The notes under the pieces: model-generated
The model's input: the letters and a program-made list of their open reading frames with translations, nothing else
Told to the model about the DNA's origin: nothing
Databases searched by the model: none
Shown here: one piece after another, positions 1-30,315 of the stretch
Position numbering within the stretch: position 1 is the stretch's first letter
How the letters are laid out: each line of letters starts with the position of its first letter
Source of the DNA: a virus
DNA: 30,315 bases
Reading direction: 5' to 3' (one strand)
IMG/VR virus record: IMGVR_UViG_3300025164_001119
Span: 1 to 30,315 of that record
Made by a program: the position numbers and the translations under genes

Positions 1-207
1 ATAACAGCTATAGGAACGCTGATTATTTGGGGCGTGTCAGTAGAAGTTAGATTTGCAGCACAGCAAACGACATTACAATATAATAAGGAAGCAACAGCTA
101 ATATACTACAATATCTTCGCTCTATGGATAAGCAATTAACGGATGCTACAGCCGAATTGCAATATATGCGTGGTATTCTGGAACGTAATAGGCAGCATGA
201 TGGGTAA
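1..207 (+). CDS. C-terminal part of a small membrane/coiled-coil phage protein (cut by window edge)
   Basis: The reading frame is open from base 1 to a TAA at 205-207, so the start lies outside the window. The 68 visible residues begin with a hydrophobic stretch (TAIGTLIIWGV) that fits a membrane segment. A polar, heptad-like region rich in Gln, Leu and Ala follows and should form a coiled coil. It sits directly before the endolysin, so a role in lysis (accessory holin or spanin-like protein) or in the virion is possible, but no family is recognised. Its codon use is AT-rich like the adaptor gene downstream and unlike the GC-rich lysis genes that follow. Confidence 0.6.
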   Translation: MTAIGTLIIWGVSVEVRFAAQQTTLQYNKEATANILQYLRSMDKQLTDATAELQYMRGILERNRQHDG

Positions 208-232
208 TCTAGGCACCCAAGGATTTACTAAA

Positions 233-775
233 ATGATAGCATTGTGCGCAGGCCATTATCCACGCTCGCCCGGCGCGTGCTGGGAAGGACGATGCGAACA
301 CCAGGAAGCCGCTGAATGGATCGCGCAGATTGCGCTACACCTGGGGCCGAAGCGCTGTGTTGTGGTACCAACGGGTCGTTTGCAGGATAAGGTAAAGGCA
401 ATCAACGGACAGGGCTATGTAATTGCTGTTGACCTACACTTCAATTCTGATCCAAATCATGCCGGGAAGGGCTGCGAGACACTCTACTGCCCAGGCAGCA
501 AACACGGCAGACGCGCTGCTGAGATCGTGCACGCCCACATGGCTAAACTTATCCAGCCCGATCGCGGCGTGAAACCCGGCTGGTATCGCATGGACCCGAT
601 GCAGGGACCGGATTATTTCCTGAAATACACCGATTGCGTCAGTCTGATCCTTGAGCCTGAATTCATTCACAACAGTGAAAAGATCGACGCGGTGCGCAAA
701 GACGCCTGTGAAGCGATTGCGGACGGGTTGCTGGAATATCATGAACTGTATTTTGGGAGATCATTTGATGGGTAG
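233..775 (+). CDS. N-acetylmuramoyl-L-alanine amidase (Amidase_3 endolysin)
   Basis: This 180-residue protein should cleave the amide bond between N-acetylmuramic acid and the stem peptide of peptidoglycan, and so act as the endolysin. Amidase_3 hallmarks are visible: AGH near the start (His8), a Glu near residue 25, DLHFNSD (His69), and LEPEF near residue 141, which supplies the catalytic glutamate. There is no separate cell-wall-binding domain and no signal peptide, so it depends on the holin encoded downstream. The start at 233 is chosen because AAGGA lies nine bases upstream and the conserved domain begins at once; an in-frame ATG at 197 overlaps the previous gene and has a weaker site. 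The gene is markedly GC-rich (38 of 60 bases at 241-300). Confidence 0.9.
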   Translation: MIALCAGHYPRSPGACWEGRCEHQEAAEWIAQIALHLGPKRCVVVPTGRLQDKVKAINGQGYVIAVDLHFNSDPNHAGKGCETLYCPGSKHGRRAAEIVHAHMAKLIQPDRGVKPGWYRMDPMQGPDYFLKYTDCVSLILEPEFIHNSEKIDAVRKDACEAIADGLLEYHELYFGRSFDG

Positions 776-932
776 GGATAGGGATTCGATTCTCTGCCAT
801 GTGAAAATCATACAACGCGAATTGAGCGAGATTGGCACGATATGCCTGAAGCTGGAGGCGCGGATCGATGTACTGGAAGCACAGCTTGAAGTCTTGCACG
901 AGATAATGAAGAGGAGAAAAGAGGATGTTTGA
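768..932 (+). CDS. Small coiled-coil protein of the lysis cassette
   Basis: This 54-residue protein overlaps the end of the amidase by eight bases and has GGGAG eight bases before its ATG. It is highly charged, with a heptad-like Leu/Ile pattern over residues 15-45 (LEARIDVLEAQLEVLHEI), so it should be helical and form a coiled coil. It has no membrane segment or lipobox. Position suggests a part in lysis or lysis timing, but no family is recognised. The longer in-frame extension upstream is only a shadow of the amidase. Confidence 0.65.
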   Translation: MGRDRDSILCHVKIIQRELSEIGTICLKLEARIDVLEAQLEVLHEIMKRRKEDV

Positions 933-1266
933 ACTACTGATGATTCCATTGATGAGTCTGTATCTGATCGCAATAACGTGGCTGTTTTATCTCGCACTGA
1001 TGAACCTGCGGATCAACAAGGATAAGCTGACACTGCCGGCTAAGGTGTTAGCCTATCCGATGCTGTGGATTGGCCTGATGCTCGACATTACACTAAACAT
1101 GATTGTCGGCACGCTGGCATTTGCCTCAGTGCCGAAAGAATGGCTATTCACGACCCGCTGCGAACGATACCTGAAATTGAAAACATGGCGCGGGGGACTT
1201 GCAAGATGGTTCTGCCGGAACTTCCTGGACCCTTTTGCCAAAAACGGAAAACACTGCGGGGGCTAA
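925..1266 (+). CDS. Small integral membrane protein of the lysis cassette
   Basis: This 113-residue protein starts eight bases inside the previous gene, behind a GAGGAG-type ribosome site. Two hydrophobic segments are visible, about residues 5-27 (LMIPLMSLYLIAITWLFYL) and about 42-68, followed by a basic tail with Cys and Trp. The position between endolysin and holin, and the two membrane spans, suggest a lysis accessory protein such as a second holin or antiholin. That role is inferred from context only. Codon use is GC-rich like its neighbours. Confidence 0.7.
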   Translation: MFELLMIPLMSLYLIAITWLFYLALMNLRINKDKLTLPAKVLAYPMLWIGLMLDITLNMIVGTLAFASVPKEWLFTTRCERYLKLKTWRGGLARWFCRNFLDPFAKNGKHCGG

Positions 1267-1269
1267 ACT

Positions 1270-1680
1270 ATGTGGCAAGCATTGATACCAGCAATCAGTG
1301 GCATCCTGGAAAAAGTTTTACCGGATCCGAAAGCCGCGACTGACGCAAAACTGAAAATGATGGAGCTGGCTCAGAAAGGCGAGCTTGCCTATCTGGATGC
1401 GGACCTGAAACTGGCTCTGGGGCAGATCGAGGTAAATGCGGTAGAAGCGGCCAGCCCGAACCTGTTTGTGTCAGGCTGGCGACCTGGCGCGGGCTGGGTA
1501 TGTGTGTTGGGGCTGATCTATACGTTTCTGGCCCAGCCGCTTATTGCATGGTACGCAAACATTAAGGGCTGGCCAACCCCCCCTACTTTGGACACAGATA
1601 TTTTGATGGTGTTGCTTACCGGGATGCTGGGCCTTGGCGGATATCGCACATTTGAAAAATCAAAGGGAGTTGCGCGTTAG
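1270..1680 (+). CDS. Holin, 3TM gene-transfer-agent type
   Basis: This 136-residue protein matches the layout of the GTA_holin_3TM family: an amphipathic N-terminal region starting WQALIPAISGILEKVLPDP, a charged helical middle, the signature WRPGAGW at about residues 70-76, a hydrophobic segment (WVCVLGLIYTFLAQPLIAWY), and a second one ending GGYRTFEK. Proteins of this family make lesions in the inner membrane that let the endolysin reach the peptidoglycan. It closes the GC-rich lysis cassette; base composition drops sharply just after its stop codon. Confidence 0.85.
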   Translation: MWQALIPAISGILEKVLPDPKAATDAKLKMMELAQKGELAYLDADLKLALGQIEVNAVEAASPNLFVSGWRPGAGWVCVLGLIYTFLAQPLIAWYANIKGWPTPPTLDTDILMVLLTGMLGLGGYRTFEKSKGVAR

Positions 1681-1717
1681 TTTCCATAAGGAATTGAACC
1701 GGAAAAAAGAGGTGTTT

Positions 1718-2371
1718 ATGTTGCGTGATACAGCTATACTTTTATTAATGCAAAGATCAGGAAATCTTCAAGATCCGGCTATTCGTGATTTAATGATAGC
1801 TGAAATGGATTTTGTACAGACAATAGAATTAGAACTAGGGTTGAATCTTCCTTGGTTCTTATTGAGTGAAACATCTAGTATAACGACAATAAGCGGGGAA
1901 GCGCGACTTCCAAACCCAACGGATTTTCTGCGGGAATATGATGACGGAGCTTTGTGGGTGTATGATGTATCACAGAGCAATCCTTGGGGGAAACTCACCA
2001 AGGATAGTTATGAGGCTTTAATAGCACGTAATTTAGGTAGTGGTCGTCCGCGTTTCTATTCTTTAGTAGGGGAGAACTTTATTCTTTTTCCTACCCCTGA
2101 TACCGCTTATACGGTGAAGATGAAATATTATAAGAAAGGTGTAAGTATTGCAGGCAATTATGGGGGAACGGGAAATGTGGAAAATGTCTGGTTAAAATAT
2201 GCCCCTGATTTACTGATAGCTAAGACGGGAGTAATTTATGCTGGGCAATACGATCAAAGCCCCGAACGAGGTCAATTTTTTCAAGCACAAGCACAAGTGG
2301 CTTTGAAGCGTGTAATAGATGAAACTACAGCAAGGGAAAATGCAAATGTAGAGCAAACGATGGGAGATTAA
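1718..2371 (+). CDS. Head-tail adaptor protein (SU10-adaptor-like)
   Basis: This 217-residue protein resembles the adaptor proteins of short-tailed phages that sit below the portal and receive the nozzle. The supporting pattern is an N-terminal helical bundle (residues 1-45), then a beta-rich region with ARLPNPTDFLREY, a conserved RPRFYSL segment, and LFPTPDTAYTVKMKYYKK, which is the typical order in this family. The ATG at 1718 is chosen because AAAAAAGAGG precedes it; the frame stays open upstream only because of overlap with the holin gene. It is the first AT-rich gene after the lysis cassette and starts the tail-building cluster. Confidence 0.75.
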   Translation: MLRDTAILLLMQRSGNLQDPAIRDLMIAEMDFVQTIELELGLNLPWFLLSETSSITTISGEARLPNPTDFLREYDDGALWVYDVSQSNPWGKLTKDSYEALIARNLGSGRPRFYSLVGENFILFPTPDTAYTVKMKYYKKGVSIAGNYGGTGNVENVWLKYAPDLLIAKTGVIYAGQYDQSPERGQFFQAQAQVALKRVIDETTARENANVEQTMGD

Positions 2372-2373
2372 TT

Positions 2374-3021
2374 ATGGCTTTAGAAGATTTAGTGGGAGAT
2401 AGGTACATAAATGCCTTGTTGGAATCTAATCCAGTAGGGGCTACTGATGCTAAAAGTTTTTTGGATGAGCACCTTCGGGGTGTGAAGAATGTACTAAAAA
2501 AGACGTTTCCCGGCATTATAGGTCCAGTTACAGCAACACAAAGTGAGCTAAATAATGGATATGCGGCTTATCCTTCTGGAACAAAATCTTTTTTTATACA
2601 AGCGGCTGCGCCGTCAGGTTGGACACAAGATGTAACTTATAATGATATGATGCTGCGTGTTGTTAATACAGCCGGTGGTGGGCTAGGGGGAAGCTGGACA
2701 ATAAGCGGGGCTACCGTTGGTTCTACAGTAGTGGCGCAAGCGCAACTTCCAACGCATGCTCATACCGGGGCCTTCTCCGGAGGAACACATGAACACACTT
2801 TTCCGGTAGGTGTTAGTGGTGCTTATACAGGTACAATGCCTGATGAGACTACTGCTAATGATAGTGTCACTTGGACAGAAACAACAAGTACAACAGGGGC
2901 GCATCTGCATACTTTCACAACAGGCGGTACAGGGGGAGGTACAGGGCATACGCACAGTCTTACAATGGGGGCTCTTTGGCGGCCTTCATATGTGGATGTT
3001 ATTTGTTGCATACGCGTATAG
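2374..3021 (+). CDS. Fibre-tip protein 1, His-x-His collar type (paralogue 1 of 3)
   Basis: This 215-residue protein is the first of three tandem paralogues. Residues 1-60 are a conserved N-terminal region (ALEDLVGDRYINAL, HLRGVKNVLKKTFP) that probably attaches the protein to the tail or makes it trimerise. Next comes the phage collar-like segment AAAPSGWTQD, then a His-rich tip with THAH, THEH, HLH and HTH, ending in WRPSYVDVICCIRV. In the T4 long tail fibre tip such HxH motifs bind iron along the trimer axis; a similar metal-bound, receptor-contacting needle is inferred here. The start has GGGAG upstream inside the adaptor gene. Confidence 0.75.
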   Translation: MALEDLVGDRYINALLESNPVGATDAKSFLDEHLRGVKNVLKKTFPGIIGPVTATQSELNNGYAAYPSGTKSFFIQAAAPSGWTQDVTYNDMMLRVVNTAGGGLGGSWTISGATVGSTVVAQAQLPTHAHTGAFSGGTHEHTFPVGVSGAYTGTMPDETTANDSVTWTETTSTTGAHLHTFTTGGTGGGTGHTHSLTMGALWRPSYVDVICCIRV

Positions 3022-3033
3022 GGAGAGAGGCTT

Positions 3034-3693
3034 ATGGCTTTAGAAGATTTAACCGGGGATAAGTACATAGATGCGCTGGTTAGTGCTAATCCAGTAGGGA
3101 CTACTGATAGCATAGCTACTGTGGATAATCATATTCGGGGCATAAAGAATGTACTAAAGAAGACATTTCCTAACCTTACAGGTCCAGTTACAGTAACAGC
3201 AAGTGAGCTAAATGAAAGTTATAAAAGTATTCCAGCGGGAACAAAGGCAACTTTTGCCCAAGCGGCTGCGCCTTCGGGCTGGACCCAAGATACTTTTCCT
3301 AATGATAAGATGTTACGTGTTGTGAGTACTGCGGGGGGAACTACTGGAGGTGCTTGGGGCATTTCTGGCTTTGTTTTAGCTAATTCTATTCTAACCCAGG
3401 CTCAGTTACCTTCACATTCACATACGGTTACGACTAGCACAGATGGGAGTCATACGCATACCTTTCCTCTATTTACTGCCTTCGATGGTTTTAGTACGGG
3501 TTTTAGTATGGGTTTTTTCATGGTATTTAATTCATCCGCAACAGCAACAAATGTAACAACTCAAAATGGTTCCCATGTGCATACATACACTACAAGTAAT
3601 ATAGGTAATGGGCAGGCTCATGGTCACACATTAACTTTTGATGGGGCGTGGCGGCCTTCCTATCTTGATACTATAATTTGCATTCGCGCGTAG
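3034..3693 (+). CDS. Fibre-tip protein 2, His-x-His collar type (paralogue 2 of 3)
   Basis: This 219-residue protein begins 13 bases after the stop of paralogue 1, behind GGGAGAGG. It shares the N-terminal attachment region (ALEDLTGDKYIDAL, HIRGIKNVLKKTFP) and the collar segment AAAPSGWTQD. The His tip carries SHSH, SHTHT, SHVHT and HGHT and ends in WRPSYLDTIICIRA. The stretch between the second and third HxH motifs differs completely from the other two paralogues and is rich in Phe, Gly and Met (about residues 148-167). The divergence is concentrated in the part expected to be exposed at the tip. Confidence 0.75.
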   Translation: MALEDLTGDKYIDALVSANPVGTTDSIATVDNHIRGIKNVLKKTFPNLTGPVTVTASELNESYKSIPAGTKATFAQAAAPSGWTQDTFPNDKMLRVVSTAGGTTGGAWGISGFVLANSILTQAQLPSHSHTVTTSTDGSHTHTFPLFTAFDGFSTGFSMGFFMVFNSSATATNVTTQNGSHVHTYTTSNIGNGQAHGHTLTFDGAWRPSYLDTIICIRA

Positions 3694-3702
3694 GGAGGGC
3701 TT

Positions 3703-4347
3703 ATGCCACTAGAAGATTTAATCGGAGATAAATACATAGATGCCTTGGTTAGCGATAACCCGGTAGGGACTACTGACACATTAAGCACTGTGGATGAGCA
3801 TCTTCGGGGCATAAAGAATGTACTGAAGAAGACGTTTCCTAACCTTACAGGTATTGTGCTAGCAACACAAAATGAATTAAACAATGGATATCGTGGAATT
3901 GCTCAGAATACAAAAACATTTTTCTACCAGGCATCTGCCCCTTCAGGCTGGACACAGACTACTACGCTAAATGATAAAATGATACGCCTTGTTTCCAGCG
4001 TTGGTGCAGGTATTGGGGGAGCTTGGGCGATAACCGGGCATAATTTGGCAGCTACAGTTCTTAGTGCAGCACAAATGCCTAGCCATCAACATACAGGTAC
4101 GACAACAACTGATGGGGCGCATACACATACAGTATCTAGTTATGCATATACTGGTCCTTATGTTAGAATGAGGGGGGCATTCTTTGCACAGACTCTTTCT
4201 AATATGACTGTAGATGCAGCGGGGGCACACTCACATACATCGACGACGAGTAGCATTGGAAATAATCAGGGGCATTCCCATACACTCACGCATGATGGAA
4301 ACTGGCGACCCGCTTATATTGATATAATTGCCTGCACAAAAAATTGA
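3703..4347 (+). CDS. Fibre-tip protein 3, His-x-His collar type (paralogue 3 of 3)
   Basis: This 214-residue protein begins ten bases after the stop of paralogue 2, behind TAGGGAGGG. The N-terminal region (PLEDLIGDKYIDAL, HLRGIKNVLKKTFP) and SAPSGWTQT match the two upstream copies. The tip has SHQH, AHTHT, AHSHT and GHSHT and ends in WRPAYIDIIACTKN. As in paralogue 2, the loop between the second and third HxH motifs (about residues 145-170) is unique to this copy. The three genes may be alternative receptor tips or may occupy different positions in one tail structure; the sequence cannot decide. Confidence 0.75.
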   Translation: MPLEDLIGDKYIDALVSDNPVGTTDTLSTVDEHLRGIKNVLKKTFPNLTGIVLATQNELNNGYRGIAQNTKTFFYQASAPSGWTQTTTLNDKMIRLVSSVGAGIGGAWAITGHNLAATVLSAAQMPSHQHTGTTTTDGAHTHTVSSYAYTGPYVRMRGAFFAQTLSNMTVDAAGAHSHTSTTSSIGNNQGHSHTLTHDGNWRPAYIDIIACTKN

Positions 4348-4354
4348 GGTTTTT

Positions 4355-4642
4355 ATGGCTTACAAAAATGCTTGGAATTGTAAGAGGTGTCCGCGAACAA
4401 ATACAGATCTAGGGTGTCCAGCTTGGACGGAACTTTTAGAGACTAATATCGCAACGCAAGAAGAACGGATTACAAAAGATTGTCTGTTTATCCTTCTTCC
4501 TCGCTTGATGGTAGAGGTGATAAAGGTATCTAATAGGCCTGCAGCGGAAATAAGTGCTATGCGTTGTGAGGTAGGAAAAGGTTTTGTACAGATTGCTTCT
4601 GTGCTACGGGAATTGCCCATGCTGGAGAAATTAAATGGCTGA
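4355..4642 (+). CDS. Small Cys-containing protein between fibre tips and nozzle gene
   Basis: This 95-residue protein is preceded by TTGAGG. Its N-terminus contains CKRCPRTNTDLGCPAW, a short Cys cluster that might bind metal, with further Cys near residues 43 and 67. The rest looks helical. No family is recognised. Its place inside the tail cluster, overlapping the start of the next gene by eight bases, suggests a structural or assembly role. Confidence 0.6.
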   Translation: MAYKNAWNCKRCPRTNTDLGCPAWTELLETNIATQEERITKDCLFILLPRLMVEVIKVSNRPAAEISAMRCEVGKGFVQIASVLRELPMLEKLNG

Positions 4643-6236
4643 GGTATCTATAGAAAATATAGGGAAGATAGGATTAATTCAGGATAGATTACCGCAGGAT
4701 TTACCCCCGGAGGCTTGGAGTTATGCGCGGAATATACGTTTTACTGGGAGTGCGGCACAGAAATTCAAAGGCTATGTAAGTGTCTTTTCGGGTATCGTTG
4801 TACAGCCTCTGCATATCCTACCCTGGGTAACGGATGTTACAGCTTATTGGATGTATATGAGTGGTGCTCGCATTTACACTGTTACGGGAAGTACACACGC
4901 TAACATTACTAGATATGTAACAATTCCGGGGGATAATGATTATAGCGGAAATGCTGATACCATCTGGAGTGGTGGTGTGTTTGGCAGTGTTCCTGTATTA
5001 AACAATAATACAACACTTGATCCGCCTCAGCAGTGGGATAATTCACTAGGGCGAATGAAGGATCTAGCGAATTGGCCGGCAAATACATATGCCGCAACGA
5101 TAGGATTTTTTAAGAATTTTATCCTGGCGATGAATGTTACAGAGGGGGGAACGGCCTACCCACAAGTTATCCGTTGGTCACATCCAGCGGACCCTGGGAC
5201 TGTACCTTCTAGCTGGGATTATACACTTCCAACGACAGATGCTGGGCGGGTCACGCTATCAGAAACAGGTGGTGCTGTTCTTGCCGCAAAAGTGCTCGGG
5301 GACATTAATGTTATTTATAAGGAAGATGCAGTTATTGGGATGCAGTATGTGGGGGGCCAGAATATCTTTCGTTTCTGGACAATGTTTAGTGATTTTGGCC
5401 TTTTTAATTCCAGATGTGCTACTGAATTTTACCGAAAGCATTTTCTTATAACGGAAAGGGATGTACTTGTACATAATGGGCAAACGGCGGAATCTATTAT
5501 TGATGATAAAAATAGAGATTATCTTTTTAGAAATATTGATGCTGCTAAAAAGAATCATGTTTTTGTTGCTGCCAATCGGAGGGAAAGTGAAATCTGGATT
5601 TGTTTCCCTAATCTGACTGCATCTGATGTATTTGCCAATGAAGCACTTGTCTGGAATTGGGTAGATAATACGTGGGGGCATAGGGATATTCCAAATATTT
5701 CTGTAGCAGAGTTTGGTGTTGTTACTCCCATAGCGTCTAGCCAATTAATAGATAATTATACAAATACTTTTGACAGCTATACAGATGCTATAGATATTAC
5801 GACCTATAGTGCTGTTAACCGAAGGATGCTGATGGCTAGTGGGGTAAACAATAAATTATACACTGTTGATGAGACTAACACGGCAGATGGTACTAGTGAG
5901 ATTGTTATCTTGGAACGCTTAGGGTTAGCCCTAGCGGGGCAGGATAGGTTTGGGAACCCAAAAGCTGATTTTTCTCGCGTTAAATTTATACGTGCAGTGT
6001 ATCCAAAACTTAGGGCAAATGGTGCTGTCACGATACGAATAGGGGTACAGCAGCAAGCTGGGGGGGCTGTTACTTGGTCAGTAGCCCAAGATTTTAACCC
6101 CGCAATAGATAAAAAAATTAGTTGTCGCTTGCGTGGGGTTTTTATCTGTTTCCGGATTGAATCTGAGATTGACGTTGAATGGGAACTTTATGGTTATACC
6201 TTAGATTTAGACCTTATAGGGAGGGCTGTTAGGTGA
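4635..6236 (+). CDS. Tail nozzle-like structural protein
   Basis: This 533-residue protein has the form of the large beta-rich tail proteins of short-tailed phages that are encoded after the adaptor. The N-terminus (NIGKIGLIQDRLPQDLPPEAW, then YARNIRF and a KGYVSVF strand) and the repeated Trp/Gly beta strands fit a propeller-like nozzle. The C-terminus (VEWELYGYTLDLDLIGR) is also typical of this group. The nozzle would bind below the adaptor and form the DNA exit channel. The start is set by GGAGAAATTAA before the ATG, inside the end of the previous gene. Identification is by pattern recall, not by search. Confidence 0.65.
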   Translation: MAEVSIENIGKIGLIQDRLPQDLPPEAWSYARNIRFTGSAAQKFKGYVSVFSGIVVQPLHILPWVTDVTAYWMYMSGARIYTVTGSTHANITRYVTIPGDNDYSGNADTIWSGGVFGSVPVLNNNTTLDPPQQWDNSLGRMKDLANWPANTYAATIGFFKNFILAMNVTEGGTAYPQVIRWSHPADPGTVPSSWDYTLPTTDAGRVTLSETGGAVLAAKVLGDINVIYKEDAVIGMQYVGGQNIFRFWTMFSDFGLFNSRCATEFYRKHFLITERDVLVHNGQTAESIIDDKNRDYLFRNIDAAKKNHVFVAANRRESEIWICFPNLTASDVFANEALVWNWVDNTWGHRDIPNISVAEFGVVTPIASSQLIDNYTNTFDSYTDAIDITTYSAVNRRMLMASGVNNKLYTVDETNTADGTSEIVILERLGLALAGQDRFGNPKADFSRVKFIRAVYPKLRANGAVTIRIGVQQQAGGAVTWSVAQDFNPAIDKKISCRLRGVFICFRIESEIDVEWELYGYTLDLDLIGRAVR

Positions 6237-7705
6237 GTGTGCAATCAGCATTTTCACGTATTATAAGGTATTTACGTCAGATACCCCCTTCCGATATGCG
6301 GGATATTCCACGTTATCTTGAGGATGAATTAGCCCGAATTGAATCTACACTTTCTTTTATACAAGAAGGAAATGGGATTGCGCTTACGGAGGCACCGGCA
6401 AAACCTGTAGATGGTATGGTGGTTATTGCTGATGGTGTATTGTGGAATCCAGGTTTCGGGCCAGGCCTGTATAAGTATAATGGAACACTAGCACTTTGGG
6501 GGATTTTTATTACTTCGGGAACAAGTAATGTTCTTCTCTTGGATGATCTTATAGATGCGGATACGACAACCTCACCCCCCGTGGTTAATGATAGTCTCAA
6601 GTGGAATGGAACAAATTGGGTTCCTTATACGCCTACTGGTGGAGTCTCTACTTTTATTGCCTTAACAGATACTCCTAGTGCTTACACTTCGCAGGCGCTT
6701 AAAACTGTCCGTGTGAATGCCGGGGAAACGGCTCTGGAATTTTATACGCCTAGCGGAGGTGCTTCCCCTTATTGGGATGATGATGGCGGTTCTCCTGTCA
6801 CGCCCCCTAGTGCTACAGGTAGTAAGGCGCTAGCCCTGGGGGATGGTACTGTAGCCGCAGCTATAAGTTCAACTGTTAGTGGTGGAAAGGGGAATACGAT
6901 TGATAGCGGTTCAAATTATGCTTTTGTGGGGGGAGGCCTGAATAATACACTAGCCTCAGGTTCTTTTTATGCCGCTGTAGGAGGTGGAACCTACAATTCT
7001 ATATCTGCTTCGTACTGCACAATTAGCGGAGGGGCAAACAATTCTGTAGCTGCAAGTTCTATATACTGCACAATTGGGGGAGGTACTAACAATTCTGTAG
7101 ATGTAGGTTCTGCACACTGCACAATTGGGGGAAGTTATTATAATTCTATAGCTTCAAGTTCTACATACAGCACAATTAGCGGAGGGGCAAACAATTCTGT
7201 AGCTGCAAATACTAGTTGCTCCACAATTCCTGGGGGCCGCTTTGCAAGGACTACTTTATATGGGCAATTTGCATATGCTAGTGGACGATTTAGCGCAGTA
7301 GGAGATGCCCAATTAAGCAGCCTATTAGCACGAGGGGAGAGCACCAGTGCAACGGTAGTAACTCTGTTTTTAGATGGGGGTTTTTATTTACCTGTCATTC
7401 CAGCCTCCACAACATGGGGATTTGAGATAAAGCTCACAGCTAGGCAGAAATTAGGTAGCGGCACTATAGGAGATTCTAAATTCTGGAAAGCGGAAGGAAT
7501 AATTAAACGTGATGGAAGTAGTAATACGGTTTTAGTTGCTGCGGTTGTTCCGACAGTAGTTGCAGGCGATGCAGGAGCTACCTCTTGGGGGGTGACGGTT
7601 ACTGCTGATGATATTAATGAAGCACTTAAAATAGAAGTAACTGGTGAGGTGGGTAAAACTATTCGTTGGTTAGCTAATATCCGCATGGTTGAAGTAGGGG
7701 CATAG
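6233..7705 (+). CDS. Tail spike/fibre with YadA-like beta-roll repeats
   Basis: This 490-residue protein starts with GTG, overlapping the previous stop (GTGA) behind GGGAGGG. Residues 1-50 (IPPSDMRDIPRYLEDELARIE) are a short helical region of the kind phage spikes use for virion attachment. About residues 215-340 carry repeats of the form GGG-x-NNS followed about eight residues later by YxTI, as in the left-handed parallel beta-roll heads of trimeric adhesins such as YadA. The C-terminal 130 residues are beta-rich and may be the receptor-binding or trimerisation cap. Encoded among virion genes, it is most likely a receptor-binding spike. Confidence 0.75.
   Translation: MSVQSAFSRIIRYLRQIPPSDMRDIPRYLEDELARIESTLSFIQEGNGIALTEAPAKPVDGMVVIADGVLWNPGFGPGLYKYNGTLALWGIFITSGTSNVLLLDDLIDADTTTSPPVVNDSLKWNGTNWVPYTPTGGVSTFIALTDTPSAYTSQALKTVRVNAGETALEFYTPSGGASPYWDDDGGSPVTPPSATGSKALALGDGTVAAAISSTVSGGKGNTIDSGSNYAFVGGGLNNTLASGSFYAAVGGGTYNSISASYCTISGGANNSVAASSIYCTIGGGTNNSVDVGSAHCTIGGSYYNSIASSSTYSTISGGANNSVAANTSCSTIPGGRFARTTLYGQFAYASGRFSAVGDAQLSSLLARGESTSATVVTLFLDGGFYLPVIPASTTWGFEIKLTARQKLGSGTIGDSKFWKAEGIIKRDGSSNTVLVAAVVPTVVAGDAGATSWGVTVTADDINEALKIEVTGEVGKTIRWLANIRMVEVGA
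6874..7240 (+). repeat. Tandem beta-roll repeat block inside the spike gene
   Basis: Imperfect units of about 45 bases encode GG-x-NNS-type beta-roll turns. One unit is present twice without any difference: 39 bases at 7017-7055 and again at 7170-7208. Four successive units carry Cys or Ser at the equivalent position (YCTI, YCTI, HCTI, YSTI). Recombination between units could change the length of the spike. Confidence 0.75.
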
Positions 7706-7707
7706 TA

Positions 7708-8142
7708 ATGCAAACAGTAACAATCACAGATATCAACACAGAGGATGTACCCCGCCTCTGGCCTTTTGTGTCAGCGCAGATGGAAAGGGCTTTGCGGCAT
7801 GGGGTTGGAGATTATACCATAGAGGATTTGTATCAGAATCTCACAAGGGGGCAAATGCGCCTCTGGATTGCCTACAGTGCTGGGGAGATTCTTGCTAGCG
7901 CCACCTGTCAGATTGTCAGACAGGCCCATGAGAGTGTTTGCTATCTGGTTACATTAGCGGGCGAGGACATGGATGTGTGGGAACATGGTTTGCAGTGTAT
8001 AGAAGATTGGGCTAGTGCGAATGGAGCTGTGAAGATGATAGCACATACGCGGAAAGGGTTGGCTAAACGGTGTAAGGCTTTTGGATATCAGGAAAGACAG
8101 ATTATCATTCAGAAACCACTAGTAGCTAGAATCTTACATTAA
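7708..8142 (+). CDS. GNAT-like phage protein of the virion cluster
   Basis: This 144-residue protein has the general alpha/beta order of a GNAT fold: an N-terminal strand and helix (PRLWPFVSAQMERAL), a central strand pair (MRLWIAYSAGEILASATCQIV), and a C-terminal helix-strand ending LAKRCKAFGYQERQIIIQK. Similar small GNAT-like proteins often lie beside ejection-protein genes in short-tailed phages, where a structural or internal-virion role is proposed. The acetyl-CoA binding loop is not convincing, so enzyme activity is doubtful. Confidence 0.55.
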   Translation: MQTVTITDINTEDVPRLWPFVSAQMERALRHGVGDYTIEDLYQNLTRGQMRLWIAYSAGEILASATCQIVRQAHESVCYLVTLAGEDMDVWEHGLQCIEDWASANGAVKMIAHTRKGLAKRCKAFGYQERQIIIQKPLVARILH

Positions 8143-8156
8143 TAGGAGTTGATAAA

Positions 8157-8987
8157 ATGGGTGGTGGAAAACCAGCAACACAGACACAGACACAGACACA
8201 AGAGACTAAACCATGGGCGGAGCAGGCACCTTATCTTACGGAACTTTTTGCGCAGGCTCGTCAACAGTTACAGCAGCCAATTCCTTCTTATGTTCCTACA
8301 AGTGCAACTACACAACAGGCGCAAGAAAGGGCAAAGCGTTTTGCTGTGGAGACGGCCCCGCAAACGGGGGAAGCGGCACGTGCTGCTTGGCAGGCGGGGC
8401 TTGCGGCACCGGATGTCATGAGGAATCCAGCTTTGGCCGCAGCAATACAAGGTGCTATTCGTCCCCTAGAACAACAATTTGCAGAACGAACACTACCAGC
8501 CATACGGGGGGAGGCTACGGCAGGTGGGCAGTATGGAGGTAGTAGACAGGGAATTGCGGAAGGGCTTGCGGCTAGGGGGTTAACTGAGGCAACAGGGGAT
8601 ATTACAGCAGATATGTTATCTCGAGCGTATGAGAGCGGATTACGGACGCAAATGCAAGCACTCGGTTTAACACCTACGGTGCAGACAGCACAATTGGTAC
8701 CTGCTGATATTCTAAGTCAAATAGGGGGGCAAGAGACGGCGGAAGCTCGAGCAGCTGCTCTTTATCCGTATCAGCAGGAAGCGGCACAGCTACAGGCATT
8801 TCAGAATTTAATCTCTGGGCAGTATGGTGGAACAGTTACGGGAACGGGTGTGGCAACTGCACCAGGCGCGCGGTCTAGTCCGCTTTCAAATGCGGCAGGT
8901 GGTGCCGCTATAGGTTTTTCCATAACTAAAGAACCTTGGGGGGCCGCAATTGGAGCCCTATCGGGGCTAGTCTTGGGAGGCTTATAA
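8157..8987 (+). CDS. Ejection/internal virion protein with Gly-rich C-terminal membrane-type helix
   Basis: This 276-residue protein opens with MGGGKPATQTQTQTQ and KPWAEQAPYLTELFAQAR, an opening seen in many podovirus virion proteins encoded before the giant ejection protein. The middle is Ala/Gln-rich and helical. The last 30 residues are Gly/Ala-rich and hydrophobic (GGAAIGF, GAAIGALSGLVLGGL), like the glycine-zipper segments that insert into membranes. A role in the channel that carries DNA through the cell envelope is inferred. AGGAG precedes the ATG. Confidence 0.6.
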   Translation: MGGGKPATQTQTQTQETKPWAEQAPYLTELFAQARQQLQQPIPSYVPTSATTQQAQERAKRFAVETAPQTGEAARAAWQAGLAAPDVMRNPALAAAIQGAIRPLEQQFAERTLPAIRGEATAGGQYGGSRQGIAEGLAARGLTEATGDITADMLSRAYESGLRTQMQALGLTPTVQTAQLVPADILSQIGGQETAEARAAALYPYQQEAAQLQAFQNLISGQYGGTVTGTGVATAPGARSSPLSNAAGGAAIGFSITKEPWGAAIGALSGLVLGGL

Positions 8988-8988
8988 T

Positions 8989-9249
8989 ATGGCATTTACA
9001 CCTGATCAAATGTTTAAGGTTTACCAGGCACTAACGAAGGCTGATGATAATCAGTTGATGCAGTTTGCAAGTGTGCTTGGGGGTTTACAACTTCCAGTGC
9101 CACAAGGAACAGGAGCGGCACAAGGGCCACAAGCACCTGAATTACTAAAGACACTGGCACCCGCACCCGCACCGGCACTTCCCTCTACCCCTGGGGTACC
9201 GGTACCCTTAGGTTTAGAGCAAATATTAGGAGGATATAGAAATGCCTGA
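8989..9249 (+). CDS. Small Pro/Ala-rich virion-cluster protein
   Basis: This 86-residue protein starts two bases after the previous stop, with GGGAGG inside the upstream gene. Residues 1-35 look helical (TPDQMFKVYQALTKADDNQLMQFASVL). A Pro/Ala linker (LAPAPAPALPSTPGVPVP) follows, then a short tail. It overlaps the next gene by eight bases, and that protein carries a similar Pro/Ala linker near its N-terminus, so the two may be related or may interact. No family is recognised. Confidence 0.6.
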   Translation: MAFTPDQMFKVYQALTKADDNQLMQFASVLGGLQLPVPQGTGAAQGPQAPELLKTLAPAPAPALPSTPGVPVPLGLEQILGGYRNA

Positions 9250-10123
9250 TGCATACACAAGTGCTTTACAAAGTACACTTTTAGCTGCGCAACCAGGAGG
9301 TGTAGGAGTTCCTGGGATTGCAGCACCCACACTGGCACCTGCGCCTGTAGCTGCCCCTGCGCCTGCGAAAGGTTTAGAGGGCTTAAAAGCTGGATGGTTT
9401 GATTTTCTCAAAGGTGTCAGGGAAAATCCAGAGCAGCAGCAAGCTTTCCTTCGCATGGGTTTACAGTTGCTTCAACCGGTTCAGCCGGGGCAGACAACAG
9501 CTGGGCACGTAAGCCAGGCTGCACTTCAAGGTATGGATTATCTAACACAAGCTAAAGCATTGCAAACGCAAAGGGAGCGGGAAAAGGCAACAGCTGGCCT
9601 GGAAGAACGGAAAGTGGTAGCCATGGAAACTGGTGTAGGGCAGGCCCAAGAGGAACTAAAATTAAAAGAACAAGCCCAAAAAGACGTAGTTGCCGCTGCG
9701 GAGCGAGCGCATAAATTGCAATTAATGCAGATAGATAAAGACGCCCAAATAGCTAAAGTTAAATCGTTGGCTGATAGCGGAGCCCTTACGCAGAAACAAT
9801 TATGGGATAGGGCTGTTGAACTGGCAGGTAAGGTATATGAAGCTGATCGTCCGTTCATGGGGAATGAAGCTTTTGAACTGAAATACCCAAAAGGTGCTAT
9901 AGCACTAGCGCAGGACTATTTTACGCGGATGGGAGGACAACTTTTACCTGTAAAGGAAGCGGGGGAGAAGGAACCGGGCACATTAGGCCTAAAGGGCACA
10001 AAGGGCACAAAAGAAAATCCCCATATACTTAAAACACAACAGGATTATGCTGATGTGAAAGTGACAGAATGGTATATGAATCCGAACACAGGTTTACTGA
10101 CTCAAAAATTAGGGAAACGCTAA
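9242..10123 (+). CDS. Coiled-coil ejection-type virion protein
   Basis: This 293-residue protein starts behind a strong AGGAGG. Residues 15-45 are a Pro/Ala-rich linker, residues 50-80 a compact helical segment (GWFDFLKGVRENPEQQQAFL), and residues 95-185 a long charged Ala/Glu/Lys/Gln helix likely to form a coiled coil. The tail ends in a beta-like segment. Position between the Gly-rich protein and the giant protein fits a second ejection protein. Its TAA shares a base with the ATG of the next gene (TAATG), so the two are translationally coupled. Confidence 0.6.
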   Translation: MPDAYTSALQSTLLAAQPGGVGVPGIAAPTLAPAPVAAPAPAKGLEGLKAGWFDFLKGVRENPEQQQAFLRMGLQLLQPVQPGQTTAGHVSQAALQGMDYLTQAKALQTQREREKATAGLEERKVVAMETGVGQAQEELKLKEQAQKDVVAAAERAHKLQLMQIDKDAQIAKVKSLADSGALTQKQLWDRAVELAGKVYEADRPFMGNEAFELKYPKGAIALAQDYFTRMGGQLLPVKEAGEKEPGTLGLKGTKGTKENPHILKTQQDYADVKVTEWYMNPNTGLLTQKLGKR

Positions 10124-13100
10124 TGCCGTTTAATTTAGTTTTTAATCCTGAAGATGTGTCTGAGCCTGTAGCGCCGGCATTAAAGTTTAGCGTTAAGGAT
10201 GTGTCAGTAGCTCCACCTTTAGTTTTTAATCCTGAAGATGTGTCCGTGGAGCGTCCCTCTATCTTAACGGATGCGCAAAAAGGACTTGCCCGTATTGGAG
10301 AAATGTTTCCTGGGGTGCCAAGGTCTATAGCGCAAATACCTGCCATTGCTCGGCGTGTTGGTGTTACGATGGCGGATGTGGGTAAGGAAATTTGGGAGGC
10401 TAAATATGGGCAATATGGGCCACCACCTGATGTAGAACCAGCAGCGCAGCAATTATTGCAAGAAGCAGAAACTATTGAAAAGGAAGCAGAAATCCGTTGG
10501 CCCCGTCAGTATAAAGGAGTAGAGGATATACAAAATGTAGGTGATATTGCTGGGTACACGAAACAATTGCTGGAGGAAAACGTTCCTCTCCTACTTGGTT
10601 CCTTCGGAACGGGGGCTCTGGCGCGAGGCGTGGCAGCACGCACACTTACAAAGAAAAGAGGGGCGGAAATATTACAAGGTAAGGCCGCCCAGAAGCTACT
10701 ACAGAAAGCCGAAGAGAAAGGGCTGGCAGCCGGGGCGGCGGCGCTCGGGACCGCTTATGGGGTTTCAAGTGTTGTTTCTGAGCAGGAAAAGGCTGGGGTA
10801 GCCAGGGCACCTTCGGTGACAGTACCGGCTGCTATTGTAATGGGGCAGTTGGAGAAATTACCTATCTTAACCTTAGCAAAACAGCTTGGGCTTGCGCGAA
10901 CTGCCGAGAAAGAGGTAATAGCACAATTAGCAAAGAAAGGTGTAATAGCGCGTATGGCTGGTGGGCTTGTGGTTGTTGGAACACAGGAAGCTATTACGGA
11001 AAGTTTGCAGGAAGTAACTGCAATTGTAGCTAGAAAGATTGTTGATCCTGCCTATGAGCTTATGGGGGAAGAGGCTCAGAGGCGGATGCTTAATGCTGCG
11101 GTGGGGGGCTTTCTACCTGGGGGTATTATGGGAGGTGTTGCGGGGGCTATACAGCGCCCGGCGGGCATTAAGGTTTCCCGGAAGGATGTGGCGGCGGCGT
11201 TGGCGTTGGCGGTCACGCCCGCCATAACGCCCGTGGCGGCGGCGGAACCAATGGGGGCCCCAATGGCCATGCCCCCGCAAGTCACGCCCACGGCGGCACC
11301 CACACCGCCCCCGGTGGCCATGCCCATGCCCACACCGTCCACAATGCCCACGGCGGCCATGCCCACGGGTGTGGTGGCACCCACGGCGGCCACGGCACCC
11401 ACAATGCCCTCGGCCTATGAGGGATTATCTCCAGATGCAATCCAGGCTAAGGCCCAAGAAATCTTAGCGGGAGCCCTACAAGTGCCTTCGCCGGATATTT
11501 TTGCTACTTCCTCTATATCATCTTTGCTGCCTTCTACTACTTCAAGATTAGATATCAATCGCCCCTTACAAGGACCACCGGCAAGTGCCTCAGAAGCATT
11601 GGCGCGTATCTTGCCGATTGTAGTTGGACCGCTCACGGCTAGGGCGGTACAAAACACCTTGTTCGATAGCCCACTACAGGCAGGCACTGTGGCAACTTTT
11701 GGGTTTGCACGTACAGCGGAAGAAACACAAGAGCTTGAGAATGCAAAGAAGGATTTAGCTCAGGCAGTGGCACCGGAAGTAATAGTTTCGATTAGGCAGT
11801 ATATGAAGCAGGAAGCCCTTCGCATTATTGTGCGTGCGGAGAGGGGGGAAAATTTACGACAGCTTACGCAATCTGTGTTGCAGAAGATAGCTCCTGACAT
11901 GAAGATAGTGCTATCTGCTGGTGGCTTACGCAAGACAGCAAAGCATTTAGGTATAAGGGATACTGGGACAGCTAGGGGTTCAAGTCTCAGGTTAGCCGAT
12001 GGTACAGTTATTTTAGAACTTTCAGCCCAAACACATGATTTTTTAAGCGGAAAGGCTAGCGCAAAGGAAAAGGGCCAAGCACTTAATACTTATTGGCATG
12101 AGCTAGGCCATGCTGTTGTAAAACATTTTTGGCATACCGCAGATCAACGAACCAAAGATGCTGTCTGGGGGGAATACTCAACATACCTCTTAGGACTCTT
12201 AGATCGTCCTATTCTAGATTTTCTTCGCGGTGCTACAACTCCGGCATCTTTTGAACTTCGGGTTGATGAGTTACAGAAAAGTGATATGCTTAATCAAACC
12301 CTAGCTGATTTTCTTAAAATGCAATATAAGCGTAAGTTACAAATTATGCCCCCTGAAGTAGCGGCGAATGAGGCGCTCTATTTAATTGACTTTGATGAAT
12401 ACTTAGCAGAACAATTTGCCATGTGGGCGGCACGAAGGGCGGTCCCAACCACATTGGCACAGCAGTTTTACGCAAAAGCTGTACAGGCATTACGGAACAT
12501 ATATGCACAGACGAAGGCAATAGGTAAGCCCCACCAGATGTTTGAGGCCTGGATGGAGAGTCAAGTATTACGTCAAAAGGGGCAGGCTCAGATTACCACT
12601 GGTGGTGTAACCCTAGCTGTACCTGTTGAAGTGGAATTTGCGGCCAAGATGCTAGGGGAAAGGATTGCGTCCTTTGGAAGTGACGAACAGCAGATACTTA
12701 ATAGTCTTGTTCGTTTTAATAAATTTACCCGCTGGATGCTTTCACTAACACAAAATATCCAGCGCAATAGGGGTGTTCCTGGGGGGCAGGAATATCTTGA
12801 ACGTGTTCATGATTGGTGGTCTGAGAAGGGGCTGTGGACAACGAAGGCAACCCAAAGGCTGCGTGAATGGCCGGGGAACAAAACAGAAAAGGCAAGATAT
12901 GCAAATTTACTTCTAGAAGCTACGCAGAAAAGTGACCTTTTGGCTCGGCGATTAACAACTGCGGAATTACAAAAACTCTTTCAGAAGCATAATCTTAGTG
13001 TGAGGTTTGTTGCGCATTACTTCCAGCTTGATAATGATTTTCGGAGCGCCTTAGATGAATTGTATAGTGTCTTAAAGAAAGATGCTGAAACACAATTTAG

Positions 13101-15366
13101 TGCGAATCCTGTTGCATTACAAAACGCAGTACAGGAATTAGATAAGGAGTTTGAAAACTTGAAGGATAGGAATTATTTTCCTCAGCCACGTTTTGGTGCC
13201 TTCTGGGTTCGAGTTCAGAAGAAGGGGGTAACAACAGCCTTTTATACCTATGAGTCTAGACGGGATATGGAACAAGCACTACAGGACGAACTTAGTAAAG
13301 GAAAGGCTTTTGATGAGATAATAACAGGTGGTAAGTTTAGCGAGGAAGTTAGAGTTTTCCAGGGGATGCCTCGCCTCTTGGTAAAGGCCTTGCAGGATAG
13401 ACTCACCTTGACTCCGGAACAAACAAATGAACTAGCACTTATGCTGCATGAGTTAGCGCCAGGGCAAAGCTATAAAAAGCATCTAATACGGCGGAAGGGA
13501 ATTGCAGGTTTTAGTACTGATGTGCAACGTGCTTATGGTTCATATTTTATGCACTTCAGCAATCATATTGCAAGGGTGAAACATTCCGGGGATATGTTAG
13601 ATGCTATTAAACGGCTGGAAAATCACATAAAAGATTTAAGCAACGAACATGCTACCCAGAGTGTCGAAGTCGCAGATTTACTTAGTTATTTACGGCGGCA
13701 CTATGATTACATGATGAATCCTGGGGAAGAATGGTCAAACCTTAAGGCTATTGCTTTCCTTGTTCATTTAGGGCTTGTTCCCATAAGTGCTGCGGCCAAT
13801 CTTGCACAGTTACCCTTAGTGACTTTCCCCCATCTATCGAAACAATATGGATATGTAAAAGCTGCTAAATACCTAATAGGGAGTTCAACTCTATTGCGAC
13901 AAAGTTGGACGAAAAGGGCTAAATTGAGCCTACAGCTTAATGCCGCTATTACACGGGGGATAGAAGCAGGCCCATTATCGGAATCCCAAGCAAAAGACCT
14001 TGCATCTTTGAGTGAAGGCTCTACACTTGCCCGATTGCTTCCCGGAACTTGGTTTGGCCGCGCAGAAACGGCTCAAGTTTTGCGCACAGCTTCGACCATA
14101 GCAGCCTTTTCTTTTCACGTTACGGAGCAAACTAATCGCTATATCACTTTCGTTGCGGCATGGCAACTTGCTATTGATACTATGTTGAAGCAAACTTTCC
14201 CCAACGAACGAAAGCGGCAACTTGCTATTGAACAGCTTACGCCTGAACTTCAGACAACACTTCTGGATGCAGCATACCGTAAGGCTTTAGAGAGTACGCA
14301 AACAACACAACTGATTTACGCGCGTTGGGACCAAGCAGAATTTATGCGTGGGCGTGCTGGCGCACTTACAATTTTTATGAAATACCCCCAGGGCATGCTG
14401 CACTTTGTGTATGCTGATCCTGCTCGGTGGCGCTATCTTGTCCTATTAGGTTTAACTGTTGGTCTCAAGGGGCTTCCTGGTGCCGAAGATATAATGAAAA
14501 TGATAGATTTTGGTGGAACAAAATTACGTGAGATGCTAGGGCTTCCTAACCCCAAGGTAACTGTTGAGTTGGAAATACGGAAACAGCTAAAAGGAATAAA
14601 TGTAGACCCAGATTTATTTCTACATGGTACAAGTTATTATGCCTTTGGGTTACCTGGGTTGGCGGACAAACTTGGATTGACTTTTCCCGAGGTAAATTTG
14701 GGAGCACCCCTTAGCATGGGTAATATTATTCCCGGTCTTGATGCACTTCTCGGTCCATCAAAGGATTTTTCAACTACTGTAGGGCGCACAGGAGCGGATG
14801 CGGTTGGGGCTTTCTTCGCCATCCCCCTTAACATTATGCAAGCCTTGGGAAGTGATGAGCCGAATCTACAGAAACGCTGGGAACGGGCAATGCCTACGGA
14901 AATGCGTAATCTTTCAAAGGCCGAGCGTTATTTCACCGAAGGGAAGGAAATAGATGCGGGGGGGCATACTGTCGTACATTTTGATGTGAGAAATCCTCAG
15001 CACCTAGCGGAGATTGTGGCACAGACACTAGGCGCACCACCTACCCGCCTGCGGCAGGAACAGGAAGCCCGTAGAATGGAATATGAAGCGGGTCAGTATT
15101 GGATGACACGCCGGGGTGTGCTAACTAGACAATGGGTAGTAGCAATGGAATCTGAAGATAGGGAGGTACTTGCTGATGCAAACGCAGCCATTGAGAAGTA
15201 CAATGCAACTGTTCCTTATTCGCAGTTGGTGTTGAGTGGAAAAACCCTGGGCGAAAGCCGCAAAGCATTCCGTATGCAGGAGATTAAGGAGGCAGCCGGG
15301 GTCTCGGGTGGCATACGTTTGAGACCTCTAAAGGAAGAAATAGAGCAAACATTTAGGGAACCATAG
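10123..15366 (+). CDS. Giant ejection (polyvalent-type) protein with HELGH metallopeptidase domain
   Basis: At 1747 residues this is the largest protein here and the last of the virion cluster, the usual place for the protein injected with the DNA. The start at 10123 follows the TAATG overlap. Residues 1-45 hold repeated FNPEDVS motifs. Residues about 365-430 are a Pro/Ala/Thr/Met-rich linker. A zinc-peptidase motif HELGH lies at residues 659-663, with glutamates at 759 and 763 (DEYLAEQF) as candidate third ligand, as in gluzincins. The last 600 residues are helical with hydrophobic segments (e.g. VHLGLVPISAAANLAQLPLV), resembling C-terminal domains of large polyvalent phage proteins. Likely jobs are channel formation and cutting of host or virion proteins; both are inferred. 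Confidence 0.75.
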   Translation: MPFNLVFNPEDVSEPVAPALKFSVKDVSVAPPLVFNPEDVSVERPSILTDAQKGLARIGEMFPGVPRSIAQIPAIARRVGVTMADVGKEIWEAKYGQYGPPPDVEPAAQQLLQEAETIEKEAEIRWPRQYKGVEDIQNVGDIAGYTKQLLEENVPLLLGSFGTGALARGVAARTLTKKRGAEILQGKAAQKLLQKAEEKGLAAGAAALGTAYGVSSVVSEQEKAGVARAPSVTVPAAIVMGQLEKLPILTLAKQLGLARTAEKEVIAQLAKKGVIARMAGGLVVVGTQEAITESLQEVTAIVARKIVDPAYELMGEEAQRRMLNAAVGGFLPGGIMGGVAGAIQRPAGIKVSRKDVAAALALAVTPAITPVAAAEPMGAPMAMPPQVTPTAAPTPPPVAMPMPTPSTMPTAAMPTGVVAPTAATAPTMPSAYEGLSPDAIQAKAQEILAGALQVPSPDIFATSSISSLLPSTTSRLDINRPLQGPPASASEALARILPIVVGPLTARAVQNTLFDSPLQAGTVATFGFARTAEETQELENAKKDLAQAVAPEVIVSIRQYMKQEALRIIVRAERGENLRQLTQSVLQKIAPDMKIVLSAGGLRKTAKHLGIRDTGTARGSSLRLADGTVILELSAQTHDFLSGKASAKEKGQALNTYWHELGHAVVKHFWHTADQRTKDAVWGEYSTYLLGLLDRPILDFLRGATTPASFELRVDELQKSDMLNQTLADFLKMQYKRKLQIMPPEVAANEALYLIDFDEYLAEQFAMWAARRAVPTTLAQQFYAKAVQALRNIYAQTKAIGKPHQMFEAWMESQVLRQKGQAQITTGGVTLAVPVEVEFAAKMLGERIASFGSDEQQILNSLVRFNKFTRWMLSLTQNIQRNRGVPGGQEYLERVHDWWSEKGLWTTKATQRLREWPGNKTEKARYANLLLEATQKSDLLARRLTTAELQKLFQKHNLSVRFVAHYFQLDNDFRSALDELYSVLKKDAETQFSANPVALQNAVQELDKEFENLKDRNYFPQPRFGAFWVRVQKKGVTTAFYTYESRRDMEQALQDELSKGKAFDEIITGGKFSEEVRVFQGMPRLLVKALQDRLTLTPEQTNELALMLHELAPGQSYKKHLIRRKGIAGFSTDVQRAYGSYFMHFSNHIARVKHSGDMLDAIKRLENHIKDLSNEHATQSVEVADLLSYLRRHYDYMMNPGEEWSNLKAIAFLVHLGLVPISAAANLAQLPLVTFPHLSKQYGYVKAAKYLIGSSTLLRQSWTKRAKLSLQLNAAITRGIEAGPLSESQAKDLASLSEGSTLARLLPGTWFGRAETAQVLRTASTIAAFSFHVTEQTNRYITFVAAWQLAIDTMLKQTFPNERKRQLAIEQLTPELQTTLLDAAYRKALESTQTTQLIYARWDQAEFMRGRAGALTIFMKYPQGMLHFVYADPARWRYLVLLGLTVGLKGLPGAEDIMKMIDFGGTKLREMLGLPNPKVTVELEIRKQLKGINVDPDLFLHGTSYYAFGLPGLADKLGLTFPEVNLGAPLSMGNIIPGLDALLGPSKDFSTTVGRTGADAVGAFFAIPLNIMQALGSDEPNLQKRWERAMPTEMRNLSKAERYFTEGKEIDAGGHTVVHFDVRNPQHLAEIVAQTLGAPPTRLRQEQEARRMEYEAGQYWMTRRGVLTRQWVVAMESEDREVLADANAAIEKYNATVPYSQLVLSGKTLGESRKAFRMQEIKEAAGVSGGIRLRPLKEEIEQTFREP
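10134..10244 (+). repeat. 27-base direct repeat encoding the VFNPEDVS motif
   Basis: An identical 27-base sequence occurs at 10134-10160 and 10218-10244, 84 bases (28 codons) apart, both in frame at the N-terminus of the giant protein. A diverged third unit (KFSVKDVS) lies between them. Confidence 0.85.
11195..11412 (+). repeat. Low-complexity GC-rich linker repeat in the giant protein gene
   Basis: Short units related to GCCCACGGCGGC and ATGCCCAC recur throughout this stretch. They encode a Pro/Ala/Thr/Met-rich linker between the N-terminal region and the peptidase region. The GC content is far above that of the flanking gene. Confidence 0.8.
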
Positions 15367-16567
15367 GCCGGTTTTTAGCCGCAAAACTATCATAGACAAT
15401 TACGCGCTGTCCTGTCTGTTTGATCCCGATAAGACCGGCGGATAGGGCAGCCTGTAAGCCCTTTCCTATTTCATCCATGCCTAGTGTGTGGAACAATTCT
15501 CTGTACAAAAGTTCTCTATCTATTGCTGTATGCTGTTGAACGATATTATAAACTGTTTCGGAAGCCTTTGCCTCCGGGCTACGCCCGATGAGGCTAAAAA
15601 CCTTTGACATATCTTTTTCCACAGTATTCATATAAGTAAGAGCTTCCTCTAAATCTTCCTGAAGAATGATTAGCTGATCCCGTTTGCTAGCTGCCAGTAC
15701 AATAGCTAGTTTATGTAGATGGGTCTGTTTTCGTGCCACATAACCCCCCCAGATATGTTCAGCTAACCCAGCACATCCTTTTTCATAATGCTCTGCATAC
15801 CAACGTTCACCCCAAAGGGTAGCATCTGGGTGTAAGGTATATTCGCCTACAAGGGTAGAGATGTGTTCAAGGTCTCGGATTAAAGCTTGGGCTTTCAGTT
15901 GGAAATCTTTAGGTAGTACGGAACCTGGATAGGCGACAAGTTTACGCTTTTTTTCCGCATAGACGAAGATGCAACGGGATGTAAAACCTCCGCCGATCAT
16001 ATAATCAGGCATATTGCCCGCAAGCCAGGCAGGTGTAGTACAGGCTAGGATATTAACCCAAGGATTTACTATAGTATCCTTGCCTTGCGTTTTTGTTTCC
16101 TTTTCCCAAGTGCCTAGCTGCCCATCCCAGAGAGTAACAAGAACATCCACCATCTCACGGTCAGAGGGGTTTAAGAATGTACCTAATTCAGAGCTTACAA
16201 TAGTAACGCAAGACATAGGGATAAATGTCTGGCCGTCTGGGAGTGGAACTTCTACAGTTGAGGCGGCTAAAGCCTGAGTCAATGCTTGCCATGTTACAGC
16301 ATCGGGGCCAAACTGTATACCGGGGACTTCCCTTAGTAGACGCATACCTATGCTGGCTGTAGTAGATTTGCTAACAATCCCAGGCGGAGCTGTAAAGATA
16401 ATGTAGAAGTTAGGTGTCCACTGAAAGTATCCTTGGTCGATCCAAACCCGGCGGCGCAGAGCACCTGCAATACAACTGACTGCGGTCCAAAAGTGAAAGT
16501 TTTCTGGTGCTTCGCTAAGTGAGGAATACTCTAGATAAGATTGTATCCAATTATTGCTAAGACGCAT
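15353..16567 (-). CDS. DUF3987-like phage ATPase/helicase-type protein
   Basis: This 404-residue protein resembles the phage DUF3987/primase-helicase group: FHFWTAVSCIAGALRRRVWI near the N-terminus, then a P-loop-like APPGIVSKST at residues 60-69 followed by a helix, and a beta core with CVTIVSSELGTF. The P-loop departs from the consensus because the glycine before the lysine is a serine. The C-terminal 100 residues look like winged-helix segments. It lies next to the polymerase genes, so a helicase or helicase-loading role in replication is likely. Its 3' end overlaps the convergent giant protein gene by 14 bases. Only a weak ribosome site (GGGAA) is seen. Confidence 0.65.
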   Translation of the reverse strand: MRLSNNWIQSYLEYSSLSEAPENFHFWTAVSCIAGALRRRVWIDQGYFQWTPNFYIIFTAPPGIVSKSTTASIGMRLLREVPGIQFGPDAVTWQALTQALAASTVEVPLPDGQTFIPMSCVTIVSSELGTFLNPSDREMVDVLVTLWDGQLGTWEKETKTQGKDTIVNPWVNILACTTPAWLAGNMPDYMIGGGFTSRCIFVYAEKKRKLVAYPGSVLPKDFQLKAQALIRDLEHISTLVGEYTLHPDATLWGERWYAEHYEKGCAGLAEHIWGGYVARKQTHLHKLAIVLAASKRDQLIILQEDLEEALTYMNTVEKDMSKVFSLIGRSPEAKASETVYNIVQQHTAIDRELLYRELFHTLGMDEIGKGLQAALSAGLIGIKQTGQRVIVYDSFAAKNRPMVP

Positions 16568-16610
16568 TTGGTTTTCCCGTGGTTTAATTATATCCTATAT
16601 GGAGCTTAAA

Positions 16611-17330
16611 TTACCAGTTTACTTTTTTACAATCCCCCCAGGAAACTGTACTTGTCTTGAGCCCTACACCAATGACAAGGGGATCGGTGTAGGGTATGGT
16701 AATGCTTAGTTGTTGTTTTATCTTGGGTAACAGGGCAGAGGTTTGTTTAGTAGGAAATTGTAAAACAAGGGAATCATGCACTTGAAGGAGCAATTGCACT
16801 TGTGGTAGGTTTTGGAAGATATTCCTCAATCCATGATTTATGACAATGGCAACTGTTGATTGCGGAACCCAAGCAAGGGCTTCCGGTAGGGTATTTTCTA
16901 TCCGCGAGAAGTAAAAACGACGAAAGCCAAAAGCATTCCAAACCGTTCGCGTCTGCATAAGAGACTCTTGTGTTCGCCGATGCCAAGCGAGGATTCTGGG
17001 GTGCATCTGAAACCAGCGGCGTTGTAGGTATTCAGCCTGCGCAATAGTAAGGCCACAACCTTTTGCGCAGGTGCGAGCTTTTCCACCATAGTTTGTTAGG
17101 TGTATGAATTTCTTCCCTATCGCCCTCTGTGTGGGAGACACAGCGGTTGTGTTGTATAGTAGCTTTGCATTCTCCATATGGATATCAATGCCGGCCCGTA
17201 GCATATCCTTTAGTTCCACATCCTCGGCTTCCCAGACTACAACCTGTAAATCTGCCCTATCTAGGTCACAATCACCTATGGTATAGCCCGAATCGGGAAC
17301 AAACATTTTTCGTACATTCGGCAGCTTCAT
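16611..17330 (-). CDS. polA: Family A DNA polymerase, C-terminal part (palm and fingers)
   Basis: This 239-residue protein holds the catalytic core of a family A polymerase: motif A DLDRADLQ (Asp22, with Asp27 in place of the usual Glu), motif B R69-x3-K73 leading to NYG at 80-82, and motif C VHDSL (Asp186). The position equal to Phe762 of E. coli Pol I is His77, as in many phage enzymes. It lacks the first part of the palm, which is encoded by the gene just upstream in the same frame, one TAA codon away. AGGAG lies eight bases before its ATG, so separate translation is plausible. It cannot be a full polymerase alone and should pair with the upstream product. Confidence 0.85.
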   Translation of the reverse strand: MKLPNVRKMFVPDSGYTIGDCDLDRADLQVVVWEAEDVELKDMLRAGIDIHMENAKLLYNTTAVSPTQRAIGKKFIHLTNYGGKARTCAKGCGLTIAQAEYLQRRWFQMHPRILAWHRRTQESLMQTRTVWNAFGFRRFYFSRIENTLPEALAWVPQSTVAIVINHGLRNIFQNLPQVQLLLQVHDSLVLQFPTKQTSALLPKIKQQLSITIPYTDPLVIGVGLKTSTVSWGDCKKVNW

Positions 17331-18836
17331 TTAGAAGTCTCCTGTTGGGATATTTTGTAAGTTTGTACCGTAGTTGAAAACGTCAGTAGTAGAATTAAAG
17401 CGAAAGGTTTCGGTGCCTACCGGATTATAACTGCATCTAATACGCTTGTCATGATCCAGGGGAGCCTGAATAAAAGTAGAGAGGAAAACACCAAGGCTTC
17501 TATATGTTGCGAGTGTTGTGCATAGTGGTTGCAGCAAGGGTTCTTTTTTACCTATCTCGACCAAAGCCGTATCGTCACAGGTAGGCTTGCCTGTTTTTCG
17601 GTTTCGTATCGGTGGCAGTTTAAAGATGGTATAGAAAAGTGTTTGTTGCTGTCTTGCAGAGGTATACCAAGGCTTTGCGTTTTTTGCTACCGCCAGTTTA
17701 ATGCCGGGAAGGATAGCGCAAAAATACTCCTCACAAAGAGCTTTTGCCTGTAAGAGGTTCATAAGCATTTTGCCGCGTTCCTTTGCATTTATAGCAGTAC
17801 CGCGCAACATCATATGTAAGATAGGGCGAAGAAGCGACATTTCAAAACTAAAGGGCTTTGAAAGATTAGCGATAGACAAGGCTTGTTGTAGCTCCAAAGC
17901 AATTTCAAAAGTGGCAACACAATCTTTACAGTTATACTTCCATAGTTGTAGCTCGCCCTCGGAAGGTTTCCAATTCTCGGATTCATCCTTCCAGTAATAG
18001 TGGTATTTACAGTAAAGGGAAGAGAGAAAACCTAAATTTTTAGGAAGCCCAGGAAATAAAACAGCATGTCCTATCATTGTATCGAAGCTAGGAAGGACTT
18101 CGATTCCCCATTGGCGGGCTAGATATTGAGCATCATAAAGAAAGTTTTGCCCTATAATTTGAACATTCCTATGCGTGAGGAGTTTGGCCAGCCCCTGTAC
18201 CAGGGATAATTCTTCCTCAAGGGTCCAGTAATTGCTATCCCCTGTAGTAATCATAAAGGGGATACATATAGCGTCTAATGGGGACCAAGCCAGGCCGACA
18301 CAAGCTATCTGCCTGGCGCGGGTTTCCAAGTCGACTGAGAGCTGGAGTTCCCCCGCTTCTGCCTGGGTGAGCAATTCAGTTAGGATGGCCCAGGTTTGAC
18401 TATAATTAGGATTTAGGATAAAGTTATATTCAGGAATCTGAACGGGTTGGTGCAATTCCTGCGCCACCCGTTTGAAATCGTGAACAGCGAGGTAACTCCA
18501 AGCCCACATTTTATTTACACTCTCCATGTCAAAGGTAGCTATCATTTGGGGCTGATATGTTAGCTCAAGTTGAGAATCCCCTTTTAGGTATGATGAGCGC
18601 CATTTATGCACACTTAGTTTGCCCGTGCACTTTTGCAGCGCCTGATCACCAAGCAGTAATACAACGGCTGGCCTATGAATTTCAATTGAGGTTTGGATTA
18701 CCTCCAGGGTTTGTGTGCTGGCAACAAAGTTGCAATCATAGTAGAGAATTCCAGCTTGGTGCAAAAGATCGGAAAGTAATTTTTCCTCCCCTTTGGTTTT
18801 CAGTTCTCCCACAATAAGGGGGCTATTCGGTTGCAT
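17331..18836 (-). CDS. polA: Family A DNA polymerase, N-terminal part (UDG-like fold, 3'-5' exonuclease, thumb)
   Basis: This 501-residue protein has three regions. Residues 1-90 look like a uracil-DNA-glycosylase-type fold (RPAVVLLLGDQALQKCTG, then WRSSYL). Residues 160-315 are a DEDDy proofreading exonuclease with SVDLETR (Asp169, Glu171), NFLYDAQYL (Asp235) and YNCKDCVATFE (Tyr301, Asp305). Residues 325-501 form the thumb and the first palm strand, with GTETFRF and NLQNIPTGDF. The protein stops right after that conserved strand at a TAA, and the rest of the polymerase continues in the same frame with the next codon. GGAG precedes the ATG, which lies 14 bases inside the ParB-methyltransferase gene. 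Confidence 0.85.
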   Translation of the reverse strand: MQPNSPLIVGELKTKGEEKLLSDLLHQAGILYYDCNFVASTQTLEVIQTSIEIHRPAVVLLLGDQALQKCTGKLSVHKWRSSYLKGDSQLELTYQPQMIATFDMESVNKMWAWSYLAVHDFKRVAQELHQPVQIPEYNFILNPNYSQTWAILTELLTQAEAGELQLSVDLETRARQIACVGLAWSPLDAICIPFMITTGDSNYWTLEEELSLVQGLAKLLTHRNVQIIGQNFLYDAQYLARQWGIEVLPSFDTMIGHAVLFPGLPKNLGFLSSLYCKYHYYWKDESENWKPSEGELQLWKYNCKDCVATFEIALELQQALSIANLSKPFSFEMSLLRPILHMMLRGTAINAKERGKMLMNLLQAKALCEEYFCAILPGIKLAVAKNAKPWYTSARQQQTLFYTIFKLPPIRNRKTGKPTCDDTALVEIGKKEPLLQPLCTTLATYRSLGVFLSTFIQAPLDHDKRIRCSYNPVGTETFRFNSTTDVFNYGTNLQNIPTGDF

Positions 18837-20103
18837 TTAAGCGCTCCAATTGAAGTTTACACAATCCTATGGAGGAAGATTCAAGCTCCATTCCAATAGC
18901 GAGGCAATGTGTTTTTTCTGCTGCGTTGAAGATTGTACCACTACCGGCGAAAGGGTCTAAGATGATATTTCCAGGGAGAGCACTGCGGCGGATTAAGTCT
19001 ATATATAGTTCCACAGGTTTTGCCGCACTATGCTCTTTTACTTGTACGGCGGTATGTATTAGCACGTCAGAGCGTAATTCTAGGGTTTTCTTCTTACCTT
19101 TGTTAGCAAAAAGAATACATTCATAGGAACGCCTGGGGCCGTATTCAAGTTCAGGTGCCAACCCATGATTCCCTTTTACCCAAATGAACGGTGTTCTCCA
19201 AACGGACCAACCAGCATCCAGCATTATTTCCCTAAGAGCTATAAAGTTTGAAAAATCACAGAATATGTAGGCATGTGCTTGAGGCTTAGTAATACGCATT
19301 GTTTCCGCAGCCAAGACTCGCATTAATGCTAACCATACAGGAAAACTGTCATCATAGTGGTGAGTTATGGCCGCCATTGTACCGAAAACGTGTGCCTTTA
19401 TCCCGTAGGGAGGATCGGTTAAGATTAAGTCTACACTATTATCTGGTAAGGATACTAGGAGAGCCTTAGCATCTCCTTCCAAGAGTTTATGTCTCTGCTG
19501 TAAAGGCGTTAGTATCTGCGCCATGTGTGTGAGATATTCTTTGTGCATTTTTAGTTTTACGGCTTTAACGGCGTCTTTTTTACTAACTACGTTTTGTATC
19601 TTAGGGTCATTTAGATGCTTTGCTAAAAGCAGGTCTTCGCTTATAGCAGTAATCTCAGCCCCTTGGGCTATTGCCTGTTTTATTTCTGATGCCGTATCAC
19701 GGATGGTTTGCGCTGCATTACGGGTGAGTAAAATGTCATGAAGGCGGGCTGTGGATAAAGCCTTTTCCTGCCAAGAAAGGTCTTCCCGCTGGATATTCTC
19801 AGCTAATTCAATAGCATAACAGGTATCAGGATCGGCTTCTGCTATAGTTACAGCGGGAATGCAATTGGGAGGAATAAGTTTTCCCCCATAGTAAAAGGGA
19901 ATCTGTTTTTTAGCCAAATATTGAATGGCGCGAAAACGGCGTTCCCCAGCAATTAGTTGCTTGTCCTCCTCACGAATCGTGATTGCATGTATGAGTCCAT
20001 TTGTTGCAATGTCCTTAGCAAATTCTGATATGCGAATAGAGTCGATGTAGGTTCTTTGCCTATCTGGTGGTATTTTGATGGAATCAAGGGATAAAAGTAG
20101 CAT
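18823..20103 (-). CDS. ParB-like domain fused to a DNA N6-adenine/N4-cytosine methyltransferase
   Basis: This 426-residue protein combines two domains. Residues 1-135 form a ParB/Srx-type domain with the motif GERRFRA at 53-59, followed by a helical linker with AIELAENIQREDLSWQE. Residues 205-426 are a class beta amino-methyltransferase, with DPPYG at 230-234 (motif IV) before LDPFAGSGT at 382-390 (motif I). It should methylate adenine or cytosine in DNA, probably to block host restriction or to mark replicating phage DNA. The start at 20103 is chosen because AGGAGA lies ten bases upstream; the frame is open further upstream, but that stretch contains a terminator-like hairpin. Its end overlaps the polymerase start by 14 bases. 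Confidence 0.85.
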   Translation of the reverse strand: MLLLSLDSIKIPPDRQRTYIDSIRISEFAKDIATNGLIHAITIREEDKQLIAGERRFRAIQYLAKKQIPFYYGGKLIPPNCIPAVTIAEADPDTCYAIELAENIQREDLSWQEKALSTARLHDILLTRNAAQTIRDTASEIKQAIAQGAEITAISEDLLLAKHLNDPKIQNVVSKKDAVKAVKLKMHKEYLTHMAQILTPLQQRHKLLEGDAKALLVSLPDNSVDLILTDPPYGIKAHVFGTMAAITHHYDDSFPVWLALMRVLAAETMRITKPQAHAYIFCDFSNFIALREIMLDAGWSVWRTPFIWVKGNHGLAPELEYGPRRSYECILFANKGKKKTLELRSDVLIHTAVQVKEHSAAKPVELYIDLIRRSALPGNIILDPFAGSGTIFNAAEKTHCLAIGMELESSSIGLCKLQLERLNATE

Positions 20104-20126
20104 TAGTTTGGCTCTCCTGCGGAGGG

Positions 20127-20154
20127 AAAAAAGTGGGGGCTTTCCACCCCCTTG
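20127..20154 (-). terminator. Intrinsic terminator or attenuator before the ParB-methyltransferase
   Basis: Read leftward, GGGGG, a seven-base loop and CCCCC are followed by AC and six T residues. The hairpin ends about 24 bases before the methyltransferase start codon. Its place inside a set of co-oriented genes suggests partial termination or attenuation rather than the end of an operon. Confidence 0.5.
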
Positions 20155-20213
20155 ATGCTTGCATATATAGATGCACCTATTCGGTTGCACTAACCTATCC
20201 GGGTATACCGGCC

Positions 20214-20639
20214 CTAAAGAGCAGTTACGCCTTTCACATCTGCGTAGATTTTCCCCGATGCTTCCTCCAAACGGTGTTTTACTAAGATGTGAGCAACACA
20301 TCCAATAAGCATGCTGGGGGTCCAAGCTTTACCAGTCTGGTTTTGCTTTACAGCTTCCCGTAGTCGCCCTAATTGGATGTTTGCTCCTTTGCCAGAAAGA
20401 AGATCTCCACTAGCACTGACATCAAGGAAAACACTCTGGCGTATTTTCTTACCGTCAGCATCTGGAGCCTGGGGGGCATCTAACTTCCATGTTACATCTA
20501 GGATTGGTTTGCCTGTTGTAGTGACTCTTGCTGCAATTTCGTCCACCACAGCTTGGTATTCATCCTCGGGGATTGGCGTGTATTCGGTAGCATTAGCTTC
20601 GGTTATTGTCATAGTTGCAAAGGTATTTGGGTCGAACAT
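20214..20639 (-). CDS. DUF669-like phage protein, candidate ssDNA-binding protein
   Basis: This 141-residue protein opens with MFDPNTFATMTI and has EYTPIPEDEYQAVVDEI, then a strand-rich middle, then GANIQLGRLREAVKQN and GCVAHILVKHR. This order fits the DUF669 group of phage proteins, which are regularly encoded beside RecA-like ATPases and are suspected single-stranded-DNA-binding proteins. Here the neighbour is exactly such an ATPase. AGGAG lies eight bases before the ATG. The ssDNA-binding function is inferred from context. Confidence 0.6.
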   Translation of the reverse strand: MFDPNTFATMTITEANATEYTPIPEDEYQAVVDEIAARVTTTGKPILDVTWKLDAPQAPDADGKKIRQSVFLDVSASGDLLSGKGANIQLGRLREAVKQNQTGKAWTPSMLIGCVAHILVKHRLEEASGKIYADVKGVTAL

Positions 20640-20691
20640 TTTGAATCTCCTGTTAAAGGTTACGGTTGTTGCATTTTACGTCTGCCGACGA

Positions 20692-21519
20692 TCAGGAGAC
20701 CTTGGGTTCCAAAGCCTCGAGATTCTTTGTTTTCGTGCGCCAAGCTGTAATGATGGGCACAAAGGAAGGTAGGAGGTTTTCTGCGAGGGGCAGATTACGT
20801 GTTTTGAGGTCTACATTATGCGCGGCGGTGGACCAGCTAAAAATAGCCCCATCTCGTTTTGCCATTATTACGTCATCGAAGTAGCGCGGCAGACGTGGTG
20901 CTAATTTGCGCCCCAAGGTAGCTGCCATTAGTTGCACACCCCCAGTTGTTTCATCCGTTTCGCGCTCGAGATGTGCGGTTAAAACAAAGAAGCATTGCAG
21001 GCTGGTTACAAGTGTTGTAAGAAAGCGCTCGAGGCTATCCATAGCTACCATCCAATCTGTCATAGATTTTGTGGGTTTACTGCCTACAACAAGATTCATA
21101 ACCATAGTGTTGAGGCCACTGAGGCTGTCCAGGACAAAGACACGATCTGGCCCCCAGGTAGCAATATCACCAAAAGATTCTCCTGTACGGTTGCAGGTGA
21201 AATTATTACAGAGATTTATAATTTCAAGAAATTGCCCGTATTTTCTTTTATTCATGTCACTTTTTTCTGCTAGGGTCTTATAGGAAAGGGTGTTGATTTG
21301 TTTTGCACTGTCAAAAAGTTCCGCCCAATCGGGGGCAGCAGGTGCTACATAATGCCAGTGACATTTGTCCTTGGGCAGATCGCCTAGCGTAGATTCAATG
21401 CCAGGCTCCGTGCATAAAATAAAAGGTGTAATGCCGGCTTCGATGAAGGTACGGATAGCGTAGGTTTTACCTGTACCGGAAGCGCCGAGGAGAAGGGTAT
21501 TAGTGCCATGTGGAGTCAT
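20692..21519 (-). CDS. RecA-fold ATPase (AAA_24 / Sak4-like recombination protein)
   Basis: This 275-residue protein has a Walker A motif GASGTGKT at residues 12-19 and a Walker B strand RVFVLDS at 126-132, followed by a helix-strand arrangement typical of RecA-like NTPases (FFVLTAHLERETDE). Phage proteins of this form, such as Sak4, promote single-strand annealing or strand exchange together with a partner SSB. The DUF669-like gene downstream and the PD-(D/E)XK nuclease upstream support a recombination or repair module. The ribosome site is weak. Confidence 0.75.
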   Translation of the reverse strand: MTPHGTNTLLLGASGTGKTYAIRTFIEAGITPFILCTEPGIESTLGDLPKDKCHWHYVAPAAPDWAELFDSAKQINTLSYKTLAEKSDMNKRKYGQFLEIINLCNNFTCNRTGESFGDIATWGPDRVFVLDSLSGLNTMVMNLVVGSKPTKSMTDWMVAMDSLERFLTTLVTSLQCFFVLTAHLERETDETTGGVQLMAATLGRKLAPRLPRYFDDVIMAKRDGAIFSWSTAAHNVDLKTRNLPLAENLLPSFVPIITAWRTKTKNLEALEPKVS

Positions 21520-21533
21520 AGGATGTGGTCTCT

Positions 21534-21857
21534 TTAGTTAGGGAGTGAAAGGTAGGCTGTTGCGTCTTGTAATGCAATAAAAATCTCGCGCTCGAGAGCC
21601 AGTCTTGGCAATTCTTGTAATTCCTCTGGGTAGAGGCGAAAGAGCGAGCCAGTACCACCACAGGAGTTACAGGTTTTATGCCAAGCGCGAAACTGTAAAC
21701 TTTCTGTTTCTGTTATGATGGAAGCCCAGGATGCGCCACAAATGGGGCAGAAATAAATTATATTTTGCAATGGGTAAGTATGTCCGTAGCGTTCTACGGG
21801 CTGCCTAGGAGCTTTGCCTAAGGATTCTCCCTGTACGCTGTAATGAAACTCAGTCAT
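21534..21857 (-). CDS. Zinc-ribbon protein of the recombination module
   Basis: This 107-residue protein carries two CxxC pairs, CPIC near residue 37 and CNSC near residue 64, the usual arrangement of a zinc ribbon. A helical C-terminus (PELQ-type segment, LALEREIFIALQDATAYL) follows. Its ATG overlaps the stop of the upstream gene (ATGA), so translation is coupled. Position between the ATPase and nuclease genes suggests a nucleic-acid-binding accessory role; no family is recognised. Confidence 0.65.
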   Translation of the reverse strand: MTEFHYSVQGESLGKAPRQPVERYGHTYPLQNIIYFCPICGASWASIITETESLQFRAWHKTCNSCGGTGSLFRLYPEELQELPRLALEREIFIALQDATAYLSLPN

Positions 21858-22069
21858 AGTCTTTGCCCCGCATTCGCATGGAGCCTTTTTAAGAATTTAT
21901 CCACAGCCGCGTATAATGAAATCTCTTCAAGGCCAGACCAACTGGGAATCTTATTCTTTTGTTTTTTTAGCTCTCTTATATCCAATTCTAGCTGTGCACT
22001 GGGGAGATACGTGCTGCGTATTCGCAGTACCTCATACATGATGGATAATTTTATATGATCTTCTGTCAT
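21854..22069 (-). CDS. Small helical protein, coupled to the nuclease gene
   Basis: This 71-residue protein starts at an ATGA overlap with the stop of the nuclease gene and ends in another ATGA overlap with the zinc-ribbon gene. It is mostly helical and basic (LELDIRELKKQKNK, DKFLKRLHANAG). No family is recognised. A longer open frame upstream is a shadow of the nuclease gene. Confidence 0.6.
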   Translation of the reverse strand: MTEDHIKLSIMYEVLRIRSTYLPSAQLELDIRELKKQKNKIPSWSGLEEISLYAAVDKFLKRLHANAGQRL

Positions 22070-23010
22070 TTTGGTGCATCCTTTGGCGTTAGGGGGGACC
22101 AGATATGCTCGCGGTAGTTTGTGGAAATCCAGCGTTCGGGTTGCGGACTCTTGCAGAGGCGCTGAAAATGACAACCTCTGTAGGCGGTACACGTATCATT
22201 AAAAGCGTAGTTGTAGTAATCTGTCTGGTAAGCATTAACTATATGCTGAAGGTCACGAACTAATTGCCCATACCATAGATCAATCTCATAACTGCTGCGA
22301 TAAGTGAGAACTTCAATATGATCTATGGTATGCTTGCGGATAGCTATGCCGCGAATTATAGCCCCCACAACGGGGAAGCCGTAAATGCGTGCCGCCCAAC
22401 AGTAACCTGTTAATTGCCCCCGGAGTTCCCATTTCTGTGCCCAGGTTGGCCCCAACTGTGTTGTGGTCTTTTCGTCTACAACAAAGATGTTGTTATTGAA
22501 CTTAGCAAGCATGTCGTAACGGCCACAATAAAAAAGGGGGAGTCCTGTTTCCGGGTGCAGAACTTCTGGAATAGGCAGGGCAAAGGAACATTCTACGGCG
22601 GGGACTTCGCCGTTGACGGTGCGTAAGCTAAGAGGCTGTAAATGGTCGAATGCAAAGGGATATTGGGTGGTATAGGACTCTAGAGCTAAAAGGCAGATGT
22701 CTAGTGTTTTTACTGCCGGGGGTTTGCCCTCGGTGGCAGGGGCAGGTGGCCCCCAGGCGATTAGAATCGCTTCAAGCCCGGCTGCAAGTGCTCGCGATTG
22801 CTTTCCCTCGGACGTGCCCCCTGGGCTGTAGAAGTAATGGCGTGCGGCCTCCAAACCAGAGGCGAAGCAGCCGCCAAAGTGGAGATCAATGGGAGTGGTA
22901 AGCGGGGCAAGGTGTCGCAGATATTGCCAGTAGAATTGTTTCTGACAGGAAGTCATAGTGGCTCTCATGCTGGAGTCGATGTATTCGGGAAAGGGAGGTT
23001 TGGTTTTCAT
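22066..23010 (-). CDS. PD-(D/E)XK nuclease, RecB/Cas4-like, with probable Fe-S cluster
   Basis: This 314-residue protein has the RecB-type nuclease motifs in order: HFGGCFASGLEAARH (His44), GRYDML (Asp166), VVDEKTT (Asp179 and Lys181), and QLTGY (Gln199, Tyr203). Cysteines at 22, 274, 280 and 286 match the split arrangement of AddB/Cas4-type nucleases, in which one N-terminal and three C-terminal cysteines hold a 4Fe-4S cluster. It should be a DNA exonuclease feeding the RecA-like ATPase encoded downstream. Its ATG overlaps the previous stop (ATGA). Confidence 0.8.
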   Translation of the reverse strand: MKTKPPFPEYIDSSMRATMTSCQKQFYWQYLRHLAPLTTPIDLHFGGCFASGLEAARHYFYSPGGTSEGKQSRALAAGLEAILIAWGPPAPATEGKPPAVKTLDICLLALESYTTQYPFAFDHLQPLSLRTVNGEVPAVECSFALPIPEVLHPETGLPLFYCGRYDMLAKFNNNIFVVDEKTTTQLGPTWAQKWELRGQLTGYCWAARIYGFPVVGAIIRGIAIRKHTIDHIEVLTYRSSYEIDLWYGQLVRDLQHIVNAYQTDYYNYAFNDTCTAYRGCHFQRLCKSPQPERWISTNYREHIWSPLTPKDAPK

Positions 23011-23279
23011 ATTTTGGTCTCTTTTTTCGGTTTATACTGGATATGTAATTGTTTCTCTACCACGATGAAAACTAAGTGTTCTGCCTGTTGGGCCAGGGCT
23101 ACAAGTTCCGGGCAAGTATGTAGGCGGCTGCGGAAATTGTAAAATAAAGCCCGGAGGGCCATAGCTTGTGCATGAGTTGCACATTGCTGTGTAATCCAGG
23201 TGGTAGGGTCTGCATTCACCTTACGTATGAGGATGAATAACTCCCCAGGGTAATCGAATAGTTTTCTTGCCCTTGGCAT
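23007..23279 (-). CDS. Small basic phage protein of unknown function
   Basis: This 90-residue protein (PRARKLFDYPGELFILIRK at the N-terminus, then a helical middle) is coupled to the nuclease gene by an ATGA overlap. The ATG at 23279 is preceded by AAGGGG; an in-frame GTG at 23303 is an alternative start. The C-terminus has a strand (HLVFIVVEKQLHIQY) and a Lys-rich end. No family is recognised; the neighbourhood suggests DNA metabolism. Confidence 0.6.
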   Translation of the reverse strand: MPRARKLFDYPGELFILIRKVNADPTTWITQQCATHAQAMALRALFYNFRSRLHTCPELVALAQQAEHLVFIVVEKQLHIQYKPKKETKI

Positions 23280-23304
23280 TTTAGCCCCTTGGCCCCTTAG
23301 CACC

Positions 23305-23532
23305 TCAAAGGAACATGTCTTTCAGGTTTAGAGGAAGGGTTTCGCTGCCCGGCTTCGCTGGGGATTCGCTACGACCTGCGTTACGGGATTCACGTAGTAA
23401 CTGTAGGGCAGTTGTGTATTCTTCTGTTGAGATTATCAATTCCGGAGGTATGGGCTGCCCCGCAGCTTCTAGTTCCCTTTTTTGTATAATGCGGGAACGG
23501 AAATCATTCAGTCTTTCAATAATATTTTGCAT
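23305..23532 (-). CDS. Small hypothetical protein before the recombination module
   Basis: This 75-residue protein starts behind GGAG with eight-base spacing. Residues 1-50 are helical and charged, the remainder Ser/Pro/Gly-rich and probably disordered, ending in LPLNLKDMFL. It is the first gene of the AT-richer block downstream of the C5-methyltransferase. A weak promoter-like TTGAAA lies near its upstream edge. Function unknown. Confidence 0.6.
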   Translation of the reverse strand: MQNIIERLNDFRSRIIQKRELEAAGQPIPPELIISTEEYTTALQLLRESRNAGRSESPAKPGSETLPLNLKDMFL

Positions 23533-23581
23533 TGCATCTTCTCCGTTGGGATATAAATAATCTGTGAAATTTTACCCTCTT

Positions 23582-24211
23582 TCAAGGCTTCGGCAAAGGC
23601 TTCATCAACACTTCGGCTAGATAGCGCGTGTAGGCTGGGGGGATTGCCTGCGCCAGTTCCTTTCGCCCCAGCCACTTGATGCCCATGCTCTCCTGCGCAA
23701 ATTCAACATCGCTGAAATGCCCCGTAACGGCGGCGTAGTGCATCGCCCTGTCCGGCCTGCGCCCGTGCTTTACCACGTGCTTGGTGTGCCGGCATTGGGA
23801 TGGTTGGCGCACCGGGTGCGATGTTTCAAAGTTCCGGTGGCGTATCACGTTCAATCCGAACATCGTGCCGCACAGCATCACCGGGTCGCGCAACGGTGCG
23901 CCGGGGACGTTTTCAATCACCCACGGCTTGCCGCTTCGTTGCAGCAGTTCGCGCACCGGATCAATCAAGTCAGGATGGTCGATGTTGCCGCCGCATTTCG
24001 TGATTATTGACCACTTCTGGCACGGCGGCGAGGCATGGATGAAATCAAATTCATGCCCGTGCGCGGCTAGGTATTCGAGTGCGTCAGCCTGCACGAAAGC
24101 AAACGGATATTTTGGCTGGGGGTCAATGTCCACGCCAACCACTTCCATGCCTGCCAAGTGGTAGCCCATTCCAGCACCGCCGCCACAGCAAAATAAATCC
24201 AAACATTTCAT
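23582..24211 (-). CDS. C5-cytosine DNA methyltransferase (compact phage form)
   Basis: This 209-residue protein has the C5-methyltransferase motifs: I, LDLFCCGGGAGMGYHLAG at residues 4-21; IV with the catalytic cysteine, SPPCQKWS (Cys64); VI, ENVPGAP (Glu100); and a motif-X-like C-terminus, QAIPPAYTRYLAEVL. It is shorter than bacterial enzymes of about 300 residues or more, so the target-recognition region is very small, as in other phage versions. It should modify phage DNA and protect it from restriction. The gene is strongly GC-rich (40 of 60 bases at 23761-23820), unlike the nuclease gene downstream, which points to acquisition from elsewhere. Confidence 0.85.
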   Translation of the reverse strand: MKCLDLFCCGGGAGMGYHLAGMEVVGVDIDPQPKYPFAFVQADALEYLAAHGHEFDFIHASPPCQKWSIITKCGGNIDHPDLIDPVRELLQRSGKPWVIENVPGAPLRDPVMLCGTMFGLNVIRHRNFETSHPVRQPSQCRHTKHVVKHGRRPDRAMHYAAVTGHFSDVEFAQESMGIKWLGRKELAQAIPPAYTRYLAEVLMKPLPKP

Positions 24212-24411
24212 AGTATCTCCAAAAATGACGCATAACTTTGCGTTTCATCCTACATCCAGGCCGCAAGCATTCCCTGTTATACACCAAGTAACACTTTCGC
24301 CAATGCGCAACGAACTCTATCCCAAACCGCCAGCTTTGCTTTTCGTTTCAAGAGCATAATCGGCCATGTCACCCACAGCAGTCTCCTATATATTTGATGA
24401 TCTAATGGAGA
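24212..24411. other. 200-base stretch without a confident gene
   Basis: Read leftward there is an AGGAG near 24385 with candidate GTG and ATG codons after it, but every frame closes within about 30 codons. One frame gives a 26-residue basic peptide beginning MLLKRKAKLAVWD. It may be a leader region or the remnant of a small gene. No promoter of the shared TTGACA type and no clear terminator is seen. Confidence 0.4.
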
Positions 24412-24708
24412 TTAGAATTTATAATCTTCATAGAATGGTTCGGCACCAGACGGTAAATCTTTGTTTCGCTCGGCAATCCATTCGCGGTCTGCGTAAGCAT
24501 CCCACTGTGGAGCCCGGCGCGCTCGTGTATTGGTGTAATCTCCGTAGTCCCACAGCCCGCGTTTGCACGCCATGTATTGCGCCCGTGCGGCGGTCGCCGC
24601 AAACACCAGCAGTGAGCATTCTTGCGGATCAGAAAAAACATGCCACGCCTTCTTTGTGTTAGGCATCATTAGCACGGGCGATGCCCCGTTTGCGTATACA
24701 GGCGGCAT
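24412..24708 (-). CDS. Conserved small phage protein (RARRAPQWDAYAD family)
   Basis: This 98-residue protein has an N-terminal segment KAWHVFSDPQECSLLVFAAT, a middle with CKRGLWDYGDYTNTRARRAPQWD, and the end LPSGAEPFYEDYKF. I recognise this layout from small unassigned proteins of proteobacterial phages and prophages, but know no function for it. The ATG at 24708 is preceded by GGAGG. The first 50 bases overlap the end of the upstream gene in another frame. GC-rich like the neighbouring methyltransferase. Confidence 0.7.
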   Translation of the reverse strand: MPPVYANGASPVLMMPNTKKAWHVFSDPQECSLLVFAATAARAQYMACKRGLWDYGDYTNTRARRAPQWDAYADREWIAERNKDLPSGAEPFYEDYKF

Positions 24709-24898
24709 AATACCCTCCGTACCCAGTAGCATTAAATTCTGGGTAACAAATCCCTTTATCTCTTTTGTTTGCTTCAGCTTCGCAGATTAGGGCGCAAGCC
24801 TCGCGCTCTTCTGCGGCGATTGCTGCAAGAGCTTCATCTAGCCTGACAACCTCTTCTGTAACACTCTGTAGGCGCGAAAGTATTAAAAATGAGTTCAT
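24659..24898 (-). CDS. Small accessory protein with EEREACA motif
   Basis: This 79-residue protein contains LDEALAAIAAEEREACALICEAEANKR (given here as two joined motifs, LDEALAAIAAEE and REACALICEA) and ends with AACIRKRG. The pairing of an EREACA helix with a C-terminal IRxRG segment is common in small phage accessory proteins, for which no function is established. GGAGAT precedes the ATG at 24898. Its central 54 bases are identical to a stretch in the gene at 25461-25796. Confidence 0.7.
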   Translation of the reverse strand: MNSFLILSRLQSVTEEVVRLDEALAAIAAEEREACALICEAEANKRDKGICYPEFNATGYGGYYAACIRKRGIARANDA

Positions 24899-24921
24899 GC
24901 TATATCTCCGCATTAAATCCG

Positions 24922-25098
24922 CTAGTCATTAATTGTTAACTCTCCAATAAACTCATCCCCGCACTCAGCGCAGATGTCGCCTGTATTTTTTCCGGTTAGC
25001 GCCCCGTCGTATAGCGGTAGCAAACACCAAGGGCACATACCACGTTTAATTTGCTGCTGGTCAATATCTGGTAATTTGTTGGCAACAAAAATTTCCAT
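24922..25098 (-). CDS. Small zinc-ribbon protein
   Basis: This 58-residue protein has CPWC near residue 22 and CAEC near residue 45, a typical zinc-ribbon pair. The ATG at 25098 is preferred over one at 25104 because GGAG stands eight bases before it. It probably binds nucleic acid or protein; the partner is unknown. It lies in the GC-rich accessory block. Confidence 0.65.
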   Translation of the reverse strand: MEIFVANKLPDIDQQQIKRGMCPWCLLPLYDGALTGKNTGDICAECGDEFIGELTIND

Positions 25099-25230
25099 GA
25101 TCATTTCTCCGCTGTGCCTATGGCCGGTAGGGTGGTTAATTCTGCGTTAATCCCCGTCCGATCTGCAATTCCATAACGCGCTTCATGTCGCCAGCCAAGC
25201 GCAGCGCGTGGCATGTGCTGCACACGCGGT

Positions 25231-25431
25231 TTATGAGCCTTCCCAGGCATCCTCTTCACGGCTAAAGCAGCGCTGGTTATGCAGGAATTCCCACCACAGA
25301 CCTTCATTCCCGTCTGGCATTTCAAGCGGGTAAAGTTCAGGGTTTTCGGCATTCTTCTCGCGCCATATTTTCTCAAAGTTTACGATTTCCTCTTTTGCCT
25401 CCGAGAGGAAATCGTCCAAGTTTTGCGCCAT
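25231..25431 (-). CDS. Small acidic phage protein (DDFLSEAKEEI / LWWEFL)
   Basis: This 66-residue protein is acidic and helical, with the segments NLDDFLSEAKEEIVNFEKIW and NEGLWWEFLHNQ. GGGGGA lies nine bases before its ATG. The size and sequence suggest a small protein-binding accessory factor; no function is known to me. After its stop, a stretch of about 130 bases before the zinc-ribbon gene holds only short open frames without ribosome sites. Confidence 0.65.
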   Translation of the reverse strand: MAQNLDDFLSEAKEEIVNFEKIWREKNAENPELYPLEMPDGNEGLWWEFLHNQRCFSREEDAWEGS

Positions 25432-25460
25432 ACTTATATCCCCCGCGTCTGTGTTCCATG

Positions 25461-25907
25461 TTAAAATTCAGCTTTATAGTAGACTGAAATTAGTTTCTCA
25501 AAGTTAAGCCTGAATACCTGCATCCCCTCTCTACTTTTGTGCCCAATCCAATAATCACCATTTAGATCATGTGTTATTGTGTAGTCTCCTACTGTAATCC
25601 GTTCTAACTCTGTGGCATCGGCGCAAGCCTCGCGCTCTTCTGCGGCGATTGCTGCAAGAGCTTCATCTAGCCTAGCCTGTAGGCGCGATGGTTCTGTGCT
25701 CAAGTTGGCCTGTGCCAATCGGTTAAGCTGATCCAACATTGTCCACGCATTTTTTAATCCTTCAATCGTAATCCTTTCGGTCTCGTACCCGGCCATTGAG
25801 TGCAGAGACCAGCCGCTTTGCTGGCTCTTGCACTGTTTGCATGTTCTTTCAAGCTCTGTGTGCTTCTCTATAACATCTACTGCTAGCTTTACTAGAGTTT
25901 GTTTTAT
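25461..25907 (-). CDS. Early accessory protein with CxxC and EEREACA motifs; start codon uncertain (ATA?)
   Basis: The first ATG of this frame is at 25796, giving 111 residues, but it has no ribosome site. The frame stays open upstream to an AGGAG at 25917-25921, and nine bases after that stands ATA (25907-25905) followed by codons for KQTLVKLAVDVIEKH. The extended protein of 148 residues gains a CKQC motif near residue 24. Either ATA is used as a rare start, or a former ATG was mutated and the protein now starts weakly at 25796. The interior carries TERITIEGLKNAW, the repeated EALAAIAAEEREACA segment and a C-terminal strand-rich end. It is the first gene behind the 25988-26016 promoter. Confidence 0.6.
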   Translation of the reverse strand: MKQTLVKLAVDVIEKHTELERTCKQCKSQQSGWSLHSMAGYETERITIEGLKNAWTMLDQLNRLAQANLSTEPSRLQARLDEALAAIAAEEREACADATELERITVGDYTITHDLNGDYWIGHKSREGMQVFRLNFEKLISVYYKAEF

Positions 25908-25928
25908 CGTGTTCTTCTCCTATTGCTG

Positions 25929-25962
25929 CAAGAGTTTTTCAGTATTGGCCGCAAAACTCTTG
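25929..25962 (-). promoter_or_regulatory. Leader hairpin just before a ribosome site
   Basis: A perfect ten-base inverted repeat (CAAGAGTTTT with AAAACTCTTG; arms 25929-25938 and 25953-25962) with a 14-base loop lies in the transcript leader between the promoter and the AGGAG at 25917-25921. It could stabilise the message or affect ribosome access. Confidence 0.6.
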
Positions 25963-25987
25963 TGGAAAAACAGCCGGTTGCGTGTAA

Positions 25988-26016
25988 AGTATGGCCCATG
26001 TGGGCATACGTGTCAA
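25988..26016 (-). promoter_or_regulatory. Sigma70-type leftward promoter with operator-like palindrome in the spacer
   Basis: Read leftward: TTGACA at 26016-26011, a 17-base spacer, and CATACT at 25993-25988. The spacer holds GCCCA-CA-TGGGC, a perfect five-base inverted repeat that could bind a dimeric repressor. A ribbon-helix-helix protein is encoded immediately upstream. The promoter would drive the accessory and recombination genes. Confidence 0.7.
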
Positions 26017-26061
26017 GGATAGCTTAGAAAAATATGTGTTAAGCTTGACTCTGTGCAACTC

Positions 26062-26322
26062 TTAAGCTCGATAATGATTGTGAATGATAGAATAGAGAAT
26101 GCTGAATGTGCGCTCAGTAGAAATTGTGGCCTGCTTTGTACTATAGGCCTGAATAAAATCCTCAAGGAGGGCCGTTAGTAGTTGACTGCGAGCGCCTACC
26201 TTGGGTTTTCCTGTTACTGGACTGTGGAGGAGAAGGTCCAAGGTAACGGCTAGCGATTGTGGGAGGGAAATATGGACCTCTACTGGGGGGTCAATATGTC
26301 TGGGGCGTCCTGTTTTAGCCAT
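26062..26322 (-). CDS. Ribbon-helix-helix-like DNA-binding protein
   Basis: This 86-residue protein begins MAKTGRPRHIDPPVEVHISLP, a basic arm leading into a strand, followed by two helices with QSLAVTLDLLL and GARSQLLTALLEDFI. That is the layout of MetJ/Arc-type ribbon-helix-helix regulators, in which paired strands enter the DNA groove. It is encoded just upstream of a promoter with a palindromic spacer and may regulate it. Its start overlaps the previous gene by eight bases; GAGG is upstream. Confidence 0.65.
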   Translation of the reverse strand: MAKTGRPRHIDPPVEVHISLPQSLAVTLDLLLHSPVTGKPKVGARSQLLTALLEDFIQAYSTKQATISTERTFSILYSIIHNHYRA

Positions 26323-26641
26323 TGGTGATTACCTCTACTGTGGAGTTGATGGGGAAGCACAAAGAACGTGCTAGGAAATTAGATGGCATCTTCGTTTCGG
26401 GGGAGAAAGGAAGCTGGAACTCGAGGAACAAAAAATCGTTTGTTGCCGTGTAGCGGCAGCGGAGAAAGAGATGCCGGAGAGTGTAGTAGGTTTCTTCCCC
26501 GAGGTGATCCATGAAGAGCATGTCGTGGAAGTCTGCGGGGAGGAAGGCGGCGGTTTCCCGTGGGTAGTCCTCAAAGAGCCAGAACTCTAGGGAGTACCGG
26601 GCGGTATCAGTGTGGTGTATGCCTTGGATGATAGTTTTCAT
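26315..26641 (-). CDS. Early hypothetical protein
   Basis: This 108-residue protein is rich in aromatic residues (LEFWLFEDYPRET, MLFMDHLGEETYYTL) and looks like a small alpha/beta domain. GGAGG lies before its ATG, which overlaps the upstream stop (ATGA). No family is recognised. It belongs to the leftward early operon that also encodes the GHKL protein. Confidence 0.6.
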   Translation of the reverse strand: MKTIIQGIHHTDTARYSLEFWLFEDYPRETAAFLPADFHDMLFMDHLGEETYYTLRHLFLRCRYTATNDFLFLEFQLPFSPETKMPSNFLARSLCFPINSTVEVITNG

Positions 26642-26877
26642 TGAAAATCCTCCGCGATGTAGATGGAAAGTATTTCTTGCTCCAGGAGAGAAATCTGTGC
26701 CGTGGGGAGCGCCATGGGAACTTTACGCTGTTCGCCGTAGGAGATGTCCCAAACGTGGAAAATCTCTACTGTGGGGGTTGCCCCGAGGTTCTGGAGATTG
26801 GGCTCATAATTGTAGTGGATTATGATAGGGATGGTGAGGGTTGTGTGATAGTAGTCTTGATCGCGGTGTTTGTACAT
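26638..26877 (-). CDS. Early hypothetical beta-rich protein
   Basis: This 79-residue protein starts behind AAGGAG, ten bases after the GHKL gene ends. It has alternating hydrophobic strands (TLTIPIIIHYNY, TVEIFHVWDISYG) suggesting a small beta barrel or sandwich, and a helical tail. No family is recognised. The coding strand is C-rich and G-poor like the other early genes. Confidence 0.55.
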   Translation of the reverse strand: MYKHRDQDYYHTTLTIPIIIHYNYEPNLQNLGATPTVEIFHVWDISYGEQRKVPMALPTAQISLLEQEILSIYIAEDFQ

Positions 26878-26887
26878 GGGGGGCTCC

Positions 26888-28087
26888 TTAAATGGGTTCG
26901 CCTTGCAGTTGTTCGCCTAGTGTAATGATGGTGTCGATGAGTATGTTTTGCAGCTCACGTGTTAGGTCAGCGTAGCCCGTTTCAAGGTGGAGGTATTCTT
27001 CCAGGTAGGTGCCGGTGAGCATTTTAGTCCCTTGGCGGAAAGCTGTTTTGTTCAGGTAGATTTGACCTTCTTTTGCGAGGCCGAGGATATGGCATGGGAG
27101 ATCGGAGGTGCAGACGTGGGGGTACTTGTCCGGGGTGATGAGGTTGCACTGGGTAAGGAAGGTGAGGGCGCGTTGGAGTTGGATAGTTTCCACGGGGGAA
27201 AGGGTTATGGGTACTGGGGAGAATTGGGTGCCCTTCAGGAGGGCTTCCTTTAATTGCCTTAGATAGTAATTGTGTATCTGTTTGTAGGAGAGGCTGTGTA
27301 GTGTCTGGAGGAAGGTGGTGCTGACATGGTTGGGGAGAGACGAAGGAATGTACATGCAGCCTTCCTGATAGGAATCGCTGGCGGTCAGTACCTTGTGGAT
27401 GTAGGTGGCATTGGTGGAGGTGATGCAATGGGCCCAAATGGCGTCCGTTATCTCTGAGCTGTATCTGACAGTTCGATCCTCGGTTAGGGTGATGGGAGAT
27501 GTGATGTTGTAGGTGTAGAGGTAGGGGAGAGCGGCAGTGTGGATGGCGATGCTTTTGTAAAAGGTGGTTGGGGTTTCGCCCAGGTAGCATTGGACGGCAG
27601 ATGTTTGGTCGTAGACCAGATGACAGGGAGGGAGGAACATGGTGTCTCGCTCCTGAAAGGCCGTGAGGAAATCTTGGTGTGTGACGGAAATAGTGGTTGT
27701 TTCGGGTGAGGGGGGGATGGTGCCTGCCTGGGCGAATCCGCCTTCGTCGAGGTTGTTACTGTAGAGTTCACGGAAGGCTAGGGGCATGTCCCATTGTTTC
27801 CCAAGGTTTGTTGTGAAGGGAAGTTCGACACTATCCATTTTAATGCTGGTGATGTCCTGGTTTCGAATTTGTTTCTGCTCCAGGGAGAACTTGTGGGGGG
27901 TAAGGCCTCGGTAGAGGGTGAAGCTGCCGCCGTTGCGCAGGATAATGGAGATAGCGTACTTGAGGCCCGTGCCGAATTGGCCGATGGGGTTGGCTGTGTC
28001 TTTGGCAGAGAGACCGAAGGTAGTGATGCATTCTAAGGGGATTAGTCCTGGGTTCTGGAATGATATGGTAGGTGTGGCTGTGTACAT
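26888..28087 (-). CDS. Circularly permuted GHKL (Bergerat-fold) ATPase with C-terminal EEYLH motif
   Basis: This 399-residue protein has GHKL signatures in reversed order. The glycine box GQFGTGLKYA at residues 36-45 comes first, preceded by TTFGLSAKD, and the N-box ELYSNNLDE at 107-115 follows. In Hsp90, MutL and histidine kinases the N-box precedes the glycine boxes, so this is a permuted fold. It resembles an unassigned family found in many phages. Near the C-terminus, LEEYLHLETGYADLTREL (Glu363 to His367) looks like a reduced zinc-peptidase helix. The start is set by AGGAG six bases before the ATG at 28087. A function against host defences or host proteins is possible but unproven. Confidence 0.7.
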   Translation of the reverse strand: MYTATPTISFQNPGLIPLECITTFGLSAKDTANPIGQFGTGLKYAISIILRNGGSFTLYRGLTPHKFSLEQKQIRNQDITSIKMDSVELPFTTNLGKQWDMPLAFRELYSNNLDEGGFAQAGTIPPSPETTTISVTHQDFLTAFQERDTMFLPPCHLVYDQTSAVQCYLGETPTTFYKSIAIHTAALPYLYTYNITSPITLTEDRTVRYSSEITDAIWAHCITSTNATYIHKVLTASDSYQEGCMYIPSSLPNHVSTTFLQTLHSLSYKQIHNYYLRQLKEALLKGTQFSPVPITLSPVETIQLQRALTFLTQCNLITPDKYPHVCTSDLPCHILGLAKEGQIYLNKTAFRQGTKMLTGTYLEEYLHLETGYADLTRELQNILIDTIITLGEQLQGEPI

Positions 28088-28088
28088 G

Positions 28089-28346
28089 TTAGGCTCCTGT
28101 AGTGGGGGATGTGTGGTGTGTTGGAGGGAAGAGGCGAATGGTCCAGTAATGAGCGGTATAGTTGTAGGCGATTTCGGCATCTTGTAGCGAATAGCGGAGG
28201 GGGGCTCCGCTGCCGTTTGTTGCATGTAGGGTGTTTGTGGTGGGGTCGAGAGTGTCGAAGGTTGCCCAGGTGGAGCTTCCGGGTGCATAGATGCAGAGGT
28301 GTTCACCGGGGGAAGCGGCGGCAAAGAGATCAGTGGAAGTAATCAT
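28089..28346 (-). CDS. Early hypothetical protein, coupled to a small membrane protein
   Basis: This 85-residue protein starts at an ATGA overlap with the upstream gene and has no ribosome site of its own; the bases just before the ATG are CACCTCCA. It is beta-like and hydrophilic (GEHLCIYAPGSSTWATFD, LRYSLQDAEIAYNY). No family is recognised. It ends one base before the ATG of the GHKL gene, so the two are co-expressed. Confidence 0.6.
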   Translation of the reverse strand: MITSTDLFAAASPGEHLCIYAPGSSTWATFDTLDPTTNTLHATNGSGAPLRYSLQDAEIAYNYTAHYWTIRLFPPTHHTSPTTGA

Positions 28347-28504
28347 TGGAGGTGTTTCACGATAAGGGATAAGAGGGCGGCAACGGTTAGGGCTAGGGCG
28401 AGGCCTGTGAATGCGAATGCGAGAAGAGCAAGCCATGAGGGATTGCCTTCTGGGAGGTGATCGGTAGATCGGCGCTTGAGGCGCTTGCGTGTGTGGTGTT
28501 GCAT
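28343..28504 (-). CDS. 53-residue single-span membrane protein
   Basis: A near-ideal GGAGGAG precedes the ATG at 28504. The protein has a basic N-terminus (HHTRKRLKRRS) followed by one hydrophobic segment (WLALLAFAFTGLALALTVAAL, about residues 24-47), so it should span the inner membrane with its N-terminus inside. It ends in an ATGA overlap with the next gene. Small early membrane proteins of phages often alter host functions; no specific role can be assigned. Confidence 0.7.
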   Translation of the reverse strand: MQHHTRKRLKRRSTDHLPEGNPSWLALLAFAFTGLALALTVAALLSLIVKHLQ

Positions 28505-28506
28505 AT

Positions 28507-28737
28507 TTAGCTCCTCCGGAGGGTGTTGAGTACGGCATCTGGGAGACTGGCGAGTGCGGCAGCTAGGTAGCGGCCCTCGGGGGTTAGCTTAGCGGTCCAG
28601 CCAAGGGGACTGCGGCGTAGAGGGTGATGGCAAAGGTGCCGGGTGATGAGCGCCTGGCCTGTTCGTTTGTGCCTGAATGTGACAGAGAAGAGGGTTGGTG
28701 CAGCGTGAAGGGTGGAAATCATTAGGGGAGAAAGCAT
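28507..28737 (-). CDS. Early hypothetical protein, first gene behind the 28776 promoter
   Basis: This 76-residue basic protein has AAGGA eight bases before its ATG. It contains HLCHHPLRRSPLGWTAKLTPEG, where the last part (W-x-A-x-LTPEGRYL) resembles a winged-helix tip seen in small DNA-binding proteins, but this is weak. It is the first reading frame after the promoter at 28776-28804. Confidence 0.55.
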   Translation of the reverse strand: MLSPLMISTLHAAPTLFSVTFRHKRTGQALITRHLCHHPLRRSPLGWTAKLTPEGRYLAAALASLPDAVLNTLRRS

Positions 28738-28775
28738 GGGGAGTTCCTTTTAGTGGATGTTTTAGTGTGGGGATA

Positions 28776-28804
28776 AGTATGGTTTATCCCGCCGTGAATG
28801 TCAA
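28776..28804 (-). promoter_or_regulatory. Sigma70-type leftward promoter with palindrome over the -10 box
   Basis: Read leftward: TTGACA at 28804-28799, a 17-base spacer, and CATACT at 28781-28776. A perfect seven-base inverted repeat (GGGATAA, seven bases, TTATCCC; 28770-28776 and 28784-28790) encloses the -10 box, a good operator position. It drives the early genes from 28737 leftward, including the GHKL protein. Confidence 0.75.
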
Positions 28805-28846
28805 GTGCTGGGGGCAAAATAGTTCTCAGGGCCGTGGAACCGGGGG

Positions 28847-29044
28847 CTATGAGGCTTGATCCCGTAATAGGGCGGGTAGTGACTCCGCAGGTAAAGGCGT
28901 GGGGGCTGCCTGCGCCTTGGCCGCCAGATGGAGGGTGAGACGGTGTCGCCAGGCCATGAGGCGGTAAGCATTCCGCTGGCGTTCGGTGGCGGCGCGGAGC
29001 AGTTCGTTATAGTGGCTGGGGGAAACTGGGTGTGTGGGGTTCAT
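28847..29044 (-). CDS. Early hypothetical protein, Arg/Ala-rich
   Basis: This 65-residue protein is helical, basic and Ala-rich (NELLRAATERQRNAYRLMAWRHR as two joined helices). AGGAGA lies before its ATG, which overlaps the upstream stop (ATGA). No family is recognised. The 109 bases after its stop hold the 28776-28804 promoter. Confidence 0.55.
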   Translation of the reverse strand: MNPTHPVSPSHYNELLRAATERQRNAYRLMAWRHRLTLHLAAKAQAAPTPLPAESLPALLRDQAS

Positions 29045-29466
29045 TTTGTATCTCCTGGGGTGGTGTCGAAGGTGCTGGCGTAGATGTCTGGTGAGGCTGA
29101 GGGTGAGGGCGGAATGAGGTCGAGGGCGGGTGCCTCGGTGACCCGGTGCTGGAAGGCGTGGGCGAAGGCGGTTTCGAGGATGCAGCGTTCACGGGGGCGG
29201 ATGATTAGTGTAAAGTGGTCGATGATGTGGGCAAAGGCTTTAGCGCGTTTGTAGAGGGTGCTGTAGCGGGCGGCTTCGAGGTGGGTTGTGTGGCTGTGTT
29301 CTGAGGCCTTTTTCAGGAGGCCGTGAAAGCGGTAAAGGGTGAAGCGGAGAGCTTCGGCTTCCTTCTGTGAAGAGAAGGTGAGATGTATCTCGGTACCTTT
29401 GGCCATCTCATCTAGGAGGGCCCAGTAGGGGGAGGGAAAACTGTGGATGGAGGAAAGTTTAGTCAT
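29041..29466 (-). CDS. Early hypothetical helical protein
   Basis: This 141-residue protein has AGGAG ten bases before its ATG. Residues 25-105 are helical (KEAEALRFTLYRFHGLLKKA, RAKAFAHIIDHFTLIIRP), and the last 30 residues are Pro/Ser/Thr-rich and probably disordered. Function unknown. The coding strand is strongly C-rich over G, as across this whole arm. Confidence 0.6.
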   Translation of the reverse strand: MTKLSSIHSFPSPYWALLDEMAKGTEIHLTFSSQKEAEALRFTLYRFHGLLKKASEHSHTTHLEAARYSTLYKRAKAFAHIIDHFTLIIRPRERCILETAFAHAFQHRVTEAPALDLIPPSPSASPDIYASTFDTTPGDTK

Positions 29467-29502
29467 GGGGGGGTGCTCCTGGTGGTGTTGTGTGGTGTTG
29501 TT

Positions 29503-29703
29503 TCAGTCGAAGACGTTGGTGTAATGGCACTGATACCAAGTTGTGTCTTCGTGTTCGATTGTGTCGATCGTGAGGCCGATACCGTTGGGTGAATAGTTCT
29601 GGGTGATTGCCTCTGCGAGTGAGGGAAAATAGCAGCCCTGGCCGGCAATGAATATGTGGGGTGTTTTTACAAAGGTGTTTTGTGCTGGGAATGTGGTGTT
29701 CAT
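29503..29703 (-). CDS. Early hypothetical small protein
   Basis: This 66-residue protein starts at an ATGA overlap with the upstream gene and has GGAGAC nearby. It reads as a small alpha/beta domain (HIFIAGQGCYFPSLAEAIT, IGLTIDTIEHEDTTWYQCHY). No family is recognised. Confidence 0.55.
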   Translation of the reverse strand: MNTTFPAQNTFVKTPHIFIAGQGCYFPSLAEAITQNYSPNGIGLTIDTIEHEDTTWYQCHYTNVFD

Positions 29704-30086
29704 TTTATGTCTCCGGAGGTGGAGGTGGTGCATGAGGGGCAATGAAGGGCCTGGATGTCTAGGTAGCTGAGAGTGTGGGGTAGGGTGGTGGCGAAGCTGC
29801 CAAGGCTGGAGGGGGCGCGTTGGACTTTCCAGAGAGCGAGGGTTTTTGTGTTCTGGTAGACTAAGAGGGGGTTGCCGCCGTTAGGGGCTTCGTAGGTGCG
29901 GCCGCAGGTGCAAGAGGTGCGGATCATGAGGAGCTCGATGGAAATGGGCTGGAAGGCGTCGAGGTGGAGATGGCGGGCGCGTGCGCGTGCGCGAAGAGTG
30001 GCTTCGGTTGTGTCGAGGGTGCTGGGGGTGCTGCGGGCGTCTGCGCAGGCCGCGCTGATTAGATGGGTGAGGGATGTTTGGGTCAT
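29700..30086 (-). CDS. First early gene: zinc-ribbon-like protein
   Basis: This 128-residue protein starts behind GGAG at the ATG at 30086. Residues 1-45 are helical and Arg/Ala-rich; CTCG near residue 59 and CPSC near residue 117 are paired CxxC motifs that fit a zinc ribbon with a long insert. As the first gene after the 30128-30156 promoter it should be expressed very early, so a host-takeover or regulatory role is conceivable. No family is recognised. Confidence 0.6.
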   Translation of the reverse strand: MTQTSLTHLISAACADARSTPSTLDTTEATLRARARARHLHLDAFQPISIELLMIRTSCTCGRTYEAPNGGNPLLVYQNTKTLALWKVQRAPSSLGSFATTLPHTLSYLDIQALHCPSCTTSTSGDIK

Positions 30087-30127
30087 GGGGGGCTCCAATG
30101 GTGTGGGGGGGGGCGGTTGTGGTTATA

Positions 30128-30156
30128 AGTGTAGGTGAGATTGATGGGATTGTCAA
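30128..30156 (-). promoter_or_regulatory. Sigma70-type leftward early promoter
   Basis: Read leftward: TTGACA at 30156-30151, a 17-base spacer, and TACACT at 30133-30128, about 41 bases before the ATG at 30086. Same -35 box and spacing as the promoters at 28776 and 25988. Confidence 0.75.
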
Positions 30157-30178
30157 GGTTGGGGGGTTGATTCCTTGG

Positions 30179-30216
30179 ATTGGTCCCTGAATGGGGCCGT
30201 GAATTGGTCCTTGAAT
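30179..30216. repeat. Two near-identical 14-base direct repeats upstream of the early promoter
   Basis: ATTGGTCCCTGAAT at 30179-30192 and ATTGGTCCTTGAAT at 30203-30216 differ at one base and are 24 bases apart, roughly two helical turns. They lie just upstream of the TTGACA promoter and could bind an activator or repressor. Confidence 0.6.
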
Positions 30217-30230
30217 TACCGGGGAATTGC

Positions 30231-30260
30231 ATTATACCCCCTTCTCGCGCGGGGTGTAAT
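30231..30260. repeat. Inverted repeat in the terminal non-coding stretch
   Basis: ATTATACCCC (30231-30240) and GGGGTGTAAT (30251-30260) are complementary at nine of ten positions around a ten-base spacer. Beyond it are an 11-base A run near 30283-30293 and no open frame to the window end. It may be a regulatory site, a hairpin, or part of an origin. Confidence 0.5.
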
Positions 30261-30315
30261 CCCTTACTAATCCTATTTTTATAAAAAAAAAAAGGTAATT
30301 ACAAGTAGTGGGGGG

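What the first reader, a model, noticed from the sequence alone, without database searches (positions are those of the whole stretch)
16611..18836. Family A DNA polymerase split by one in-frame TAA at a conserved palm position
The first frame ends NLQNIPTGDF-TAA, and the next codon is ATG of the second frame, which continues KLPNVRKMFVPDSGY and carries motifs A, B and C. Both parts are in the same frame with nothing missing, so one sense codon seems to have become TAA. AGGAG stands eight bases before the restart ATG. Neither half is a complete palm, so the halves must assemble, or TAA must be read through. Split T4-like family B polymerases are known; a family A split here would be unusual. 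The AGGAG also encodes the conserved Gly-Asp residues, so it may be coincidence.
Basis: partly seen in the sequence, partly recalled or inferred. Interest (0 to 1): 0.75.

Follow-up and report, generated by a model that had tools for sequence, protein, structure and literature searches.

The report
Phage DNA polymerase in two genes
A bacterial virus encodes its family A DNA polymerase as two back-to-back genes, broken in a variable loop next to the active site, and dozens of related viruses are broken at the same loop, so this looks like a stable two-part enzyme and not a mutation.

Summary
A 501-aa ORF (18836-17331) ends NLQNIPTGDF-TAA; a 239-aa ORF (17330-16611) starts at the next codon, same frame, with motifs A, B and C.

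It is not a lone nonsense codon. A second contig, 99.8% identical, keeps the TAA. Of 168 non-identical relatives 69 have a split polymerase, 68 of them in this same loop. In 13 of the 14 whose halves abut, the second half is in another frame (mostly ATGA/TAATG overlaps), so read-through cannot join them. In most others, genes lie between the halves (HNH endonuclease, dUTPase, ThyX, ribonucleotide reductase and others).

Both halves keep the catalytic residues and are under purifying selection. In 18 near-genome-length split records the pair is the only family A, B or C polymerase found. AGGAG is probably a real ribosome-binding site: such sites are about twice as common here in split as in intact genes.

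Best reading: two co-translated subunits assemble into one Klenow-like replicase. The split was gained or lost repeatedly (at least 7 to 12 changes) at one loop. Split family A (OM43 phage MEP401) and family B (T4-like gp43) polymerases are known; this recurrence and scale appear undescribed. Assembly and activity are inferred.

The parts
17331..18836 (-). N-terminal polymerase subunit gene (501 aa): UDG-like N-terminal region, 3'-5' exonuclease, thumb, first part of palm up to NLQNIPTGDF
   Evidence: exonuclease motifs DLET, QNFLYD, YNCKD and TxxR present
17331..17333 (-). TAA stop ending the N-subunit, directly followed by ATG
   Evidence: identical in independent contig L002
17339..17343 (-). 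AGGAG, likely ribosome-binding site of the C-subunit, inside the Thr-Gly-Asp codons, 8 nt before ATG
   Evidence: enrichment in split genes; the same AACAGGAGA element precedes the SSB gene start
16611..17330 (-). C-terminal polymerase subunit gene (239 aa): motif A, fingers with motif B, motif C
18823..20325 (-). ParB-like/DNA methyltransferase gene upstream; its end overlaps the start of the N-subunit gene by 14 nt (start codon uncertain)
   Evidence: same neighbour in L005, L006, L007
15353..16567 (-). Primase-like (DUF3987-type) gene just downstream of the C-subunit
   Evidence: PHROG DNA primase E 9.6e-80; same neighbour annotated in Microcystis phage Mel-JY34

Best explanation
This is a functional two-subunit family A DNA polymerase of a tailed phage. 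The gene has undergone fission in a variable loop of the palm, between NLQNIP and the segment that leads to motif A. Both cistrons are read from one mRNA: the ribosome ends at TAA and starts again at the adjoining ATG, helped by the AGGAG inside the last codons of the first cistron. The subunits (exonuclease, thumb and part of the palm; rest of the palm and fingers) then assemble without a covalent link into one Klenow-like replicase. Shown here by sequence: the split, its recurrence at one loop, catalytic residues kept in both parts, purifying selection on both parts in split relatives, the ribosome-binding-site signal, and no other family A, B or C polymerase found in near-genome-length split relatives. 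Inferred: co-translation, assembly and activity.
For: Identical arrangement in a second contig. 68 of 69 split relatives break in the same loop. Abutting halves in relatives are out of frame in 13 of 13 other cases, with -4/-1 overlaps typical of coupled translation. Whole genes between the halves in most others. Motif A Asp, motif B Lys, motif C His and Asp kept in 69/69 split sequences, exonuclease residues in nearly all that cover them. dN/dS 0.07-0.19 for either half where estimable. N and C distances correlate, Mantel r 0.59, 0 of 2000 permutations. SD 4-mers after NLQN in 54/68 split versus 28/79 intact genes. Split pair is the only PolA and no PolB/PolC found in 18 records of 39.5-58.9 kb. 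Read-through chain folds as a Klenow-type polymerase with the junction in a coil. Precedent: phage 25 43A/43B co-purify and polymerise; split NrdA of Aeh1 is active (PMC2988022).
Against: No protein-level data. The window is a fragment, so a second polymerase elsewhere in this genome is not excluded. No two-chain structure prediction could be run. In the window alone the in-frame stop would also fit read-through. SD and tree counts are not fully corrected for shared ancestry.
Confidence: 0.87

Rival explanations
1. Read-through or reassignment: the two ORFs are one gene, and TAA at 17333-17331 is read as an amino acid, so that a single chain is made.
For: In the window the halves are in the same frame with nothing between, and the read-through chain folds with high confidence.
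Against: All 13 other relatives with abutting halves have the second half in another frame, and in most of the rest genes lie between. TAA, TAG and TGA all end other genes of the window and none of those has an internal stop. No suppressor tRNA found in the window. A strong ribosome-binding site and ATG sit at the junction. One in three adjacent splits would be in frame by chance.
Confidence: 0.05
2. A broken gene: a recent nonsense mutation (or an assembly error) has inactivated the polymerase, or left a pseudogene.
For: A single in-frame stop is what a nonsense mutation looks like; intact relatives exist.
Against: Same stop in a second contig. Clade mates at about 50% identity are split at the same place. 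dN/dS well below 1 in split pairs and catalytic residues kept. No other family A, B or C polymerase found in 18 long split records.
Confidence: 0.04
3. About origin, compatible with the best explanation: the fission was made by an HNH homing endonuclease that inserted at this conserved stretch; the endonuclease was later lost in the window, leaving the two cistrons abutting.
For: HNH genes sit at the junction in L013 (clade mate of the window), L197 and L245. L197 and L198 are 92-96% identical and differ by an HNH gene exactly at the ATGA junction. Precedent: mobE in Aeh1 nrdA (PMC2988022).
Against: Most inserts found are not endonucleases. The endonuclease may have entered an already split junction, a possibility the review raises for phage 25 gene 43. 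L053 is split with an overlap and no insert, next to intact relatives.
Confidence: 0.35
4. Self-splicing intron or intein remnants: the gap is spliced at the RNA or protein level and one chain results.
For: Introns in phage polymerase genes are common, and the MEP401 authors considered an intron.
Against: In the window there is nothing to splice out. Rfam found no intron in 12 sources at gathering thresholds. The halves end and begin within a few to about 15 residues of the core in most cases, so there is no room for intein domains. The inserts are ordinary genes.
Confidence: 0.02

Closest known systems
Split family A polymerase of OM43 phages MEP401/MEP402 (PMC10580990; OP830906)
   Same: Family A phage polymerase in two cistrons; the first has exonuclease and N-terminal PolA, the second C-terminal PolA; a small unknown ORF between
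   Different: Distant polymerase lineage; the break is about 15-20 residues further on, right before motif A; always an ORF between in the genome read here; authors suggested an intron
[quoted passage not shown]
   Same: Homologous polymerase split at the same loop (first half ends NLQNLPKGDG), same methyltransferase gene upstream
   Different: A 184-aa gene of unknown function lies between; deposited as separate ORFs; I found no paper that discusses the split
Split gp43 (43A/43B) of T4-like Aeromonas phages 25 and 44RR (Petrov et al. 2010, as reviewed in PMC2988022)
   Same: Replicative phage polymerase in two genes, in one case with a homing endonuclease at the junction; products shown to co-purify and polymerise
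   Different: Family B polymerase, unrelated fold, different break
NrdA of phage Aeh1 split by mobE (PMC2988022)
   Same: Essential phage enzyme broken in a critical region and active as two chains
   Different: Ribonucleotide reductase; HNH gene still present
Split PolB with split intein of phage MIJ3 (PMC6892783)
   Same: Phage polymerase in two ORFs
   Different: Family B; carries intein motifs for trans-splicing; none here

Membership tests
Family A DNA polymerase with 3'-5' exonuclease (Pol I/Klenow type) | DNA_pol_A and exonuclease domains | tested here: met
   PF01612 E 1.2e-13; PF00476 split over both ORFs, E 2.8e-6 and 2.6e-24
Family A DNA polymerase with 3'-5' exonuclease (Pol I/Klenow type) | Catalytic residues of motifs A, B, C and the exonuclease | tested here: met
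   All present; only the Phe762 position of motif B is His
Family A DNA polymerase with 3'-5' exonuclease (Pol I/Klenow type) | Klenow fold | tested here: met
   AlphaFold2 of the read-through chain, pLDDT 93.4; 1d8y Z 31.1 over 554 residues. Says nothing on assembly of two chains
Naturally split phage polymerase (as gp43A/B, MEP401) | One ancestral chain in two separately started cistrons, nothing essential lost | tested here: met
Naturally split phage polymerase (as gp43A/B, MEP401) | Products associate and polymerise | not testable with these tools
   Needs co-expression and assay
Gene split by a homing endonuclease | Endonuclease gene at the junction | tested here: not met
   None in the window; present at the junction in relatives L013, L197, L245
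Stop-codon read-through or recoded gene | Same-frame stop kept across relatives, or TAA as sense in other genes | tested here: not met
   Abutting relatives out of frame; no internal TAA in conserved genes of the window, TAA ends several
Group I/II intron | Intron RNA at the junction | tested here: not met
   No intervening sequence in the window; no Rfam match in 12 sources
Split intein | Intein N and C domains flanking the break | tested here: not met
   N half ends 4 residues after NLQNIP, C half starts 2 residues before the core; no separate intein search was run

The most novel reading that the evidence does not exclude
The loop between NLQN and motif A in phage family A polymerases is a natural, repeatedly used fission point with a ready-made ribosome-binding site in its Lys-Gly-Asp/Glu codons, so few mutations give two translatable subunits; and the two-subunit form is kept because it brings a benefit, such as loss of a homing-endonuclease target, room for gene insertion, or control of the subunit ratio.
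Probability: 0.3. Interest if true: 0.78.

Novelty: new variant of a known kind. Interest (0 to 1): 0.64.

Why it matters
A replicative polymerase cut through its palm about twenty residues before a catalytic aspartate, in many lineages at the same loop and often with kilobases of other genes in between, would mean that a Klenow-type enzyme works as an obligate two-chain complex. It would supply dozens of natural split designs for polymerase engineering, a set of repeated cases for studying gene fission and how phage operons take up genes, and a warning for annotation, where such genes look broken. Working split phage enzymes were isolated cases (gp43, NrdA); here the question can be put comparatively, with near pairs such as L197/L198 and L053/L074.

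Tried and rejected
Assembly error or recent nonsense mutation: rejected by the second contig and by the all-split clade. Recoding of TAA: rejected by stop usage and out-of-frame relatives. Intron: no Rfam match at gathering thresholds. Intein: no room for intein domains. Isolated phages: 770 records match the polymerase, but only the best 40 were listed and six fetched; of these VS-ABTNL-3 alone is split at this loop, so others may exist. Literature: all ten full-text searches used; MEP401/402 is the only split family A phage polymerase found; a survey of Caudoviricetes polymerases (PMC11348598) showed nothing on gene fission in the passages found; the CRP-810 paper (PMC11288001) names VS-ABTNL-3 without its split. 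The genome search printed one long frame for L020 and L213; one search shows five TGA (L020) and mixed stops (L213) between the halves, so both stay split under the standard code, while for L020 a TGA-recoded reading is not strictly excluded.

Full report
Observation. The two frames exist as described, on the minus strand: 18836-17331 (501 aa) and 17330-16611 (239 aa), adjacent and in one frame, with TAA at 17333-17331 and AGGAG at 17343-17339. The window is a 30,315-base IMG/VR virus record. The first ORF has the 3'-5' exonuclease domain and the first part of DNA_pol_A, the second ORF the rest. A second contig, L002, aligns over 13.6 kb with 29 SNPs and keeps the same stop; its two SNPs in the polymerase are synonymous.

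Relatives. Isolated Vibrio phage VS-ABTNL-3 has the homologous polymerase broken at the same place, with a 184-aa gene between. The IMG/VR scans and the fetched phage records gave 168 non-identical relatives, a few of them near-copies. A profile scan of the frames found 69 split and 99 intact. In 68 of the 69 the first half ends at profile column 548-552 or the break falls there by its C half, and the second begins at 544-557 of 798; the exception, L004, breaks about 15 columns later. One of the 68 (L018) has its N half cut off by the contig end. The set was picked by similarity, so 69/168 is not a population frequency. A contig binned with Ignavibacteria (L300) is split there too, one binned with Nitrospinota (L299) is intact.

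Junction. Intact relatives have a loop of very variable length here. Split first halves typically end NLQNIPKGDE(E). In 14 cases the halves abut (distance -8 to +2, with start codons chosen by a simple rule); in 13 of these the second half is in a different frame, mostly as ATGA or TAATG overlaps, and only the window is in frame. The in-frame position is therefore probably chance. In most of the others one or more ORFs lie between the halves: HNH endonucleases (L013, L197, L245), dUTPases (L201, L211, L221, L226, L295), ThyX (L036), Lon-like (L055, L072), methyltransferase-like (L016, L038), exonuclease (L034, L255), ribonucleotide reductase (L210, L275), nucleotide pyrophosphohydrolases (L037, L254) and small unknown ORFs. 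Halves separated by such genes cannot be joined by read-through.

Ribosome-binding site. In the 27 nt after NLQN a 4-base Shine-Dalgarno match occurs in 54/68 split genes, 28/79 intact genes and 21-25% of random in-frame stretches of the same genes; a 5-base match in 27/68, 7/79 and 4% (Fisher p 7e-8 and 1e-5). The Gly codon is GGA or GGG in 48/53 split genes, although GGC is the commonest Gly codon in these genes. Shared ancestry is not corrected for, and where a gene is inserted the site may serve that gene. In the window the same AACAGGAGA element precedes the SSB gene.

Selection and function. Motif A Asp, motif B Lys and motif C His-Asp are present in all 69 split sequences, and exonuclease residues in nearly all that cover them, as in intact relatives. 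dN/dS is 0.07-0.19 for either half where it could be estimated. Distances of N and C halves correlate (Mantel r 0.59 in split, 0.73 in intact). In 18 split records of 39.5-58.9 kb the only family A matches are the split pair (in three of them only the C half passed the Pfam threshold), and no family B or C polymerase was found. The read-through chain, folded once as a map, gives pLDDT 93.4 and a Klenow fold (1d8y, Z 31.1, 554 residues aligned), with the junction residue 502 in a coil between 485 and 506.

Evolution. In a maximum-likelihood tree of 82 sequences and a FastTree of 150 with the loop columns removed, the split label needs at least 8 and 12 changes; well-supported branches force 6 and 7. 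Gains and losses cannot be told apart. The window lies in a starred clade of four split polymerases. L053 (split) groups with intact relatives. L198 has an ATGA overlap where its 92-96% identical relative L197 has an HNH gene that uses that start. MEP401 breaks some 15-20 residues further on.

Mechanism. Most likely: translation of the first subunit, termination at TAA, initiation at the adjoining ATG helped by AGGAG, and assembly of the two subunits. Precedent: 43A and 43B of phage 25 co-purify and polymerise, and split NrdA of Aeh1 is active (PMC2988022). Co-translation, assembly and activity are inferred here, not shown.

Novelty. Split phage polymerases are a known kind, with one family A example in the literature found (PMC10580990). 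New here, as far as ten full-text searches of an open-access library can tell, are the shared break point in a large group, its repeated gain or loss, and the ribosome-binding-site signal at the break. Subscription literature was not searchable.

Noticed in passing
window 16611-17330 (motif B, HLTNYG) and its relatives: The motif B position that is Phe762 in E. coli Pol I is His in 69/69 split and 98/99 intact relatives; Phe, Tyr or Leu is what I would expect from general knowledge.
   Followed up: partly
L037 1838-5213: Polymerase in three pieces: profile 11-213, 214-551 and 553-798, with about 640 nt between the first two.
   Followed up: no
L025, L056, L057, L065, L066, L164, L223, L008, L009: Other splits of the same gene, mostly between exonuclease and polymerase domains (profile about 344/346), with the motif A loop intact.
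   Followed up: no
L197 4059-4496 versus L198 about 4073: Two 92-96% identical polymerases, one with an HNH gene inserted exactly at the ATGA junction; it uses the old start and the C half has a new one.
   Followed up: partly
window 18866-19196 versus L002: 18 of the 29 SNPs between the two contigs cluster in about 330 bp of the methyltransferase gene just upstream of the polymerase, which suggests local recombination.
   Followed up: no
window 2374-4347, + strand: Three tandem ORFs of 215, 219 and 214 aa with clearly similar sequences (paralogues, tail-fibre-like by PHROG for the first).
   Followed up: no
window 24791-24836 and 25620-25665: An exact 46-base repeat inside two small ORFs that share LDEALAAIAAEEREAC.
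   Followed up: no
window 18500-18836: The N-terminal part of the polymerase resembles a uracil-DNA-glycosylase-like domain of its relatives but lacks the GEAPGxxExxxGxPFVG stretch (alignment).
   Followed up: no
L067 3480-4976: A 499-aa ORF with a CxxCH motif lies between the polymerase halves; no PHROG match. Perhaps of bacterial origin.
   Followed up: no
L020 4830-4988: All five in-frame stops between the two halves are TGA.
   Followed up: no
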